Shown piece by piece: positions 1-64,000 of a stretch of 64,000 nt of DNA; positions within the stretch are counted from its first letter, which is position 1, and every line of letters starts with the position of its first letter. The translations under genes and the position numbers were made by a program. This DNA is from Halomicrobium urmianum (lineage in GTDB: Archaea; Halobacteriota; Halobacteria; Halobacteriales; Haloarculaceae). The notes below the pieces were generated by a model, which was not told the DNA's origin, made no database searches, and was given only the letters and a program-made list of their open reading frames with translations. The DNA lies in assembly GCF_020217425.1 (NCBI RefSeq), contig NZ_CP084090.1:1178001-1242000 (forward strand), in the 5' to 3' direction.

Positions 1-512
1 TCCCGCTCGTCGTCGCGGTTACGTCGGTCGTCGAAGAGTCGCTGAACGGTTTCCCGTCGTCGTTCCCACTCGAAGTTGGAGATCGAGTCCACCGTCCGCA
101 GCACCTCGTCGACCGAGCAGCCGAGCCTGTCGGCGAGTTGCGCTTTCGTCGCGTCCGGATACTCGTAGACCGTCTGGAGAAGCTGTTTCTGGTTCTCGGA
201 GAGATGCAGATAATCGATGCTGTCGAGGGACCCCCCATCGTGGTCGGGGTCCGTAGCCCCGTCGACGCTGGCGTCAGCGTCGTCGCGTTTCGGATCGGGA
301 GTCGAGTGAACAGCGCCCCCGTCCGAAGCGGGATCGCCGTATTCCTCCAGCACCTTCTTCGCTAGCTTCACCGACGCACCGCTCACGTTGTCTGCGATCT
401 CCTCGACGGAGGCGTCCGGCTGCTTCTCCGCTTCGTCGAGAATGTTCTTGTGGATGATTGCGCGCGGTACCCGCTGGGATGACGAACCTGATTTGGTTTG
501 GGAGTTGGTCAT
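1..512 (-). CDS. Helix-turn-helix DNA-binding protein, 3' end cut by window edge
   Basis: The first 170 codons are visible and stay open to the window edge. The ATG at 510-512 opens MTNSQTKSGSSSQRVPRAII. Residues about 20-60 look like a first helix-turn-helix (ILDEAEKQPDASVEEIADNV), then a polar acidic linker, then a second winged-helix-like segment at about 118-150 (LSENQKQLLQTVYEYPDATK, AQLADRLGCSVDEVLRTVDS). Both halves follow the pattern of haloarchaeal wHTH regulators. No ligand-binding part is visible, so target and effector are unknown. Basic residues rise towards the truncated end. An AT-rich tract at 570-600 lies upstream and may hold its promoter. A DNA-binding role is likely; nothing more specific can be said. 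Confidence 0.7.
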   Translation of the reverse strand, partial: MTNSQTKSGSSSQRVPRAIIHKNILDEAEKQPDASVEEIADNVSGASVKLAKKVLEEYGDPASDGGAVHSTPDPKRDDADASVDGATDPDHDGGSLDSIDYLHLSENQKQLLQTVYEYPDATKAQLADRLGCSVDEVLRTVDSISNFEWERRRETVQRLFDDRRNRDDER

Positions 513-1151
513 GGTGAGTCCTGCTTTCGCCCCGGTTTGCCCAAGTGGTACTGTATCAACACGTACCCTAAATGTTAACTAAAATATGCAGGTTAAACAT
601 GATGATATAATGTAGATATGAGATCAGAGAGGATGGCGACAGCCTGCTCGGCGTCTATAGAGTACGTCGCCCTGTTAGCTACCGCCTCCGCCGTCTACGA
701 CCAGCAGATCAGTACACACCGAGAGGCGTCTCGGAAGCGACTGTGGTAATTCCTGAGCAGGTTATCGACTGGTGAATCGGAGAGAACGGATCAGTCCGGG
801 GCGAGGCGGCAAGTGATCCACTTCGATACGGGGTCGCTCTGACTGAGCGGCCCACTGCCGAAGCCGGGGTCACCCTGGCTGATTGTCAGTGGCCCACTTC
901 CGAAGCGACGACGGAGACGGTCTGATTGGCAGGCGCTAGACCCGTCGTCGGTCGAGCCAACGAGCCCCGGTCTAGCGGTCGACCGGAACCCGTCTGCAGT
1001 CCTCGCGCCTCCGGCCGGATAAAGTGTTAAATGTGTTAGCCTCTGATTGTCTGTAAATCGATCACGTCTGGGAAGTACGTGATCGGTCACCGGTAGCCAC
1101 TCGCGACGTGACTGAGGCTACGCGAAGCTAAACCACCGACACGGGCCACAC
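513..1151. other. Intergenic stretch with a short imperfect direct repeat
   Basis: This 639-bp gap separates the truncated regulator from the multicopper oxidase gene. The left 120 bp are AT-rich (promoter-like for one or both sides). At about 828-905 two imperfect copies of a ~35-bp unit occur in tandem, each ending in GGCCCACTKCCGAAG. An open frame on the minus strand at 791-1090 encodes the corresponding FGSGPL repeat twice, but it has no recognisable domain and haloarchaeal-atypical composition, so I do not call it a gene. One tiny plus-strand frame is listed separately. Confidence 0.4.
618..749 (+). CDS. Possible 43-aa small protein, uncertain
   Basis: ATG at 618 opens a short frame (begins MRSERMATACSASIEYVALL) ending at a TAA at 747-749. 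It contains one hydrophobic stretch (IEYVALLATASAVY, residues about 14-27) followed by a basic tail. An AT-rich tract (gatgatataatg, 601-612) sits directly upstream and would suit a leaderless transcript. No family is recognised. A second ATG at 633 is in the same frame. It could easily be chance. Confidence 0.2.
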   Translation: MRSERMATACSASIEYVALLATASAVYDQQISTHREASRKRLW

Positions 1152-3050
1152 ATGCCACGAGACAATTCACACACGGACGGATCGCAGGACAGTACCGGAA
1201 CAGGATCGTCGTTCGTTCCCCGTCGGAGCCTGATACAGAGCCTGAGCGCGATCGGCCTGGGCGGTTTCGTCGGGAACACCGCTTCGGGACAGTCGCACTC
1301 GCTCCGCGGCGAGACCAGGGCAGTACAGGACGCGCAGGCGACGGCGTCGTCTCCTGATCTCGCCAGGTGGGTCGACGAGGTCCCGCGCCCCGGCGTCATC
1401 GAACCGACGGGGACGAAGGACGGCCAGCCCTACTACGAGGTCGAAATGCGGGAGGTCGAGCAGAGCCTCCACCGTGACCTCCCACCGACGACGGTCTGGG
1501 GATACGACGGCCAGTACCCCGGGCCCACGATCGAAGCCCGGCGGGGCGAACCAGTCTACGTCCGGTGGGAGAACAAGTTGCCCGACGAGCACCTGCTGCC
1601 CGTCGACACGACGATCCACGGCGACGAAGTCCCGTACGACTCGACCGGGGTCAGGGTCGTCACGCACCTCCACGGCGGGAACGTCGAGCACACGAGCGAC
1701 GGGAAGCCACAGGCGTGGTTCACGCGGGACTTCGAGGAGACGGGGCCGAAGTTCGAGAAGAAAGACTACTACTACGTCAACGACCAGCCGGCCGCGACGC
1801 TGTGGTACCACGACCACTCCCTCGGGATTACTCGACTGAACGTCTACGCGGGGCTCGCCGGCTTCTACCTGCTCCGGTCCGATCGGGAGGACGAGCTCGG
1901 CCTCCCCGCCGGTGAGTACGAGATCCCGCTCGTCCTGCAGGACAGGACGTTCAACGACGACGGGAGCCTCTTCTATCCGACGGGACCGAGCGACGGCGAC
2001 GGATCGACACCCGACCCGAGTATCGTCCCGCAGTTCTACGGCGACACGTCCGTCGTCAACGGGAAGGCCTGGCCGCGATTGACCGTCGAGCCTCGATCGT
2101 ATCGACTTCGGTTACTCAACGGGTCGAACAGCCGGTTCTACAACCTGAAGCTCGTCGAGTACGACGAGGCGGCGGGGACGACGGGGGCGGACGGTCCGCC
2201 TCTCACCCTCATCGGGAACGACGGCGGACTCCTCGCGCAACCGCGACAGGTCGACGGTCGCCTGCAACTCGGGTCGAGCGGTCGCGCCGACGTCGTCGTC
2301 GACTTCTCCGACTACGCCGGCTCGACGCTGCTCCTCCACAACGACGCGCCCGCGGAGTTCCGCGGATCGGTCGCCACCGACGACGACGTCGAACCGCTGC
2401 CGGAGGTGCTGCTCATCGACGTCGAGGACGCTTCGGACGGCGACGACACGAGTCAGGTTCCGAGCTCCCTCGGTCGAGTGCCCGAGATCCCGGTCGAATC
2501 GGCGGACCGGAACCGCCACGTCACGCTGGCGACGCAGTCGGACGAGTACGGTCGCCTGTTACACCTCCTCGGAACGGGTGAGGAACCGCTGGGGAACCGG
2601 CTCTACGACCCGGCGACCGAGACGCCCCGGAAGGGGACGACGGAGATCTGGAGCATCGCTAACCTCACCGGGATGTCTCATCCCATCCACCTCCATCTCG
2701 TCCACTTCCAGGTGCTCGGTCACCAGTCCTACAGCGACTTCGACCCCGAGGCGGACTCCGTCGATCCCGAGACGCTCTCGCCGCCGAAGCAGGGAGAACG
2801 GGGATGGAACGACGTCGTCACCGTCGACCCCGGCCAGGTCACGCACGTCATCGTCCACTTCGGGGAGTACGAGGGGCTGTTCAACGACCAGACCGGCTGG
2901 TACATGTGGCACTGCCACATGCTCGAACACGAGGATCACGACATGATGCGTCCGCTCCGGGTACTGCCCGAGAAGGACGACGACGACGAGACGTGTGAGT
3001 TCCCGGCAGACGACTCCAACCGTAACGACGGCGGCCCGATCTTCGAGTAG
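1152..3050 (+). CDS. Tat-exported multicopper oxidase (laccase/CotA-like)
   Basis: 632 aa. The N-terminus has a twin-arginine-like signal (PRRSLIQSLSAIGLGGF, residues about 19-35), so export through the Tat pathway is expected. All four copper-ligand motifs of the multicopper oxidase family are present: THLHGG (about 171-176), WYHDH (218-222), HPIHLH (about 510-515) and HCHMLEHE (587-594), followed by Met residues typical of the type 1 copper site. The domain layout, with ligands at both ends, fits the three-cupredoxin CotA/bilirubin oxidase/laccase group. Family members oxidise phenols, bilirubin or metal ions with reduction of O2 to water; haloarchaeal laccases such as LccA are known. The substrate here cannot be read from sequence. 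The gene stands alone. Confidence 0.92.
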   Translation: MPRDNSHTDGSQDSTGTGSSFVPRRSLIQSLSAIGLGGFVGNTASGQSHSLRGETRAVQDAQATASSPDLARWVDEVPRPGVIEPTGTKDGQPYYEVEMREVEQSLHRDLPPTTVWGYDGQYPGPTIEARRGEPVYVRWENKLPDEHLLPVDTTIHGDEVPYDSTGVRVVTHLHGGNVEHTSDGKPQAWFTRDFEETGPKFEKKDYYYVNDQPAATLWYHDHSLGITRLNVYAGLAGFYLLRSDREDELGLPAGEYEIPLVLQDRTFNDDGSLFYPTGPSDGDGSTPDPSIVPQFYGDTSVVNGKAWPRLTVEPRSYRLRLLNGSNSRFYNLKLVEYDEAAGTTGADGPPLTLIGNDGGLLAQPRQVDGRLQLGSSGRADVVVDFSDYAGSTLLLHNDAPAEFRGSVATDDDVEPLPEVLLIDVEDASDGDDTSQVPSSLGRVPEIPVESADRNRHVTLATQSDEYGRLLHLLGTGEEPLGNRLYDPATETPRKGTTEIWSIANLTGMSHPIHLHLVHFQVLGHQSYSDFDPEADSVDPETLSPPKQGERGWNDVVTVDPGQVTHVIVHFGEYEGLFNDQTGWYMWHCHMLEHEDHDMMRPLRVLPEKDDDDETCEFPADDSNRNDGGPIFE

Positions 3051-3194
3051 CCGCCCCAGTCTCCGCTCACACAGACCGACCGTCGATTCACAGCGGGATC
3101 GCCGCAGTCCGATCGGGGTTTGGTTTCTGGATACCTACGAACGGCATGCGTCCCACGGAGGAGTCCGCGCCGTCAGGGCAGAGAAGACGTCGAC

Positions 3195-4046
3195 CTAGTC
3201 GACGTACCGTTCGAGGGCGTCGATCGCCGCTTTCGCCGCCGCGTCTGGCTCGTCGGGATACGTGTACAGTTCGAGCGTTGCGAAGCCGTCGTAGCCGATG
3301 TCGTCGAGGGCGGCGAACATCGCGTCGAAGTCCAGGTCCCCCTCGCCGGGAATCTTGTGATAGTGTTTCCCGCGTCGACCGCCGTCGATGTCTTCGAGGT
3401 GAACGCCGGTGATATTGCCGGCGCACTGACGGATGCTCTCGGCGGGGTCCTCGCCGTACACTGCCGCGTGTCCGACGTCGAGGTTGACGCCGAGCGCGTC
3501 GCTCCCGACGTCGTCGACGAGCTCCATCACTTCGTCAGTGCACTCCACGAGCAGTTCCGGTTCGTACTCGATACCCACTGAGACGCCCTCCGTTTCCGCG
3601 TAGTCCGTGATCTCTGCGAGCGATTCGAGGAGATACTCTCTCGCCTGCTCGGGCGGGTTGCCCGGCAGCGGGCGACCGGTCGCGACGCAGACTGCCGGGG
3701 CGTCGACCGCCGAAGCGAGGTCGATTGCCTGCTTCGTGTAATCCACCCGCCAAGCACGCTCCTCTTCGTCCGACGTGATGATGGTCGGATCGAAGAACGC
3801 GGACGGCGGCGCGTCGTCATAGTACCCGACCGTCGTGTTCGCGTTGATGTTCGAGACGGCGAGCCCGGTCTCGGCGAGCGCCGTTACGAGCGCGTCACGG
3901 TTCTCTGCGTCGAACTCGGGGAGGTAGGCGTGCGGCTCGTCGGCCAGGAGTTCCACTCCGTCATAGCCGTGGTCGGCGATTCGTCTGACAGCGTCAGGCA
4001 GGTCGAATCGGGTGTACGCGTTGGTAGAGAACGCCAGGCGAACCAT
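3195..4046 (-). CDS. Xylose-isomerase-like TIM-barrel protein (EboE-like paralogue 1)
   Basis: 283 aa with the AP endonuclease 2/sugar phosphate isomerase-epimerase fold: an N-terminal FSTNAYTRFDLPDAVRRIAD strand-helix, the GYDGVELLAD motif at about 28-37, ESLAEI and GIEYEPELL strands, NLDVGHA and a C-terminal GYDGFATLELY motif. Glu and His/Asp residues in these strands are the usual metal ligands. It is clearly paralogous to the protein at 5084-5959 (shared FSxNAxxxxxLxxAxxxxAD, GYDGVELLxDEPH, LxVSNxNA). Its own TATA box lies just upstream (4068-4078). The neighbouring prenyltransferase, hydrolase and inositol phosphate synthase suggest it handles a sugar or cyclitol intermediate; the substrate is unknown. 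Confidence 0.85.
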   Translation of the reverse strand: MVRLAFSTNAYTRFDLPDAVRRIADHGYDGVELLADEPHAYLPEFDAENRDALVTALAETGLAVSNINANTTVGYYDDAPPSAFFDPTIITSDEEERAWRVDYTKQAIDLASAVDAPAVCVATGRPLPGNPPEQAREYLLESLAEITDYAETEGVSVGIEYEPELLVECTDEVMELVDDVGSDALGVNLDVGHAAVYGEDPAESIRQCAGNITGVHLEDIDGGRRGKHYHKIPGEGDLDFDAMFAALDDIGYDGFATLELYTYPDEPDAAAKAAIDALERYVD

Positions 4047-4067
4047 GTCAATTAGCTACGATCCCCC

Positions 4068-4078
4068 CTATAAAATAG
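4068..4078 (-). promoter_or_regulatory. TATA box for the gene ending at 3195
   Basis: The sequence CTATTTTATAG (read on the minus strand) lies 22-32 bases before the ATG at 4046. This is the spacing expected for an archaeal TATA box driving a leaderless or nearly leaderless transcript. It implies that the last TIM-barrel gene can be transcribed apart from the three genes upstream of it. Confidence 0.5.
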
Positions 4079-4121
4079 TACTGGAAACCCCAATCGAGAC
4101 GGTTATCGGTCTAGGGCCGGG

Positions 4122-5060
4122 TTAGCTGACGTCGAATACTTCTGCGAGGCCGAGCGCCGGGAGAAAGAACGCCGCGACGCAGAGGGCCCAGACCAGAGAG
4201 GTGGTTCCGGCAAACGCGGCGTTCAACGGGACCAGACCCAGTACGCACGCGCCGACCGCCGGACCGATCGTGTCCGGAGAGGGATCGGCGAACGCCGCGG
4301 ACAGCGGCCGACCGATCCACACCACAAACGCGACGAGGAACGCTACTGACGCGAGGGAGTCCAGCGGGAGCGGAGGCGTCGCTACTAGGGCACCGACGAC
4401 GCCGGCCGCTGCGAGCACCCCACCGGCAGCGGCGACGCCCACGCCGCCGCGGCCGCCGACTTCCGTTTCGCCGTCGGCCATGTACGTGACGGCGGCTATG
4501 TACAGCGCCACGACTACCGGTATCGAGACGACGTCCGCCGGCAGCTCCGTCGGACGCAGCGCCACCGTCGTTCCCAGGATGACGTTCGTTCCGCGAGTGC
4601 CGCCCATCGCTAGATGCCCTAGAACCGACCCCTTGAGAACCGCGTCGTAGCCGACGACGAGCAGGGCTAGCACTATCGAAACGACGCCGGCACGCACGCC
4701 GCTGGCGAGGAACGCGATAGAGACCCCACTGAGCAGCAGCGAGGTCCCTAGCAGGAGTGCCCGGAAACGTGAGATAGCTCCGGACGGGATCGGTCGTTCG
4801 GGCCGCTCGTCTGCGTCCACCGGGGCGTCGAAGTAGTCGTTCAGCGTCGTCCCGGCCGCGTACAGCAACATCGACGCGACGGAGAGCCCGACGAGTGACG
4901 ACACGTGAACGGAACGTCCCAGACCCGTGACGATGGCCGCACCGAGGATGACGTCGGGCGGGGCCGTGAAGAGGTTCGGAAGCCGAACGAGTCGGGCGAC
5001 GACAGTGAGGCGTCTGACGAGCCACCGACCGAACTGTTCGTCGCCGCCGTATTCCGTCAT
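4122..5060 (-). CDS. UbiA-family membrane prenyltransferase (EboC-like)
   Basis: 312 aa, about eight to nine membrane segments. The first aspartate-rich motif is NDYFDAPVDADERPERPIPSG (starting near residue 74), the Mg2+/prenyl-diphosphate site of UbiA enzymes; the second region is YDAVLKG followed by MGGTRGTNVILG, close to the RGxNxxLG signature of the EboC subgroup. The enzyme should transfer an isoprenoid chain to a polar or aromatic acceptor at the membrane. I prefer the ATG at 5060 over one at 5126 because the latter overlaps the upstream gene by 43 bases and adds a non-conserved leader. It lies 23 bases downstream of the second TIM-barrel gene, in one operon with the TatD-like hydrolase. 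Acceptor unknown. Confidence 0.88.
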   Translation of the reverse strand: MTEYGGDEQFGRWLVRRLTVVARLVRLPNLFTAPPDVILGAAIVTGLGRSVHVSSLVGLSVASMLLYAAGTTLNDYFDAPVDADERPERPIPSGAISRFRALLLGTSLLLSGVSIAFLASGVRAGVVSIVLALLVVGYDAVLKGSVLGHLAMGGTRGTNVILGTTVALRPTELPADVVSIPVVVALYIAAVTYMADGETEVGGRGGVGVAAAGGVLAAAGVVGALVATPPLPLDSLASVAFLVAFVVWIGRPLSAAFADPSPDTIGPAVGACVLGLVPLNAAFAGTTSLVWALCVAAFFLPALGLAEVFDVS

Positions 5061-5083
5061 TTCAAGGCCGCGGCGAGTGTCGT

Positions 5084-5959
5084 TCAGACCCACCCATGCT
5101 CTTTCAGGAACTCCATGGCGGCCCATGCCGTCTCCGGTGCAGTCTCCTCGTAGGGGTACAGTTCGACGGTCACGAATCCGTCGTATCCACTGTCCTGCAA
5201 CGCCTGGAGGAACCCGTCGATATCCATGCTTCCCTCCCCCAGTTGGGTGTGCTCGTGGGTCCGATCTGCGGGGATGTCCTCGATGTGGTAGTGGCGAGTG
5301 TAGTCGGCCAGCTTGTCGATGATCTGAGCGGGATCCTCGCCGACTGAATAGAAGTGACCCGCGTCGAAGTTACAGCCGACCCGAGGCGAGTCGACGCGGT
5401 CGATAAACTCCAGGAAGTCGTCCGACGTCTCGATCAGCAGCTCCGGTTCCGGTTCGACGAGGATGTCGACGCCGACGTCCTCCGCCGTCTCGGCCGCTGT
5501 CCGGACACCACTGACGAACGCGTCCATCGCTTCGTCTTCCGGTACTCGCTTGGGTATCGGACCTCCGGGGGGAATCGAGATGTGGCTCGCCCCGAGTGCA
5601 GCCGCTGTCCGGAGCGCGTTTTCCGTGTGTTCGATTCGGGCCTGGCGATCGTCGGGCGAATACTCGACAAATGACGGATGGTGGAAGTCTTCGGTGTCAC
5701 GACTGTACTCGGACGAGCGAATCTCGTCCGAGAGGTCGATCGCGCTGAGCATGAATGCGTTGCAGTTGCTGACGGACAGACCGTAGTTCGTCAGCCGCCG
5801 TCGAACGTCCGCGATATCGTTCTCGTCTACGGCACCGGGAAAGAGGTGCGGTTCATCGAGCAGTAGCTCGACGCCATCGTATCCGATGTCTGCGAGTACC
5901 GCCAGGGCCTCGTCCAGTTCGTGCTGCCGAAACGCGTTCATTGAGAAGCCGAATTCCAT
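5084..5959 (-). CDS. Xylose-isomerase-like TIM-barrel protein (EboE-like paralogue 2)
   Basis: 291 aa, same fold as the 3195-4046 product: MEFGFSMNAFRQHELDEALA at the start, GYDGVELLLDEPHLFPG, VSNCNAF, HISIPPGGPIP, a LVEPEPELLIE strand, VGCNFDAGHFYSVGEDP and the closing GYDGFVTVELYPYEET. The conserved Glu/Asp/His positions of sugar phosphate isomerase-epimerases are kept. The start codon follows the hydrolase stop by only 2 bases, so the genes are co-transcribed. In bacterial ebo clusters an EboE TIM barrel sits beside a TatD hydrolase and a UbiA enzyme, and the same trio occurs here. Role inferred from context; the reaction is not known. Confidence 0.86.
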   Translation of the reverse strand: MEFGFSMNAFRQHELDEALAVLADIGYDGVELLLDEPHLFPGAVDENDIADVRRRLTNYGLSVSNCNAFMLSAIDLSDEIRSSEYSRDTEDFHHPSFVEYSPDDRQARIEHTENALRTAAALGASHISIPPGGPIPKRVPEDEAMDAFVSGVRTAAETAEDVGVDILVEPEPELLIETSDDFLEFIDRVDSPRVGCNFDAGHFYSVGEDPAQIIDKLADYTRHYHIEDIPADRTHEHTQLGEGSMDIDGFLQALQDSGYDGFVTVELYPYEETAPETAWAAMEFLKEHGWV

Positions 5960-5961
5960 GG

Positions 5962-6768
5962 TTAAATCTCGTAGGTGAAGTTCGGTGACTGGTCAAAGAA
6001 GTCGTACGGGTTCTCGAGAACGACCTTGCGGACGTCCTCTCGATCCCACCCCCGATCGAGCATCTTGTCCCGGGCTTTCGGGACCGCGAGCGGGTCCGAC
6101 GGGTCCCAGTCTGCGGCACTATTGAAGAGCATCTTGTCGGTTCCGTGCTCCTCGAGCAGGTCTATCGCGGTATCGGCGTCTATCTTCCCCGGATACAGCG
6201 TGAATCCGATCCAGCAGTCGGTCTGCGTGCTGATGTCGATGGTGTTCTCCGTGTTGTGATCGATGACGATGCGCTCCTGAGTCACGTCTTCGTCCTCGAT
6301 TATGTCAACGATCCGTTTCGTCCCCTCGGGCTTGTCCGTGTGCGGCGTGTGGATGATTACGGGCAGTTCACGCTCCTCGGCCATGCGAAGCTGCCGCCTG
6401 AAGGCGTACTCTTCCGCTTCCGTGCCCTGGTCGAACCCGATTTCGCCGACACCGACGACGTTGTCACGATCGAGGTAGTCGGGGATGCGGTCCAGGACGC
6501 GCTCGGCCATCTCTTCGTAGTTCGCCTCCTTCGGCTCGAGCCCGATCGTCACGTAGTGGTCGACCCCGGCGGCGCGCTCGGCCCGACGCGTCTCGAAGTC
6601 GATGATCTGCTCGAAGTAATCGAAGAACGATCCCGCATTCTGCTTGTCTGTCCCGCTCCAGAAGGCCGGTTCTATGCAACACTCGACGCCAGCTAACCGT
6701 GCACGTTCGTAGTCGTTCGTCGAACGCGACACCATGTGCATGTGCGGGTCGATTATCGGTATCGACAT
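5962..6768 (-). CDS. TatD-family metal-dependent hydrolase (EboB-like)
   Basis: 268 aa. The amidohydrolase-fold signatures are visible: DPHMHM (His9, His11), GEIGFD (108-113) with the ligand Glu, VIIHTPH, a central VIDHN and a C-terminal NSAADWDPSDP. TatD-family enzymes are metal-dependent hydrolases; this subgroup has a long N-terminal insertion (FWSGTDKQNAGSFFDYFEQI) typical of the EboB branch rather than of DNase-like TatD. It is the first gene of the minus-strand operon, with a TATA-like sequence 23-32 bases upstream. It probably acts on a phosphorylated or esterified intermediate of the prenyl-cyclitol pathway proposed for the cluster. Substrate unknown. Confidence 0.85.
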   Translation of the reverse strand: MSIPIIDPHMHMVSRSTNDYERARLAGVECCIEPAFWSGTDKQNAGSFFDYFEQIIDFETRRAERAAGVDHYVTIGLEPKEANYEEMAERVLDRIPDYLDRDNVVGVGEIGFDQGTEAEEYAFRRQLRMAEERELPVIIHTPHTDKPEGTKRIVDIIEDEDVTQERIVIDHNTENTIDISTQTDCWIGFTLYPGKIDADTAIDLLEEHGTDKMLFNSAADWDPSDPLAVPKARDKMLDRGWDREDVRKVVLENPYDFFDQSPNFTYEI

Positions 6769-6790
6769 ACGAACGACATGAGAACCGTAG

Positions 6791-6800
6791 TATAACTATC
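6791..6800 (-). promoter_or_regulatory. TATA box of the ebo-like operon
   Basis: GATAGTTATA on the minus strand lies 23-32 bases before the ATG at 6768, with an A/T-rich flank. The position fits an archaeal core promoter with almost no 5' leader for the TatD-TIM barrel-UbiA operon. Confidence 0.45.
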
Positions 6801-6907
6801 TTTTTCTAGCGTCGTTGTCTCGCCATTTACTAGAGGTTGGCATTCTCCCGTGCTTTCACGGCACCCTGCAGTAATTTCATGCCCGTCGGATCAGTACCCC
6901 CTCTAGC

Positions 6908-7117
6908 ATGCCCGAGTACTGCCCCCACTGTGGTCAGCCAGTCAGCTCAGTCCGGAGGGAGTCCGACGACGGCCCTGCGACTGAAGTATGGCAGTGTGCG
7001 GACTGTGACGAGAAGTGGCGCCATCCCGAAGAGACCGTGCTCAATCGAGAGCTAGACTTTAGCAAAGAGAAGGATCAGATATCGCGACGCGATTCAGATA
7101 CGGATCTCAGCTGGTAG
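6908..7117 (+). CDS. Zinc-ribbon mini-protein
   Basis: 69 aa beginning MPEYCPHCGQPVSSV. Two CxxC pairs (CPHC at 5-8 and CADC at about 30-33, followed by EKWRHPEE) form a typical zinc ribbon. The remainder is polar and charged (SKEKDQISRRDSDTD). It lies in the short divergent gap between the ebo-like operon and the inositol phosphate synthase gene. Such haloarchaeal zinc-finger micro-proteins are common and act as regulators or protein-protein adaptors in the few studied cases. Its placement suggests a link to the cluster, but that is inference. Confidence 0.7.
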   Translation: MPEYCPHCGQPVSSVRRESDDGPATEVWQCADCDEKWRHPEETVLNRELDFSKEKDQISRRDSDTDLSW

Positions 7118-7225
7118 CAAACGCGGGAGAATCCGGAGATGGAGGCGTTGTCGGCCAGAATACGACCGGTTTGAATCGTTCAGGCGGGCGTAACCCTTTT
7201 CAAACACTGTGTCAAGTCCCCTACT

Positions 7226-8413
7226 ATGTCAACCGGTGTCTGGTTAGTGGGTGCGAGAGGCAACGTGGCCAGTACGGCGATCACGGGCGCACGAGCGATA
7301 GCCAGGGGGGCCGTCGACGGGACTGGAATGGTCACCGAGGTCGAACCGATCGCGTCGCTCGACCTCCCCGAGGTCGACCAGCTCGTCTTCGGTGGACACG
7401 ACATCCAGACCCAGAGCATCGAGGAAACGGTGGAGCAGGCACACCGGGACGGGGGCGTTCCCGACCGAGAGACCCTCGACGCGGTACGCGAGGACCTCCG
7501 TGAGATCGACGACCGAGTGAACATCGGAACAGCCAGGCAATGCGGAGAGACGATCGAGAACCTGTCGGACGGTACTGAGACGGGCGAGGAATCGCTCTCC
7601 GGAATCGTGTCGCGGATCCGAGACGACTACGCGAGCTTCGTCCGGGACCACGGGCTCGACCGGCTCGTCGTAGTTAACGTCTCCTCGACCGAACCGCCGA
7701 TGGACGAGCCCGAGCGATACGCGTCGCTCGCGGATTTCGAGGCGGCGATCGAGGACGACGACCCGGACCTTCCCGCGAGCACGCTGTACGCCTATTCGGC
7801 GCTCGTTGACGGCCACCCGTACGTGAACTTCACGCCGAGTACCGGATCGGCGCTCGGCGGGCTCCGCGAACTGGCCGAACAGAACGACGTCCCGCATATG
7901 GGTCGAGACGGGAAAACCGGCGAGACGCTCGTCAAGTCGGCTCTCGCCCCGATGTTTGCGGGACGCAATCTCCGGGTCCTCTCCTGGGAAGGCCACAACA
8001 TCCTCGGAAACACCGACGGTCTCGTCCTCGAGGACGACGACAACAAGGCCGGAAAGGTCGCCAGTAAGGGCAACCTGTTAGAGGAGATCCTCGGATACGA
8101 TACGCACAACGCTGTGCGCATCGACTACACCCCGTCGCTCGGTGACTGGAAGACCGCCTGGGATCACATCCACTTTCAGGGGTTCCTCGAGACGGAGATG
8201 AAGATGCAGTTCACGTGGGAGGGGTCGGACTCGGCGCTAGCGGCACCGCTGGTTCTGGATCTGGCTCGTCTCGTCGCACACGCCGACGAACACGGTGACG
8301 GCGGCTGTCAGCCACAGCTCGCATCGTTCTTCAAGTCACCACAGGAAGTAGACGAGCACGACCTGTCCCGCCAGCTGGAGCTACTGTACGACTACGCCGA
8401 ACAACATCGATAG
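7226..8413 (+). CDS. Inositol-3-phosphate synthase (1L-myo-inositol-1-phosphate synthase family)
   Basis: 395 aa, the size of archaeal members. An N-terminal Rossmann motif (WLVGARGNVAST, residues 6-17) binds NAD; the catalytic half shows SWEGHNILGNTDG, DDDNKAGKVASKG, the YTPSLGDWKTAWDHIHFQGF segment and FTWEGSDSALAAPLVLDL, all family hallmarks. The enzyme converts glucose 6-phosphate to inositol 1-phosphate by NAD-dependent oxidation, ring closure and reduction. It faces the divergent operon of TatD-like, TIM-barrel and UbiA-like genes. In bacterial ebo clusters a different sugar-phosphate cyclase (EboD) holds this place, so this gene could supply the cyclitol core. Alternative role: inositol phospholipid or compatible solute synthesis. 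Confidence 0.93.
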   Translation: MSTGVWLVGARGNVASTAITGARAIARGAVDGTGMVTEVEPIASLDLPEVDQLVFGGHDIQTQSIEETVEQAHRDGGVPDRETLDAVREDLREIDDRVNIGTARQCGETIENLSDGTETGEESLSGIVSRIRDDYASFVRDHGLDRLVVVNVSSTEPPMDEPERYASLADFEAAIEDDDPDLPASTLYAYSALVDGHPYVNFTPSTGSALGGLRELAEQNDVPHMGRDGKTGETLVKSALAPMFAGRNLRVLSWEGHNILGNTDGLVLEDDDNKAGKVASKGNLLEEILGYDTHNAVRIDYTPSLGDWKTAWDHIHFQGFLETEMKMQFTWEGSDSALAAPLVLDLARLVAHADEHGDGGCQPQLASFFKSPQEVDEHDLSRQLELLYDYAEQHR

Positions 8414-8927
8414 CGGGCCGTGACTGGCCCCGAGAGCACAGACTCGAGGGCAGCCGGACTATCGTGCTCGATATCGTCGGCTTCTGGACTCGGTCCTCCA
8501 ACAGCAGCGACGCGCCGAACCTACCAGCGTAGCTGGAGGGGCGGCCGACAGCGGAGCTCTGACCACCCCTTCCTGCCGTCACTCGCCCGGCTCAGACGCA
8601 CTGGGAACCAGTCAGGCGCTCGAGATCCGTGGTGACGTCGCTAGCGGCGAACGCGACCGCGACGGACGCGGAGCCCATCTTATAATATATACTTATTACT
8701 AATAGATGTGGTATTTAGATTCAACCCCACTGGTCAACCGTTCGAGACCAGAGACGGGAACTGGACCGCGTCTGGAAACGGAATCGACGGTCGGACTGTC
8801 GAGGCCCCTGAGCCAGTCTTGTGAGGACCGAAGACGGCTGTCCGTTGCGTGGCGCGGTGGTTCTGGTGGCCGTGCACCGTGCAGGAGCGGCGGTCAGCGG
8901 TTCACCACGAACCGTGTCTGAATCGTT

Positions 8928-9012
8928 CTATCGCAGAAACTGGACGCAATGACACACTCGAGGGGCACCCCGGATACCCTCGATGTGTAAACAGTTCCAA
9001 CTTCTACTATAG
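8928..9012 (+). repeat. Dispersed palindromic repeat, copy A
   Basis: 85 bp. Ends are an imperfect terminal inverted repeat (ctatcgcagaaactgga against the complement of tccaacttctactatag). The middle contains ACACTCGAGGGGCACC facing GGATACCCTCGATGTGT, a second nested inverted repeat. The same element recurs at 34782, 41162 and 52714. It lies in non-coding DNA here. Confidence 0.8.
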
Positions 9013-9482
9013 TGAGGCCGATATCGGCCTCTGTGCGTCTTCGCGGATAGATATTCGGAATCACGCACCCACACCTCGCGGTTCTCCACAGCGTCGTATA
9101 GCGGCGTAAACCGAGTGTCGTCGTTCTGCTCACCGAGCCCGGCAAGCAGTGGCCTCTACTAGCGCGTTACAGAACCATACTGTAGTTGGTATATCCTCAA
9201 ATAGAACAGAATAGTTATGCTTAGGTCGAGCTGCAGCTGTCACCGCTGAAGCCCACTCCACTGCCCCATAGTTGTGGGAATCGACCAGTCGGGCGGCCAC
9301 GGATACGATGCCGTCCCCTCACGGGGTACTTTCCGCGCTGGACGACGTCCGCGCGTTGGACGCGATCGACATCTCGGCTCTCAGCAGGTAGCACTCCTCG
9401 AGAACAATTGAAACGGAGGTGTGTCCAGCCTGACTTTGAGTGGCAGGTATCGACAGCTGAATCAAGAATCGAGTTCACGCGA

Positions 9483-9570
9483 TTCACGCCCGCCGTGAAC
9501 GGCGTGATTCTCTCGCTGTGTCAAGATAGTCACGGAGTGTCGGCTTCAACCCCGGGGTCAAGCCCCGGGG
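9483..9570. repeat. Pair of hairpins, possible IS200/IS605-type remnant
   Basis: Two strong inverted repeats sit 44 bases apart: TTCACG/CGTGAA nested with CACGCC/GGCGTG (9483-9506), and CCCCGGGG-TCAAG-CCCCGGGG (9550-9570). Subterminal hairpins of this style mark ends of IS200/IS605 elements and their MITE derivatives in haloarchaea. No tnpA or tnpB coding sequence lies between or beside them, so if the origin is correct this is an internally deleted remnant. Confidence 0.3.
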
Positions 9571-9695
9571 CATTCGCCTCGACAGCCTGTAAAATCGCGA
9601 TTTCGATAATTCGGGGCTCATCCCCGGTCGAACTCAGAGAACCGCTGGACCGCTCTGTTTCGTCGACGTCGCCGGGGAGTACCCGACGCCTCAGG

Positions 9696-10829
9696 TCACC
9701 CGTCGACCGCGGTGTCGTTCTGCCACATGTGAATCAGCTCCTGCAGCTGCGTCGAGCTAATCGTCTCGCCGTCGGTCCCGGGCACCGCGGTATCGTTCTG
9801 CCACCAGTTGATCGCGAGCTGGAGCTCCCGTGATTCGATCCGCGAGTCGTCGCCGTCGCCGTAACTCGCCACGGCTTTCTCGACGGTCATCGTCTCCGTC
9901 GCCGCCTCGACGGACACAGTCGCCGACGCGGTATCGGTCTGTCCGTCGCCGTCCACGACGGTCACGGACGGTTCGACCGTTCCCGACGAGCCGTACGCGT
10001 GCTCGTAGGTCGCCGACCCGGTCGTGGCGTCGACGCTGCCGTCGCCGTCGACGTCCCACTGGTACTCAGTGATGCCCACGTCGTCGGACGAGCCGCTCGC
10101 GTCGAGCGTCACCGACTCGCCGACCTGAACGGTCCCCGACGCGGAGAGCGACGCGGTCGGCGCACACGACTTCGTGATCGTCACGGAGTCGTTCATCGAC
10201 AGCGACACGCTATCGGAGGGACTGGTCCGGAGGAGCCACTCGTCGGTCCGGTCGTAGTACCACGGCCACGTGGGGTAGTGCTCGGCGTCCTCGTTGAACC
10301 CGGGCTCGATGACGATCTCGTCGTAGTTCCCGTCCAGCCCGCGGTACGCGCCGCCGTCGGTGCGGTTGGGTGCCCACTTCCAGTCGATGTGGGCCTCCGA
10401 TCCCTCGAAGACCCAGTCGTCGTCGGTGTCGTTACCGTAGTAGTCGTCCCGGACGGCCCACTCGCCGTCGGACGGGAGGCCGTACACGTCGAAGGTCGTC
10501 GTGCCGCCGCCGTCGCCGTCGTTCAGCTTGTCGTGGATGATCACGAGGCTCAGACCCTCGCTACCGTCGTAGACGAGCAGCTGGCTCGTCTGGGACTGCT
10601 GGATGCCCGTGGTGCCGTAGGAGGCGAACTTCGTGCCCGTTCCGGAGCGGTAGTCGTAGAAGTCCTCGACGGTGTCCGATCCGTCGCCGTAGGCGTCCAC
10701 CGAGTAGCACTCGCCGTTCTGCGTCACGGCCACGGTGTCGGAGTCCGCACTCGCGGGCGCGGGGACGACGGCGACGGACGCGATCAACAGCGCGGCGAGG
10801 AGCAGCGACCGGTACCGGTCAGCGACCAT
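9696..10829 (-). CDS. Secreted PKD-domain protein with dockerin-like C-terminus
   Basis: 377 aa. A Sec-type signal peptide (SLLLAALLIASVAVVPAPASA, residues about 8-28) begins the protein. Residues about 30-220 form an uncharacterised domain rich in Asp, Tyr and Gly. A PKD domain follows (about 226-308: TASLSASGTVQVGESVTLDA ... YQWDVDGDGSVD ... VTVVDGDGQTDTASATVSV). The last 60 residues hold two repeats of a helix ending in WWQNDTAVPG or MWQNDTAVDG, resembling the paired calcium loops of dockerin-type domains seen on haloarchaeal secreted proteins. Expected to be extracellular or surface-bound; partner unknown. The flanking glycosyltransferases support a cell-surface role. Standalone gene. Confidence 0.75.
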   Translation of the reverse strand: MVADRYRSLLLAALLIASVAVVPAPASADSDTVAVTQNGECYSVDAYGDGSDTVEDFYDYRSGTGTKFASYGTTGIQQSQTSQLLVYDGSEGLSLVIIHDKLNDGDGGGTTTFDVYGLPSDGEWAVRDDYYGNDTDDDWVFEGSEAHIDWKWAPNRTDGGAYRGLDGNYDEIVIEPGFNEDAEHYPTWPWYYDRTDEWLLRTSPSDSVSLSMNDSVTITKSCAPTASLSASGTVQVGESVTLDASGSSDDVGITEYQWDVDGDGSVDATTGSATYEHAYGSSGTVEPSVTVVDGDGQTDTASATVSVEAATETMTVEKAVASYGDGDDSRIESRELQLAINWWQNDTAVPGTDGETISSTQLQELIHMWQNDTAVDG

Positions 10830-11011
10830 CAGTCACCTCCCGGACGCGGACGGCTGGTGTGTCGATACGACCAACTGTGAACAGCTGACGCATATCCGGC
10901 GGTATCCGTGGTCGGACTATTGTTTCACAGCGTATAACGCAGGTGCAAGCGGCGGGTAGTTGGCTCCTATACGCGGCGATCCGACGCGATCGGGATCGTC
11001 GGACGACGGCG

Positions 11012-12043
11012 CTACTCGCCCTCGGTCGTCGCACGCGACCGCGACGACGCGACCGTGCCTCTGGACACGTCGACCTGCTCCCCGGGCGCCGCGGCCTGCT
11101 CCCCGGCCGGGTCGATCCGGTCCTCGGACGGGTCGACGCGCTCGGCGAGCCGGCCCGCCGTCGTGGCCAGCACCAGCAGCTGATCGAGGAGGTAGAAGAC
11201 GGCCAGCGTCGGGAGGGACAGGTCGGCGTCGACGTCGGCCTGGACCTCGTCCGCGGAGTCCCGGAGCTGCCCCGGCGAGATCGTCGGCAGGAGCGCGCGC
11301 CAGTCGACGACGGGCCGCGCCTCGAACCGCTCGGGGTACAGCCGCTGGCGCTGCTCGATGCCGCGGCCGATCCGGACGTACTTCCCGATCAACTCGCGCG
11401 CGTTCCGCGCTGGGTGGTACACGGTGACCGACGGCTCGTAGGCCGTCTCGAACCCGGCGGCGTGGACCCGGCGTCCGAACTCCACGTCGCCGGAAGAGAC
11501 GAACCGCTCGTCGAACGGGCCTACCTCTTCCACGACGCGGCGCCGGACGGCCAGACAGCACGTGGGCACGAACCGGTCCCGCCGCAGATCGCGCTCGACG
11601 GTGAACTCCGCGACGTGGTTGTAGGCGACGACCGGGCCCGCGTCGAGCGACTCGTCGATGCGCACGTCGAAGCCCACGTAGTCGGCCTCTTCGAGGGCGT
11701 CCAGCGCCGACGCGAGCCACGTCCGCTCGACGCCCGCGTCGGCGTCGGCGAAGGCGAACACCTCGCCACGCGCCCGCTCGATGCCGGCGTTCCGGGCGGC
11801 GTAGGAGCCCTGTACCTCGTCCTCGACGACGAGGTCGACGAGGTCCGGATGCCGCCGACAGTAGTCCTCGATCACCGACCGCGTCCCGTCCGTCGACCCG
11901 TTGTCCACCGCCAGCACCTCGTACTCCGAGTCCGGGACCGTCTGGTCGGTCACGGCGGAGAGCGTCCGATCGATCCCCGCCGGATCGTTGTACACCGGCA
12001 CTATCACCGACGCCGCGGGCGCATCGTCGTCCGTCTCCCTCAT
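11012..12043 (-). CDS. Family 2 glycosyltransferase
   Basis: 343 aa with a GT-A fold: SVIVPVYNDPAGIDRTLSAV near the start, VLAVDNGSTDGT, GSYAARNAGIERARGEVFAF and FADADAGVERTWL carrying the metal-binding DAD motif. GFDVRIDES and SSGDVEFGRRVHAAGF are acceptor-side segments usual in GT2 enzymes. The C-terminal 80 residues have one weak hydrophobic stretch (FYLLDQLLVLATTAGRLA). It would add a sugar from a nucleotide- or lipid-linked donor to a glycan, probably of a surface glycoprotein or polysaccharide. It is divergent from the flippase gene at 12383, which supports a joint export pathway. Donor and acceptor unknown. Confidence 0.85.
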   Translation of the reverse strand: MRETDDDAPAASVIVPVYNDPAGIDRTLSAVTDQTVPDSEYEVLAVDNGSTDGTRSVIEDYCRRHPDLVDLVVEDEVQGSYAARNAGIERARGEVFAFADADAGVERTWLASALDALEEADYVGFDVRIDESLDAGPVVAYNHVAEFTVERDLRRDRFVPTCCLAVRRRVVEEVGPFDERFVSSGDVEFGRRVHAAGFETAYEPSVTVYHPARNARELIGKYVRIGRGIEQRQRLYPERFEARPVVDWRALLPTISPGQLRDSADEVQADVDADLSLPTLAVFYLLDQLLVLATTAGRLAERVDPSEDRIDPAGEQAAAPGEQVDVSRGTVASSRSRATTEGE

Positions 12044-12382
12044 GCTTCTCCGGATGATCCGACGCCCCGGATATAGTCATACGCCGTCTACCGACCGGTC
12101 GACGGCGGTAGAACGCCTCACGCGGCCGCAACGTCTCCCACGACGGAGACCGACCGACGCCGGGCGGGACTGGGGGAGGCGAAGCCCCCGCGAAGGTCGG
12201 AAGACGCCTCGGGTCTTCCGGGACTGAAAGGGCCTGAGCTCGCTGGCCGTTCACACCCGCAGGAGAGCGTGCTCACGTTCGGCCCGTTCCCACCTGTAGA
12301 CACCCCACTACCAGCGAAGACAGAACGACAACCAGCTGGTAGCGATCACATAACTTTCTCCCGGAGACCACACGGCACAGAC
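12044..12382. other. Divergent intergenic region with a hairpin
   Basis: 339 bp between the glycosyltransferase (minus) and flippase (plus). It includes an inverted repeat GGAAGAC/GTCTTCC at 12199-12219 with a 7-base loop. A GTG-initiated extension of the flippase frame reaches back to 12269, but that part is proline- and charge-rich without family similarity, so I treat it as non-coding. No clear TATA box. Confidence 0.4.
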
Positions 12383-13900
12383 GTGGGACGGACGTCGCGC
12401 CTCGCCGGGGCGGTAGAGACAGTACTGAGGATACTCAGGCCGGGCGATTCGACCCTGGAACGGACCGTCACGAGCGGCGTCTGGCTGTCGCTGCTGACGG
12501 TCACGGACAGGGTCGTCCGCCTCGGACTGTACCTCGTCCTCGCGCGGCTGCTCGCCCCGGAGGAGTTCGGCCTCCTCGGGCTGGGGATGGTCGCGCTGAC
12601 CGTCCTCAGGCGGCTCTCGCGGCTGGGGCTGGACGAAGCGCTGATCCAGCGCGAGGACGACGACGTCGACGCGTACCTTGACACGACGTGGACGCTGACG
12701 GTCGGGCGCGGCCTCGCGCTCGCGGCCGTCGCGTACCTGGTGGCGCCGTTCGTCGCCGAGTTCTTCGCCGAACCCCGCCTGACCGGGATCGTCCGCGTGC
12801 TCGGGTTCGTCCCGCTGCTGGACGGCCTCCGGAACCCCGGCGTGGTGTACTTCCGGAAGCGCCTCGCCTTCCACCGGCAGTTCGTCCACGTCGTCAGCGG
12901 CACGGTCGCCTACGCCGGTACCGCACTCGTCGCGGCAGTGGTCCTCGAGGACGTCTGGGCCCTCGTCGTCGGCGCGGTCGCCGGCCCGGTCGCGCGGACC
13001 CTCGTCTCCCACCGGATCCACGACTACCGGCCGGGATTCGGGTTCGACCCGGACGCGGCGCGCGAGCTACTGGGGTTCGGTAAGTGGATCTTCGGGTCGG
13101 GCGTGGTCCTGCTGGCGCTCAACCAGGGCGACGACGCGATCGTCGGGTGGTTGCTGGGCTCGTCGGCGGTCGGGCTCTACGGGATGGCCTTCCGCCTGTC
13201 CAACGCGCCCGCCACGGAGGTCAGCCACGTCGTCTCCGAGGTGACGTTCCCGGCGTTCTCGGAGGTCCAGGACGACGCGGCCGAGCTGCGGGCGGGCTTC
13301 TTCCGGACACTCAGGGTCGTCGCTGCGCTCGCGCTCCCGATGGCGGTCGGAATCGCGGCTGTGGCGCCGGTGTTCGTCCGCGCCGTCCTCGGCCCGGAGT
13401 GGACGCCCGCGATCGCCGCCATGCGCGTCCTCGCGGTGTGGGGCGCCTTCCGGGCGCTCGTCGCCGCGGTGGGGCCGCTATTCAAGGCCATCGGCCACCC
13501 GGAGTACAGCACCCTGCTTCAGGTCTCCCGGCTCGCCGTCGTCGCGCTCCTGATCTACCCCGCGACGGAGGCCTGGGGGATCACGGGCACCGCGGCCGTC
13601 CTCGTCGCCAGCGCGGTCCTGCAGAACCCCGTCGCCTTCGCCGTCGCGCTGCGGGCCGTCGACGCCCGTCCGCGGCGCTTGCTCCGGGCGCTGGCGGCCC
13701 CCTGTCTCGCCGCCGCCTTCATGGGCAGCGCCGTCCTGCTCGCGGACGCGGCGCTGTCGCCGCTTCCCGGGCTGGTACGGCTCTGTTGTCTCGTCGGCAT
13801 CGGCGTCGCGACGTACGCGGCAACGATTGCCGCCACGACGCAGGTGTGGGACACCGGGCTGGCGGACGACGTCGCCGTCCTGCGGCGGTCGCTGGCGTAG
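12383..13900 (+). CDS. Polysaccharide/oligosaccharide flippase (Wzx-like, MOP superfamily)
   Basis: About 505 aa from the GTG at 12383 (VGRTSRLAGAVETVLRILRP); the frame is open to a GTG at 12269, which would add 38 atypical residues. Around 12-14 hydrophobic segments are visible. The N-terminal TVTSGVWLSLLTVTDRVVRL, LLAPEEFGLLGLGMVAL and LGLDEALIQREDDD are typical of the polysaccharide biosynthesis export family (lipid-linked glycan flippases, RfbX/Wzx type). It would move a lipid-linked oligosaccharide across the membrane. Flanking GT2 genes on both sides and the secreted proteins nearby make a surface-glycan locus the best reading. A role in N-glycan or exopolysaccharide export cannot be told apart. 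Confidence 0.85.
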   Translation: MGRTSRLAGAVETVLRILRPGDSTLERTVTSGVWLSLLTVTDRVVRLGLYLVLARLLAPEEFGLLGLGMVALTVLRRLSRLGLDEALIQREDDDVDAYLDTTWTLTVGRGLALAAVAYLVAPFVAEFFAEPRLTGIVRVLGFVPLLDGLRNPGVVYFRKRLAFHRQFVHVVSGTVAYAGTALVAAVVLEDVWALVVGAVAGPVARTLVSHRIHDYRPGFGFDPDAARELLGFGKWIFGSGVVLLALNQGDDAIVGWLLGSSAVGLYGMAFRLSNAPATEVSHVVSEVTFPAFSEVQDDAAELRAGFFRTLRVVAALALPMAVGIAAVAPVFVRAVLGPEWTPAIAAMRVLAVWGAFRALVAAVGPLFKAIGHPEYSTLLQVSRLAVVALLIYPATEAWGITGTAAVLVASAVLQNPVAFAVALRAVDARPRRLLRALAAPCLAAAFMGSAVLLADAALSPLPGLVRLCCLVGIGVATYAATIAATTQVWDTGLADDVAVLRRSLA

Positions 13901-13946
13901 TCGTCACCACCGCGGTGATCCACGCGCCGTCCGCAGCAGAAACGGT

Positions 13947-14918
13947 CTACTGCGGTTCCGGCCCGCGCAGTGTCCGCGCGATGGCTCGCCGCGAGACCTG
14001 CGCGGGGATCCAGGTGTACTTGCCGCCGAGCAGCGCGAGCAGGTAGCCGTAGGTGCCCAGGCTCGACGGCCGGAGGCGGATCGCCCGCAGCAGGTAGCCC
14101 AGCGCCGCCCGGTGGTAGTCGTTGTCAGCGGCGGAGACGGCGAGTCCGCGACACAGCGTCGCCAGGAAGCGCCGCTCGTAGGACCGGCCCAGTTCGGCCA
14201 CCGCCGGCCGGTGCTTCTCGACCAGCAGCGGGTAGGCGACGTCCCGCTTCTGCCGGAACCCGTCGGAGATCTGCCTCCGCCGAGTGAACTGCCTGACCGT
14301 CAGCGGTTCGGGGACCGCCGTCCAGTCGACGTGTGGCGCGATCGAGAGGTACCAGTCGCGGTCCTGCCAGCAGGGGAACCGCTCGTCGAGGGACCCGAAC
14401 TCGTCGAACACCGAGCGTCGGACCAGCACGGTCGAGAACGTGCCGAAACTGGCGCCGCGGGCGAGGGTCGCGAGGAAGTCTCCGTCGGTCACGGGCCTCG
14501 TGATCCCGGTCACCGCCCCGTCGCCGTCGACGCGCTCCTGGCCGGTGAAGGCGATGGCACAGTCCTCGGAGGCCTCTTCCAGCGCGGCGACCTGTCGCTT
14601 GATCTTCTCCGGCTTCCAGTAGTCGTCGTCGTCGAGGAAGGCGACGTACTCGCCGCTGGCCGCCTCGACGCCGGTGTTCCGCGCCGCGTTCGCCCCCCGG
14701 TTCCCGTCGTGCTGGAACACCCGATGATCGACGAGGCCGTCGAGCGGGACCTCCGCCAGCGCGGCGGTCGGATCCGCATCGGAGCCGTCGTCGACGACGA
14801 TCAGCTCGATCGCGTCGTAGGTCTGGTCGACGACGCTGCGGACGGCGTCGGCCAGCAGCGCCGGCCGGTCGTAGGTGGGCACGACGGCGGTGACTAGCGG
14901 GCGGTCACTGGTTCCCAT
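13947..14918 (-). CDS. Family 2 glycosyltransferase
   Basis: 323 aa from the ATG at 14918 (MGTSDRPLVTAVVPTYDRPA); two GTG codons upstream are possible but less likely. Motifs: VVPTYDRPALLADAV, IVVDDGSDADPT, GANAARNTGVEAASGEYVAF and FLDDDDYWKPEKI with the DDD metal site. LDERFPCWQDRDWYLSI is the conserved acceptor segment. The C-terminal helix-rich part (ERRFLATLCRGLAVSAADND, YLLRAIRLRPSSLGTYGYLL) resembles GT2 enzymes of surface polysaccharide loci. It converges with the flippase gene, ending 47 bases from it. Sugar specificity is not readable. Confidence 0.87.
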   Translation of the reverse strand: MGTSDRPLVTAVVPTYDRPALLADAVRSVVDQTYDAIELIVVDDGSDADPTAALAEVPLDGLVDHRVFQHDGNRGANAARNTGVEAASGEYVAFLDDDDYWKPEKIKRQVAALEEASEDCAIAFTGQERVDGDGAVTGITRPVTDGDFLATLARGASFGTFSTVLVRRSVFDEFGSLDERFPCWQDRDWYLSIAPHVDWTAVPEPLTVRQFTRRRQISDGFRQKRDVAYPLLVEKHRPAVAELGRSYERRFLATLCRGLAVSAADNDYHRAALGYLLRAIRLRPSSLGTYGYLLALLGGKYTWIPAQVSRRAIARTLRGPEPQ

Positions 14919-15600
14919 CACCACCGTCTCCGCTTTCGATCCACTTTGTTAATCTACTTGTACGATCCGACCGGAATCAGTTCGACCGCGGCTACCGCCC
15001 GCGGAGGCGGGCCAGCGAGCCCGAGCGTCAGTGACGAACGCCTCTGACACGGACTGTACGTGCGTACAGCGGGCCCCAGCAGTCGACGTCTCACACGATG
15101 AGAACGATAGTGGTCGAGGGACCCAGCCCCGGATGTCATCCGACTGGGGACGGGTGGTTTCTCTTCGATGCACGGCCGGGCTGACGGACCCGACGGTTCA
15201 CGGATTGGGTATCCTGGTACAAATAAATTATAGTGAAGTATATGGATTCTTACACCACAGCCGGTCGAGCGTCGGTCGGGACGGGGCCGGACGTGCGACT
15301 GCTTCTCGGCGAAGAGTCCGTGGGACGGTGAGCGGGGCTTCCGAGCGCGTAAATCCCGTCGTCGACCGTGCGCCCGCCATCCAGCGTCGTGGTCGCGCTC
15401 TCGCTGTGCTGGACCGTGTGGTCGTCGCCCGGTCCGTCACGGTCGCGACAGTCTTCGATTCTCGGACGACAGCGAGCCACGGACTCCAGCCAACCGCGGC
15501 TTCTCTCGCCCCACACTGACGTCCCGTCAGCGACTACGCCGGGCGACTCGCACCGAAAAAAGAAGTCCCGGTCGGACCCGGGTCGTCGTCGATCGACGCG
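14919..15600. other. Non-coding stretch upstream of glycosyltransferase and downstream of CARDB-like gene
   Basis: 682 bp. An AT-rich block at 15219-15245 (caaataaattatagtgaag) stands out. Open frames on both strands, including 15250-15516 on the minus strand, show no domain; the latter has a stretch resembling a secreted-protein tail and could be a decayed fragment. An A-run (gaaaaaagaag, about 15556-15566) lies beyond the stop of the minus-strand gene at 15601 and, read on that strand, is a T-rich tract usable as an archaeal terminator. Confidence 0.4.
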
Positions 15601-18225
15601 TTACTCGTCGGTCTCGGTGGGCAGTTCGACGGTCAGCTCGTGGGTGCCGGGGCCGAGCGTCTTCGTCGTCGAGTCGATCAGCTCCTGCTGGTCCGCCATC
15701 TCGCGGCTCCAGCCGGCGTCGGGCTTGTCGTAGCTGACCATCGAGACGGTCAGTTCACAGCCTTCTTCGACGGTGACGGTGACCGAGGCGGTGTCGCCGT
15801 CGACTTCCATGGTCTCGTCGGCGACGCACTCGCTCGTGTCGCTGTCGAGCGTCGAGGGGCGACCTCGGCGGGTCACCGGATCCTCGGTGCTGCCGTGCAT
15901 GTGCTGGATGAGCCGCGCCTGATCGCTGTAGAAGTTGTCGCTGTCGGCGGGGCCCAGCTCCTCGAGCGGTTCGCCGCGAACGAGGTCGACCTGGTAGTAC
16001 CGGGCGTCGTCACCGTCGTCCTGCTTGGCCTCGACGGTGAGCGTGTCCGTCACGGAGTCGTTGTCCGTGAACACGCCGTAGGCGTACTCGCCGGGTGCCA
16101 GGCTACCGGTGTCGACGTCCTCCGCGGTGATGGTCGTCGACTCGCCGGCGTCGAGGGCGACCTCGCGCGTCCGGACGGTCTCGTCGTCGCTCAGTTCGCC
16201 GTCGGCGTCAGCGCGGAGTGCGACCGTCTGCGTGCCGTCGGTCTCGCCGGTGTTGGTGACCGTGACCGAGGCGTCGATCTTCTCACCGCGGGTGACGGTG
16301 TCCGGCGCCGTCAGGTCGGACACCTCGAAGGTGGCTGCGCCGGGTTCGGGCTCGGGCTTCTTCTTCGCGCCGGTGACCACGATCGTACCGGTCGCGGAGT
16401 CGTTGGCCGTGAACACGCCGTAGCGGTACTTGCCCGGTTTCAGGCCGCTGGTGTCGACGTCCTCGGCCGTGATGGTCGTCGATTCCCCGGCGTCGAGCGA
16501 CACGTCCCAGGTCCGGAGCGGGTCGTCGCCCGTCAGGTCGCCGTCGCTGACGTGGGCGGCCCGGAGCTCGACGGCCTGGGTGCCGCTCTCGTCGCCGACG
16601 TTGGCGATCGTCACGGAGGCGTCGAACGCCTCGCCTTTGGCGACTTTATCCGGCGCCGTCAGGTCGGACACCTCGAAGGTGGCAGCGCCGGGTTCGGGCT
16701 CGGGTTCCGGTTCGGGCTCCGATTCATCGCTGGTGATGGTGATCGCACCCGTCGCGGAGTCGTTGGCCGTGAACACGCCGTAGGTGTACTCGCCGGGTTC
16801 CAGGTCGCTGGTGTTCACGTCCTCCGCGGAGATGGTCGTCGACTCGCCGGCGTCGAGGGCAATCTCGCGCGTCCGGACGGTCTCGTCGTCGCTCAGTTCG
16901 CCGTCGCCGTCGGCGTCGACGCGGAGCCCGACGGTCTGGGTGCCGTTCTCGTCACCGGCGTTGGAGACGGTGACGGAGGCGTCGAAGGACTCGCTCTGAG
17001 CGACGCTATCCGGTGCGGTCAGACCGGATACCTCGAAGGTGGCCGGATCGGGCTTCGGGTCGGGGTCAGGGTCGCCCTCGGTGACCGTGACCACGCCCGT
17101 TGCCGAGTCGTTAGCCGTGAACACGCCGTAGGCGTACTCGCCGGGCGCCAGCGTGCTCGTGTTGCGGTCCTGGAACGTGACCGTCGTCGATTCGTTGGCG
17201 TCGAGGGCGACCTCCGTCGCGCCGGCGACCTCGTTCTCCGAGAGCTGGCCGTCGCCGTTCACGTCGAACAGGAGCGCGACCGTCTGGGTGCCGTTGGTCT
17301 CGCCCGTGTTGGTCACGTCGGCGGAGACGTCGATCAGGTCGCCCTGGGTCACGTTGGCCGGCGCGGTGAGGTTCGACGCCTCGAAGGTCGCCGCGTCCGG
17401 TTCGGGCTCCGATTCGCCCTCGGTGACGTTGATCACGCCCGTCGTCGAGTCGTTGGCCGTGATCACGGCGTAGACGTACGTGCCGGGCGCCAGGTCGGTC
17501 GTGCCGAAGCCGGCGAGGTCGACCGACGCCGACGCGCCGGCGTCGAGGGTCACGTTCTCGGCGCCGAGCGTCTCGTTCTCCTCGAGCGTCGCGTCCCGGT
17601 CGGCGTCCAGCCGGAACTCCACCGTCTGGGTGTCCGACTGGCCGCCCGCGTTGGTGATCTCCGCGGACGCGTCGACGGTGTCGTCGCGCGTGACGTTGCC
17701 GGGCACGTCGACGCCAGAGACACGGAAGTCAGGTGACGTCGACTCCGTCGGCTCGCCCTCGACGGTGATCGTCGTCGCGGCGGTTTCGTTGACGAACCCG
17801 CCGCTGCTGGGATCGATCACCGAGCCGGTCGCGTCGACCGCGTACTCGCCGGGGGCGGCGTCGGCGGGCACCTGCACCTCGTAGGTCACCTCGTGCGTGC
17901 CCGCGCCGAGCCAGATGACCTCGAGGACGTTCGCCGTCCCGATGGGCGGCTTCGGACTCCCGCCCGACGAGTAGTCAGCGATCGACCCGGACCAGTTTCC
18001 GGGCAACTGTACCGAGGCGCGCGGCGCACTCGCGTTCGTCGCCTCCATCGTCGTCGTCAGCGTGACGTTCTCTCCGGGCGCCGCCGTCACCGCCGTCTCC
18101 GACTGCGACACCGAGAGGTTCTCTGGCGCGGCCATTCCGACCGGCGCGAGGACCGACAGGACGACGGCGACCGCCATCCCGACCGCCGCGACCTTCGTGA
18201 ATCGTGCTCTGGAATCCCGCATCAT
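15601..18225 (-). CDS. Large secreted protein with five CARDB-like repeats
   Basis: 874 aa. A Sec signal peptide (VAAVGMAVAVVLSVLAPVGMAA, about 12-33) is followed by a first Ig-like domain (about 35-155). Five tandem repeats of about 115 residues come next, each starting like ATFEVSDLTAPD and closing with LAPGEYAYGVFTANDSATG; the second half of each carries DADGDGELSDDETVRTRE, an EF-hand-like acidic loop. Linkers are runs of Glu-Pro. The repeats match the CARDB/Ig-like fold of adhesive surface proteins. The C-terminal 150 residues are a separate Cys-containing domain (SECVADETMEVDGD, VEEGCELTVSMVS). No C-terminal membrane anchor is seen. Probably an adhesin or matrix protein; repeat near-identity suggests recent internal duplication. 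Confidence 0.78.
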   Translation of the reverse strand: MMRDSRARFTKVAAVGMAVAVVLSVLAPVGMAAPENLSVSQSETAVTAAPGENVTLTTTMEATNASAPRASVQLPGNWSGSIADYSSGGSPKPPIGTANVLEVIWLGAGTHEVTYEVQVPADAAPGEYAVDATGSVIDPSSGGFVNETAATTITVEGEPTESTSPDFRVSGVDVPGNVTRDDTVDASAEITNAGGQSDTQTVEFRLDADRDATLEENETLGAENVTLDAGASASVDLAGFGTTDLAPGTYVYAVITANDSTTGVINVTEGESEPEPDAATFEASNLTAPANVTQGDLIDVSADVTNTGETNGTQTVALLFDVNGDGQLSENEVAGATEVALDANESTTVTFQDRNTSTLAPGEYAYGVFTANDSATGVVTVTEGDPDPDPKPDPATFEVSGLTAPDSVAQSESFDASVTVSNAGDENGTQTVGLRVDADGDGELSDDETVRTREIALDAGESTTISAEDVNTSDLEPGEYTYGVFTANDSATGAITITSDESEPEPEPEPEPGAATFEVSDLTAPDKVAKGEAFDASVTIANVGDESGTQAVELRAAHVSDGDLTGDDPLRTWDVSLDAGESTTITAEDVDTSGLKPGKYRYGVFTANDSATGTIVVTGAKKKPEPEPGAATFEVSDLTAPDTVTRGEKIDASVTVTNTGETDGTQTVALRADADGELSDDETVRTREVALDAGESTTITAEDVDTGSLAPGEYAYGVFTDNDSVTDTLTVEAKQDDGDDARYYQVDLVRGEPLEELGPADSDNFYSDQARLIQHMHGSTEDPVTRRGRPSTLDSDTSECVADETMEVDGDTASVTVTVEEGCELTVSMVSYDKPDAGWSREMADQQELIDSTTKTLGPGTHELTVELPTETDE

Positions 18226-18687
18226 CGGTTCCGGTTACTCACTCCCGTCCAGCTCGGTCCGGTGCCCGACCGAGCGGCGTCTATTCCGTCTGTATTCCGT
18301 ACGGATCGGTTTTGTATTCATGCCGTACACGCTGGAAGAGGAGCAACCAACTCTTGGTAATCGGCTCTGTGCGGTCCGATAGTCCGAGTATGACGATTCG
18401 TAGTGACTAGCTGACTGTCGTGATACGGGTCGCTGGATACGTCAGGCGAAATGTTATGGCAACCAACTAGCTGCAATATGTGGATATCTGAGACGGAAGC
18501 AGCAGAGAAACGTCGGCGAGATAGAACTGATCGACATCTCGGCAGTAGCGAACTGACGACGCGGCGCCGGTCCGTCGGACGGGTTCGGGAGGGGCAACTC
18601 GCCGCATCACCGCGCTCGAGGACCGGGTGCGAACCGGGCGCGGCGATCACGGCCGACCAACTGGATCGGTCGGCCGTTCGCCGGTCG
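18226..18687. other. Non-coding stretch
   Basis: 462 bp between the starts/ends of two minus-strand genes. It holds moderately AT-rich DNA around 18300-18530, probably including the promoter of the CARDB-like gene (which starts at 18225). I see no domain-bearing frame and no strong inverted repeat. Confidence 0.4.
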
Positions 18688-19875
18688 TCAGCTGCAGTCG
18701 CCGACGACGCTGAGGAAGAACGAGCCGAAGAAGGCCTGCATCCCGACGACCAGTGCGGTGAACGCGACCATCGACCCCAGCGTGAACGAGAGGTTGCCGA
18801 AGCCGCTGGCTGCCCACGTCCAGACGAGATAGCCGGCCTGGACCGCACCGAGCGCGAACACGACGATGCCGAGCGTCGCGTTCTCGACGATCCAGTTCGT
18901 CAGCGCGTCGTTCGGCCGCTGGATGGGGTCCGTGCCGACGGTGGCGAACACGCCCAGCGAGAACGCCTGCAGCCCGGCGATCAGGAACAGGCTCCCCGCT
19001 ATCATCGAGTGGACCCCGAAGTTCACCCCGTTGATCGGGACGCCTCCGTAGGCCAGTCCCATGACCACGGTGCCGAACAGCCCCAGCAGGAGCCCCGGAG
19101 CGGAAAAGAGGTAGCCCGGCGCGTTGACGAGCATGAACCGGACGTGGCGCCAGCCGTCGCTGAAGCTGTCCAGCGTCTCCTCGCCCTCGCGCTCGTGATA
19201 GACGATCGGGACTTCCCGGATGTCCAGTTCCTTCGCGCCGGCGTCCATGATCGTCTCGCTGGCGAACTCCATGCCCGTCGTCTCCAGGCCCAGCGTCACC
19301 AGGGCTTCCCGTGAGAACACGCGGAAGCCGCTGTGGGCGTCGCTGACGCCGGCGTCGTAGAACGTGTTCAGGAACCGCGTCAGCAGCGGGTTCCCGACGT
19401 ACTGGTGCAGCGGCGGCATCGCGCCGGAACAGATCTCGCCGTCCAGCCGGCTCCCCATACAGATGTCCGCGTCCCCTTCGCGGACCGGCTCCAGGAGCCG
19501 CGGGATCCCCTCGAAGTCGTAGGTGGTGTCGGCGTCGCCCATGACGATGAACTCCCCGCGAGTTCGCTCGAAGGCGTAGCGGTAGGCGTAGCCGGGTTCG
19601 TCCGGCGTGACGACGATCGCTCCCAGTTCCTCGGCCAGTTCGGGCGTCCGATCGGTCGAGCTGTCGGAGACGACGATCTCCGTGGGCACTTCGAGCTCGT
19701 CGACGGCGGTCTTGATCCAGTCGATGCACTCGACGATGCCCTCCTCCTCGTTGAGCGTCGGCATCACGACGCTCAACACCGGCGTGACCTCGCTGCCCTC
19801 GCCGACGATGTACTCGTCGGCCGACGCCTCCCGCTGCAGCGACGGCGCGTGCCCGGAGTCGACTGTCTGGCTCAC
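18688..19875 (-). CDS. Membrane-bound family 2 glycosyltransferase (dolichyl-phosphate-sugar synthase-like), module copy 1
   Basis: 395 aa from the GTG at 19873-19875, which overlaps the stop of the upstream zinc-ribbon gene as GTGA, pointing to translational coupling; an upstream ATG at 19932 only reads into that gene. The GT-A domain shows LSVVMPTLNEEEGIVECIDW, EIVVSDSSTDRTPELAEE, VMGDADTTYD (DAD at 114-116), SDAHSGFRVFSREAL and GMEFASETIMDA, the pattern of DPM1/DolP-glucose synthases. Four hydrophobic segments follow from about residue 240. It should load a sugar onto dolichyl phosphate for surface glycosylation. It is nearly identical to the product at 21323-22543, differing by a short insertion (ERGATLGT) and scattered substitutions. 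Confidence 0.88.
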   Translation of the reverse strand: MSQTVDSGHAPSLQREASADEYIVGEGSEVTPVLSVVMPTLNEEEGIVECIDWIKTAVDELEVPTEIVVSDSSTDRTPELAEELGAIVVTPDEPGYAYRYAFERTRGEFIVMGDADTTYDFEGIPRLLEPVREGDADICMGSRLDGEICSGAMPPLHQYVGNPLLTRFLNTFYDAGVSDAHSGFRVFSREALVTLGLETTGMEFASETIMDAGAKELDIREVPIVYHEREGEETLDSFSDGWRHVRFMLVNAPGYLFSAPGLLLGLFGTVVMGLAYGGVPINGVNFGVHSMIAGSLFLIAGLQAFSLGVFATVGTDPIQRPNDALTNWIVENATLGIVVFALGAVQAGYLVWTWAASGFGNLSFTLGSMVAFTALVVGMQAFFGSFFLSVVGDCS

Positions 19876-20024
19876 GGTTGCGCCGGTTTCGCGTCCGCTT
19901 CGTTGATCGGCGATTCCCCACGTTCCACACACGCGAACCCGCCGTCCACGGTCTCGACGACCGGCGCGTTACAGTCGGTGCACTTCAGCGCCGAGCCGCG
20001 GACGGGTCTCGGATACCGACCCAT
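19872..20024 (-). CDS. Zinc-ribbon mini-protein, module copy 1, fourth ligand lost
   Basis: 50 aa beginning MGRYPRPVRGSALKC. Its two sister copies carry CxxC...CxxC at residues 15, 18, 32 and 35. Here the last position is Arg (C15, C18, C32, R35: FACVERGESP against ACVECGESP), a single TGT-to-CGT change, so zinc binding may be weakened. The stop codon overlaps the GTG start of the glycosyltransferase gene. The tight coupling suggests the mini-protein acts with that enzyme or sets its translation. Function unknown. Confidence 0.72.
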   Translation of the reverse strand: MGRYPRPVRGSALKCTDCNAPVVETVDGGFACVERGESPINEADAKPAQP

Positions 20025-20631
20025 GCTGTTTATTCATTGATTGATGTGGTATATAGCTACTGGAGCCGACGTTATTTTTTGGCAGGTGAACGGTGCGGAA
20101 AGGTCGAGACACCGGATAGAGCTGCGTTTTCGCAATACGTCGATCGACGCACACGTACACACGTAAATTACAGTTTATGTCCGACGCTTCGTCGAGCGCC
20201 GGGGACGCACTACGAGAGACGCGTTGCCACCGGACGGGTGCCAGTTGCGAACTATCTACGTTCCAGCAAACTCACTATAGATATCATCACATACTAGTTA
20301 ACTGTGTGATAGTAGAGGCCGACTGTTCGGCGAGCCGGCGGGCGACGGGGAGCGTCGCCGCGGCGACCAGCCCGACCGATCGACGGCGTCGGTGACGGCC
20401 GGTGCTCGCTCCGGGCCCGCCGACGCGCTGGCTGGAGGCGACGATGCCGGACGACCCGCCGGCGAGACGGTGATCGACCTCGCCGACCGGCGCCGACCGC
20501 GAGACGATCGCCCTGACAGCGGCCGCTCTGAGGGGCTCCGGCGGAGGAGAACCGGCGGGTGGGAAGAACCGGCGGTCAGCGTTCGAGACGCCCGGCGACG
20601 AGGTCGGCGCGGACCGGCTACGCCAACTCCC
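20025..20631. other. Intergenic stretch between module copy 1 and the DUF5789 gene
   Basis: 607 bp. The left 280 bp are AT-rich (for example tgtggtatatagc near 20045, cgtaaattacagtttatg near 20163) and probably hold the promoter of the zinc-ribbon/glycosyltransferase module. The right 300 bp are GC-rich, without a frame that shows a known domain. Confidence 0.4.
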
Positions 20632-20967
20632 TTACCGATGTATCAGGCCCTGGATCCGGTTGCGGGCGTCGTCGGGGGACTCGTAGGACTCGTCGTCGTC
20701 GGCCTCGGCGAGTACCTCGGCGACGGATGTCGATCCGGACTGCGTCTCGACCTTGCGGTCGCCGTGGGCGTCGATCAGTTCCGCCGCGGTCGTCGGGTAG
20801 TCGAGGCCTTCGAGCGCCTCGTCCAGGTCGCCGAGTCGCTCGCTGGACTCGGCGTCCATCGGTTCCGGTTCGTCGGCGCGGTCGCGCGCTTCCCGCATGT
20901 CCCGCTCGCGCTGGCGTCGCTCCTCGTCGGCCGCCTGTTTGTCTCGGCCCGATTTGTCGTCTGCCAT
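20632..20967 (-). CDS. DUF5789 family protein
   Basis: 111 aa from the ATG at 20965-20967 (MADDKSGRDKQAADEERRQR); 16 further codons upstream are not conserved-looking. The charged N-terminal helix, the ERLGDLDEALEGLDYPTTAA block, AELIDAHGDRKVETQSGST and SVAEVLAEADDDESYESPDD match the haloarchaeal DUF5789 family, small acidic proteins of unknown function. It separates the two zinc-ribbon/glycosyltransferase modules and is not obviously part of them. Confidence 0.75.
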   Translation of the reverse strand: MADDKSGRDKQAADEERRQRERDMREARDRADEPEPMDAESSERLGDLDEALEGLDYPTTAAELIDAHGDRKVETQSGSTSVAEVLAEADDDESYESPDDARNRIQGLIHR

Positions 20968-21042
20968 CCCGCGATGTAGGAGAGCGAAGGGGATAACCCT
21001 GTGGCCGTTACCCACAGTGCCGCCCGGGAGGGAATCGACGCT

Positions 21043-21204
21043 TCAGTCCGCGCTGGACGTCGTCGATCCGACGCTCTTCGCGCTGATCGGCGACTCCCCG
21101 CAGTCCACGCACGCGAACCCGCCGTCCACGGTCTCGACGACCGGCGCGTTACAGTCGATGCACTTCAGCGCGGAGCTACGGGCGGGCCTCGGATAGCGAC
21201 TCAT
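21043..21204 (-). CDS. Orphan zinc-ribbon mini-protein, third paralogue
   Basis: 53 aa beginning MSRYPRPARSSALKC, with all four ligands present (C15, C18, C32, C35; ACVDCGESP). It is closely related to the mini-proteins at 19872-20024 and 22540-22692 over the first 40 residues, but its tail differs (SAKSVGSTTSSAD) and no glycosyltransferase gene follows it; the DUF5789 gene lies downstream instead. It looks like the remnant of a third module that lost its enzyme, or a duplicated free-standing adaptor. An AT-rich promoter-like tract lies at 21205-21250. Confidence 0.7.
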   Translation of the reverse strand: MSRYPRPARSSALKCIDCNAPVVETVDGGFACVDCGESPISAKSVGSTTSSAD

Positions 21205-21322
21205 AGGTATACACTATTCACGGCCCCGACGTGGATATGCTAGACGCCTAATACTTTTCCCGGCGTTCGCCCGGAGACGAGTCGGCGACCGGCGCTGGCC
21301 GAGGACGGTCGCCCCGCGGTTT

Positions 21323-22543
21323 TCACTGCCGGTCGCCGACGACGCTGAGGAAGAACGAGCCGAAGAAGGTCTGCATTCCGACGACCAGCGCGGTGAACGC
21401 GACCATCGACCCCAGCGTGAACGAGAGGTTGCCGAAGCCGCTGGTCACCCACGTCCAGACGAGATAGCCGGCCTGGACCGCACCGAGCGCGAACACGACG
21501 GTGCCGAGCGTCGCGCCGCGCTCCAGCGTCGCGTTCTCGACGATCCAGCTGGTGAGGGCGTCGTCGGGGCGCTGGATGGGGTCCGTGCCGACGGTGGCGA
21601 ACACGCCCAGCGAGAACGCCTGCGGCCCGGCGATCAGGAACAGGCTCCCCGCTATCATCGAGTGGACCCCGAAGTTCACCCCGTTGATCGGGACGCCTCC
21701 GTAGGCCAGTCCCATGACGGCGGCGCCGAACAGCCCCAGCAGGAGCCCCGGAGCGGAAAAGAGGTAGCCCGGCGCGTTGACGAGCATGAACCGGACGTGG
21801 CGCCAGCCGTCGCTGAAGCTGTCCAGCGTCTCCTCGCCCTCGCGCTCGTGGTAGACGATCGGCACCTCCGCTATCTCGAGGCCCTTCGCGCCGGCGTCCA
21901 TGATCATCTCGCTGGCGAACTCCATGCCCGTCGTCTCCAGGTCCAGCGTCTCCAGGGCTTCCCGTGAGAACACGCGGAAGCCGCTGTGGGCGTCGCTGAC
22001 GCCGGCGTCGTAGAACGTGTTCAGGAACCGCGTCAGCAGCGGGTTCCCGACGTACTGGTGCAGCGGCGGCATCGCGCCGTCCCTGACCTCTCCCTCGAGG
22101 CGACTGCCCATGCAGATGTCGGCCTCGCCCTCGCGGACTGGTTCGAGCAGGCGCGGAATCTCCTCGAAGTCGTAGGTGGTGTCGGCGTCGCCCATGACGA
22201 TGAACTCCCCGCGAGTTCGCTCGAAGGCGTAGCGGAAGGCGTAGCCGTAGCCGGGTTCGTCCGGCGTGACGACGATCGCGCCGCGTTCCTCGGCCAGCTC
22301 GGGCGTCCGATCAGTGGAACTGTCGGAGACGACGATCTCCGTGGGCACCTCGAGCTCGCCGACGGCGGTCTTGATCCAGTCGATGCACTCGACGATGCCT
22401 TCCTCCTCGTTGAGCGTCGGCATCACGACGCTCAACACCGGCGTGACCTCGCTGCCCTCACCGACGATGTACTCGTCGGCCGACGCCTCCCGCTGCAGCG
22501 ACGGCGACGGTCCGCTCCCCGAACTGTCGGTCGTCTGGCTCAC
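21323..22543 (-). CDS. Membrane-bound family 2 glycosyltransferase (dolichyl-phosphate-sugar synthase-like), module copy 2
   Basis: 406 aa from the GTG at 22541-22543, which overlaps the zinc-ribbon stop as GTGA exactly as in copy 1. Same order of motifs: VVMPTLNEEEGIVECIDWIK, VVSDSSTDRTPELAEE, VMGDADTTYDFEEIPRL, MGSRLEGEVRDG, SDAHSGFRVFSREALETLDL, then four hydrophobic segments (YLFSAPGLLLGLFGAAVMGL, MIAGSLFLIAGPQAFSLGVF, TVVFALGAVQAGYLVWTW, FTLGSMVAFTALVVGMQTFF). It should synthesise a dolichyl-phosphate sugar at the membrane. The pair of near-identical enzymes may differ in donor sugar or be a recent tandem duplication. Confidence 0.88.
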   Translation of the reverse strand: MSQTTDSSGSGPSPSLQREASADEYIVGEGSEVTPVLSVVMPTLNEEEGIVECIDWIKTAVGELEVPTEIVVSDSSTDRTPELAEERGAIVVTPDEPGYGYAFRYAFERTRGEFIVMGDADTTYDFEEIPRLLEPVREGEADICMGSRLEGEVRDGAMPPLHQYVGNPLLTRFLNTFYDAGVSDAHSGFRVFSREALETLDLETTGMEFASEMIMDAGAKGLEIAEVPIVYHEREGEETLDSFSDGWRHVRFMLVNAPGYLFSAPGLLLGLFGAAVMGLAYGGVPINGVNFGVHSMIAGSLFLIAGPQAFSLGVFATVGTDPIQRPDDALTSWIVENATLERGATLGTVVFALGAVQAGYLVWTWVTSGFGNLSFTLGSMVAFTALVVGMQTFFGSFFLSVVGDRQ

Positions 22544-22692
22544 GGTTGCGCCGGTTCGACGTCTTTTCCGTTGATCGGCGATTCCCCACATTCCACACAC
22601 GCGTACCTACCGTCTACTGTCTCGACGACCGGCGCGTTGCACCCGATGCACTTCAGCGCCGAACTGCGGACAGGTCTCGGATACCGACCCAT
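22540..22692 (-). CDS. Zinc-ribbon mini-protein, module copy 2
   Basis: 50 aa beginning MGRYPRPVRSSALKC. Intact ligand set C15, C18, C32, C35. The stop overlaps the start of the glycosyltransferase (GTGA). A longer frame runs back to 22809, but the ATG at 22692 matches the two paralogues. The region 22830-22870 upstream is very AT-rich (ttatataatatttttgttatat) and probably contains the promoter. Role unknown; coupling to the enzyme gene is conserved between both copies. Confidence 0.75.
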   Translation of the reverse strand: MGRYPRPVRSSALKCIGCNAPVVETVDGRYACVECGESPINGKDVEPAQP

Positions 22693-22968
22693 GTTTGCGT
22701 ATGACCGACGGACCTGACAAATAGCTATCAGACACCCGATCATTTTGCCGATCCTACATGCGCCGTCTGGAGCCTCTGATAGCCGAATTCGCGTAGCTAA
22801 TTCGGACAATATCCTTTCCAGTGTTAAATCTCCGAATAAAGTCCATTATATAATATTTTTGTTATATATTCGGCTGGCGGTCGCGGCCGCTCCGGTCGGG
22901 CCCGTTCCCGAGGCTGCCAGTGGACGGACCCGCGGTTGACGAGGGAAGCGGAGCGGCGGCGGGGCCGC

Positions 22969-24054
22969 TCACTCGTCGTTTACGGAGACGGCCGTTCCCT
23001 CGGCGGCGGAACGGTAGATGCCGTCGATGACGCGCTGGACTGTCAGGCCCTGCTCGACGGTGTTGAGGTCCGGTGCGTCCTCCTCGGCGACGGCGTCGAG
23101 AAAAAGCTTGTCGCTTCCCTCCCAGCCGGTGTGTTCGAGCGACCCCGTGGTGACCTCCGATTCGACGAGGTGATCGACGCCCTCGTGGCCGTCGTCGATC
23201 ATCGCGAGGTCCTCGCCGCCGAGATCCAGTCGCGCACCGCCCTCCGTCCCGCGGACGACGAACTCCTGGGTCTCGGTCTGGTTGGCCGCCCAGGACACCT
23301 CCAGCGAGACCGTCCGGTCGCCGGCGCACTTGATCAGCGCGGTCGCGGAGTCCTCGACGTCGAAGACGGCCTCGTCCATGGCGTCGTACCAGTCCTCCGG
23401 GTCGACGTAGTCCGGATCGGTGCCGAAGTTGTCCCGCGTGACTGCGAGCACCTCCTCGACGCGGGGAAAGCCCATCAGGTACAGTGCCAGGTCGATGGCG
23501 TGGACGCCGATGTCGATGACTGCGCCGCCGCCGGAGAGGTCCTCGTTGGTGAACCACGAACCCACGCCGGGGATGCCCCGCGAGCGGACGTAGTTGGCCT
23601 GGACGTGGGTGATCTCGCCGAAGCGGCCCGCCTCGCGGTAGCCCGTGAAGACCTCGGCGCCGGTCGAGATGCGGTTGTGGAAGTTGACCGCACAGAAGCC
23701 GTCGGAGTCGCGGGCCGCGGCGGCGATGCGTTCAGCGCTCTCCAGGCCGTCGGCGAGCGGCTTCTCGCAGAGGACGTTCAGGTCCCGTTCCAGGGCCGGG
23801 ACGACCGCCTCCTCGTGGAAGGCGTTGGGCGTCGAGACGGCCACGGCGTCCAGGTCCTCCCCGTCGTACATCGCCTCCGGGTCCTCGTAGGTCGTCGCTC
23901 CGAAGGCCTCCGCGAAGTCCTCGCGGGGCCTCTGGGCCACGTCGGCCCCGGCGACGACGTCGTGGCCGAACTCCTCGGCGTTGGTGGCGTGGGTGCTCCC
24001 CATGAATCCGAGACCGACGATACCGAGTCGCACCGGCGCGCTGTCTACGGACAT
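22969..24054 (-). CDS. Gfo/Idh/MocA family NAD(P)-dependent oxidoreductase
   Basis: 361 aa from the ATG at 24054 (MSVDSAPVRLGIVGLGFMGS). The N-terminal Rossmann motif is GLGFMGSTHATN; VCEKPLADG is the conserved EKP motif with the catalytic Lys, and GGGAVIDIGVHAIDLALYLM contains the conserved D-x-G-x-H-x-x-D signature. Such enzymes oxidise or reduce sugar, inositol or related hydroxyl groups. The substrate cannot be set from sequence; sugar or inositol catabolism is plausible. It stands alone; 29 extra codons upstream are rejected because they are basic and unrelated to the family. Confidence 0.9.
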   Translation of the reverse strand: MSVDSAPVRLGIVGLGFMGSTHATNAEEFGHDVVAGADVAQRPREDFAEAFGATTYEDPEAMYDGEDLDAVAVSTPNAFHEEAVVPALERDLNVLCEKPLADGLESAERIAAAARDSDGFCAVNFHNRISTGAEVFTGYREAGRFGEITHVQANYVRSRGIPGVGSWFTNEDLSGGGAVIDIGVHAIDLALYLMGFPRVEEVLAVTRDNFGTDPDYVDPEDWYDAMDEAVFDVEDSATALIKCAGDRTVSLEVSWAANQTETQEFVVRGTEGGARLDLGGEDLAMIDDGHEGVDHLVESEVTTGSLEHTGWEGSDKLFLDAVAEEDAPDLNTVEQGLTVQRVIDGIYRSAAEGTAVSVNDE

Positions 24055-24204
24055 ACCGAAACCAACGTATCGCATTGCCAAAAAGATTGGACGGGACGGT
24101 GGCTCACAGACGGCACCTCCGGCAGCCGCCGAAGGTGGCACGCGGCGATCGGGGAGCGATTTCCCGGCCCCAGTAATTCATAGGAGGGAGGCGAAGGCAC
24201 GCCC

Positions 24205-24591
24205 ATGGAGGACGCCGGACGCGATAGCACGGGACCGCACACTCCGCCGGCCGTGCGGCCGTCGGTCGACGAGGAGGACCTCGACGTCGAGTGCTGGTGG
24301 TGTCGGGCCGTCGTCGCGTACCTGCTTGAGAGCGGGGGCGTCGCGGCGCTGGGCGCCGTCGCACGGGCCATCGCGTCGACCCGCAGCAACGCGGCGCTGG
24401 ACGAGGTCGATCCGGCGCCGGCCCGCGAGCGCCTCGTGGCGCGGCACCTCCCGGCGCTCGCGAACGCCGGGGTCGTCCTGTGGTTCGAGACGGACGACGC
24501 CGAGACGGTCGTCCTCGACGAAGAGCTGCTGGGACGGGCGACCGGCCCCGGAGACGCCCCGGGGTCGGGGGATCACATCGACCGCGAGTAG
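24205..24591 (+). CDS. Haloarchaeal winged-helix protein (DUF7344-like)
   Basis: 128 aa. A central segment, AVVAYLLESGGVAALGAVAR through ARERLVARHLPALANAGVVL, follows the pattern of the short winged-helix domain common in haloarchaeal regulators of the DUF7344 type, where a helix pair is followed by an LxHxHLPxLxxAGVV recognition helix and wing. Acidic flanks on both sides are non-conserved. It converges with the zinc-ribbon gene at 24573-24827, overlapping it by 19 bases. Probably a DNA-binding regulator; target unknown. Confidence 0.5.
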   Translation: MEDAGRDSTGPHTPPAVRPSVDEEDLDVECWWCRAVVAYLLESGGVAALGAVARAIASTRSNAALDEVDPAPARERLVARHLPALANAGVVLWFETDDAETVVLDEELLGRATGPGDAPGSGDHIDRE

Positions 24592-24827
24592 TTACAGCGC
24601 GGACAGCGCATGGAGCCGTTCCGTACGATGAGGAGGCTCTTCTCGCAGCGGTTGCACGCGTGGCTCACCGAGACGTCGCTCGCCTCCTGTGCGACCGCAC
24701 AGAGCGCGTTCTCGACCTGTGTGACCCGCCGTTCGGCCGTCTCGACGCGCTTCGTGAGTTCACGTAACTGGTCGACCACCAGCTGGCGGCGCTCCTCCTC
24801 GGCCGGCTGCTTGTATTCCGGAGACAT
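24573..24827 (-). CDS. Small coiled-coil zinc-ribbon protein
   Basis: 84 aa from the ATG at 24827 (MSPEYKQPAEEERRQLVVDQ). Residues about 10-45 form a heptad-rich helix (LRELTKRVETAERRVTQVEN), then CNRCEKSLLIVRNGSMRCPRC gives a CxxC...CxxC zinc ribbon, ending NYSRSM. The layout, coiled coil plus C-terminal ribbon, suggests an oligomeric adaptor. It is unrelated in sequence to the PRP-type mini-proteins at 19.9-22.7 kb. Function unknown. The 3' ends of this gene and the winged-helix gene overlap. Confidence 0.65.
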   Translation of the reverse strand: MSPEYKQPAEEERRQLVVDQLRELTKRVETAERRVTQVENALCAVAQEASDVSVSHACNRCEKSLLIVRNGSMRCPRCNYSRSM

Positions 24828-24980
24828 AGACGGTGGTATGCCATGTCGCCACATATACCTATTTACCAGTTGATCAGTCCCGCAGTGGGATCGACTGTCT
24901 GGTGTCCCGGCACGTGAGGGACCAGCGGGCTCGTCCGTACCGGAGGCGGCCGGCGAATATCCGAGTCGCAGTGGCGGTCC

Positions 24981-26009
24981 TCAGAGGGACCGGACCGCGT
25001 CGACGGCCTCGGGCAGCGAGGGGGCCTCGAAGACGTCCTGCCCGACGTAGGCGTTAGTGCCGGCGCAGTAGAGGTCGCGCGCGGCCCGAATCACGTCGTC
25101 GTCGAGCGGTTCGGGGGACTCCTCGCAGAGGGACTTCCAGTCGGCCACGTCCTCCTCGTCGGCGCGTTCCTTGGCCTCGCCCACGGCCTCGACCCACTCG
25201 GGCTGGGTGCGCTTGTGGTACTGGCGGACGACCTCCTTGGAGACCTGCTGGCCGTCGTAGGAGAAGCGGTTCTCGTCGAAGGTGCCGACGACGTCGGCGA
25301 CGCGGATCTCCCCCTCGTGGTAGAGGCACTCGATCTTGCCGTCCTCGTGGACGAGTCCGGCCTCGCTGGCCTGCTCGGTCACGACGTAGTTGACGGCACG
25401 GGCCAGTTCCTCCAGGCGGTCGATCGACGCCTCGCCCGCGACCGCGTCGGCCCCCTCGCGGTCGAGGTAGCGGTCCTGCTCCTCGTACTTCGTGGAGAAC
25501 TCGACCACGGGCTCGTTGAGGTCGACGACCTCGTCGGGCCACTCGTCGTGGTCGAGCCCGTGGTCGGCGGGGTCGGTGCGCTCGCGGAGCGACGAGCCGA
25601 CGGGCACGCGGTTCCGGAAGACGATCTCCAGGGGGACGAGGTAGTTCTCGCCCGCTTCCTCGTGGTAGGCGTCGTAGTCGTACTCGCCGTCCGCGAAGGG
25701 GAGGTCGGGCACCTGCGTCAGCGAGATGGCCATCTCCTCGGGCGTCGCGCCCGCGGCGAGCGCCTCGCCGAGGTCGACGGTCTCGTCGTCGATAACTACG
25801 CCCTCGTAGTGGGTGGGGATGTCGTTGGCCTCCAGCAGTTCGAAGTTGAACGCGCCCATCGTGCAGAGGGAAGCGCCCTTGTCCGGAATCTCGTCGGGCA
25901 TCTTGCCCCAGTCGAAGACCGAGTAGTCGTCGGTGAACACGAACGACCCGCGGCCCAGTTCGCCGGGGCTCGCGGGCTCGTCCACGCGAAACTCCTTGAC
26001 GCTGGTCAT
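24981..26009 (-). CDS. purC: Phosphoribosylaminoimidazole-succinocarboxamide synthase
   Basis: 342 aa. The start [40 protein letters not shown] (with the SVFD motif of SAICAR synthases), EVVVFRNR-like [20 protein letters not shown] and [20 protein letters not shown] (D-G-K-x-E) are family signatures. It joins CAIR with aspartate using ATP in purine synthesis. The protein is longer than bacterial PurC (about 240 aa), as usual for haloarchaea. It is divergent from the exchanger gene at 26094. Cytoplasmic housekeeping enzyme. Confidence 0.93.
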
Positions 26010-26093
26010 TGGCGGTTCCTTTCGCTCCCGCGACTAAGCGGTTTGTGTTTCCGGGCGCGACACGCACTTTGTCCGGGCGCGCGAACCCCGTCC

Positions 26094-27098
26094 ATGAGCG
26101 TGCTGACGAACGTCGCCGTCGTGGTCGGGGCGACGGTCGCCATCTACTTCGGCAGCGGCTGGCTGGAGGGCGCGAGCGAACGGCTCTCGACGTACTACGG
26201 CCTGCCGCTGGTCGTCCAGGGCGCCGTCGTGGCCGCAGTCGGGTCCAGCTTCCCGGAGCTCGCGACCGTCGTCGTCGCGGCCCTCGCGGGGTCGTTCAAC
26301 CTCGGCGTCGGCGGCATCGTCGGCTCGGCCATCTTCAACGTCCTGGTGATCCCGGCCGTCGCCGGCATCGCGACCCCGGAGGACGTCGAGGCCAGCCGGA
26401 CGCTCGTCTACAAGGAGGCCCAGTTCTACATGATCGCGGTCTCGGCGATGGTCATCACCTTCGCGCTGGCGGTCATCTACGTCCCGGCTGCGGGCCTGCG
26501 GGGCACGGTCACGCGGGAACTCGCGGCCATCCCGCTGGCGCTCTACGGCCTCTACCTCTTCACTCAGTGGGCCGACACCGCCGAGCACCAGCCGGAGGAC
26601 CCGCCCGAACAGATCAGCGTCGTCACCCAGTGGGGGCTGCTGGTTCTGGGCCTGGCGACCATCCTCGTCGCGATCGAGGGCATGGTCCACGCGCTCCGGT
26701 CCATCGGGCATACCTACGACGCCTCGGAGTTCCTGCTGGGCATCACCGTCCTCGCCGCCGCGACGAGCCTGCCGGACACGCTGGTCAGCGTCCGGGCCGC
26801 GCGCGCCGACCGCCACGTCACCAGCCTGGCGAACGTCCTCGGCTCCAACACGTTCGACCTGCTGGTCGCGATCCCCGTCGGCGTCCTGATCGCGGGCGCG
26901 GCCACGATCGACTTCGCGGTCGCGGTGCCGATGCTGGGCTTCCTGACGCTGGCGACGGTGATCCTGTTCGCGCTCCTGCGGACCGATCTCTCGCTGTCCA
27001 CGCCGGAGGCCTACGGCCTGCTGGTCACCTACGCGCTGTTCGTCTGCTGGATGGTCGGCGAGGTACTGGGCCTGATCGACGCCGTCCCCGGCGCCTGA
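26094..27098 (+). CDS. Sodium/calcium exchanger family protein
   Basis: 334 aa from the ATG at 26094 (MSVLTNVAVVVGATVAIYFG). About ten membrane segments. Both alpha-repeats of the Ca2+/cation antiporter superfamily are visible: GSSFPELATVVVAALAG ... GGIVGSAIFNVLVIP in the first half and AAATSLPDTLVSVRAARADR ... NVLGSNTFDLLVAIP in the second. In the second repeat the ion-binding acid is Asp (LPDT) where the first has Glu (FPEL). It should exchange Ca2+ or another cation for Na+ or H+ at the cell membrane. It is followed 40 bases later by cofH; co-transcription is possible. A reading frame extending far upstream through purC is spurious. Confidence 0.9.
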   Translation: MSVLTNVAVVVGATVAIYFGSGWLEGASERLSTYYGLPLVVQGAVVAAVGSSFPELATVVVAALAGSFNLGVGGIVGSAIFNVLVIPAVAGIATPEDVEASRTLVYKEAQFYMIAVSAMVITFALAVIYVPAAGLRGTVTRELAAIPLALYGLYLFTQWADTAEHQPEDPPEQISVVTQWGLLVLGLATILVAIEGMVHALRSIGHTYDASEFLLGITVLAAATSLPDTLVSVRAARADRHVTSLANVLGSNTFDLLVAIPVGVLIAGAATIDFAVAVPMLGFLTLATVILFALLRTDLSLSTPEAYGLLVTYALFVCWMVGEVLGLIDAVPGA

Positions 27099-27138
27099 CC
27101 CGCCATGTTTTTGCCCGGGAGGACCGTCCGTCCGCTGG

Positions 27139-28491
27139 ATGGCGGACGCCTTCGAGAAGACGGCGAACGTTCCGCGGGGCGAGTTCGACTTCGACCACCG
27201 CCCCCGGACGGACCAGTCCTTCGAGAACGCGCTGGCGAAGGCCCGGAGCGGCGAGCGACTGTCGGTCGCCGACGGCGTCGAGCTGATGACGACCGGCACC
27301 GCTCGCCCGGGCATCGACCCCGAGCGCAAGGAACAGGTTCTGGAGGCGGCCGACCGCCGCCGCGCCGAGGTGGTCGGCGACGAGGTCACGTTCGTCGCGA
27401 ACCTCAACAACAACGTCACCACCGCCTGCAACACGGGCTGTCTGTTCTGCAACTTCAAGGACCGCTCCGAGCAGTTCCGCGCGGCGAACGACGACGACCA
27501 CGGCGGGTTCACGAAGACGCCGGCGGAGTCCCGCGAGATCGTCGCCGACGCGCTGGAGATGGGCATCTACGAGGTGTGTTCGGTGTCGGGACTGCACCCG
27601 GCGTTCGCGCTGGACGACGAACACCGAGAGATCCTCGAAGCGAGCGGCCGCGAGGACCTGAACTACCGCCCGCCCGAGGAGTACGAGGGGGATCCGGGCA
27701 CCTACTGCGAGCAGATCAGCGCGATGTCCGTCGGCGACGTCCACGTCCACTCGGTGACGCCCGAGGAGGCCTACCACGCCCGCCGCGGCACCGACTGGGA
27801 CTACGAGGAGGTCTACGGCCGCCTGAAAGAGGCCGGCCTCGACTCGGTGCCGGGCACCGCGGCGGAAGTGCTCGTCGACGAGGTCCGGGAGGTGATCTGC
27901 CCGGGCAAGATTCGCACCGACGAGTGGCTCGAAGCGATGGAAGCCGCGGCGAACGTCGGCCTCGATACCACCGCGACCATCATGTACGGCCACGTCGAGA
28001 ACGAGATGCACCGCGTCGTGCACCTCCAGCGAATCCGCGAGCTACAGGACCGGACGGGGGCGATTACGGAGTTCGTTCCCCTCTCGTTCGTCCACGAGGA
28101 GACGCCCCTCTACGAGGAGGGGATGGTCGAACGCGGCGCCAGCGACGCCGAGGACGAACTGATGATCGCGGTCTCGCGGCTGTTCCTCGACAATATCGAG
28201 CACGTCCAGTCCTCGTGGGTGAAGTTCGGCGACGCGAAGGGACTCAAGTTGCTCAACTGCGGGGCCGACGACTTCATGGGGACGATCCTCTCCGAGGAGA
28301 TCACCAAGCGCGCCGGCGGCGACTACGGCGAGGTCCGCTCGGTCGCCGACTACGTCGAGATGATCACCGCGATCGGCCGCGAACCCGTCGAACGCTCGAC
28401 CGATTACGAGCAGCGCCGCCGGATCGATCCGGACGACCCGCCGTTCGGTCCGACGCTCGGCCCGCGCGCCGACGGCACGCCAATGTTATGA
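27139..28491 (+). CDS. cofH: FO synthase subunit 2 (radical SAM)
   Basis: 450 aa. The radical SAM cluster motif is CNTGCLFC (C97, C101, C104). Segments FANLNNNVTTACNTGC-like, KTPAESREIVADALEMG, EVCSVSGLHPAF, DVHVHSVTPEEAYHARRG, ICPGKIRTDEWLEAMEAAAN and TTATIMYGHVE match CofH. With CofG it joins 4-hydroxybenzyl-type fragment chemistry from tyrosine to 5-amino-6-ribitylamino-uracil to make FO, the F420 chromophore. The partner cofG and cofC lie 1.5 kb away on the other strand. A perfect 11-bp hairpin begins at the base after its stop codon. Confidence 0.95.
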   Translation: MADAFEKTANVPRGEFDFDHRPRTDQSFENALAKARSGERLSVADGVELMTTGTARPGIDPERKEQVLEAADRRRAEVVGDEVTFVANLNNNVTTACNTGCLFCNFKDRSEQFRAANDDDHGGFTKTPAESREIVADALEMGIYEVCSVSGLHPAFALDDEHREILEASGREDLNYRPPEEYEGDPGTYCEQISAMSVGDVHVHSVTPEEAYHARRGTDWDYEEVYGRLKEAGLDSVPGTAAEVLVDEVREVICPGKIRTDEWLEAMEAAANVGLDTTATIMYGHVENEMHRVVHLQRIRELQDRTGAITEFVPLSFVHEETPLYEEGMVERGASDAEDELMIAVSRLFLDNIEHVQSSWVKFGDAKGLKLLNCGADDFMGTILSEEITKRAGGDYGEVRSVADYVEMITAIGREPVERSTDYEQRRRIDPDDPPFGPTLGPRADGTPML

Positions 28492-28516
28492 GGGCGACCG
28501 CGTCCCGCGGTCGCCC
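28492..28516 (+). terminator. Hairpin directly after cofH stop
   Basis: GGGCGACCGCG, a TCC loop, and CGCGGTCGCCC form a perfect 11-bp stem. The first base pairs immediately after the TGA at 28489-28491. No long T-run follows at once. It may act as a terminator or as a 3'-end stabiliser of the transcript. Confidence 0.5.
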
Positions 28517-28931
28517 AGGGACCAGTCGCGATCGTCACTGAGCAGACGAGTCGACCCGTCCGCCGCCGGGCAGTGCGACGGACGGCGGGACTGGTGCCCG
28601 GGATGGCAGTCAGAGGCGGATCCGGGCACTCCCGGATTTCCTCCCCGGGAACCTAATAATTGCGATCTATTTTCACCTCAATTTACATCAAACGTTGCCG
28701 ACGGTCGGGCGTCTGGCCGGTCGGCGGTCCGGCACGCGTCCGCCGACGCGCTCAGTCCGACGGCGTCGTAGACGCCCCGCTCCGCGAGGCCGACGTCCCG
28801 GCGGCGGTCTGGTCGCCACCGGTCGGGGCACCCTGCGTGGACGTTCGCGGGCTACCGCCCTGGCGGTTCCGCCCGGCTTCGGGGTCCGTTCTTGCGAGAG
28901 TTATTTGGCTGCTCCGCCGGTAGCGCCGCGC
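28517..28931. other. Intergenic stretch before the broken regulator
   Basis: 415 bp without a gene. An AT-rich tract at 28650-28695 (taataattgcgatctatttt) could hold a promoter. The remaining DNA is GC-rich; open frames there lack domains. Confidence 0.4.
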
Positions 28932-29597
28932 ATGCGCTACGTCGAGATGCGGGTGACGCCGCGGGAGGGGACCGCGTTCCACCCGCTCGGGGAGCGACTG
29001 GCGGAGGATTCCGACGTGATCCGCGGCGCGATCCACCAGCTGGACCTGCTGGCCGACGGGACGGCCGTCATGCTCGCCGAGGCGCGCGGTGATCAGGACC
29101 GATAAGATCCTCGAGACCAGCGAGCACGTCGTCGACTTCGCCGTCACGGGCGCAGAGGGGTGGTGGTACTCGTACACGCACTTCGAGCCGGCCCCGCTGA
29201 CGGAGCGCGTGGTTCGCCGCCGCGAGGAATCCGAGGCCATCGTGGAGATGCCCGTCGAGGTCGAGGAGGACGGGTCGCTGTTGATCACCCTCGCGGGAGA
29301 CGAGGCCAACGTCGCCGACGCGATGCCGCCAGACACGGACGCCTACGACGTGGAGATGCTCTCGACCGGCGAGCGCCCGCCCGACGGCGACGACCCCTTC
29401 GCCGACCTCACCGACCGCCAGCGGAGATCCTCGACGCTGCCGTCCGCCTGGGTTACTACCGGAATCCCCGCGAGGCCACCCACGAGGACGTCGCCGAGCG
29501 GGTCGGGACGACGGCCTCCACCGTCGGCGAACACCTCCGGAAGATCGAGTCCCGGGTGTTCTCCCGGTTCGTCCGGGAAGGCCGCGGGCCGGACTGA
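28932..29597 (+). pseudogene. Bat-like (bacterio-opsin activator) HTH-10 regulator with two frameshifts
   Basis: The product reads across three frames. Frame 1 from 28932 gives MRYVEMRVTPREGTAFHPLG ... GTAVMLAEARGD. Near 29090 it shifts to frame 2: RTDKILETSEHVVDFAVTGA ... DPFADLTDRQR. Near 29426 it shifts again: EILDAAVRLGYYRNPREATH, EDVAERVGTTASTVGEHLRK and the stop at 29595. Together these make a ~220-aa protein of the haloarchaeal family with a C-terminal HTH-10 DNA-binding domain. The two shifts cancel (+1 then -1). Frame 2 alone would end in a foreign tail. Either a young pseudogene or two sequence errors; all three pieces are otherwise well conserved. Confidence 0.8.
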
Positions 29598-29767
29598 TCG
29601 CGACGGGCCGACCCGAGACGGCGACTCCCGACCAGACGTACCAGATATATAATGTTATTTTGTGGCCGCGCCATGGTATCACAAATCGTCCTGAATGGTT
29701 TTGATACGCGTCGACGTGGAGGTTCAGTGAATACCTACACGATCGTCCCGGCATAGTACATCACTCT

Positions 29768-29775
29768 ACTTATAC
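29768..29775 (+). promoter_or_regulatory. TATA box of the small gene at 29798
   Basis: ACTTATAC lies 23-30 bases before the ATG at 29798, the normal distance for a leaderless haloarchaeal transcript. Confidence 0.45.
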
Positions 29776-29797
29776 GTGTGCGACGCCTCGTTCAGGT

Positions 29798-29938
29798 ATG
29801 AACAAGTTCCAGCACGTGAAGCTGTTCGCCGACGACCTGCGGAGAAACGTCCGAACCCGAACCGCCGCGCCGGCCCGCGGCCGCGACGCCGACGACGAGG
29901 AGGAGTCGCCCGCGAAGGTCTTCCCCGCCGGCTTCTGA
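29798..29938 (+). CDS. Small basic-acidic protein, 46 aa, function unknown
   Basis: Opens MNKFQHVKLFADDLRRNVRT, continues with an Ala/Arg stretch, then a run of acidic residues (DADDEEES) and ends PAKVFPAGF. No domain is recognised. Support comes from its good codon use, a well-placed TATA box and a clean start and stop between larger genes. It precedes the 3' end of cofG on the opposite strand by 71 bases. Confidence 0.5.
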   Translation: MNKFQHVKLFADDLRRNVRTRTAAPARGRDADDEEESPAKVFPAGF

Positions 29939-30009
29939 GCGACGCGGTCTCCCGAACGCGCTCTTTTCGACGTCGATCGGTACCCCGGTAGCCGCTGCCG
30001 TCCCCGAGG

Positions 30010-31116
30010 TCAGGGCTGGACGGGGTTCTCTCCGCGCTCCAGCACCGCGCGGTAGCGCTCGCCCGCCGCATCGTCCGCGTCGATAGCGGCGCGGATCCGG
30101 TCGGAGCACCACTCCTCGTCGACGTAACGCTCGTAGACGGGCAGGCGCTCGCGCAGGGGGACGCCGGCGCTGTCGGCGACGGCCCGCAACTCCTGCAGGG
30201 CGGGCCACTCGTACTCGGGGTTGATGTGGTCGACCGTCACCGGCGAGACGCCGCCGAGGTCGTCGATCCCGCAGTCGGTCAGGTCCCGCGCGGGCGCGAG
30301 GTTCGGCGGCACCTGGACGGACACCTCGCTGGGGAGGCCGACGCGGGCCATCGCCGTCACTCGACGCATGGTCTCAAGGTCGGGGCTGCCGCCGTCCCAG
30401 CGCTCGTTCTCGACGACGGGCTGGACGATCACTTCCTGAACGTGGCCGTGGCGTTCGTGCATCGCCCGGATGGCCAGGACGCTCTCGGCCCGGTCTCGCC
30501 AGTCCTCGCCGACGCCGACGAGGATGCCCGTCGTGAACGGGACGCCCAGTTCCCCCGCCACGTCCAGCGTGTTGAGCCGCTGGCCGGGCGACTTCGCACG
30601 GGGGCCGCCGTGGGCGCGCACGTCCGCGGTCGTCTCCAGCATCACGCCCATGGAGGCGTTGACGTCCGCGACCTCGGCCATCTGCTCGCGCGTCTGGTCG
30701 CCCGGGTTGGCGTGGGGCAGCAGCCCCTCTGCCAGCGCGATCTCGCAGGCCTCCCTGAGGTAGGAGTGGATCGAGTCGTGGCCCAGGTCGGCCAGTTGCT
30801 CGTAGATCCCGTCGTAGCGGTCGTCCGGGTCGTCGCCGAAGGTGAAGAGCGCCTCCGTACAGCCCGCGTCTGCGCCCCGGCGGCAGGTCTCGCGGACCTC
30901 GTCGGGCGTCATCAACTCGGCCTGACCCGGCGGGTCGTAGTAGGTGCAGTACGTGCAGGTGTACCGGCAGGCAGTCGTCAGCGGGACGAACACGTTCCGC
31001 GAGAAGGAGAGTTCGTCGGCGGCCGCCACGTCGTCGGGCGACGCGTCGAGCAGTCGCTCGACCTCGGCCTCGTCGATAGCGACGGCAACGTCGTACTCGT
31101 CGGCACCGGGAATCAC
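30010..31116 (-). CDS. cofG: FO synthase subunit 1 (radical SAM)
   Basis: 368 aa from the GTG at 31116 (VIPGADEYDVAVAIDEAEVE), which has a GGAG ribosome site just before it; an earlier GTG at 31122 is possible, and the longer upstream frame only reads through cofC in the wrong phase. The cluster motif is CRYTCTYC (C50, C54, C57). TYYDPPGQAELMTPDEVRET, CTEALFTFGDDPDDRYDGIY, ALAEGLLPHANPGDQTREQM and GVMLETTADVRAHGGPRAKS are CofG signatures. It works with CofH in making FO for F420. It follows cofC by 34 bases on the same strand. Confidence 0.95.
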   Translation of the reverse strand: MIPGADEYDVAVAIDEAEVERLLDASPDDVAAADELSFSRNVFVPLTTACRYTCTYCTYYDPPGQAELMTPDEVRETCRRGADAGCTEALFTFGDDPDDRYDGIYEQLADLGHDSIHSYLREACEIALAEGLLPHANPGDQTREQMAEVADVNASMGVMLETTADVRAHGGPRAKSPGQRLNTLDVAGELGVPFTTGILVGVGEDWRDRAESVLAIRAMHERHGHVQEVIVQPVVENERWDGGSPDLETMRRVTAMARVGLPSEVSVQVPPNLAPARDLTDCGIDDLGGVSPVTVDHINPEYEWPALQELRAVADSAGVPLRERLPVYERYVDEEWCSDRIRAAIDADDAAGERYRAVLERGENPVQP

Positions 31117-31150
31117 GTCCACTCCTCTGACCGCCGACGCCAAAAATGGT

Positions 31151-31765
31151 TCAGTCCTCGCCGTCGCGCCCGACGCCGGTGCGGCCGTCCGTCGCCACCG
31201 CGAACCCGCGCTCGCGGAGCCAGTCGGGCGCCTCGCCCGCGCCGTGCAGCAGCACCTCGGCGAGGTCGTCCGGTTCGTCGACGTCGACCGCCAGCCGGAA
31301 CGAGTCGACCTCGGCGACGGAGCCGACGGCGTTCGCGTTCTCGCGGTGGTCACGGATCGACGCGTCGTGGTAGTCGACGCGGAAGTCGTCGGTCCGGGCG
31401 ACGAAGGCGTTCGTCCCGCCGCCCAGCCCCGGTGCCAGTACGACACCGGCGTCGGGCGCGAACAGCCGCTCGATCGCGGCGGGCGTCGCCAGCGCGAGGT
31501 CGGCCATCACCACCGCGAGCGGCCCCGCCTCGAGGCGGTCGTTGATCGCCGGGTCCAGCGGCCGGTCGTCGACGGTCACGGGCGCGTCGCAGTCCACGTC
31601 GGCCGTGGCCAGGACCTCGACGTCGGTCTCGACGTCCGCCGCCGCTATCGCGTCCAGCACGTCGCCGAGCAGCACCGTCGCGAACTCGCGGCGCTCGTCG
31701 GGCGAGAGAACGGGAGAGAGGCGCGTTTTCGGCTCGGTGGCGTCGAACGGGACGACGACGCGCAT
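31151..31765 (-). CDS. cofC: 2-phospho-L-lactate (phosphoenolpyruvate) guanylyltransferase
   Basis: 204 aa. [20 protein letters not shown] is the nucleotide-binding start, [18 protein letters not shown] is the conserved MxDL segment and [14 protein letters not shown] the GGTN motif of CofC. It activates the three-carbon unit with GTP in F420 synthesis. The ATG overlaps the stop of the upstream membrane-protein gene by one base (TGATG), so translation is probably coupled. The gene order cetZ1, membrane protein, cofC, cofG suggests one transcript. Confidence 0.93.
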
Positions 31766-32544
31766 CAGAGCTTGCTGTACTCGTCCCCCTGGGACCGCCA
31801 GTAGTAGATCCCGCCGGCGACCAGCGCGATCACCAGCAGCGCGCCGACGGCCATCAGGGCCAGCTGCATCGTCTGCTGGGACTGCTGGGCCGACTGAGCC
31901 TTGGACTCGGCCTCCTCGGCGAGGTCCTGGGCGTTGCCGAAGTTCCCGACCTCGTACGCGGAAACAGCGTTGTCCCGGAGGTTCCCGGCCTCGTCGTGGC
32001 CGCCCGCGGCGTCGATGGCGGACTCGGCGTCCTCGATGGACTGGCGGGCCGCCCGGCTGTCCTCGGTGTAGTGGTGGGCCGTGTCGTTGCGGAACTCCTC
32101 GGCGTTGTTGCCGGTGACTCGCTCCAGCGAGGCCACCACGAACTCCTCGCGCGGTTCGTAGGTGAAGTTCTCGACCTCGGGGACCTCGCCGGTCAGTTCG
32201 ATCCGGACCTGGTCGCCGTTGTTGTCGACGCTGAGGTCGCGCTCGAAGGACTGGTCCCCGTAGGTCGTCTCCCCGTCGTCGATGGGGTTGCCGGCCCGCA
32301 GGACCGTCACGGTCCAGCCGACGTTCTCCAGTTCCGTCGTCGCGTTCAGCGTCCACTCGCTGGGCGCGTCTGTGAAGGGGTCGTCGACGGTGTAGGTGAC
32401 GCTGACCTCCTCGCCGACGGCCGCGCTGGAGGGCACCCCGTCCGCGGAGACGGAGAAGGCGCTGGCGACACCGGTGGCGAGCAGGACCACGCACAGCAGC
32501 GCCACTGCGAGCCTAGAACAGCGGGTCAAGTTCATCCTCGTCAT
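31765..32544 (-). CDS. Secreted, C-terminally membrane-anchored protein of unknown function
   Basis: 259 aa. A signal peptide ([20 protein letters not shown], about 12-31) is followed by an Ig-like beta domain (about 32-140: [36 protein letters not shown]), an Ala/Glu-rich helical stretch ([20 protein letters not shown] ... [14 protein letters not shown]) and one transmembrane helix ([22 protein letters not shown]) with a short charged tail. Most of the protein is outside the cell. Its start overlaps the 3' end of cetZ1 by 32 bases; an ATG at 32535 shortens that to 23. The tie between a tubulin homologue and a surface-exposed membrane protein is notable. No known family assigned. Confidence 0.8.
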
Positions 32545-33688
32545 CTTCCACCAGCTCTTCGAGGTTGTCCTCGCTCTCCTGGCGGATGTCGTCGATGTTC
32601 TCCTGGGCCTCGATGGCGACCTGCTGCAGTTCCTTCACGCGTGGGACGTTGTGGACGCCCGAGAGGAGCACCGCCGCGGCGACGCGGGGCTCGTTGGTCG
32701 GGTAGTCGCCGCCCCGGACCTCCATAGAACCGGTCTGCTCCTCGAGCCACTTGCGGCCGCGCTCAATGCCCTTCCGGTTGAGGTGGGCGGAGGGACCGGC
32801 CATCACGAGCAGGGCCCGCTCTGCGCCGTCGATCTCGCAGGGCAGCGTGAGCCGACCCAGCGCGGCCTTGCGGACCAGCGACGTGATGCGGTTGGTCGTG
32901 TTGGCCGTGTCCATCTCGCCGCCGTCGTCGTCCTTGAACCGCGACAGGAGGCCGCCGCCGCCCGAGGAGAGCTCGACGTCCTCGGAGGCGTATCCCACAG
33001 TTGAGACGCCGCCGCCCGAGAGGGTGTTGATGATCTCGGAGGAGTCGACGACGCTCTCGGCGACGTTGTCGCCGGAGCCGATCTCGCCGGCGCCGAACAG
33101 GACGCCGAACCGGCGGACGATCTCCTCGTTGATGTGGTCGTAGCCGCCCTCCATGGACTCGCCCGTCTTCCGCCAGGCGTCGTTGTCGAACACCAGGAGG
33201 TTGTCTACCTCGCGCACGAACGTCTGGAACGACCGGGCGGCGTTGAGCGTGTAGATGCCGCCCTCGTCGCTGCCGGGCAGCACGCCCAGGCCGTAGACGG
33301 GTTCGGTGTAGATGCGCTGGAGGTGCTTCGCGAGGACCGGAGAGCCGCCGGAACCGGTGCCCCCGCCGAGCCCGGCGACGACCAGAAAGGCGTCGATCTC
33401 GTGGACCGGGATGTTGTCGATGGCCCCCTGAATTTCGTCGATGTCCTCTTCGGCGATCTCCGCGCCGAGTTCGTTGTCGGCGCCGACGCCGTGCCCCTTG
33501 ACGCGTGCCTGCCCGATGAGGACCCGATTCTCCTCCGGAATGTTGTCGAGCCCGAGCAGGTCGGCCTTCGCGGTGTTGACCGCGACGGCCGCGCGGACGA
33601 TCCCCGAGTTCGTCCGTTCGTCGTACTCGAGGAACTTGTCCACGATTTTTCCGCCGGCCTGCCCGAAGCCGATCATCGCGAGTTTCAT
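32513..33688 (-). CDS. cetZ1: Tubulin/FtsZ-superfamily cell-shape protein CetZ1-type
   Basis: 391 aa. MKLAMIGFGQAGGKIVDKFL at the start, the GTP-binding GLGGGTGSGGSP (residues 107-117), LGVLPGSDEGGIYTLNAARS, NLLVFDNDAWRKTGESMEGG and RITSLVRKAALGRLTLPCEI follow CetZ1 of Haloferax closely, not FtsZ1 or FtsZ2. CetZ proteins polymerise with GTP and control cell shape and motility. The C-terminal tail is acidic and ends [10 protein letters not shown], typical of the CetZ1 group. It is the first gene of the cetZ1-membrane protein-cofC-cofG run. Confidence 0.93.
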   Translation of the reverse strand: MKLAMIGFGQAGGKIVDKFLEYDERTNSGIVRAAVAVNTAKADLLGLDNIPEENRVLIGQARVKGHGVGADNELGAEIAEEDIDEIQGAIDNIPVHEIDAFLVVAGLGGGTGSGGSPVLAKHLQRIYTEPVYGLGVLPGSDEGGIYTLNAARSFQTFVREVDNLLVFDNDAWRKTGESMEGGYDHINEEIVRRFGVLFGAGEIGSGDNVAESVVDSSEIINTLSGGGVSTVGYASEDVELSSGGGGLLSRFKDDDGGEMDTANTTNRITSLVRKAALGRLTLPCEIDGAERALLVMAGPSAHLNRKGIERGRKWLEEQTGSMEVRGGDYPTNEPRVAAAVLLSGVHNVPRVKELQQVAIEAQENIDDIRQESEDNLEELVEDDEDELDPLF

Positions 33689-33833
33689 TGATTGAAGTCT
33701 CCGCTTAAAACTCCCATGACGGAATGCGCGTAAAAGCCTTTTGCCGCGCTCAGCCGACCTTCACCGCGGCCAACAAATCGCAAGACGGCGACGTGACGGG
33801 CGCGAGAGACGCCGTGGCCGGCGGTGGCCCCGC

Positions 33834-34736
33834 TCAGGCCGTCGTGAGGTAGTCCCACAGGCGCAGCAGTTCGCTCTGGTCGACGCCGAACGCGTCGACG
33901 TCGTTGTCCGCCGTGGTGTTGTCGATGTTCAGAGAACGATACTGGTCGGACCCCAGCGGAAGGCCGACCGTACCCATGACGGTAAGCCCGGCTTTCGCCA
34001 GCCCCATCGGGAGCGGGACGATCCTGATCGACCGCCCCTCGGACTCGTAGACCTGATCGGTCACCTGCCGCAGGGTCAGCGTCTCCGGGCCGCCGATCTC
34101 GTAAGCCTCGCCGACGTGTTCGTCGTCCTCGACCGCGTCGGCGATCATCGGCGCGAAGTCGCCGATCCAGACGGGCTGGAACCGCGTCTGGTCGCCCCCA
34201 CCGGGCAGGGGATAGACCGGCAGCCCCGGCGCGAACATCCTCTTCAGCCGCTTGGTGAAGCCGACGAACTCGTCGCCCTCGCCGAAGACGACCGAGGGCC
34301 GGAAGATCACCCAGTCCAGGTCCGAGTTCCGGACGACGTCCTCCGCCCGACCCTTGGACCGGAGGAAGTGGGTCGGCGCTCGGGAGTCCGCCCCGAGCGC
34401 ACTCATCTGGACGAATCGCTCGACGCCGTGCTCCTCGGCGGCCCGGACGCAGTTCTCCGTCCCGCCGAGGTGGATCCGCTCGTGCATCTCGTCGCCGCCG
34501 TCGGGCCTGAACAGCGGCGACAGCGACACCAGGTAGACGACCGCGTCCTGCCCCTCGAAGGCGCCCTCGATGGAATCGTAGTCGGTCACGTCGCCACGGG
34601 ACGTCTCGACGCCCGCCGGGAGGTCGGCGTCTCCCGGCGACCGCGCGAGGGCCGTCACATCGTGGCCCCGTTCGTCGAGTTCTCGACACAGGTGCTGGCC
34701 GATGAAGCCGCTCCCGCCGACCACCAGAACGTTCAT
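33834..34736 (-). CDS. NAD(P)-binding reductase, complex I NDUFA9-like family
   Basis: 300 aa. An extended/atypical short-chain dehydrogenase: MNVLVVGGSGFIGQHLCREL carries GxxGxxG, GDVTDYDSIEGAFEGQDAVV and a conserved VQMSALGADSRAPTHFLRSK segment. The catalytic Tyr of classical SDRs is replaced (THFLRSKGRAE), as in the NDUFA9/NmrA-like group. Such proteins bind NADPH and act as reductases, assembly factors or redox sensors. Its start is 46 bases from palindromic repeat copy B. Substrate unknown. Confidence 0.85.
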   Translation of the reverse strand: MNVLVVGGSGFIGQHLCRELDERGHDVTALARSPGDADLPAGVETSRGDVTDYDSIEGAFEGQDAVVYLVSLSPLFRPDGGDEMHERIHLGGTENCVRAAEEHGVERFVQMSALGADSRAPTHFLRSKGRAEDVVRNSDLDWVIFRPSVVFGEGDEFVGFTKRLKRMFAPGLPVYPLPGGGDQTRFQPVWIGDFAPMIADAVEDDEHVGEAYEIGGPETLTLRQVTDQVYESEGRSIRIVPLPMGLAKAGLTVMGTVGLPLGSDQYRSLNIDNTTADNDVDAFGVDQSELLRLWDYLTTA

Positions 34737-34781
34737 GTTCGGTCCTTCGAAGGTATCCGACGTAAAGCTAGTCCGAACGCG

Positions 34782-34865
34782 GTTACAGCAGGAATTGAAA
34801 CTATTTGCACGTCGGCGGGCACCCGGATGCCATTCGAGTGTGCCATTGCGTTCAATTTCTACGAC
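34782..34865 (-). repeat. Dispersed palindromic repeat, copy B
   Basis: 84 bp, inverted relative to copies A and C. The minus strand reads gtcgtagaaattgaacgcaa at one end and tttcaattcctgctgtaac at the other, with a central GCATCCGGGTGCC. It occupies the gap between two divergent genes (NDUFA9-like and tmk) and therefore overlaps or replaces upstream promoter DNA. Confidence 0.78.
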
Positions 34866-34930
34866 GGGTACGTGCAGGCGCTCCCGTCGCCCTCCGGTCG
34901 GTTTACGTGCCGGGGGTGCGAGGAGCGGGT

Positions 34931-35518
34931 ATGCTCGTCACGCTGGAGGGGCTGGACGGCAGCGGCAAGACGACCGCCTGGGAGCACCTCCGCGAGGTCA
35001 TCGACGCCGACGCCGTCTTCACGCGCGAACCGACCGACTCGTGGTACGGCGAGGCGGTCGAGCGCTCCATCGCCGACGACGACGCGGACCCGCTCGCCGA
35101 ACTGTTCCTCTACACGGCCGACCACGCGGCCCACCTCAGCGACACGATCCGTCCGGCCCTGGCAGAGGACACGGTAGTCGTCTCGGACCGTTACTCCGAC
35201 TCCCGGTACGCCTACCAGGGGGCCACGCTGGAGGGCGTCGTCGACGACCCCCTGGAGTACGTCCGCGGGATTCACGAGCCGTTTACCCGACCGCCGGACG
35301 CCACCGTCTACCTCGACGTCGACCCGGAGACCGCCGCCGACCGCAGCGGCGCGACCAACAAGTTCGAGACCGCCGAGTACCTCGCCGACGTCCGCGAGAA
35401 CTACGAGCGCCTGATCGAGGCCGAGCCCGATCGGTTCGTCCGGATCGACGCGACCCGACCCGCGGCGGAGGTCCGCGACGCCGTCGCGTCGGCCGTCCGC
35501 GACTGCATCGAAAGCTGA
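34931..35518 (+). CDS. tmk: Thymidylate kinase
   Basis: 195 aa from the ATG at 34931 ([20 protein letters not shown]); the upstream GGAG at 34921-34924 is a good ribosome site. P-loop GLDGSGKT (7-14), a DR-type [20 protein letters not shown] motif and [12 protein letters not shown] match dTMP kinases. It phosphorylates dTMP to dTDP. A longer in-frame extension back to 34805 crosses the palindromic repeat and is rejected. Confidence 0.93.
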
Positions 35519-35547
35519 TCGGCGGCGTCCGCTACTTTCCCACCCGC

Positions 35548-35868
35548 CTACTGCGCCGCCTCGGGCAGTTCCACTTCCTCGGGCGCGGGCATCCAGAGGT
35601 AGTCGAAGGTGATCCCGACGGCCACGGGCAGCAGGACCGTGAGTGCCACGGCCGCCGCCCTGCTGCCGAGGTTCTCGCCCAGGCCGAGCACGCCGGACAG
35701 GACCAGGAGCAGGATCAGGCAGACGACCGGCGAGATCAGCAGCGCGTACAGCATGCTCCCCCAGCTCGTGTCCAGTCGCACGCGGAAGAACCGGGTCAGG
35801 AGCGCGGTGACGGCGCTGTTGACCAGCACGATGACGAGCAGCCCGGCGAGCCCCACGACGCTGACCAT
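35548..35868 (-). CDS. Small integral membrane protein, unknown function
   Basis: 106 aa from the ATG at 35868 (MVSVVGLAGLLVIVLVNSAV); 18 further codons exist upstream but are not membrane-like. Three hydrophobic segments are clear: about 1-25, 38-65 (MLYALLISPVVCLILLLVLS) and 72-92 (AAAVALTVLLPVAVGITFDY). The C-terminus is acidic. Related short membrane proteins are common in haloarchaea. No function can be assigned. Confidence 0.65.
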   Translation of the reverse strand: MVSVVGLAGLLVIVLVNSAVTALLTRFFRVRLDTSWGSMLYALLISPVVCLILLLVLSGVLGLGENLGSRAAAVALTVLLPVAVGITFDYLWMPAPEEVELPEAAQ

Positions 35869-35992
35869 GTCGCCAGTTGCGGGGCGAGGACCTTTGCCGT
35901 TACTACACGCTGCGGACGCCACCGCGGACGGCGCAGCGGAGCGCGACGCCTGATCGGCCCCGAACCGGTGGCCTCGGGTTTCAGTGTCTCCG

Positions 35993-36223
35993 CTAGTCGA
36001 GGCAGATGTAGGTCCGCGTGTCGACGACGCCGTCGAGGTTCCTGACGTCCGTCGACGCGGCGTGGACCACGTCGTACACGTTCTCCCCGCCGACCTCGGC
36101 GATGATGTCGTACTGGCCGGCGACGATGTGGGCCTCGTGGACGCCCTCCTGCTCCTCGATGGCGGTCAGCAGGTCGGCCGACTTCCCGGCCGCCGTCTTG
36201 ATCATGAGATAGGCACTGACCAT
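35993..36223 (-). CDS. Stand-alone Lrp/AsnC ligand-binding (RAM) domain protein
   Basis: 76 aa. MVSAYLMIKTAAGKSADLLT, VHEAHIVAGQYDIIAEV and VVHAASTDVRNLDGVVDTRT show the beta-alpha-beta-beta-alpha-beta RAM fold without a DNA-binding part. Such proteins assemble into dimers or octamers and bind small effectors, often amino acids. It is divergent from trkA and paralogous to the RAM protein at 36997 that follows trkA. A T-rich element (GTTTTTTCG, minus strand, about 36249-36257) lies 26-34 bases upstream. Confidence 0.85.
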   Translation of the reverse strand: MVSAYLMIKTAAGKSADLLTAIEEQEGVHEAHIVAGQYDIIAEVGGENVYDVVHAASTDVRNLDGVVDTRTYICLD

Positions 36224-36278
36224 GGGGAGTGTGGGGTGTGGTAACGCGAAAAAACTTCCCCCGCGACCGCGGGGTACA

Positions 36279-36283
36279 TTTAT
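36279..36283 (+). promoter_or_regulatory. TATA box of trkA
   Basis: TTTAT at 36279-36283 (in acatttatcc) is 26-30 bases before the ATG at 36309, fitting a leaderless transcript. Confidence 0.5.
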
Positions 36284-36308
36284 CCACCGCCGTCTCGTAC
36301 GGGTGTGT

Positions 36309-36995
36309 ATGCGATTCGTTATCGTGGGTGCCGGTCGCGTCGGGCTCCGGACCGCCCGGGTGCTCGGCGAGAGCGGCCACGAGGTCGTCATCGTCGAGCA
36401 GGACCCCACGAAGGTGTCCCGCGCTCGCGAGGAGGGATTCGAGGTCATCGAGGGCGACGGCGCCCTGGAAGAGACGCTAGAAGAGACTGATCTGGAAGCC
36501 GCGGACGCCATCGGCGCGCTCACCGGCGACCTGAACGACAACTTCGTCGCCTGCATGATCGCCAAGGAGTTCGGCTGCCGGACCGTCATGCGCATCGACG
36601 AGGACTACCGCGAGGAGATATACCGCAAGTACGCCCAGGACGTCGACGAGGTCATCTACCCCGAGCGCCTCGGCGCCATCGCCGCGAAGAACGCGCTGCT
36701 GGGCGGCAACATCCGCGCCGTCGCCGACGTCGACGAGAACCTCCAGCTCGTCGAGTTCACCATCACCGAGCAGTCACCGATGGCCGGCTACAGCATCTCC
36801 GAACTGGAACTGCCCGCCAACGCCCGTCTGCTCGCGTACGGCAAGGAGGACGAAGCGCTCCGCCTCCCCGGCGAGGACGACACGCTCGAACTGGGCGACT
36901 CCATGGTCGTCCTCGCGGACTTCGACGTCCTCGGGGACGTCCGCAGCATCGTCGTCGGCGAGACCGGCCGCGCGAGGGCCGCGGGAGGTGCCTGA
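36309..36995 (+). CDS. TrkA-type potassium transport regulatory subunit
   Basis: 228 aa from the ATG at 36309. RCK-N domain: MRFVIVGAGRVGLRTARVLG with GxGxxG (7-12), EVVIVEQDPTKVSRARE, VIEGDGALEETL and ALTGDLNDNFVACMIAKEFG. The RCK-C (TrkA-C) domain covers about 135-220 (NLQLVEFTITEQSPMAGYSI ... LELGDSMVVLADFDVLGDV). It gates a membrane K+ channel or transporter subunit in response to nucleotide binding. No TrkH subunit is in the window. The next RAM gene starts one base after its stop region (ATG 36997), so they form an operon. Confidence 0.92.
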   Translation: MRFVIVGAGRVGLRTARVLGESGHEVVIVEQDPTKVSRAREEGFEVIEGDGALEETLEETDLEAADAIGALTGDLNDNFVACMIAKEFGCRTVMRIDEDYREEIYRKYAQDVDEVIYPERLGAIAAKNALLGGNIRAVADVDENLQLVEFTITEQSPMAGYSISELELPANARLLAYGKEDEALRLPGEDDTLELGDSMVVLADFDVLGDVRSIVVGETGRARAAGGA

Positions 36996-36996
36996 G

Positions 36997-37227
36997 ATGG
37001 TCGTCGCCTACGTCATGATCAAGGCCCACACCGGCGACGCCGACCGCCTCAAGAGCGAGACCGAGGCCATCGACGGCGTCGTCGAGGCCCACATCGTCGC
37101 CGGCGACGTCGACCTCATCGCGAAGGTCGAGGTCGACACCCCCGCCGAGGTCAAGGACATCGCCGCCACCCGGATCCAGGGCATCGACGGCGTCGAGGAC
37201 ACCCAGACCTACATCGCGATGGGATAG
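36997..37227 (+). CDS. Stand-alone Lrp/AsnC ligand-binding (RAM) domain protein
   Basis: 76 aa. MVVAYVMIKAHTGDADRLKS, VVEAHIVAGDVDLIAKVEVD and ATRIQGIDGVEDTQTYIAMG match the RAM fold closely, with no HTH. It starts one base after the trkA stop codon and is paralogous to the product at 35993-36223. The constant link to trkA suggests that the pair sense a metabolite and act on K+ uptake, but no binding partner is proved. Confidence 0.86.
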   Translation: MVVAYVMIKAHTGDADRLKSETEAIDGVVEAHIVAGDVDLIAKVEVDTPAEVKDIAATRIQGIDGVEDTQTYIAMG

Positions 37228-37254
37228 TACCTTTTTACTTCGTCGGGTTTCCTC

Positions 37255-37346
37255 GGGCGCTCTTCGAGCGCCCTGCGGGAACCACTCTCTGCTCACGGGC
37301 GGCGAAGCCGCCCGTTCGCACGGCCAGCGGGACCTTCGGTCCCGCT
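37255..37346. terminator. Array of three perfect hairpins downstream of trkA operon
   Basis: Three back-to-back inverted repeats: GGGCGCTC-TTC-GAGCGCCC (37255-37273), CGGGCGGC-GAA-GCCGCCCG (37296-37314) and AGCGGGACC-TTC-GGTCCCGCT (37326-37346). Stems are 8, 8 and 9 bp without mismatch, and loops are TTC or GAA triloops. A T-run (ctttttactt) at 37231-37240 precedes them and suits archaeal termination. The hairpins may be 3' processing or termination elements, or an intergenic repeat family. Confidence 0.55.
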
Positions 37347-37450
37347 CGGCTCGTGAAAATCTACGCTAAAAACTACCTTCTCGCTCAGTCGCTTCGCTCC
37401 CTCGCGGGAAGTGAACCGGCAGCCTTCGGCCGCCGGATGCTCGACGACCG

Positions 37451-37963
37451 CTACAGCGGCGTCCCGCCGGCCTGGCCGTGCCCGTCGCCGCTGGCGGCGT
37501 CGCTGACGAGGTCGGCGACGGCGCCCTCGTACTCGTAGCCGGGGATCACGCCCTCGACGTAGGTGCCCTCGACGTACTCGACGAAGGCCTTCGCGACGTC
37601 GGCGGCCTGGCTGGCGCTTCCCAGCTCGAAGCCGTAGGTGACGACCACCTCGTCGCCATCGCGCACGACGGCGAACTCCTCCAGGTCGACCGACGCGCGG
37701 GTCGCCTTCGGCGCGTCCTCCAGGCGTCGGCGGAGCGTGTCGAACCAGCCGTCGCGGACGGCGTCGCCAACCTCGTCCGCGGTGGCCGCCCGCAGCGTCG
37801 GCGCTCGGACGGTGACGGTGTAGGCGATCCGCCACTCCGGCGCGTCGGCGATTTCGACACGCCCGTCGAACGCCGTGGTCGTCACCCGGAACCCGTCGCC
37901 GTCGCGCGCGTAGGCGTCGGCCCGCTCGAAGGTCCGCTCCACGTCCGCTAGCTCCTCGCTCAT
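37451..37963 (-). CDS. DUF5813 family protein
   Basis: 170 aa from the ATG at 37963 (MSEELADVERTFERADAYAR). Conserved stretches FRVTTTAFDGRVEIADAPEW, YTVTVRAPTLRAATADEVGD and RASVDLEEFAVVRDGDEVVV match the haloarchaeal DUF5813 family of unknown function. Acidic, soluble, no membrane segment. It ends 54 bases before the arsC-like gene stop region on the same strand and may share its transcript. Confidence 0.78.
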   Translation of the reverse strand: MSEELADVERTFERADAYARDGDGFRVTTTAFDGRVEIADAPEWRIAYTVTVRAPTLRAATADEVGDAVRDGWFDTLRRRLEDAPKATRASVDLEEFAVVRDGDEVVVTYGFELGSASQAADVAKAFVEYVEGTYVEGVIPGYEYEGAVADLVSDAASGDGHGQAGGTPL

Positions 37964-38016
37964 TACACCACGATAGGGCGTTCCGCTGGAAAAGCGCGTC
38001 GTCACGGGGCGACCGT

Positions 38017-38475
38017 TCACTCCCCGCTCACGCGCTCCCGCTCGACCTCGTCGAACAGCGCGCTCACCGTTCGCTCTATCTCGTCGCGGATCTCCCGCAC
38101 CCGGTCGGGATCCTGCCCGTCGGGGTCGTCCAGCGCCCAGTCGCGGACGTCGACCGCGTCGTCAACGCCGCCGACGTCGAGCGTCGAGCAGCCCATCGTG
38201 GCGACGTAGTCGCAGGCGCGGAGCTCCCCGTTAGTGATCGCGCGCGGCGTCCGGTCGGAGAGGTCGAACTCCGCGTCTGCCATCGCGTCGACCACCTCCT
38301 CGTGGACGTGATCGGCCGGGTCCGTCCCGCCCGTGAGAATCTCGACGTCGTCGGCGAGCCCCCGGCGGTCGCGCTCGCGCTCGGCGAACGCGGTCGACAT
38401 CTGCGAGCGGCCGGCGTTCTGGACGCACACGAAGGCGATGCGAATCGGATCGGTGTCGTCGGTGTCGGTGGACAT
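38017..38475 (-). CDS. arsC: Arsenate reductase (low-molecular-weight phosphatase fold)
   Basis: 152 aa. The P-loop CVQNAGRS (C17-S24) is the phosphate/arsenate-binding and catalytic motif; DWALDDPDGQDPDRVREIRD carries the general-acid Asp-Pro. It reduces arsenate to arsenite for export by the neighbouring ACR3 protein, 3 bases upstream on the same strand (gap 38476-38478). Only a few Cys are present, so the second redox thiol may come from another protein. Third gene of the arsR-ACR3-arsC operon. Confidence 0.88.
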   Translation of the reverse strand: MSTDTDDTDPIRIAFVCVQNAGRSQMSTAFAERERDRRGLADDVEILTGGTDPADHVHEEVVDAMADAEFDLSDRTPRAITNGELRACDYVATMGCSTLDVGGVDDAVDVRDWALDDPDGQDPDRVREIRDEIERTVSALFDEVERERVSGE

Positions 38476-38478
38476 GGT

Positions 38479-39639
38479 TCAGTCGTCGGTAGGCAGGTCG
38501 GTCGCGGTCGCGTCGGCGCTCGCCGCCGCGTCGCCGCCCCAGTCGAACCGCCGCTGGAAGTACAGCGCCACGTTCACCAGCGCCAGGAGGACGGGAACCT
38601 CGATGAGCGGGCCGACGACGGTCGCGAACGCGACGCCGGAGCCGACGCCGAACACCGCGACCGCCACGGCGATGGCCAGCTCGAAGTTGTTCGACGCCGC
38701 GGTGAAGCCGATGGCCGTCGTCGTCGAGTAGTCCGCCCCGATGCCCCGTCCCATCCCGAAGCTCACCAGAAACATGACCACGAAGTAGATGGTCAGCGGC
38801 ACGGCGATCAGCAGGACGTCGCCCGGCGACGCGACGATAGTCTCGCCCTGCGTGGCGAACATCACGATCACCGTGAATAGCAGTGCGACCAGCGTCAGCG
38901 GATCGATCGTCGGGATAAACTCCTCGTCGTACCACTCCTCGCCCTTCACGCGCGTTCCGACGTAGCGGGTCAGGAATCCGCCGGCGAAGGGGATGCCGAG
39001 GAAGACGACGATCGCCTCGAACACCTGCATCGGCGTCACGTCGAACGTCGTGATGCCCGCGACGAGCGACTCCATCCCCAGAAGCGGCGGCAGGAACAGG
39101 GCGAAGAACCAGACGTACACCCCGTAGGTGACGATCTGGAAGAGACTGTTGAACGCGACGAGGCCGGTGACGTACTCCGTCGACCCCTCCGCCAGTTCGT
39201 TCCACACCAGCACCATCGCGATACAGCGGGCCATCCCGATGAACACCAGTCCCAGGAAGTACTCGGGACGCGCCGGCAGGCCGGGCACGAGGCCGCCGAA
39301 GAACACGACTGCCAGCCCGAACATCAGCGTCGGGCCGAGCAGCCAGTTCTGGACCAGGCTCAGTCCGAGCACTCGCCAGTTGCTGAACACCGCCCGCAGC
39401 CGGGAGTAGTCGGCCTTCGCCAGCGGCGGGTACATCATCAGGATCAACCCGACCTCGACGAGGTGGAGGTCCCCGATCGGCTGCGTCACCGACGGCGCGA
39501 CGAAGCCGAGGCCGACGCCGATCGCCATCGCGCCGAAGATCCAGACGGTGAGGTACTTGTCGAGGAAGTCCATCGACCGCGGGTCTCCGCAGTCCGGGCA
39601 GCTGCAGTCCGGGCCGTGCTCGCGGGCGACCTCACTCAT
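38479..39639 (-). CDS. acr3: Arsenite efflux permease, ACR3 family
   Basis: 386 aa with ten membrane segments. Motifs of the ACR3 family: MMYPPLAKADYSRLRAVFSN, WLLGPTLMFGLAVVFF, GMARCIAMVLVWNELAEGST (with the catalytic Cys of ACR3) and ATAIGFTAASNNFELAIAVA-like TAASNNFELAIAVAVAVFG. The N-terminus has an unusual Cys-rich tag (CSCPDCG, C12, C14, C17) that could bind As(III) or a metal. The start overlaps the arsR stop by 8 bases. It exports arsenite using the proton gradient. Confidence 0.93.
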   Translation of the reverse strand: MSEVAREHGPDCSCPDCGDPRSMDFLDKYLTVWIFGAMAIGVGLGFVAPSVTQPIGDLHLVEVGLILMMYPPLAKADYSRLRAVFSNWRVLGLSLVQNWLLGPTLMFGLAVVFFGGLVPGLPARPEYFLGLVFIGMARCIAMVLVWNELAEGSTEYVTGLVAFNSLFQIVTYGVYVWFFALFLPPLLGMESLVAGITTFDVTPMQVFEAIVVFLGIPFAGGFLTRYVGTRVKGEEWYDEEFIPTIDPLTLVALLFTVIVMFATQGETIVASPGDVLLIAVPLTIYFVVMFLVSFGMGRGIGADYSTTTAIGFTAASNNFELAIAVAVAVFGVGSGVAFATVVGPLIEVPVLLALVNVALYFQRRFDWGGDAAASADATATDLPTDD

Positions 39640-40033
39640 CGACGCTCACGCTCCCCTCGAGGACCGTCACGAGCGCCACCGCGCGGTTGGTCGCGCGGTA
39701 CTTCTTCCAACGGCCGTCCTTCCGGTCCTCGACCAGCCCCGCGTCGACGAGCGCCGAGAGCGCGTGACTCAGCCCGCTCTCGCTGACGTCGACGACGGCC
39801 TGTAGCTCGCAGACGCACAGCTCCTCGCCGGCCGCCACGAGGACGCGCACGAGCGTGTAGCGCGTCTCGTTGGCCAGTGCCGAGAGCACGTCCAGCTCGG
39901 CGGACACCCGCTCCGCCCCGAGCGCCGCCTCCAGCGCCCCCAGTTCGTCGAGGCGCTCCTCGACGTCCCCGCTCCGGCATTCGCCGAGCTCGTCTTCCAG
40001 GTATCGCCGTAGCCGCTCCGTCGACTGTGCCAT
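39632..40033 (-). CDS. arsR: ArsR-family transcriptional repressor
   Basis: 133 aa from the ATG at 40033 (MAQSTERLRRYLEDELGECR). The winged-helix domain spans about 44-125: LDVLSALANETRYTLVRVLV, the metal-sensing ELCVCE (71-76), VDVSESGLSHALSALVDAGL and VEDRKDGRWKKYRATNRAVA. Two Cys in ELCVC, with Cys19 in the N-terminal helix, are candidate As(III) ligands. It should repress the operon until arsenite binds. The region 40034-40100 upstream is AT-rich and likely contains the operator. Confidence 0.9.
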   Translation of the reverse strand: MAQSTERLRRYLEDELGECRSGDVEERLDELGALEAALGAERVSAELDVLSALANETRYTLVRVLVAAGEELCVCELQAVVDVSESGLSHALSALVDAGLVEDRKDGRWKKYRATNRAVALVTVLEGSVSVDE

Positions 40034-40453
40034 CGCCAGATGGTTGAATGAAATCTCAAGTAGTTCTTTCGAATTTCGCCTGAGAAAAGACATTAGAATC
40101 GAATAGAGCGCCAATGCGCGCCTCCCCGGAACAATTGAGATGAAGAGGAATTAAATCGAATCGGACCTGAGAACCGTAGTCTGCATCCGGTCGGAGTGAG
40201 TGTCTCGGCGTAGTAGGACCCGTCGCCTCGCTCTCTTGTGGTCTGCTTCAGCTCCGTCACCAGCGACAGCACGGCGAGTCGGCCGCGGAGATGAAACTCC
40301 GCGGCGGTCGTTCGCTGAGGAGTAGCGGGAGGTAGATTTGAACCGGAGGAAGACTCGCTGACGCTCGTCTTCCAGGGTTCAAATCCACGATCAGCGACAG
40401 CACGGCGAGTCGGCCGCGGAGATGAAACTCCGTGGCGGTCGTTCGCTGAAGAG
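40034..40453. other. Non-coding region between arsR and tRNA-Met with duplicated DNA
   Basis: 420 bp. The first 130 bp are AT-rich and hold the arsR operon promoter/operator. From 40261 a ~82-bp block (ending in the 3' part of tRNA-Met) is duplicated with a period of 131 bp; see the separate repeat entry. No open reading frame is credible. Confidence 0.5.
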
Positions 40454-40473
40454 TAGCGGGAGGTAGATTTGAA
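40261..40473 (-). repeat. Partial duplication of the 3' end of tRNA-Met with flanking DNA
   Basis: Copy 1 (40261-40342) and copy 2 (40392-40473) share the sequence from cagcgacagcacggcgag through agcgggaggtagatttgaac with three mismatches. Copy 2 is the true tRNA 3' half (acceptor strand and T-arm) plus its downstream flank; copy 1 is a truncated tRNA fragment. Between them lies a long hairpin: GATTTGAACC (40335-40344) pairs with GGTTCAAATC (40376-40385) and GGAAGAC (40348-40354) with GTCTTCC (40367-40373). Confidence 0.85.
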
Positions 40474-40528
40474 CTACCGATCTCCGGGTCATGAGCCCAG
40501 CGGAATCTCCAGGCTATCCTATCCCGCT
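40454..40528 (-). tRNA. tRNA-Met (CAT), initiator
   Basis: 75 nt with all arms. The acceptor strands AGCGGGA/TCCCGCT pair fully, giving the A1:U72 end pair. The anticodon arm is CTGGG-CTCATGA-CCCGG, whose run of three G:C pairs marks initiator tRNAs. The T-arm is GGTAG-TTCAAAT-CTACC and the discriminator base is A. No intron. CCA is not encoded. Confidence 0.95.
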
Positions 40529-40687
40529 ATCATGCAGTCGTGGCTCGGTCCCTTTACACCTTCCGTACTCGACGCAGTCTGCCAATCGTGACCGTGGTAG
40601 TCATTGTCACCCGAAATCCGCTGCCGGCACGGGCACGAACCTGTTCACCGGTCGATTTTTGCCGAGGGCCCGACAAGTGTCAAACGC

Positions 40688-40870
40688 ATGGGGTTCGGAA
40701 GTTACGACGAATCCGAGCAGCAGAACCAGAAGGTCGACGTCAGTGACGACGAGGACGGGGTATCTGTCCACGAAAGCGACCACGACGGCGAGGTCACCTT
40801 CGAGGTCGACGCCTCGACAGACGACCTGCTCGACAAGCTGCAGGACATCCGGGACGAAGACGCGTCCTGA
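40688..40870 (+). CDS. DUF5786 family small acidic protein
   Basis: 60 aa from the ATG at 40688 (MGFGSYDESEQQNQKVDVSD). The start MGFGSYDESEQ and the closing EVTFEVDASTDDLLDKLQDI match the haloarchaeal DUF5786 family. It is very acidic and has no membrane segment. Earlier in-frame starts (40604) are unlikely. Function unknown. It lies between the initiator tRNA-Met and the tRNA-Leu genes, both on the other strand. Confidence 0.82.
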   Translation: MGFGSYDESEQQNQKVDVSDDEDGVSVHESDHDGEVTFEVDASTDDLLDKLQDIRDEDAS

Positions 40871-40991
40871 CCGGCGCGCGTCGCCATTTTGCGTTCTCTC
40901 TGTGATCCACTGACTCCGCGCCGTTCGGCCGCTGCGACTCCCAGGGCTCGAATCCCGCTCGCATCGCTCCTCACGTCCGTTCGTCGCAGAT

Positions 40992-41076
40992 GCGAGGGAT
41001 GGGATTCGAACCCATGGACCCCTACGGGAGCGGGTCTTAAGCCCACCGCCTTTGGCCAGGCTCGGCTACCCTCGCG
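40992..41076 (-). tRNA. tRNA-Leu (TAA)
   Basis: 85 nt class II tRNA. Acceptor GCGAGGG/CCCTCGC; D-arm with AGCC...GGC; anticodon arm GTGGG-CTTAAGA-CCCGC gives anticodon TAA; a long variable arm (TCCCGTAGGGG region) as in tRNA-Leu/Ser; T-arm TGGG-TTCGAAT-CCCA region; discriminator A. No intron. A decayed copy lies at 41322-41445. Confidence 0.95.
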
Positions 41077-41161
41077 CGTCCTCGAATCGGTCGTCGGTCC
41101 GGTTGTTGCTTTCGGTCCGCAGTCGACTCTGTGTACCCCCTCAACAGGGAATCGACAGGCG

Positions 41162-41247
41162 CTGTAGTAGAAAGTGAACGCACTGACACACTCGAGGGGC
41201 ACTCGTGATGCCCTTCGACGTGTAAATAGTTTCAGTTGCTACTATAG
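41162..41247 (+). repeat. Dispersed palindromic repeat, copy C
   Basis: 86 bp. Left end ctgtagtagaaagtgaacg, right end ttcagttgctactatag; the centre ACACTCGAGGGGCACT is mirrored by ATGCCCTTCGACGTGT. It lies between the functional tRNA-Leu and its decayed copy. Confidence 0.82.
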
Positions 41248-41321
41248 AAGGAATCGTCTAACGCGAGGTACGGGACCGAGCGAACGCGGAGCGTTCTCGA
41301 AGGTCTAGCGCCGCGTCGTCA

Positions 41322-41445
41322 GGCGAGGGAGCGAACCCATGGACTACCGGAAGACGCACTCGTTCGCTCGCTGTGCTCGCTCACGAGGACCCTGCGGGAG
41401 CGGGTCCCAAGCCCACCGCCTTCGGCCGGGCTCGGCTCCCCTCGC
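41322..41445 (-). pseudogene. tRNA-Leu pseudogene with inserted DNA and TGG anticodon
   Basis: The segment aligns with the tRNA-Leu at 40992-41076 from the 5' end (GCGAGGGGAGCCGAGCC) through the anticodon arm (GGTGGGCTTGGGACCCGC) and into the variable arm (TCCCGCAGGGTCC). Then about 45 extra bases are inserted, after which ATGGGTTCG joins directly to CTCCCTCGC, so the 3' half of the T-stem is deleted. The anticodon loop CTTGGGA would give TGG rather than TAA. The DNA upstream of its 5' end also resembles the promoter flank of the true gene. It cannot fold as a working tRNA. Confidence 0.85.
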
Positions 41446-41488
41446 ACAGCGGGGACTCTGCAGTCGTGCGGTTTGTGGCTTTCAGTCC

Positions 41489-42010
41489 TCACTCCCCGAC
41501 CGACACGCGGTCCTCTGGGACGAACTTCGAGCGGTCGGCGTGGGCGAACTCGGCGACGGGCGTGCGGTCGAGTTTCTGGAGCCGGGTGTAGAACGCGGGG
41601 TCGTCGGCCGCGGCCGCGAACGCGTTGCCGGCGTTCCGGAGCTCGTACGTGCTGGCGACGAGCAGCGCCGGTCCCCCGGACTCGAAGTACTCAACGACGA
41701 GGAACACGTTCTGGTCCACGGTGCGCCGGTAGACGTCGAAGCGGTCCAGCGAGTGCTCGGTCACGAGGCGCTCGGCGGTCTCGGCGTCGTCGCCCGGGAC
41801 GACGAACTCGAGGCGGACGTCGCCGTCGTCCGTGGTCGTCAGGCCGGCGTCGCCGGCTGCGACGACGACCGCTTCGCGACCCTCCTCGCTGCGGCGCTGG
41901 GCCAGCGCCTCGGCCTCGTCGAGCGTTGCCTGCCAGGCCGACTTCGCCGCGTCGGCGCCGGCGGCGATCCGATCGGCGCGGTCCGGTCCGTCCTCGCCTG
42001 TCTCGACCAT
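41489..42010 (-). CDS. Conserved haloarchaeal protein, function unknown
   Basis: 173 aa. Begins MVETGEDGPDRADRIAAGAD with a long charged helix (SAWQATLDEAEALAQRRSEE), then a beta-rich domain (GREAVVVAAGDAGLTTTDDG, RLEFVVPGDDAETAERLVTE, VDQNVFLVVEYFESGGPALL) and a helical end (LRNAGNAFAAAADDPAFYTR). Codon use is typical. No catalytic motif or membrane segment is recognised. It stands just upstream, on the same strand, of the tRNA pseudogene and downstream of a membrane-protein gene at 42047. Confidence 0.65.
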   Translation of the reverse strand: MVETGEDGPDRADRIAAGADAAKSAWQATLDEAEALAQRRSEEGREAVVVAAGDAGLTTTDDGDVRLEFVVPGDDAETAERLVTEHSLDRFDVYRRTVDQNVFLVVEYFESGGPALLVASTYELRNAGNAFAAAADDPAFYTRLQKLDRTPVAEFAHADRSKFVPEDRVSVGE

Positions 42011-42046
42011 GGCGGTAGTTCGAGCGGGGCCCCGTAAAGCGTGGGG

Positions 42047-42439
42047 TCACCGGACGCCGAAGACGGTCTCCATGGCGAGGGAGACGCCCAGGACGAGCAG
42101 GCTCGCGACGAACAGCTTCACGGACGGCGAGAGGCGGTCGTCCGGAGGGACGAGACCGCCCGCGGCGGGCACGGCGCGGGCGAGCGCCGACTCGAAGGGC
42201 GTGGGCTCGCGGTAGCCCCGGGCGGAGACCCCCTCGTCCGGGTCGGGCGAGAGGGCGCGCCACATCGAGATCGAAGCGTAGCCGAACAGCGCGAAGCCGA
42301 CGACGAAGAGAGTCACCTTCACGGGGATCCAGCCGCCGCCGGCCAGGAGGGCTGCGGCGCCGCCGAGCAGCGTCGCGACGGCGGTCACCGCGACGGCGTA
42401 GACGGCGGCGTCCAGCGCTGCGCCCGCGCGGTCATCCAT
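42047..42439 (-). CDS. Small integral membrane protein downstream of the peptide transporter
   Basis: 130 aa with three hydrophobic segments: [40 protein letters not shown] and [21 protein letters not shown] loop [20 protein letters not shown] lies between the second and third. The start overlaps the stop of the ABC ATPase gene by 8 bases, so it is the last gene of the transporter operon. It may be an accessory membrane component, but no family function is known. Confidence 0.72.
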
Positions 42440-43769
42440 CGTGGGTTTCGAAGCCGCGGTTGCGGAGCTTCTCGCCCGGGGGCGCGTGCTCCGGGTCGTG
42501 GAGGTGACAGAAGCTCACGCGCCCCTCGTCGACCTCGTAGTAGTCAGGCGTCTCGACGTCGCAGCGGCCGCCGAAGGCCTCCCGGAGGTACGCGCGGGCG
42601 GTGTCGGGATCGCCGTCGCTCAGGTAGTCTGCGGCCTGTTCGACGTGGCGGCGGACCTCCGGTGGAACGTCGACGTCGTCGAAGGTCTCCGCGACGAGGT
42701 CGTCGGCGTCGGCGAGGGCGGTCTCGAGCCCGAGTCGGTCTCTGACGCGGTCCCCGAGCGAGCGCTCGGCGCGGGACCGCTCGCGGACGGCGTCGCGGAA
42801 CTCCCGGATTCGCTCCCAGACGGCCTCGCTGGCGTCGACGTCGTCGGGGCGGAGCCGGACGGGACAGCGGGTCGCGAACGGGCAGCCCTGCGGGGGGTCC
42901 CGGGGGCTCGGCGGCGACCCGGGGAGCGTGATCCGCTCGCTCTCGTCGGTCGGGTCGGGCTCCGGGATCGCCGACAGCAGCGCCCTGGTGTAGGGGTTGG
43001 CCGGGCTCTGGAACAGCTGCTCCGTGGGGCCGACCTCCATGAGGTTGCCGAGGTACATTACGCCGACGCGGTCGCAGATGTGGCGGACGACGCTCAGGTC
43101 GTGGGCGATGAACAGGTAGGTCAGCCCGAACTCGTCTTGAAGGTCCTCCAGCAGGTTGAGGATCTGGGCCTGGACGGAGACGTCCAGCGCGGAGACGGGC
43201 TCGTCGAGGACGACGAACTCCGGCTCCAGCGCCAGCGCCCGGGCGATGCCGATCCGCTGGCGCTGTCCCCCGGAGAACTGGTGGGGGTAGCGGTAGTAGT
43301 GCTCGGGCTGGAGGCCGACCTCGCCGAGCAGGTCCCGCACTTTCTCGCGGCGCTCTCTGGGCGTCCCCACGTCGTGGACGTCCAGCGGCTCCCGGACGAT
43401 CTCGCCGACGGTCATCCGGTCGTTGAGGCTCGATTCGGGATCCTGGAACACCATCTGGGCGTTGCGCCGCCACTCGGTGAGGTCGTCGCCGCTCAGGTCG
43501 GTGACGTCCGTGCCGGCGAAGGAGATCCGCCCTCCGGTGGCGGTCTCGAGCTGGATCAGCGTCCGGCCCAGCGTCGTCTTGCCGCAGCCCGACTCGCCGA
43601 CGAGGCCGAACGTCTCGCCACGGGCGATCTCGAAGCTGACGCCGTCGACGGCCTTGACCGGGTCGCCGCCGAACAGCCCGGTGTCCTCGTAGTACTTCCT
43701 GAGCCCCTCGACCTCGATCAGCGTCTCGCCGGTCCGGCGGCGGTCGGCGTCGACGACGGGCTCGCTCAT
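42432..43769 (-). CDS. dppF: Dipeptide/oligopeptide ABC transporter ATPase (DppF/OppF type)
   Basis: 445 aa. Walker [10 protein letters not shown] (about 55-63), Q-loop [19 protein letters not shown], signature [20 protein letters not shown], Walker [21 protein letters not shown] and H-loop [10 protein letters not shown] are all present. The C-terminal oligopeptide-transporter domain has a Cys pair ([11 protein letters not shown]) that often holds an iron-sulfur cluster or zinc. A further C-terminal helical extension (about 330-445, with [20 protein letters not shown]) is typical of haloarchaeal OppF. It energises import with the second ATPase. Its ATG overlaps the dppD stop (ATGA). Confidence 0.93.
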
Positions 43770-44893
43770 TCGTCCTCACCCCCGGCCCGGCCGCCGGCGG
43801 CCGTCTCCTCGTCGATATCGGTCTCGCCGGGACGCGGTTCGTCGCCGATCTCCTCGTGGTGGCGGACGGCGTTCTCGGTAGTCATCTCCTCGGGGTACAG
43901 CAGGCACGCGGCGGTGTGGTCCCCGTCCTCGCCCACGTCGACGTGGGCGGGGTGGACGTGCTCGCAGGCGCCGAAGGCCTCGGGACAGCGCGGCGCGAAC
44001 CGGCAGTAGGAGGCCGGTTCGGTCGGCGTCGGCACGTCGCCCTCGATGGTGGGGAGCCGGTCGGCGTCGGGGTTCCGGCCGGGGATGCTCCGGAGGAGCC
44101 CCCGCGTGTAGGGGTGTTTCGGGTCCGCGAAGATCGCCTCGACGGGTCCGCGCTCGATGATTTCGCCGGCGTACATGACGGCCACGCGGTCGGCCACCTC
44201 GGCGATGACGCCCATGTCGTGAGTGATGAACATGATCGCCACGTCCCGCTCTTCCTGGACCTCCTGCAGCAGTTCGAGGATCTGGGCCTGGATGGTGACG
44301 TCCAGCGCGGTCGTGGGCTCGTCGCAGATCAACAGCTCCGGCTCGCAGGCCAGCGCCATCGCGATGACGGCCCGCTGGCGCATGCCGCCAGAGAACTGGT
44401 GGGGATACTCGTCGATCCGGCGGGCGGCGTCGGGGATGCCGACCGCCCGCAGGAGTTCGATGGCCTCCTCCTTGGCCGCGGCACCGCTCAGGCCGCGGTG
44501 GAGTTCCAGCGCTTCGATGATCTGGTTACCGACGGTGTAGACGGGGTTCAGCGAACTGAGCGGGTCCTGGAACACCATGGCGATCCGGCCGCCGCGCACG
44601 GACCGGTACTGCTTCTCCGAGAGGTCGGTCAGTTCCTCGCCGTCCAGCCGGATCGACGAGCCGTCCAGCACCTTGCCGGGGGAGTCGACCAGCCCCATGA
44701 TCGAGCGGGCGGTGACGCTCTTGCCCGACCCCGACTCGCCGACGATACCCAGCGTCTCGCCGGCCTCGATGTCGAAGGAGACGCCGTCGACGGCCCTGAC
44801 GGTCTCGTCGCGGCCGCTAAAGGTCGTCCGGAGGTCGTCGACGGACAGCAGCGGATCGCCCCCCGAGTCGGCGGGCGCGCGCTCGCTACTCAT
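43766..44893 (-). CDS. dppD: Dipeptide/oligopeptide ABC transporter ATPase (DppD/OppD type)
   Basis: 375 aa from the ATG at 44893 ([20 protein letters not shown]). Walker [18 protein letters not shown]-loop [20 protein letters not shown], signature [20 protein letters not shown], Walker [21 protein letters not shown] and H-loop [10 protein letters not shown]. The C-terminal [20 protein letters not shown] Cys-rich motif is that of the OppD/DppD family. It forms the ATP-hydrolysing pair with the DppF-like protein. Overlaps with genes on both sides (4 bases each) show tight coupling. A longer reading frame continuing upstream is the permease gene read out of phase. Confidence 0.93.
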
Positions 44894-46356
44894 CCGCCGC
44901 CACCTCCGGCGGCCGCGGCAGTACGTCCGCCCTCGGCGCCCTCGCTCTGGGGATCGATGGCGTCGCGGATCCCGTCGCCCAGGGCGTTGAAGCCCGTGAC
45001 GACGAGCGTGATCATGATCCCCGGGATCAGCGAGATGTGCCAGGACTGGCTGGCGATGTAGGGCTGGCCCATGTCGATGGCGCGGCCCCACTCGGGCGTG
45101 GGAGCGGTGATTCCGAGGCCGAGGAAGGAGAGGGCGGCCACGGAGATGATGACCCCGCCCAGCGTCAGCGACGCGTAGATCAGGAGGTACCCCAGGATGT
45201 ACGGCGCCATGTGCTTCCGCATGATGACTGAGGGTCGCTGCCCGTAGCTCTTGGCGGCGTCGATCCACTCCTGCTCGGCTACCTGCAGGGCGGGGCCGCG
45301 GACCGCGCGCCACAGCCCCGGCCAGCGGATCAGCGCGAACAGGAGGATGAAGAGGACGGCGCCGTTGTAGAGGCCGGCGATCCACGTGCCCCGGAACACG
45401 ACCGAGGCGAGGATCAAAAGCAACAGTGCGGGCATCGCCTGGACGGAGTCGCTGGTGAGGATCACCGCGAGGTCGGTCACCCCCTTGTAGTAGGCGGTGA
45501 TCAGCGCCAGGCCGGCGGCCAGGACGCCGGCCAGCGCCATCGACCCGACGCCGATGAACAGCGACACGCGGGCCCCGAACGCGAGGAAGGTGAACAGGTC
45601 CTTCCCGTTGGTCAGGGTCCCGGCGGGGTGGAAGCGTCCGAAGTCGTCGTAGCTCCACAGGCCGACGTTGCTGTCGCCGCCGCCCCGCGAGGCCGATCCG
45701 AGGTTGGCGTCGCCGACAGTGGTCGTCCTGACCTCGCCCGCGTCCTCGTCGAAGTACTGCAACTGGTGGGAGTAGGGGGCCTCGATGTTCTCCTCGTAGG
45801 TGGTCGGACTGGCCATCGGCGCGAACAGCGCCAGCACGAGGAAAGCGACCACGATCAGCAGACCGAACTGCCCCCAGTAGTGGGAGCGCAGGCGGTCGAC
45901 CACGTCGTCGGTCGGCGTCCAGTCGGCCGCGCGGTAGTGCCGGCGGAAGAGGACGTAGCCGTACCACAGCCACCCCAGCGTCACTGCGGCGTAGGCGTAC
46001 ACCAGGACGAACCGGACGAGCCAGGCGTGCATCGGCTCCAGTCCGAGGAACGTGCCCTGCCACTGACCGCCGTCCCGGTAGCCCCGGTTGGGGATCAGGT
46101 CGCGGCTCAGCAGGTGGGGGAGCTCGTCGAAGAACGCGGACGCGCCCGCCGCGGCGTCGGCCCCGGGATCGCCGGGGATCGCTCCGAGCGCGCCGCTGGC
46201 GGCGCTGAGAAGTCCCTCGAGGTAGAACGGCGCCTCGACGAGCACGAGCAGCGCCAGGCCGGCGAGCCACACGAGCGCCGGTCCGGGCTCGGCACCGATG
46301 CGGTCTCTGAGCGGTCTGTCCGCCTCGTCGTCGGATCGCGGTTTGCTCTCCGTCAT
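44890..46356 (-). CDS. dppC: Dipeptide/oligopeptide ABC transporter permease (DppC type) with long N-terminal extension
   Basis: 488 aa from the ATG at 46356 (MTESKPRSDDEADRPLRDRI). The C-terminal half is the normal permease: FLAFGARVSLFIGVGSMALA, the EAA-like loop EQEWIDAAKSYGQRPSVIMR KHMAPYILG and LSFLGLGITAPTPEWGRAID. The first 200 residues add two or three membrane segments (ALVWLAGLALLVLVEAPFYL; FVLVYAYAAVTLGWLWYGYV) not found in bacterial DppC (about 300 aa). It forms the membrane channel with DppB. The extension ends in a region that may be periplasmic-side; its role is unknown. Confidence 0.9.
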   Translation of the reverse strand: MTESKPRSDDEADRPLRDRIGAEPGPALVWLAGLALLVLVEAPFYLEGLLSAASGALGAIPGDPGADAAAGASAFFDELPHLLSRDLIPNRGYRDGGQWQGTFLGLEPMHAWLVRFVLVYAYAAVTLGWLWYGYVLFRRHYRAADWTPTDDVVDRLRSHYWGQFGLLIVVAFLVLALFAPMASPTTYEENIEAPYSHQLQYFDEDAGEVRTTTVGDANLGSASRGGGDSNVGLWSYDDFGRFHPAGTLTNGKDLFTFLAFGARVSLFIGVGSMALAGVLAAGLALITAYYKGVTDLAVILTSDSVQAMPALLLLILASVVFRGTWIAGLYNGAVLFILLFALIRWPGLWRAVRGPALQVAEQEWIDAAKSYGQRPSVIMRKHMAPYILGYLLIYASLTLGGVIISVAALSFLGLGITAPTPEWGRAIDMGQPYIASQSWHISLIPGIMITLVVTGFNALGDGIRDAIDPQSEGAEGGRTAAAAGGGGG

Positions 46357-47396
46357 GTGCCTTCGTACCCCACGCGCGGGTCGATGATCGTGTAGGCGAT
46401 GTCTTGGACGATGTTCAGGCCGACGATCAGCAGGATGAACAGGTACATCAGCGTCCCCACCAGCGGGAGGTCGCCCTGGACGGAGGCCTGGAAGAACAGG
46501 CGACCGATCCCGTTGATCGCGAAGACCGTCTCGACGAGGACCGAGCCCCCGACGAGGATGAACGCCTCGGCCGTGATCACCGGGACCAGCGGGATCAGCG
46601 CGTTCCGGAAGACGTGCTTCCAGACGAGCACGCGCGGCGGGACGCCCTTGGCCTTCGCGGTCTCGACGTACTTCTCGTTGATCGTCTCGAGGATGGCCGT
46701 CCGGCCGATGCGCATCTCGGTCCCCATCGACGCCGACCCCAGCACGAGCGCGGCCGGCAGGATCTGTTTCGTCGCCGCCAGCACGTTCGTCCAGGCGGCC
46801 CGCGGGTCGGTTATCAACCGCGACGGCCTGGTGAAGACGCCCAGGTTCGGCGACGTGACCACGTTGGTCTCGACCAGGAAGGCCTGCCAGCTGAAGCCGA
46901 ACAGCTGCTGGGACTGCGAGAGGACCGTCACGAGGATGACCGCCAGCCAGAAGTTCGGCATGGCGCGCCAGACGATGCCGCCGAAGGAGGCGGTGTAGTC
47001 CGAGAGCGTGTTCGGGTGCAGGCCCGCGTAGAAGCCCAGCGGGATGCCGATCAGCAGCGCGATCAGGATCGACCAGAAGCCGAGCCAGATGGTCCGGGGG
47101 GCGTAGGAGGCGATCAGCTCGACGGCCGGCGTCCCCGAGCTGATCACCCACGACTGGCCGAGATCGAACGTGAAGAGGTTGCCCATGAACTGGAAGTACT
47201 GCTCCCAGAGGGGCTCGTTGAGTCCGAGTCGGCGTTCGATCCGCTGGACGGCCAGCGGGTCGGGGTCCTGCCCGAGGATGGCGTCTGCCGGGCTGAGCGG
47301 TCCGAGCCGGATGATGGCGAACGTGATCGTCGTGCCGAATATCACGACGGGGATGGACATGAGCAGCCGCTTGAGCAGATACGTGAGCCGGCTCAT
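46353..47396 (-). CDS. dppB: Dipeptide/oligopeptide ABC transporter permease (DppB type)
   Basis: 347 aa. Starts MSRLTYLLKRLLMSIPVVIF and has six membrane helices. SADAILGQ-like LSPADAILGQDPDPLAVQRI, GLNEPLWEQYFQFMGNLFTF and the conserved EAA motif region YVETAKAKGVPPRVLVWKHV FRNALIPLVP identify the DppB/OppB subunit. The stop overlaps the dppC ATG (4 bases). It pairs with DppC to form the pore. It follows the substrate-binding lipoprotein gene by about 105 bases. Confidence 0.92.
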   Translation of the reverse strand: MSRLTYLLKRLLMSIPVVIFGTTITFAIIRLGPLSPADAILGQDPDPLAVQRIERRLGLNEPLWEQYFQFMGNLFTFDLGQSWVISSGTPAVELIASYAPRTIWLGFWSILIALLIGIPLGFYAGLHPNTLSDYTASFGGIVWRAMPNFWLAVILVTVLSQSQQLFGFSWQAFLVETNVVTSPNLGVFTRPSRLITDPRAAWTNVLAATKQILPAALVLGSASMGTEMRIGRTAILETINEKYVETAKAKGVPPRVLVWKHVFRNALIPLVPVITAEAFILVGGSVLVETVFAINGIGRLFFQASVQGDLPLVGTLMYLFILLIVGLNIVQDIAYTIIDPRVGYEGT

Positions 47397-47501
47397 GGAT
47401 AGTCTAGCCGTGGTACTGACGTGAATAGTGGCATGCTTTCGTTGTTGTGATCGATTCGGGCGCCGTCCGCCGGAAAGCGGCGGGACGGGATCGCCGCGGC
47501 G

Positions 47502-49358
47502 TTACTCCCGCTCGCCGACCGAGACGGTGTTCATCATCTGGCGGCTCGGCCCCATGCCGCCGAACGGCGTGACGTCGACGTGGTCGTACCAGAACACCTC
47601 GCTGAGCTGGTGGTAGACGGGCAGCATAGCGACGTCCTCCCAGTTGGCGTTCTCGATCTGGACGTACGCCTCGTCGCGGGCGCTCCCGTCCTCGTCGGTC
47701 GGCGCCGAGTTGTCGAGCACCGTCTGGTAGGCCTGCGCGGCCTGCTCGGCGGCGTCGCCCGTCTCGGAGTTCCAGTTGAGATACGCCACGGGGAAGTCCA
47801 TACTGGTGTCGGTCTGCGGCGGGTTCAGCAGCTGGAGGAAGTTGTCCGGGGCGGGCCAGTCGGCGACCCAGCCGAGCGAGTACATCTGTAGCTCGCCGTT
47901 GCGGCCCCGCTCCAGCAGCGTGTTGAGCGGCGCCTGGTTGACCTCCAGGTCGACGTAGGCGCTCTGGAGCTGGTCGCGGAGGATGCTGGCGGTCTCGCTC
48001 CAGACCTCGGACTCGTAGATGGTCAGCTCCACGCTGGCGCGCTCGCCGTCGCCGTAGCCGGCCTCCTCCATCACGGAGCGGGCCTGGTCCATTTGGGACT
48101 GTTCGTACCCGTAGGGATACTCGTTCTCGGCGCGACTGCGGTAGTTCTCGGCCCCGCCGGGGAAGATCGACGGCGGCGTGAAGTTGTAGGCGGGCTCGCC
48201 CCGCTGCTTGAAGATCTGTTCGACGATGGTGTGCTGGTTCAGCGCGTAGGCGACCGCCTGGCGGATCGGCTTCTCGACCCGGTCCATGTTGAACCCGAGG
48301 TAGTAGACGCCGATGTCGGCGACGCCGGAGTAGTTCATCGTCGCGCCGTTGCGCACCTCGCCGTAGGTCCCGATCTGGCGCCCCTGGTCGTCCTCCTCCT
48401 CGACGGAGACCTTCGAGGGATCGTACTGGGCGGTGGGGAAGTTCTCGGCGACGTCCGCGTTGCGGTTCATCAGGTAGTTGTACCGGGCGGTGTCGTCCTC
48501 GATGACCGCCCAGTGGACGCCGTCGACGTTCGGCCCCTCGCCGTAGTAGTCGCCGAAGGCGGCCACGCGGGCCTCGGTGCCGGACTCCCAGTCGTCGAAC
48601 TCGAAGGGGCCGTTCCCGATCGGGTTCGAACTGGAGAACTCGTCCTGCTCCATCTCGCCGTCGTACCCCTCGACGTCGCCGAGGGTCCCCTCCGGGATCG
48701 GGGAGAACGCGGTGTAGGCGAGCATCTCCAGGGTGGCGTGGAACGGTTCGGACAGCTCGATGCGCAGCGTCGAGTCGTCGACGGCCTCGACGCCCAGCGT
48801 CCCGGGCTCGTAGACCTCCTCCTCCTCGCCGTCGACCGTCTCCGTCGTCGTCTCGTGGGTGACGCCCATCGAGTCGAGGATGAAGTACGCCCGGCTGGAG
48901 TTCTCCGAGGCGGCCAGCCGCTCGAAGGCGTAGGCGAAGTCCGAGGCCGTGACGTCGTCACCGTTGTGGAAGGTGGCGTCCTCGAGCTGGAACTCATAGG
49001 TGAGGAAGTCGTCGGACACCGAGTAGTCCGCGGCCTGTAGCGCCTCGACCGTCGGCAGGCCGTCGGGGTAGTTCATCAGCGGATCGAACATCTGCTGGAT
49101 CAGGATCCCCGACGAGGTGTCCGTCGCCTCGATGGGGTCCAGCGTCGTGATGGTCCCCGAGAGGACGCGCCAGAGGTCGCCCTCCTGTTTCAGCTCCGTC
49201 GAGACGTCCCCGGAGCCGGTCTCCGTACCGCCGGTCTGGTTACCGCCGGTCCCGTCATCGCCGCCGTCGCCAGAACAGCCAGCGAGCGCGGCCGCCGCCG
49301 CGGCGCTACCTGTCGCCTTCAGAAAATTCCGCCGTTCGATCGATCGGTCGGATGACAT
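47502..49358 (-). CDS. dppA: Tat-exported ABC substrate-binding lipoprotein (DppA/OppA type)
   Basis: 618 aa from the ATG at 49358 (MSSDRSIERRNFLKATGSAA). The RRNFLKATG motif (9-17) directs Tat export, and the LAGC lipobox places the lipidated Cys at residue 28; a Gly/Thr-rich linker follows. The mature part matches SBP_bac_5 proteins: LDPIEATDTSSGILIQQMFD, GPFEFDDWESGTEARVAAFG, GFNMDRVEKPIRQAVAYALN and YSLGWVADWPAPDNFLQLL. It binds a peptide or similar ligand outside the cell and gives it to DppB/DppC. An ATG at 49382 adds eight residues without value. First gene of the transporter operon. Confidence 0.93.
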   Translation of the reverse strand: MSSDRSIERRNFLKATGSAAAAAALAGCSGDGGDDGTGGNQTGGTETGSGDVSTELKQEGDLWRVLSGTITTLDPIEATDTSSGILIQQMFDPLMNYPDGLPTVEALQAADYSVSDDFLTYEFQLEDATFHNGDDVTASDFAYAFERLAASENSSRAYFILDSMGVTHETTTETVDGEEEEVYEPGTLGVEAVDDSTLRIELSEPFHATLEMLAYTAFSPIPEGTLGDVEGYDGEMEQDEFSSSNPIGNGPFEFDDWESGTEARVAAFGDYYGEGPNVDGVHWAVIEDDTARYNYLMNRNADVAENFPTAQYDPSKVSVEEEDDQGRQIGTYGEVRNGATMNYSGVADIGVYYLGFNMDRVEKPIRQAVAYALNQHTIVEQIFKQRGEPAYNFTPPSIFPGGAENYRSRAENEYPYGYEQSQMDQARSVMEEAGYGDGERASVELTIYESEVWSETASILRDQLQSAYVDLEVNQAPLNTLLERGRNGELQMYSLGWVADWPAPDNFLQLLNPPQTDTSMDFPVAYLNWNSETGDAAEQAAQAYQTVLDNSAPTDEDGSARDEAYVQIENANWEDVAMLPVYHQLSEVFWYDHVDVTPFGGMGPSRQMMNTVSVGERE

Positions 49359-49536
49359 AGCCACGTATACGGACCCCAACATATAGTGGTTTGTGTTATT
49401 TTAGCCCGTTTAACCGCTAAATGCTGGAAGAAAGGTAGGATGAATGTTTAGCGTGTGTGTGATCAGACCGGCCATTATCCGAATGTATCGGCTAACGATG
49501 ACGTCCGTGCGCGACTCTCGCCACCGCACCCGGCTC

Positions 49537-49878
49537 TCACCAGTCGACCGAGAGGGTCCCGTCGCCCTCGGGGTCGGGCGCGATCTCCTCGTCCGTCCGG
49601 CGGTCGACGACGTGGATGACTCCGCGGTCCTTCTTCGCGGGACAGACCTCCGCGGCGCGGATTTCGTCGTCGACCTGCTCCTCGCCGACGAAGTAGGCCT
49701 TCGGCGCCGCGATGCCGGTGTCCAGGCTCAGTTCCCAGTTGTCGGAGACCTCCGCGCACTTGCCCGCGCCGATGCACTTGTTGGCCTCGAAGATAATCTT
49801 GTAGGGCTTGTCCTCGACGGGCGGGGCGTCGGTCTCACCGACGTCGCTCGGGTCGACGGGTTCGTCGTGGTCGCTCAT
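49537..49878 (-). CDS. Ferredoxin with three cluster cysteines
   Basis: 113 aa from the ATG at 49876-49878 (MSDHDEPVDPSDVGETDAPP). An acidic N-terminal stretch is followed by IIFEANKCIGAGKCAEVSDN and EEQVDDEIRAAEVCPAKKDR. Only three Cys (C35, C41, C79; C-x5-C ... CP) are available, as in single-cluster [3Fe-4S]-type or P450-partner ferredoxins. It would carry single electrons in the cytoplasm. It lies 59 bases from the stop of the ASST-like gene, on the same strand; a functional link is unproved. Confidence 0.82.
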   Translation of the reverse strand: MSDHDEPVDPSDVGETDAPPVEDKPYKIIFEANKCIGAGKCAEVSDNWELSLDTGIAAPKAYFVGEEQVDDEIRAAEVCPAKKDRGVIHVVDRRTDEEIAPDPEGDGTLSVDW

Positions 49879-49936
49879 AGCCGTCACTCGGTAGCGGGGG
49901 CAGTTAAGCCCGCCTTTTTCCGCAGAAACTCCGGGG

Positions 49937-51394
49937 CTATCCCAGGCGGCGGGTGAGCAGCGCAGCGGCGGCCAGCGCTGCCGCGCCCAGCAGGCCGGCG
50001 GCGAACATCCAGCCGTCGGGGCCGTCCGACTGGGTCCCGAGCGCCGGCGTCGCCGTCGTACCATCGTCGGACGCGTCCGTCGCGTTCGCGTCCCCGGCGT
50101 CGGTCGTCGCCGGTCCGGTCGTCCCGCCGTCGAGCACTCCGGGCCGGAGCAGGCGGTCGGCCCGGTCCGAACTGGTCAGGTACTCGTAGCACTGCTCCTG
50201 GCGCTCCACGTCGATGCCCTGGCTCCCGGTCATCTCGACGGTGCCCGTGGCGCCCGCCTCCCGCATCGTCGGGCCGCTGGACTCGTCGCCGGTGCCGACC
50301 CGCTCGGCGTCGTACGGCTGCCAGGGGCCGTACGTCTCCCAGACGACCTCGCCGGACGGCGTCACCTCCAGCAGGCGGTGGCCGCGTCGGTCGGAGACCA
50401 GCGTGTGGCCGTTCGGCAGGCGGTCGGCGTCCCGCGGGTCGTCCAGTTGCCCGCCCTCGAGGGTCCACGTGCGGACCCACTCGTCGTTCACGCGGGTCGC
50501 GTTCGCACCGAGGTCGACATCGGCGCCCGCCTCGATGCGGGCGTACTCGACGACGCGGTCGTTGCGGCTGTCGGCGACGATGACGGTCGGCGTCCCGTTC
50601 TCGCCCTCGAAGTAGTCGGGGTTGTGCTGCTCGAAGAGGACGTCGCGGTCGCCGTCCTCGCCGAGCATCCACGCGATCTCCTTGGTCTCGCGGTCGATGG
50701 CGACGACCTGGTCGAAGTTCCGGATCGAGGCCATGATCAGACCGCCACCGATCCGCTCGACGTCGTTGACGTGGGTCCAGTCGTCGGCGTAGGGACCGCC
50801 GCCCTCACGCGGGAAGGCCTCCGAGTGCTCGTCGAAGCGGTACTCCCAGGTGATCTCCTCCCGCGTGAGGTTGTAGATCAGCACCCGGTTGCGCTCGTCG
50901 CCCTTGTCGACGAGGTACAGTTCGTCGCCGTGGAGGTCGGCGTCGTGGCCGTCCTCGACGTTCTCGAAGCGGCGCTCAGAGACGTGTTCGCCGGTCGCGG
51001 GGTCGATCTCGGTCACGACGGTGATGCCGGGCTCGGTGCTCGCCATCAGCAGGTTCCCGTTCGGCAGCACGTCGACGTCGTAGGCCCACCGGCCGCCGTG
51101 GGCCGTGACGTCGTGGACGCCGATGATCGAGCCGTTCGGGGCGATGCCGGTCAGCAGCGCCGTGGTGTAGTTCGACCCCCGCGCCCCCTGGAGCGAGAGC
51201 AGCGTGGCGTTGTCGGGTCGCTCGCGGATCGTCCCGACGCAGGCGTTCGAGGCGTCGGTCTGGAGTGCCGGTCCGGAAGCGGCCGCCGACGAGGCGACTC
51301 CCTGGTCGGCCGTCGCGGTGGCCGCCGCCGGTGCGAACCCGGCGGTGACCGTGACGACGGCGAGGAGGCCCGTGACTGCGCGCGTCGCGTCCAT
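49937..51394 (-). CDS. Secreted arylsulfotransferase-like (ASST) beta-propeller protein with C-terminal anchor
   Basis: 485 aa. A signal peptide (VTGLLAVVTVTAGFAPAAATA) leads a six-bladed propeller with repeats such as YDVDVLPNGNLLMASTEPGI, GHDADLHGDELYLVDKGDER, WTHVNDVERIGGGLIMASIR and LFEQHNPDYFEGENGTPTVI. His residues in HDADLH, THVND and EQHNPDYF are those expected in the ASST active site. The C-terminus is a Thr/Asp-rich linker and a single membrane helix (GWMFAAGLLGAAALAAAALL), so it is surface-anchored. ASST enzymes move sulfate between aryl groups; whether the haloarchaeal branch does so is unknown. Confidence 0.82.
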   Translation of the reverse strand: MDATRAVTGLLAVVTVTAGFAPAAATATADQGVASSAAASGPALQTDASNACVGTIRERPDNATLLSLQGARGSNYTTALLTGIAPNGSIIGVHDVTAHGGRWAYDVDVLPNGNLLMASTEPGITVVTEIDPATGEHVSERRFENVEDGHDADLHGDELYLVDKGDERNRVLIYNLTREEITWEYRFDEHSEAFPREGGGPYADDWTHVNDVERIGGGLIMASIRNFDQVVAIDRETKEIAWMLGEDGDRDVLFEQHNPDYFEGENGTPTVIVADSRNDRVVEYARIEAGADVDLGANATRVNDEWVRTWTLEGGQLDDPRDADRLPNGHTLVSDRRGHRLLEVTPSGEVVWETYGPWQPYDAERVGTGDESSGPTMREAGATGTVEMTGSQGIDVERQEQCYEYLTSSDRADRLLRPGVLDGGTTGPATTDAGDANATDASDDGTTATPALGTQSDGPDGWMFAAGLLGAAALAAAALLTRRLG

Positions 51395-51438
51395 GGGACG
51401 GCGTTCGTGCAGGGGGTCAAAAAGCCCCCGTCATTCGA

Positions 51439-52632
51439 TTAGCGGCTGGTGCCGACGGCGGCGCCCAGGCGGCGGACCGCCGGCCCGTGGAAGTAGAGGC
51501 TCACCGCGACCGCGACGGCCCCGCCGGCCGCCAGGAAGTAGTACATCGACTGGACGCCGACCAGGTCCATCAGGCCGCCGGCCCCCAGTTGCCCGAGCGC
51601 CCGGCCGGTCCCGATGCCGAAGGAGAATAGGAGCGTCTGCGCCGTCGAGGACAGCTCCGGCGGCGCGAACTCGTGGGCGAAGTTGACCACGGCGAGGTAG
51701 AACAGCGCCAGTCCGACGCCGAGGAAGGGCTGGACCGCGAGGATGGCCGTCGGCGTCGCGACGGCGGCGTAGACGAAGTAGACCCCGATGTAGACGACGG
51801 CCCCGAGCGTCAGCTTCGTCGGGTTCGACAGCCCGATCCGCGCCATCGAGAGGAAGACGGCCGCCTCGGCGACGGTCTTGAGCATCCAGGCGGTCCCCGT
51901 CAGCCCGTCGGAGGAGCCGATGGCGCGCACGTACACCGAGAAGTACGCGCTGCCGGCCGAGCTGATGCCGCCGATCACCGTCGCGACGATCAGGAGGACG
52001 AGGAAGCGTCGGTCGGTCAGCAGGCCGACGGCGTCGCGCTGCAGGTCCGGCGTGAGGTCGGCGTCCGGTTCCGGCACGCCGACGACGATGGCCACGAAGA
52101 CCACCATCCCCGCTGCGTACACGTAGAAGATCAGGTCCGTCGGGAGCCGGTCGAGCGCCCAGCCGATGCCGAGGACGCCGATGCCGAACGCGATCGAGCC
52201 GAACGCGCGCACCTGGCCGTAGTTCAGCCCGCCCGACAGTACCATCGAATTGGCGATGGGCATGATCGGGGACCGGACCGCTGCCAGCAGCGCCGTCGCG
52301 ACCGCGAGCAGGAGGAACGGCTCCGGGAACCCGCCCGCGAACGGGTACGCCAGGACGATCACGCCCGAGGCGGCGGCCGCAACCAGCAGCACCCGCTTCC
52401 CCGCGGCGTATCGGTCGGCGACGACACCCCAGATCGGCTGGGCGATCATGCCCGCGACGACCAGCACCGCCCCAAGCAACCCCATCTGGCCGCCCGTCAG
52501 CCCGAGTTCCTCGAAGTAGACGTTCCGGAAGGCGATGAAGCCGTTCGCGGAGGCGTAGAAGACGAAGTAGAGAAGCTGATACTGGCGCTTGTCGGAGAGC
52601 ACGTCACCGTCTGCCGCGCCGACCCTCTTCAA
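51439..52632 (-). CDS. MFS transporter (MFS_1_like/LacY-type)
   Basis: 397 aa with about 12 membrane helices. QYQLLYFVFYASANGFIAFR NVYFEELGL at the start, GVVADRYAAGKRVLLVAAAA (the conserved loop between helices 2 and 3) and GGLNYGQVRAFGSIAFGIGV are typical of the LacY/nucleoside-H+ symporter-like branch of the major facilitator superfamily. The second half starts after LTPDLQRDAVGLLTDRRFLV. It probably moves a sugar or nucleoside with H+. The substrate cannot be inferred. Palindromic repeat copy D sits 80 bases upstream of its start. Confidence 0.85.
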   Translation of the reverse strand: MKRVGAADGDVLSDKRQYQLLYFVFYASANGFIAFRNVYFEELGLTGGQMGLLGAVLVVAGMIAQPIWGVVADRYAAGKRVLLVAAAASGVIVLAYPFAGGFPEPFLLLAVATALLAAVRSPIMPIANSMVLSGGLNYGQVRAFGSIAFGIGVLGIGWALDRLPTDLIFYVYAAGMVVFVAIVVGVPEPDADLTPDLQRDAVGLLTDRRFLVLLIVATVIGGISSAGSAYFSVYVRAIGSSDGLTGTAWMLKTVAEAAVFLSMARIGLSNPTKLTLGAVVYIGVYFVYAAVATPTAILAVQPFLGVGLALFYLAVVNFAHEFAPPELSSTAQTLLFSFGIGTGRALGQLGAGGLMDLVGVQSMYYFLAAGGAVAVAVSLYFHGPAVRRLGAAVGTSR

Positions 52633-52713
52633 AGTACGGATTCGTTACTACAGGCGTTGTAAAAAATTCGACCCTGGGGCATCGCGGCGGGCTGACGGGC
52701 CCGGCGCGCTGCT

Positions 52714-52798
52714 CTATACAGAAATTGAAGCTATTTACACACCGAAGGGATCCCGGGGTGCCCTTCGCGTATGTCAGTGCTTTGAACTTCTACTCTAG
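52714..52798 (-). repeat. Dispersed palindromic repeat, copy D
   Basis: 85 bp, same orientation as copy B. The minus strand reads ctagagtagaagttcaaagc at the left and cttcaatttctgtatag at the right, with a central GGGCACCCCGGGATCCC. Its outer CTAG end contains the stop codon of the cyclophilin gene (52795-52797). Confidence 0.82.
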
Positions 52799-53343
52799 TC
52801 GTGGACCTCGACGGACTCGATCTCGATGGGCGTCGTCGGGCGGTCGTGCATGTCCGTGTCGGCGCTGCCGATCTCTTCGACGACGTCCATGCCGTCGACG
52901 ACCTCGCCGAAGACGGCGTGCTTGTCGTCGAGGTGGGGCGTCTCGTCCAGCGTGATGAAGAACTGCGAGCCGTTCGTGTCGGGGCCGCGGTTGGCCATCG
53001 ACACCGTGCCGGCCGAGTCGTGGCGCAGGTCCTCGTGGAACTCGTCCTCGAAGGTGTAGCCGGGGCCGCCGCGGCCGGTGCCCTCGGGGTCGCCGGTCTG
53101 GATCATGAAGTCCTCGATGACGCGGTGGAACTCCACGCCGTCGTAGATGGGGTCGACCCGCTTCTCGCCCGTCTCGGGGTCCTCCCAGGCGCCCTCGCCC
53201 GGACCGATCTCCGCGTCGTCGTAGTCCTCGGCCTCGGTGGCGTGGTCGACGAACGCCTCGACGGTGCGCGGTGCGCGCTCGTCGAACAGTTCGATCTCGA
53301 TGTCGCCCTTCGTCGTGTGGATCGTCGCGGTCAGGTCACTCAT
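52795..53343 (-). CDS. Cyclophilin-type peptidyl-prolyl cis-trans isomerase
   Basis: 182 aa from the ATG at 53343 ([20 protein letters not shown]). The cyclophilin core is clear: [20 protein letters not shown] (catalytic Arg in FHRVI), [39 protein letters not shown] and [20 protein letters not shown]. It speeds proline isomerisation during protein folding in the cytoplasm. The TAG stop lies inside repeat copy D, so the last codons (VEVHD) border the insertion; the original C-terminus may have been longer or different. Upstream in-frame codons to 53469 are not family-like. Confidence 0.93.
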
Positions 53344-53502
53344 GGAATCTGAGACGCCACGGGCCGGCAAAACGCTGGCGGTGCCGCGCCGGGGTTGAAG
53401 TACGGAGACGGAACGAGGCCCGGGCGTGACGTGACGGCCGCCGCAGACCGGTTCGCGGGAGCGCGCCACGCCGGTCCGCGGGCAGTCCGTGGCGCCTGCT
53501 CG

Positions 53503-54489
53503 CTACTCCGCGCCGGCGGTTCCGGTGTCACCCGCCAGGAAGCCCGACAGCGCCCCGTTCACCCGATCGACCGCGTCGATGTGGATCCAGTGGCCGGCGT
53601 CCTCGAATCGCTCGACGCGCAGCTCGGGCACCCACCGCTCTACGCCGCGGGTCAGCGACGTCGCCAGCGCCAGGTCCCGCTCGCCCCACAGCAGCAGCGT
53701 CGGGACGTCGACGCGCCAGTCCGGCCAGCCGTCGAACGGGGCGATCGCGCCCTGTCTCGCTCGACGGCGAGCGAGTGCCCGGTAGTAGTTGACCGGCCCC
53801 GCCAGGCCGCTACGGCGGAACGCCGCGCGGTAGCGCTCGAGGTCCGCGTCGGTGAACGCGTCCGGGCGCACCGTCCCCTCGCGGAACATCTCGTCGAAGG
53901 CGGCGAAGTCGTCCCGCGAGATGCCCCACTCAGGGAGCCGAGGGACCTGGAAGGCGAGGACGTACCAGGACTTCCGGAGCTGCTCCCACGTCGTCAGGTC
54001 GCGCAGGTACGCGCCGGGGTGCGGGGCGTTCATGACGGCGAGGCGGTCCACCGCGTCGGGCCGGTCGATGCCGACCTGCCAGGCGACGAGGCCGCCCCAG
54101 TCGTGGCCCACGACGTGCGCTCGTTCGCGGCCGACGTGTTCGATCAGTCCCGCCACGTCGCCGACGAGTTCGTCCAGATCGTAGGCTGCGACGCCGTCGG
54201 GCGCCTCCGAGCGGTTGTACCCGCGCATGTCCGGCGCGAGGACGCGGTAGCCCGCGTCGACCAGTGCCGGAATCTGGCAGCGCCAGGAGTACCAGAACTC
54301 CGGGAAGCCGTGGAGCAGGACGACGAGGTCGCCGTCCTCCGGCCCGGCGGTCACGTAGTGCAGGCTGACGCCGTCGACGCGGGCGCGGTGGTGTTCGACG
54401 CGGTCGTCGACCGTCCGTTCGCCGCCCGCCTCGGTGCTCCCCGCGTCGTCTCCGGTGCCGGGACCAGGGCTGGCGTGGCTGTCGGCCAT
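53503..54489 (-). CDS. Alpha/beta hydrolase, epoxide-hydrolase-like
   Basis: 328 aa. An acidic Gly/Asp-rich start (about 1-28) precedes the hydrolase fold. LLHGFPEFWYSWR is the oxyanion HGxP motif, GHDWGGLVAW carries Asp as nucleophile (as in epoxide hydrolases and haloalkane dehalogenases), and the C-terminal ERFEDAGHWIHIDAVDRVNG supplies the catalytic His; LLLWGERDLAL offers the acid. A cap domain (about 165-245) contains Tyr residues (PVNYYRALA) typical of epoxide hydrolases. It would open epoxides to diols. The substrate is unknown. It lies 54 bases downstream of the TrpD-like gene, on the same strand. Confidence 0.88.
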   Translation of the reverse strand: MADSHASPGPGTGDDAGSTEAGGERTVDDRVEHHRARVDGVSLHYVTAGPEDGDLVVLLHGFPEFWYSWRCQIPALVDAGYRVLAPDMRGYNRSEAPDGVAAYDLDELVGDVAGLIEHVGRERAHVVGHDWGGLVAWQVGIDRPDAVDRLAVMNAPHPGAYLRDLTTWEQLRKSWYVLAFQVPRLPEWGISRDDFAAFDEMFREGTVRPDAFTDADLERYRAAFRRSGLAGPVNYYRALARRRARQGAIAPFDGWPDWRVDVPTLLLWGERDLALATSLTRGVERWVPELRVERFEDAGHWIHIDAVDRVNGALSGFLAGDTGTAGAE

Positions 54490-54543
54490 ACGCCGCGTTC
54501 GAACGGACGGGAGAAGTGCGTTGGGCGGGCCGGTCGTCGCTCC

Positions 54544-55629
54544 TCAGAACGCCCGCAGGTCCTCGAGGACGGCGGCGGCGCTGCCGTCGTCGATGGCGGC
54601 GCGGGCCTCGTCGAGGCCGTCCTCGATGGACGCGACGTCCTCGCGGGCGTAGATCCGCAGCGCGGCGTTGAGCGCGACGGCGTCGGCGAAGCCGTCCTCG
54701 CGCTCGCCGGCCACTACTTCCTCGGTGATGGCGGCGGAGTCGGCCGCGACGTCGTCGACTTCCAGGTCCTCGCTCTCTACGTCCATCCCGTAGTCCGCCG
54801 TCCCGATCTCGTAGTCGAGGATGCCCTCTTCGTCGGCCGCCTCGTCGTCGCTGGGCCACTCGGCGACGACCGTCGATCCGGGACGAACGTCGTCGTACCC
54901 CTCCATGCCCTGGAAGAACAGCGCCCGACTCGCTGGGTTGGTCTCGCTCCGTGTCAGCGTCCGGACCATCCGCTTGGCGAACGCGAGGTGGTAGAAGCTC
55001 CCCAGGTGGACGTCGGCGTCGGCCGGGTTCGCCAGCGTCTCGACCGTGTTGACGAACGTCCGGACGCCCATCGCGTCGCGACGGTCGTACAGGTCGGCGA
55101 CCCCGGGGTTGAACTCGGGCTGGTAGTAGAAGCCGAAGCCGGCGTCGTCGACCATGTCGGCGCTCTCGCCGGGCGACAGCTCCGTCCGGACGCCGAGCTC
55201 GTCGAGGACGTGCTTGTAGGCGTCCTGCTTCTGGGTGGGGACGCGGTCGCCGCTGTGGACGACGACGGGGGTGCCCGCCGCGGCCGCGACGACGCCGGCG
55301 GCGACGCCCAGGATGGCGCTGTCGCCCTTGCCGTCGTAGTTGGCCCCGCAGTCGACGGGGTCGGCACTCGGGACGCCCGTCTCGACGCTCTCCTCGCGCA
55401 TCACGTCGACGAACGCCGCCAGCTCCTCGGGCGAGTTGCGCTTCCAGCGGTTGGCGAGCCAGAAGGCACCCAGCGTCGTCTCGTCCGGTTCCGCGTCGAG
55501 GATGCGCTGGAACGCCTCGCGGGCCTGCCCGCGGTCCATGTCGTCGGCCGACTTGTGCCCCGATCCGACGACCTCGGTCATCAGCCGCTTGAGCGGCCAC
55601 TCCCCGTACTCGCGGGTAGTCTGAGCCAT
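54544..55629 (-). CDS. Anthranilate phosphoribosyltransferase-like protein (TrpD2-type)
   Basis: 361 aa from the ATG at 55629 (MAQTTREYGEWPLKRLMTEV). The glycosyltransferase 3 fold shows KSADDMDRGQAREAFQRILD at the N-terminal helical domain, VDCGANYDGKGDSAILGVAA (in place of the GTGGD loop of true TrpD), VVVHSGDRVPTQKQDAYKHV and NTVETLANPADADVHLGSFY. The altered phosphoribosyl loop suggests a TrpD2/YbiB-like paralogue rather than the tryptophan pathway enzyme. YbiB-type relatives bind nucleic acids. No other trp gene is near. Function uncertain. Confidence 0.78.
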   Translation of the reverse strand: MAQTTREYGEWPLKRLMTEVVGSGHKSADDMDRGQAREAFQRILDAEPDETTLGAFWLANRWKRNSPEELAAFVDVMREESVETGVPSADPVDCGANYDGKGDSAILGVAAGVVAAAAGTPVVVHSGDRVPTQKQDAYKHVLDELGVRTELSPGESADMVDDAGFGFYYQPEFNPGVADLYDRRDAMGVRTFVNTVETLANPADADVHLGSFYHLAFAKRMVRTLTRSETNPASRALFFQGMEGYDDVRPGSTVVAEWPSDDEAADEEGILDYEIGTADYGMDVESEDLEVDDVAADSAAITEEVVAGEREDGFADAVALNAALRIYAREDVASIEDGLDEARAAIDDGSAAAVLEDLRAF

Positions 55630-56014
55630 ACGCGAACGTCCGTTCGGCCGGGCCAAAAGCGTCCCGTTTCCCGCTAGCATTGGGATGTGCTTGATCTGAA
55701 CGAGTTGGATCAGGCGTTCAGAGAAATGCTGTAGCCGTGACCAAGAACAGCCTGAAAGGGGCCGCGGGCTGCGGGAACCCCGGCGTTCGCAAGAGCGAAG
55801 CTCTTGCGCAGCCCATCAGAAATCGAAGATTTCCGAGGACGACGTAGGCACTGGAACGAACGGAGTGAGTGAAGCGCGCAACGGGCCGCGGAACCGCAGC
55901 CTGCGGGGGGCTTTGTGGCTGTTCACGAGATCGGCATCACCTGTCATCGTCTCGTATTCAGAAGCCGATCCTGGACCCGAAAGCGATACACCCGTCCGCA
56001 CCTAACGGCCGTCG
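55630..56014. other. Intergenic region with GAA-triloop hairpins
   Basis: 385 bp between divergent genes. It contains CGCAAGAGC-GAA-GCTCTTGCG (55788-55808) and GAAATC-GAA-GATTTC (55819-55833), two perfect inverted repeats with the same GAA loop seen downstream of the trkA operon, and repeated gcgggctgcgg/gcctgcgggg words. No gene is seen. Confidence 0.5.
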
Positions 56015-57103
56015 ATGAGCCTCCAGTCGGGCGACTGGCGCGAGGGGATCGACGAGGTGGACGCGGCCCTCGTCGACGGGTACCAGAGCGGCTTCCCGGT
56101 CACGGAGCGGCCCTTCGAGGCCGTCGGGGCGGAACTGGGCGTCGACGCCGAGGAGGCGCTCGCCCGGGTGGCGGACCTCCTCGACGAGGGCGTCTTCCGC
56201 CGGTTCGGCCCCGTACTGAACCCGCCGGTGATCGGGTCGTCGGCGCTGGCCGCGGTCCAGGCGCCCGCGGACCGGTTCGACGCCGTCGCCGAGACGATCA
56301 ACGGCTACGACCAGGTCAACCACAACTACGCGCGGGACCACGAGTGGAACATGTGGTTCGTCGTGACGGCGGCGAGCCGGGAGATCCGCGACCGCATCCT
56401 GGACGAGATCGAGGAGCGGACGGGGTGTACGGTGCTGCGCCTGCCGATGCTGACGGACTACTACATCGACCTGGAGTTCCCCGTGGTCAATAGCGACGCG
56501 CTGGCACGGGAGAGCGTGGGCAGCGGCGGATCGGGCGGCGACGACGTGAGGGCCGGCCCGGACGCGGTCGGCGAGGGGAGCGTGTCGGCGACGCGGATCA
56601 GCGAGGACGCCGCCGCGGACCTGTCCGACCTGGAGCGGCGACTGCTCGTTGCGATCCAGGAGGGGTTCCCGACGTCGGCGACGCCGTACCGGGACGTCGC
56701 CGAGACCGTCGGCGCTCCGGTCGCGGACGTCCTGACGTCGATCGAGCGGCTGCTGGAGCGGGGCTGTATCAAGCGCGTCGGCTTCGTCGTCAACCACGTC
56801 CGGACGGGCTTCGACAGCAACTGCATGGTCGTCTGGGACGTCCCGGACGACGAACTGGACGAGCGGGGTCGGGCGGTCGGGGGGCTGCCGTACGTGACGC
56901 TGTGCTACCACCGCCCGCGTCGGCCGGCCCGTGACTGGCCGTACAACCTCTTCACGATGGTCCACGGCCGGGAGGCGTCGGCCGTCGACGCGTCGATCGA
57001 CCGGCTGGCCGACGAGCACCTCCCCTTCGAGCACGAGCGGCTCTACTCGACGGAGACGCTCAAGCAGACCGGGGCACGGTACGCGGACCTGGTCGGTCGA
57101 TAG
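56015..57103 (+). CDS. ahbA/ahbB-like: Siroheme decarboxylase-type protein, fused AhbA/AhbB-like modules
   Basis: 362 aa from MSLQSGDWREGIDEVDAALV. Two homologous halves: residues about 1-165 (VDGYQSGFPVTERPFEAVGA, EEGVFRRFGPVLNPPVIGSS-like, VNHNYARDHEWNMWFVVTAA) and about 205-362 (VAIQEGFPTSATPYRDVAET, RLLERGCIKRVGFVVNHVRT, TLCYHRPRRPARDWPYNLFT MVHG). Each has an N-terminal winged helix and a C-terminal RAM-like fold of the Lrp/AsnC type. They match AhbA and AhbB, which decarboxylate siroheme to didecarboxysiroheme in the alternative haem pathway. A Gly/Ser linker (SVGSGGSGGDD) joins the halves. His residues in both modules are catalytic candidates. No other ahb gene is in the window. Confidence 0.85.
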   Translation: MSLQSGDWREGIDEVDAALVDGYQSGFPVTERPFEAVGAELGVDAEEALARVADLLDEGVFRRFGPVLNPPVIGSSALAAVQAPADRFDAVAETINGYDQVNHNYARDHEWNMWFVVTAASREIRDRILDEIEERTGCTVLRLPMLTDYYIDLEFPVVNSDALARESVGSGGSGGDDVRAGPDAVGEGSVSATRISEDAAADLSDLERRLLVAIQEGFPTSATPYRDVAETVGAPVADVLTSIERLLERGCIKRVGFVVNHVRTGFDSNCMVVWDVPDDELDERGRAVGGLPYVTLCYHRPRRPARDWPYNLFTMVHGREASAVDASIDRLADEHLPFEHERLYSTETLKQTGARYADLVGR

Positions 57104-57174
57104 GCGGCCGGTATCACGGGGCAAACTGCCCAGAACCCTTTTGCGTTAGTTCGTTCTTAGTGGCAGCCACCCAC

Positions 57175-57768
57175 ATGAGTCCCAGCGAGCTCGCGACGGT
57201 GTTGGTCGTCGACGACGAGCCGGACGTGGCCGACGCCTATGCCGCGCAGCTCCGCGGCGAGTACGACGTCTTGACGGCCCACAGCGGCGAGGCCGGCCTG
57301 GCGAAGCTGGATCCGGACGTGGACGTGGTGCTGCTCGCCCGGCGGATGCCAGACGTCCGGGGCGCCGACGTCCTCGAGGAGATCCGCGACCGGCAGCTGG
57401 ACGCGCGCGTGGCCATGGTGACCGCCGTCGACCCCGACTTCGAGATCATCGACATGGCGTTCGACGACTACGTCGTCAAGCCGGTCTCCCGATCGGATCT
57501 GGTCGACACTATCGAGCGGCTGCTGAACTGCGCCGCCTACGAGGAGCGGTTCCGCGAGTTCTACGCGCTGGCGTCGAAACACGCGGCGCTGTCGGCCAAC
57601 AAGCCGACTGCGGAGCTGCGCTCCAGCGAGGAGTTCCGGGAACTGGAGGACCGGCTCGCCCGCCTGCGCTCGGAACTGGACGACATCGCGGACCAGTTCG
57701 ACGGCGAGGACTACGCGGCCGTGTTCCGCGAGGTCGAGGGCCGTGCGCTGTCGCCGCTGGACGAATAG
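57175..57768 (+). CDS. HalX-domain response regulator lacking the phospho-acceptor Asp
   Basis: 197 aa from the ATG at 57175 (MSPSELATVLVVDDEPDVAD). Receiver domain 8-115: the acidic pocket VVDDEPD is kept and so is the Lys of DDYVVKPVSR, but the phospho-acceptor site reads DVVLLARRMPD, so the usual Asp (LLDRRMP) is Ala55. A HalX domain follows (about 125-195: CAAYEERFREFYALASKHAA, EEFRELEDRLARLRSELDDI). It may act without phosphorylation, as a pseudo-receiver. No histidine kinase gene is nearby. Target unknown. Confidence 0.87.
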   Translation: MSPSELATVLVVDDEPDVADAYAAQLRGEYDVLTAHSGEAGLAKLDPDVDVVLLARRMPDVRGADVLEEIRDRQLDARVAMVTAVDPDFEIIDMAFDDYVVKPVSRSDLVDTIERLLNCAAYEERFREFYALASKHAALSANKPTAELRSSEEFRELEDRLARLRSELDDIADQFDGEDYAAVFREVEGRALSPLDE

Positions 57769-57839
57769 ACGCGGCGAACTGGGGCTCGCTGACTGTATTT
57801 TCGAAAGCACTAACGGTAATTCGTCCCTAGCCGGGTGCA

Positions 57840-58769
57840 ATGAGTCAGCAACTTCCGGACGTACAGGCCTCGAGTCCTGACGTCACCGTCGGTCTGAACC
57901 GGGTGGGCGTCACGGGCGTCGAGAAACTCGTCAAGATCGGCCGCGGGGACCAGCGGCCGATCGTCCTGATGGCGGAGTTCGAGGTCTTCGTCGACCTGCC
58001 CTCCTGGCGCAAGGGGGCGGACATGAGCCGCAACATGGAGGTCATCGACGAGACCCTGGAGGCGGCCGTCAGCCAGGAGGTCGAGGGCATCGAGGACGTC
58101 TGTGGGGAAGCCGCCGAGCGACTGCTGGAGAAGCACGACTACACGACGCAGGCCGAGGTGCGCATGGAGGCCGAGTACGTCACGCGCGAGGAGACGCCCG
58201 AGTCCGGGCGTCCCACGCAGTCCACTGCGGACATCGTCGCGTCGGCGACGGCCGACGAGGACGGCACGCGCGAGGAGATCGGCGCCCGCGTCACCGGCAT
58301 GACCGTCTGTCCCTGTTCGCAGGGGATGTCCGCCGCCCGGGCTCGCGACGCGCTGCGCGGCCTCGGCGTCGAGGACGAGACGATCGACGCCTTCCTCGAG
58401 GAGGTCCCCCAGCCCGGCCACTCCCAGCGGGGCCACGCCACGCTCACCATCGAGAGCCAGGGCGCACCCGACGTCGACCTCGACGACGTCATCGAGGTCG
58501 CCCGGGACGCCATGAGCGCCCGGATCTACAACCTCGCCAAGCGGCCCGACGAGGACCACATGACCTACGAGTCCCACAAGAACGCCAAGTTCGTCGAGGA
58601 CTGCGTCCGCTCGATGGCCGAGGGCGTCGTCGACCGATTCCCGCACCTGCCGGACGACGCCGTCGTCACCATGAAGCAGTCCAACGACGAGTCCATCCAC
58701 CAGCACAACGCCCACGCCGAGCGCGTCGCCGAGTTCGAGACGCTGAAGCGGGAAGTCGGTGGGGAGTAG
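57840..58769 (+). CDS. mptA: GTP cyclohydrolase MptA (archaeal FolE2-type)
   Basis: 309 aa. [40 protein letters not shown] (with the active-site region of FolE2/MptA), [20 protein letters not shown] (metal-binding Cys) and [20 protein letters not shown] match the family. It converts GTP to 7,8-dihydroneopterin 2',3'-cyclic phosphate, the first step of methanopterin/tetrahydrofolate-type pterin synthesis, using Fe(II). Stand-alone gene. The stop codon lies inside a 9-bp hairpin stem (58768-58798). Confidence 0.95.
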
Positions 58770-58798
58770 CGCGGCGCTCACTGCGCTCGCGCCGCGCT
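58768..58798 (+). terminator. Hairpin overlapping the mptA stop codon
   Basis: AGCGCGGCG (58768-58776) and CGCCGCGCT (58790-58798) form a perfect 9-bp stem with a 13-base loop. The stem starts inside the TAG (58767-58769). It may mark the transcript 3' end. Confidence 0.4.
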
Positions 58799-58992
58799 AC
58801 GATCGAACGGGAGCGTGCGCACGGAGCGACACGCGAGATAGCGAGGGTCCGAGCGGGGCGAAGGCTCTCGGCGAAGTCGAGCGGGAGCGGTCTGCGGTAT
58901 TCTCCTCCGTTCCGCTCGAAACCGGCGCTACCGTTTAATACCGCATATTACCGCCAGCTGGCATCAGACGGCACTTAATACCATCGAGCCCC

Positions 58993-60606
58993 CTACTCCC
59001 CCGTCAGCGCGTCTTCGAGGCCCGCGGGCGAGTCCGCCGCGCCCTCGCGGTCGCCGTCGACGAGCAGTTCGGCCCCCTCGCAGTCGGCGTCGGGGACGAC
59101 CGTCGTCTCGTGGTCGGCCAGCCGCAGGGCCGCCCGGTGGAGGTCGCTGCCGGCCGGTTCGCCGACGCGGAGGACGTGCGGTTCGAGGACGCGGGCGGCC
59201 GCGGTCGCGTAGCCGGCCACCTCGACGCCCATGCGGTCGGACGCGCCGGCGAAGGAGGCCACGGCGTCGCGGGCCGCCTCGCGGTAGCGGTCAGCGCCGG
59301 TCAGCGCGGCCAGGTCCAGCAGCGCGTCGGCCATCTCGACGGTGGTGTCCAGCGGGTACTGCGTCCGGTCGCAGAGCCCGGGGCCATCCGCGGGGCCGTC
59401 CGTGAACGCGCCGCTGTCCTCCTGGAGGTGCTCGATCGTCCAGTCCGCGATCGCCTCGGCCGACTCGCCGTCTCCCAGCACCTGCCAGCTCGTGGTCAGC
59501 CCCTGGAGGACGCGGGCCTGGTCGAGCAGGAAGCCCGACGGGCCCGTCTCCTCGCCGTCGACGTAGTGGGTGACGACGCCGTCGTCGATCAGGTGCTCGC
59601 GCAGGTGGTCGCGGGCCCGCTCGGCGTACCGGCTCGCCCGCTCGTCGTCGGTGTAGGCCGCGTAGGTGGCGAGCGCGTCCACGGCCAGCCCGTTCCGGTC
59701 GGCCAGCACCGTCTCGTCGACGTGGGGCGGCTCCGTGGTCTCCCGCTCCGTTGCCTCCATGCGGTAGTAGTCGTCGTCGCCCGCCTGGCTGGCTGCGAAG
59801 GCCTCGCCCGTCCAGAGGGTCGTGGTGAGATACTCCAGCGCCTCCTCGGCGACCTCCCGGTAGGTCTCCTCGCCGGTGTAGCGGTACCCGTGGGCGAACG
59901 CTCGCATGACGGCGGCGTTCTCGTCGAGCAGCTTCTCGCGTCGCGCGTCGCTCCAGTCCCGTCCCGTCGCGTACCGGAAGAACCCGCCGCCGTAGGTGTC
60001 CCGCAGGTGCGTCCGGATCGCCTCCAGTGTCCGCGTCGCCTGGTCGCGGGCCCGCACCAGCGCGAACTCCACGGTCCGCGGCAGCGGGAACTTCACGTCC
60101 GACCCCCAGCCGCCGTACTCCTCGTCGTAGGCCGCCAGCAGCTGCTCGATCATCTCCTCCTCGATCCGCGTGGTGACCTCCCCGCCCGGCGGCGCCGCCG
60201 TCTGCAGCGCCCGCGGGACCGACCCCGCCGCCTCGCCCTTGCCGTCCCACGACTCCCGGACGCTGTCGAGGATGCCCCGGAACCCCGCCGGCCCGAGGTA
60301 CGTCGCCCCCGAGAGCACCTCGCCCGACGGCGTCAGGAAGACGGTTGAGGGGAACCCGCCCATGTTGTACCGCTCGCGCACGCGCGGGCGACGGTCGGCG
60401 TCCACTCGCACCGGCACGAACCCGTCGTTAACGTTCGCCGCGATGCGGGGCTCCCCGTACGTCTTCCGGTCCATCTCCCGGCACTCCGGGCTCCACCGGA
60501 CCGTCAGCGCCAGCAGGACCGGCTTGCCCTCGGCCTGCGCCCGCTCGAAGGCCTCCGGTCCCCACTCGCGCCACTCGACTTTCGTGTCCGCCGCGAACTC
60601 ATCCAT
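58993..60606 (-). CDS. DUF255/thioredoxin-domain protein with alpha/alpha-barrel
   Basis: 537 aa from the ATG at 60606 (MDEFAADTKVEWREWGPEAF). The first 110 residues are thioredoxin-like: KPVLLALTVRWSPECREMDR, where the usual YSTCHWCHVM motif is SPEC with only one Cys, then FVPVRVDADRRPRVRERYNM GGFPSTVFLTPSG. Residues about 170-530 form a six-hairpin glycosidase-type barrel (EYGGWGSDVKFPLPRTVEFA, YGGGFFRYATGRDWSDARRE KLLDENAAVMRAF). Relatives (YyaL/spermatogenesis-associated protein 20) have no settled activity. Missing CxxC argues against oxidoreductase activity here. Confidence 0.85.
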   Translation of the reverse strand: MDEFAADTKVEWREWGPEAFERAQAEGKPVLLALTVRWSPECREMDRKTYGEPRIAANVNDGFVPVRVDADRRPRVRERYNMGGFPSTVFLTPSGEVLSGATYLGPAGFRGILDSVRESWDGKGEAAGSVPRALQTAAPPGGEVTTRIEEEMIEQLLAAYDEEYGGWGSDVKFPLPRTVEFALVRARDQATRTLEAIRTHLRDTYGGGFFRYATGRDWSDARREKLLDENAAVMRAFAHGYRYTGEETYREVAEEALEYLTTTLWTGEAFAASQAGDDDYYRMEATERETTEPPHVDETVLADRNGLAVDALATYAAYTDDERASRYAERARDHLREHLIDDGVVTHYVDGEETGPSGFLLDQARVLQGLTTSWQVLGDGESAEAIADWTIEHLQEDSGAFTDGPADGPGLCDRTQYPLDTTVEMADALLDLAALTGADRYREAARDAVASFAGASDRMGVEVAGYATAAARVLEPHVLRVGEPAGSDLHRAALRLADHETTVVPDADCEGAELLVDGDREGAADSPAGLEDALTGE

Positions 60607-60798
60607 ACCCCAGCTTCGGGCACCGCGTGAAAGTATCTTCCACTCCTCGCTTCGACTGTCCACGGCGTTGCCAGAACTATTGACGTGAACGATCGGGACA
60701 TACGCACTGCCATGCCAATCACTATTCGCAGGCGCGTTCAGAGGACCAACCGTCCCTGGCCTCGAAAGGCGTTTGTGGCGGGGACTGTAATTCCGAGT

Positions 60799-61347
60799 AT
60801 GCTTCGCGTCATCGCGGTGTTGTTGCTGATACCGCTGCTGGATGCGATCCTGCTGGCGGTGCTGGCCGCGCAGTACCTCCCGGTGGCCGTGGTGGTGCTG
60901 CTCGTGGTGCTCACGGCGCTGCTGGGGATGCTGCTGGTGCGGGCCGAGGGCCGGCACACCCTCCGGCGGATACAGGAGAAACTGGCGACCGGTCAGGTGC
61001 CCACCGACGAGCTGGTCGACGGCGGGTTCCTGATCGCCGCGGGCGCGTTCTTCCTGACGCCCGGGCTGGTGACGGACTTCGTGGGCCTGCTGCTGGCGCT
61101 GCCGCTGACCCGCTACCCCATCCGCAAGGCCGCGATGCGGTGGGTCATCGAGCCCTACGTCGACGCCCGGACCGAGGGCTTCGCCTCCGGGAACGTCTAC
61201 ATCGGCGGCTTCCCCGGCGACGGCGGCCCCGGCGCCGGCCCGAGCCCCGGTTCCGGCACGGGCGGCAGCGGCGGCCAGGGCAGCCCGCCCGGCTTCGACC
61301 ACGACAACGCCACTGACATCGACTTCGAGGAGCGCGACGACGAGTGA
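60799..61347 (+). CDS. fxsA: FxsA family membrane protein
   Basis: 182 aa from the ATG at 60799 (MLRVIAVLLLIPLLDAILLA). Membrane segments at about 1-20, 24-46 and 74-100; GRHTLRRIQEKLATGQVPTD and GGFLIAAGAFFLTPGLVTDF carry the FxsA signature. The C-terminal tail is Gly/Pro-rich (GGPGAGPSPGSGTGGSGGQG) and acidic. FxsA of E. coli relieves exclusion of phage T7 by F plasmids; the archaeal role is not known. An upstream ATG at 60712 adds a non-conserved basic stretch. Confidence 0.85.
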   Translation: MLRVIAVLLLIPLLDAILLAVLAAQYLPVAVVVLLVVLTALLGMLLVRAEGRHTLRRIQEKLATGQVPTDELVDGGFLIAAGAFFLTPGLVTDFVGLLLALPLTRYPIRKAAMRWVIEPYVDARTEGFASGNVYIGGFPGDGGPGAGPSPGSGTGGSGGQGSPPGFDHDNATDIDFEERDDE

Positions 61348-61439
61348 TCCGGTCGCCCTGTGGTGGTAAGACGCCCCACTCCGTCCGCGAAGAGTAACGC
61401 TTAACAGTACGCCTCGGATACGACCATATGCGCTCACCT

Positions 61440-61513
61440 GGGCCAATAGCTCAATCAGGTTGAGCGCTCGGCTGATAACCGGGAGGTTCGCGGTTCAAAT
61501 CCGCGTTGGCCCA
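61440..61513 (+). tRNA. tRNA-Ile (GAT)
   Basis: 74 nt. Acceptor GGGCCAA/TTGGCCC, D-arm AGCTCAATCAGGTTGAGC, anticodon loop CTGATAA (anticodon GAT), T-arm CGCGG-TTCAAAT-CCGCG, discriminator A. No intron, CCA not encoded. Confidence 0.95.
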
Positions 61514-61592
61514 CGTTTCTGGGTCTCACTAATTCGGTAGCGGCTTCTTTCGTATCGGTTTTGTGTGGCAGAGCGGTCTGCGTGAGCAGACG

Positions 61593-62759
61593 CTACGCGT
61601 ATTCCCGCCGACCGGTCGCGTTGGCCTCGATGAAGTCCCAGTCGTACTCGACGCCGAGACCGGGACCGTCGGGCACTGGGACGGTGCCGTCGTCGTCGAT
61701 CGCGTCGATCTCGTCGCGATAGTCGCCGGCGTAGACGGGCGGCGTGGTGTTGGGCGCGTCGGGGTGGACCAGCGCCATCTCGTAGTAGTTGGCGTTCCGC
61801 GCCGCGGCCATGCAGTGGCGCTTCGCCGGGCCCGGAGCGTGGAACTCGACGTCCAGCCCGAAGCCCTCGGCGACGCGGGCGATCTTCATCGCGCCGGTGA
61901 TGCCGGCGTCGTAGTCGGGGTCGGCGCGGACGAAGTCCGTCGCCTCGCTGGCGACGAAGTCCGTGTGCGGTTCCAGCCCGCGGACGTGCTCGGTCTGGAG
62001 GAGCGGCGTCTCGACGCACTCGCCCAGCCGTCGGTGGCCGTGCTGGGAGATGCCGCCGTCGCGGTAGGGATCCTCGAGCCAGAGGTAGCCGTACTCGTCG
62101 CAGGCGCGCCCCACCTGTAGCGCGTTGGCCCACGTCTCCAGGTTACAGGCGGGGTCGACCATCAGGTCCATCTCGTCGCCGACGCGCTCGCCGACGGCGC
62201 GGACCGTCTCCGCCAGCAGGTCGGCGTCGCGCCAGTCGCCGTCCCAGCCGTGGACCTTGTAGGCGGGGTACCCCATCGCCAGGCACTCCTCGGCGAAGTC
62301 GGCGTAGGCTTCGGGGGAGTCCAGCCCGCCGCTCCTGTCGCCCTGGTACGTCGAAGCGTAGGCGGGCAGGCGCTCGCGGTGGGTGCCCAGTAGCTCGTGA
62401 ATCGGCGCGTCGTACTTCCGGCCCGCGTAGTCCCACAGCGCGACGTCGAGCGGTCCCATTCCCATCCGGTCGTACTTCCGCAGGGCGCGCTTGATCTCCG
62501 ACCAGTGCTGCTCCCGCTTGAGCGGGTCCTTCCCGATCAGGTAGTCGGCGACCATGTTGATCTGCGCCGCGCCCGGCGAGTTGTTCCCGACGTACCGCCC
62601 GACGAGTCCGTCGCTGGTCTCGATCCGGAACGCGAACAGCTTCCGCTCCATCCCGTTGCCCGGGTCGTAGATGATGTCGAACCCGCCCGGCGGCGTCCCG
62701 ACGTCCGGCAACTCGTAACTGAACTCGATCGACTCGATTCTCTCGATGGTCGGTGACAT
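61593..62759 (-). CDS. Enolase-superfamily enzyme (mandelate racemase/muconate lactonising group)
   Basis: 388 aa from the ATG at 62759 (MSPTIERIESIEFSYELPDV). The barrel domain has the KVHGWDGDW region with the catalytic Lys (AYKVHGWDG), metal ligands in DLMVDPACNLETWANALQVG, YLWLEDPYRDGG and LLQTEHVRG, and the terminal EFHAPGPAKRH. GPLDVALWDYAGRKYDAPIH is the conserved N-terminal capping region. Such enzymes abstract a proton alpha to a carboxylate of a sugar acid or similar. The substrate is unknown; sugar-acid dehydration is likely. It starts near tRNA-Ile's 3' side and stands alone. Confidence 0.88.
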   Translation of the reverse strand: MSPTIERIESIEFSYELPDVGTPPGGFDIIYDPGNGMERKLFAFRIETSDGLVGRYVGNNSPGAAQINMVADYLIGKDPLKREQHWSEIKRALRKYDRMGMGPLDVALWDYAGRKYDAPIHELLGTHRERLPAYASTYQGDRSGGLDSPEAYADFAEECLAMGYPAYKVHGWDGDWRDADLLAETVRAVGERVGDEMDLMVDPACNLETWANALQVGRACDEYGYLWLEDPYRDGGISQHGHRRLGECVETPLLQTEHVRGLEPHTDFVASEATDFVRADPDYDAGITGAMKIARVAEGFGLDVEFHAPGPAKRHCMAAARNANYYEMALVHPDAPNTTPPVYAGDYRDEIDAIDDDGTVPVPDGPGLGVEYDWDFIEANATGRREYA

Positions 62760-62925
62760 ACGACGGGGGACAGCAGGAGGGCGGAAACGTCTGTCGGACA
62801 TTACCGATGATCGTTGGTAGTGGCTGGGAACGAGGAGAGAAACGGTATTTATAGGTCTCTGCGCGGCGTGGTTCGACGGCTAATCGACTGTGCCAAAACA
62901 ACGGAAAAAGGAATGACGCTATCTA

Positions 62926-63387
62926 TCAGACGCCTTCGGAATCACTCGGGACCTCGAAGGTGGTGAGAGTCGAACTGGATCCACCACTTTCTGCCGTCCA
63001 CGTGATACGGATTACGTCGCCTTCTCGGAAGTTATCAGTGCTATCGGGCGTGGCTTCGTAGGTATCTCCAGCAGAGATAGAACTAGCGGACCATCCTCCA
63101 GAATTGTCTGTTATTGTTACTGCGTCAGAAGTAACGTCAATCTTTTCTTTGTCAATCGAATCTCCGCTGGCATGCGTGATAGTGACTACACCCTGATCTC
63201 CATTGCCCGACGGATTGTACTCGAACTCGAAGCTTGCCGTCGGCGTCGATTGCTGTGCCTGATCCCCCAGGTTGAGAACGAACGAGGCGATGACCGCGGC
63301 CAGGATGACCGTGATCGCGACCATCAGGATGACGCCGATGACCGGCGACACCGCGTCGTCCCGCTCGAAGAGTTCCTTGATTCGCAT
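62926..63387 (-). CDS. Type IV pilin (archaeal, PilA-like)
   Basis: 153 aa. The N-terminus MRIKELFERDDAVSPVIGVI is a class III prepilin signal: a charged leader, then the AVSPVIGVILM hydrophobic helix that is cut by PibD and drives pilus assembly (H-domain about residues 13-42). The rest is a beta-rich Ser/Thr/Gly domain (STPTASFEFEYNPSGNGDQG, SGGWSASSISAGDTYEATPD). It should form adhesion pili. GC content is visibly lower than in neighbouring genes, which hints at transfer or relaxed codon use. No other pilus gene is near. Confidence 0.88.
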   Translation of the reverse strand: MRIKELFERDDAVSPVIGVILMVAITVILAAVIASFVLNLGDQAQQSTPTASFEFEYNPSGNGDQGVVTITHASGDSIDKEKIDVTSDAVTITDNSGGWSASSISAGDTYEATPDSTDNFREGDVIRITWTAESGGSSSTLTTFEVPSDSEGV

Positions 63388-63763
63388 ACGGATCTATCCG
63401 GGATACTGTTAGTATTAAAGACGTGCTATTGTTCGGTCGTTGAGTGTAATCCAGTATTCACTTGAAAACGGCCGCGGACAGGCAGAGCGGATGCGCCCGT
63501 CGGCAGCGCACCGTGGGCGAATAACTGTAATTACAGTTACCATCGGTGGCGATTTCCGACGGCAGCAGACTGGGACCGGTCGATTATCACGCTGCGTTAC
63601 TGCTGGTCTCGGCGTTCAAGCACTGGTTGAGTGTTTGGTATCGGCTCGAAGCTGTTCGGAAATTGAGGCTACAGCAATGGTCGGGTGGAACGACGTCCCG
63701 TCGACCGCCGGGTGGGTTCCGGGGCCGCGGACGTCGGTTTTACCTGCACCTGGCGCGGAGTGC
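63388..63763. other. Non-coding region with a perfect palindrome
   Basis: 376 bp upstream of the pilin gene. It holds an AT-rich promoter-like tract near 63395-63420 and the 18-bp palindrome at 63522-63539. Otherwise no gene or repeat is seen. Confidence 0.4.
63522..63539. promoter_or_regulatory. 18-bp perfect palindrome, possible operator
   Basis: TAACTGTAATTACAGTTA is perfectly self-complementary, AT-rich in GC-rich surroundings, and lies about 135 bases upstream of the pilin start (minus strand) and about 225 bases upstream of a possible plus-strand gene. This is the form expected of a dimeric regulator binding site. Confidence 0.35.
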
Positions 63764-64000
63764 GTGCGAGTATACGCCGGACTCAGGCGTCGGACGGTCG
63801 GCGGAGAGCGCGGCGATAGCCGGCGAGTGCACCGATCGGCCCGGCCGCACGCGGAGGGCGCGCTGTTCGCCGTCGGCTACGTACGCGGGCTGGGACGCGC
63901 TGGACGGCCCGTCTCGAACCGAGAAGAACGGTCAGCAGTTACAGCGGCCTGCGCCGAGCTGGCCGCCCGGCTCGTCGACCCGACGGCCGCGTTCGAGGGG
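63764..64000 (+). CDS. Possible gene running off the right edge
   Basis: A GTG at 63764 opens a frame without stop to the window end (79 codons): begins VRVYAGLRRRTVGGERGDSR, later HAEGALFAVGYVRGLGRAG and EERSAVTAACAELAARLVDP, which looks like a real amphipathic helix. A T-rich element (GGTTTTAC, about 63735-63742) lies 22-29 bases upstream, fitting a leaderless start. High GC makes chance frames of this length common, and no domain is recognised. Confidence 0.3.
   Translation, partial: MRVYAGLRRRTVGGERGDSRRVHRSARPHAEGALFAVGYVRGLGRAGRPVSNREERSAVTAACAELAARLVDPTAAFEG

Follow-up and report, generated by a model that had tools for sequence, protein, structure and literature searches.

Described ebo-type clusters

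The canonical ebo (EDB) cluster, comprising EboA-F, has been described in Bacteroidota, Cyanobacteria and the plastids of eustigmatophytes (PMC5133447, PMC6282210), and an isoprenoid-cyclitol product has already been proposed for clusters of the EboD type (PMC5133447). A role of ebo in export or periplasmic metabolism has been shown only in Nostoc punctiforme (PMC6282210). A cyclitol made by a cyclase and then prenylated by a UbiA enzyme is likewise found in the BE-40644 pathway of Actinoplanes (PMC5133447). In Streptomyces, Embleya and Nonomuraea, the prenyltransferase of the SCO3242 family is encoded in a cluster with inositol-1-phosphate synthase (MIPS), a short TIM barrel, EboB and EboF, the prenyltransferase being itself an EboC-like UbiA protein. 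SCO3242 and SCO3243 of S. coelicolor, a species outside the sample compared here, have been assigned to the CDA cluster (PMC3610822).

The locus described in this work resides in a window of 64,000 nucleotides from the genome of the haloarchaeon Halomicrobium urmianum. The haloarchaeal form has in common with canonical ebo the presence of EboB, of an EboC-like protein and of EboF, the clustering of genes and the proposed isoprenoid-cyclitol, but MIPS and one or more short barrels replace EboD, and neither EboE nor EboA was found. EboD is lacking in the actinomycete cluster as well; this cluster, unlike the haloarchaeal one, retains EboA and EboE, has MIPS co-directional with the operon, and carries a single short barrel, at times fused to EboA. 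The planctomycete clusters (L173, L121, L142 and L167) resemble the haloarchaeal locus in that short barrels surround EboC, EboB is close by, and EboE and EboD were not found; EboA is present in L173 and L167, and MIPS, among the sampled loci, in L173 only. The BE-40644 pathway differs in using a sedoheptulose-7-phosphate cyclase and a UbiA enzyme of a different lineage.

Genes of the haloarchaeal locus and their relatives

Features of the ebo-type locus (positions within the window)
Feature	Position	Strand	Remarks
TIM1, the other short barrel (sTIM family)	3195-4046	-	PF01261
EboC-like UbiA-superfamily intramembrane prenyltransferase	4122-5060 (longest ORF from 5126)	-	NCBIfam EboC
TIM2, short xylose-isomerase-like barrel (sTIM family)	5084-5959	-	PF01261
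TatD-like EboB-type metallo-hydrolase	5962-6768	-	first gene of the operon; annotated as TatD family
69-aa zinc-ribbon protein	6908-7117	+	Pfam IS1595-type zinc ribbon, score below cut-off
MIPS, inositol-1-phosphate (inositol-3-phosphate) synthase, archaeal type	7226-8413	+	occupies the position of EboD

The gene arrangement at 3195-8413 claimed in an earlier note is borne out by an ORF check, every gene being an intact ORF at the claimed position, and five intact genes encode the EboB-type and EboC-type proteins, the two short barrels and MIPS. The minus-strand genes follow each other in the order TatD-like, TIM2, UbiA and TIM1, with gaps of 2 bp between the first two and 75 bp between the last two. 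Translation of the UbiA gene likelier starts at the ATG at 5060, about 24 bp past TIM2, than at 5126. Three further genomes (L060, L071, L084) likewise have a zinc-ribbon gene of this family (F17) adjacent to MIPS or EboB. No RNA element was matched by an Rfam search of 3000-8600, and no relative turned up when viral_contigs was scanned with a single protein.

The hydrolase scored 318 bits on a profile built solely from EboBs of EboD-type clusters, and 44-67 bits on models of TatD DNases (67 on Pfam TatD_DNase; 43.6 on TIGR00010, the curated cut-off of which is 206). A DNase-type identity is ruled out by these scores, and the EboB assignment made in the earlier note stands. The protein is 44% identical to EboB of Aureibacter and 80-85% identical to its counterparts from 22 further genomes of this order, shares the family signature of EboB, and has invariant residues (H, H, E, H, H, D) at the metal-ligand positions. 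By these sequence features it qualifies as the EboB member of an ebo cluster. AF_1765 of Archaeoglobus fulgidus (3guw), though EboB-like, is only a distant relative.

The UbiA protein was similarly expected to fall with EboC rather than with enzymes of archaeal lipid or menaquinone synthesis. EboC is its best NCBIfam model (195.5 bits), yet the score is below the NCBI cut-off of 250, and the protein would therefore represent a third EboC-like subfamily. It gave 176 bits on a purpose-built profile of EboCs from EboD-type clusters, 164 on the SCO3242 family (NF045897; curated cut-off 260), of which it is a sister-level relative only, and 57 on Pfam UbiA. Archaeal-lipid-type UbiA models reached at best 68-70 bits, the next model unrelated to ebo 70, and the archaeal lipid-type and menaquinone-type identities are ruled out by the scores. 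The N96/D97/D100/D104 motif, R111, R178 and E220 (numbered from the start at 5126) are shared with bacterial EboC. The folds nearest to the predicted structure (pLDDT 87.5) are those of DGGGP synthase and Aeropyrum UbiA.

The part of the earlier proposal that did not hold concerns the barrels, one of which had been taken as EboE-like. EboE is a TIM barrel of about 400 aa, and the two barrels measure 283 and 291 aa; on an EboE profile they reach 21-22 bits (TIM2 22), against 347-359 for actinobacterial EboE, which rules out that either is an EboE orthologue. A whole-genome search for EboE gave no match, with control sequences equally silent. Both match Pfam AP_endonuc_2 (PF01261; TIM1 167 bits, TIM2 163), and belong to a separate short-barrel family (sTIM) accompanying MIPS, in the tree of which TIM2 forms a clade of its own. 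Invariant residues include E160, D190, H216 and E259 in TIM1, and E169, D199 and E266 in TIM2, which is probably a metal-dependent isomerase or epimerase. The model of TIM1 (pLDDT 90.2) is nearest to ketose 3-epimerases, IolI and Art22.

MIPS, encoded only once in the genome, matches NAD_binding_5 (161 bits) and Inos-1-P_synth (119 bits). Its closest solved homologue is the MIPS of A. fulgidus (1u1i, 314 bits), with which it shares identical catalytic residues (K274, K278, K306, K367 and N255 in A. fulgidus numbering). Given the Pfam domains and catalytic lysines, the enzyme is predicted to be catalytically complete. One may hypothesize that this homologue carries out a changed reaction, and releases a cyclitol phosphate that is not inositol phosphate and may be near to the EboD product. 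A related synthase making a five-membered cyclitol phosphate (6k96) has altered ring chemistry, and EboB, EboC and EboF are common to both types of cluster. Yet all catalytic positions are kept, and the score against 6k96 is only 39 bits, making a changed reaction improbable.

Exchange of EboD for MIPS

A survey of the neighbourhood covered 195 genomes from the order, of which 23 encode EboB and the identical 23 EboF; EboC was identified in 22 of these, the remaining one being broken by a contig end. MIPS is present in 21 of the 23, versus 2 of the 172 other genomes (Fisher test 8e-24, with no correction for phylogeny), and adjoins the operon in 16 of the 21, head-to-head in 15. The linkage anticipated in the earlier note is conserved, and an arrangement that recurs in several families of the order goes far beyond what chance would give. 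Halocatena, Halobaculum and Natronococcus, and Streptomyces among bacteria, are named carriers of ebo clusters.

EboF, a phosphodiesterase of the PF01663 lineage overlooked in the earlier note, is the sixth partner of the haloarchaeal ebo set. Its usual place is directly downstream of MIPS. The EboF of H. urmianum (G000:C1:1079500-1080885) is unlinked, about 100 kb outside the cluster, and belongs to a lineage different from the usual haloarchaeal one; it scores 520 bits on a profile of EboFs from EboD-type clusters. EboA, for which EboG can substitute, was searched for in the haloarchaeal loci with two queries and gave no match, though EboA evolves fast and a diverged copy may escape. None of the 23 ebo-bearing haloarchaea has a protein of the DHQ-synthase fold (PF01761) above the cut-off, with 11 of 14 controls positive, and therefore no ebo-bearing genome has EboD. 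MIPS resides at its position, as had been claimed.

The exchange had been presented as a trait of an archaeal cluster. An ebo variant does reside in this haloarchaeon, but a restriction of the exchange to archaea is ruled out by actinomycete, gemmatimonad and planctomycete clusters: MIPS accompanied by a short barrel occurs in Halobacteria and in three bacterial phyla, Actinomycetota (Streptomyces, Embleya, Nonomuraea), Gemmatimonadota (Gemmatirosa) and Planctomycetota (one species). The bacterial sample consisted of records of a plasmid collection and 80 loci, mostly planctomycete. Among 54 loci having EboB, EboC and EboF, 21 carry EboD and EboE and neither MIPS nor a short barrel, 23 carry MIPS and a short barrel without EboD, and none is mixed; in these loci EboD never coexists with either MIPS or a short barrel. 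Similarly, none of the 16 plasmid records with EboD has MIPS. Gemmatirosa is a mosaic, since EboB and EboF nest in clades of the EboD type, and EboC and MIPS group with clusters of the MIPS type. In Nonomuraea the short barrel is fused to EboA, a fusion already noted for Actinobacteria (PMC5133447).

MIPS could be an unrelated neighbour, providing inositol for osmolytes, glycans or lipids, next to an ebo-like operon free of cyclitols. MIPS and EboD are both missing from two ebo-bearing genomes (G078, G194), a further five carry an unlinked MIPS or have it on a different contig, closely related MIPS enzymes are used in haloarchaeal glycosyltransferase loci, and the MIPS of one genome (G086) clusters with these. 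The co-occurrence in the order, the pairing of MIPS with ebo genes in four phyla and the strict exclusion of EboD make an unrelated MIPS very unlikely.

A plausible pathway and its meaning

The set of genes probably encodes a true ebo-type pathway that has swapped its cyclitol-forming step, with a prenylated lipid derived from a C6 cyclitol as product. According to this model, MIPS would convert glucose-6-phosphate into inositol phosphate, as its conserved catalytic residues suggest, and the phosphate may then be cleaved off by EboF, or else by an inositol phosphatase with a housekeeping role. One or both short barrels would isomerise or epimerise an oxidised cyclitol into an acceptor for the downstream enzymes, a step suggested by the barrel fold, by the metal ligands and by the fact that the barrels strictly co-occur with MIPS; the cluster encodes no dehydrogenase for the cyclitol oxidation that such keto-epimerase chemistry would need. 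EboC, which has the motif, would join acceptor and isoprenyl chain in the membrane, and EboB would perform a conserved hydrolytic or lyase step. We infer that the end product is a prenylated cyclitol, so that the isoprenoid head group made at the membrane would derive from glucose-6-phosphate (C6), not from the sedoheptulose-7-phosphate (C7) proposed earlier. The lipid may play an extracytoplasmic role: it could be an export carrier, in analogy to the export of the scytonemin monomer, or could work together with secreted oxidases.

The barrels resemble IolI, IolO and ketose 3-epimerases, and the operon could alternatively serve catabolism or remodelling of inositol and keto-sugars, with barrels epimerising inosose or keto-sugars, a TatD-like sugar-lactone hydrolase, UbiA and MIPS as side genes, and a link to secreted 3-keto-disaccharide hydrolases denoting sugar scavenging. 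Giant secreted proteins (3-keto-disaccharide hydrolase, GSDH and ThuA domains) and a Bmp-type ABC transporter are encoded in the genomic island, and Halocatena has similar neighbours. This would leave unexplained the strict co-occurrence of EboC-type, EboB and EboF proteins, the parallel with bacterial ebo, and MIPS itself, which makes inositol rather than breaking it down; we regard a catabolic function as unlikely. Within the biosynthetic model, C7 (EboD) and C6 (MIPS and short barrel) chemotypes might make interchangeable prenylated cyclitol lipids, the haloarchaeal one serving secreted quinoprotein/cupredoxin dehydrogenases of the GSDH family, and ebo being a general lipid cofactor or carrier for extracytoplasmic oxidation. 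Additional secreted dehydrogenases of the quinoprotein type are found in ebo-bearing haloarchaea; a search of these genomes for PqqC, of PQQ biosynthesis, gave no match, the control being equally silent. We propose this extension tentatively, and consider it rather doubtful.

A literature search of partial coverage found no paper on MIPS in ebo clusters or on ebo in haloarchaea. Two unrelated ring-forming enzymes swap at one place, and this is therefore independent evidence that ebo starts from a cyclitol. Since labelled inositol is commercially available, the ebo product may be traced by feeding haloarchaea or Streptomyces. The findings extend the range of ebo to Archaea, account for the MIPS, so far unassigned, that actinomycetes have beside a prenyltransferase of the SCO3242 type, and point to a link between ebo and secreted sugar-oxidising enzymes.

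Gene content and protein families

The five genes named in the earlier note are all intact. The minus strand carries, in order, a TatD-like hydrolase, TIM2, a UbiA prenyltransferase and TIM1 (TIM1 and TIM2 being short xylose-isomerase-like barrels), separated by 2 bp, about 24 bp (taking 5060 as the UbiA start) and 75 bp, respectively. The plus strand carries a 69-aa zinc ribbon, then the inositol-phosphate synthase (MIPS), the sole MIPS in the genome. Pfam assignments are PF01026, PF01261 (twice), PF01040 and both MIPS domains. The zinc ribbon is present also in genome G036, whose MIPS is distant from the operon.

Identity was assessed more strictly with profiles built solely from clusters containing EboD, the sugar-phosphate cyclase (DHQ-synthase fold) of bacterial ebo clusters. 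The hydrolase is of the EboB type, as proposed: it scores 318 bits, and shares an extended signature with EboBs of Bacteroidota, Deinococcus, actinomycetes and Gemmatirosa. EboB has been described as forming a cluster apart from TatD DNases (PMC5133447), and the window hydrolase fits this separation. The closest solved EboB relative is AF_1765 of A. fulgidus (PDB 3guw), a protein of unknown function scoring 146 bits with the EboB profile and devoid of much of the signature. UbiA is EboC-like. EboC is its best NCBIfam model (195.5 bits), ahead of the SCO3242 family (164) and generic archaeal UbiA models (68-70), and the EboD-type EboC profile gives 176 bits; but UbiA falls below the curated cut-offs of both EboC and SCO3242 models, and is thus assigned to a third subfamily, not to EboC proper. 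The label "EboE-like" had to be dropped: the EboE profile gives 21-22 bits for the two barrels, versus 347-359 for actinobacterial EboE.

A sixth partner, a PF01663 protein of roughly 450 aa, comes after MIPS in most relatives; PF01663 is the family of EboF (PMC5133447). In the window genome EboF lies about 100 kb before the cluster; with the EboF profile from EboD-type clusters it reaches 520 bits. Along with that of G036, it is placed among bacterial EboFs, apart from the usual haloarchaeal EboF.

Features in and around the ebo clusters (bare coordinates, window; G000:C1, window genome; L, individual loci)
Feature	Coordinates	Strand	Remark
Multicopper oxidase, Tat-like signal	1152-3050	+	just beyond TIM1; NCBIfam best o-aminophenol oxidase PhsA, 339 bits, below cut-off
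Zinc-ribbon protein, 69 aa	6908-7117	+	accompanies MIPS or EboB in four genomes (window, L060, L071, L084)
Two glycosyltransferase-like genes flanking a flippase-like membrane protein	11012-14924	-; flippase-like +	looks like a surface-glycan locus
EboF	G000:C1:1079500-1080885		
Tandem giant secreted proteins, about 1600-1950 aa	L205-L208, G000:C1:1101408-1155611		between EboF and window cluster
Bmp/PnrA-type ABC transporter	L205:1182-6228		island of window genome
Bmp/PnrA-type ABC transporter	L098:12034-17019		Halocatena salina, directly adjoining ebo genes
Short barrel-EboA fusion, 491 aa	L093:9822-11294		Nonomuraea

Distribution among haloarchaea

Among 195 genomes of the order, EboB was found in 23; these very genomes, and no others, have EboF (counted at >200 bits). 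EboC occurs in 22, the exception being G139, whose cluster is truncated by the end of a contig. MIPS resides in 21 of the 23 carriers versus 2 of the 172 other genomes; 16 of the 21 have it beside the cluster, no further than about 10 kb away, and 15 of these 16 in head-to-head orientation. The conserved neighbourhood that had been anticipated is real. Co-occurrence p-values are not corrected for phylogeny, but carriers are scattered: of the genomes sampled from its family, the window genome alone has ebo. No DHQ-synthase-fold protein above cut-off was found in the 23 carriers (11 of 14 control genomes were positive), in agreement with the view that MIPS stands in for EboD. G078 (locus L080) and G194 (L060) keep EboB, EboC, EboF and both barrels; neither MIPS nor EboD was found anywhere in these two genomes. 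Another lineage of haloarchaeal MIPS occurs in glycosyltransferase loci without ebo genes (L081, L082, L090, L091, L200), which suggests inositol-containing surface glycans.

Exchange of MIPS and EboD in Bacteria

The exchange extends beyond Archaea. Clusters of Embleya, Nonomuraea and Streptomyces include MIPS, EboC (SCO3242 family), a short barrel of the TIM1/TIM2 family, EboA, EboB, EboE and EboF, in this order; Gemmatirosa has the same gene set, and EboD is missing in all. Planctomycete locus L173 hosts EboA, EboB, short barrel, EboC, short barrel and MIPS. The clusters of Deinococcus, Aureibacter and Azospirillum contain EboD and lack the short barrel. Out of 54 loci having EboB, EboC and EboF, 21 carry EboD and EboE without MIPS or short barrel, 23 MIPS and short barrel without EboD, and 7 a short barrel with MIPS not in reach (two being second copies of the same genome); no locus combines both types. 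Similarly, MIPS is missing in all 16 plasmid records carrying EboD at >290 bits. Many planctomycete genomes (L104-L170) have EboB with no other ebo genes nearby, EboA being present or absent; in these, EboB possibly fulfils a more ancient or an independent function.

Ebo-linked MIPS of four phyla form one branch (100/100) with haloarchaeal glycosyltransferase-linked MIPS and A. fulgidus MIPS, other bacterial MIPS lying outside. The Gemmatirosa cluster is a mosaic: EboB and EboF nest within EboD-type clades, EboC groups with actinomycete MIPS-type EboC, and its MIPS is ebo-type. The trio of MIPS, EboC and short barrel thus appears to have entered an EboD-type cluster as one block, as expected if EboC acts on the MIPS/barrel product. 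The short barrel is further tied to the pathway by its fusion to EboA in Nonomuraea (EboA part verified); Streptomyces NBC_01450 has a similar 503-aa ORF (loci L093 and L202). Such fusions are known for Actinobacteria, with no mention of MIPS (PMC5133447).

Secreted enzymes and plausible chemistry

Ebo-bearing haloarchaea carry on average 5.4 GSDH (PF07995) domains, versus 1.9 in family members without ebo; the observed value was reached in none of 20,000 family-stratified permutations. In about half of the carriers a GSDH gene lies no more than some 35 kb away from the cluster. The link is a correlation, and a sugar-scavenging lifestyle could explain the excess. Several giant secreted proteins are encoded between EboF and the cluster in the window genome; two were scanned, and contain 3-keto-disaccharide hydrolase, GSDH, ThuA and cupredoxin domains, as well as malectin/laminin-G and PKD. 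One MIPS-type cluster of Streptomyces has a ScyD/ScyE-family gene and a multicopper oxidase as flanking genes. In Nostoc, export of the scytonemin monomer requires ebo (PMC6282210), and ScyE is a periplasmic beta-propeller protein.

The window MIPS likely makes inositol phosphate, since the A. fulgidus MIPS residues K274, K278, K306, K367 and N255 are retained. TIM1 and TIM2 keep their metal ligands; their nearest folds are ketose 3-epimerases, IolI and Art22, and the barrels are probably isomerases or epimerases of an oxidised cyclitol. The window EboC retains the Asp-rich motif and the invariant Arg and Glu of bacterial EboC, and its predicted model resembles DGGGP synthase. Flavobacterial EboC homologues farnesylate quinoline acids in vitro.

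The claim of an ebo-like cluster with MIPS for the cyclase stands, with corrections, the product chemistry being predicted from conserved residues and domains. The window cluster is a real and conserved version of the ebo system, which is known but as yet unsolved; this version was previously unreported in the part of the literature searched. Since an unrelated cyclitol synthase replaces EboD, the variant lends independent support to the isoprenoid-cyclitol product proposed for EboD-type clusters by Yurchenko et al. (PMC5133447).
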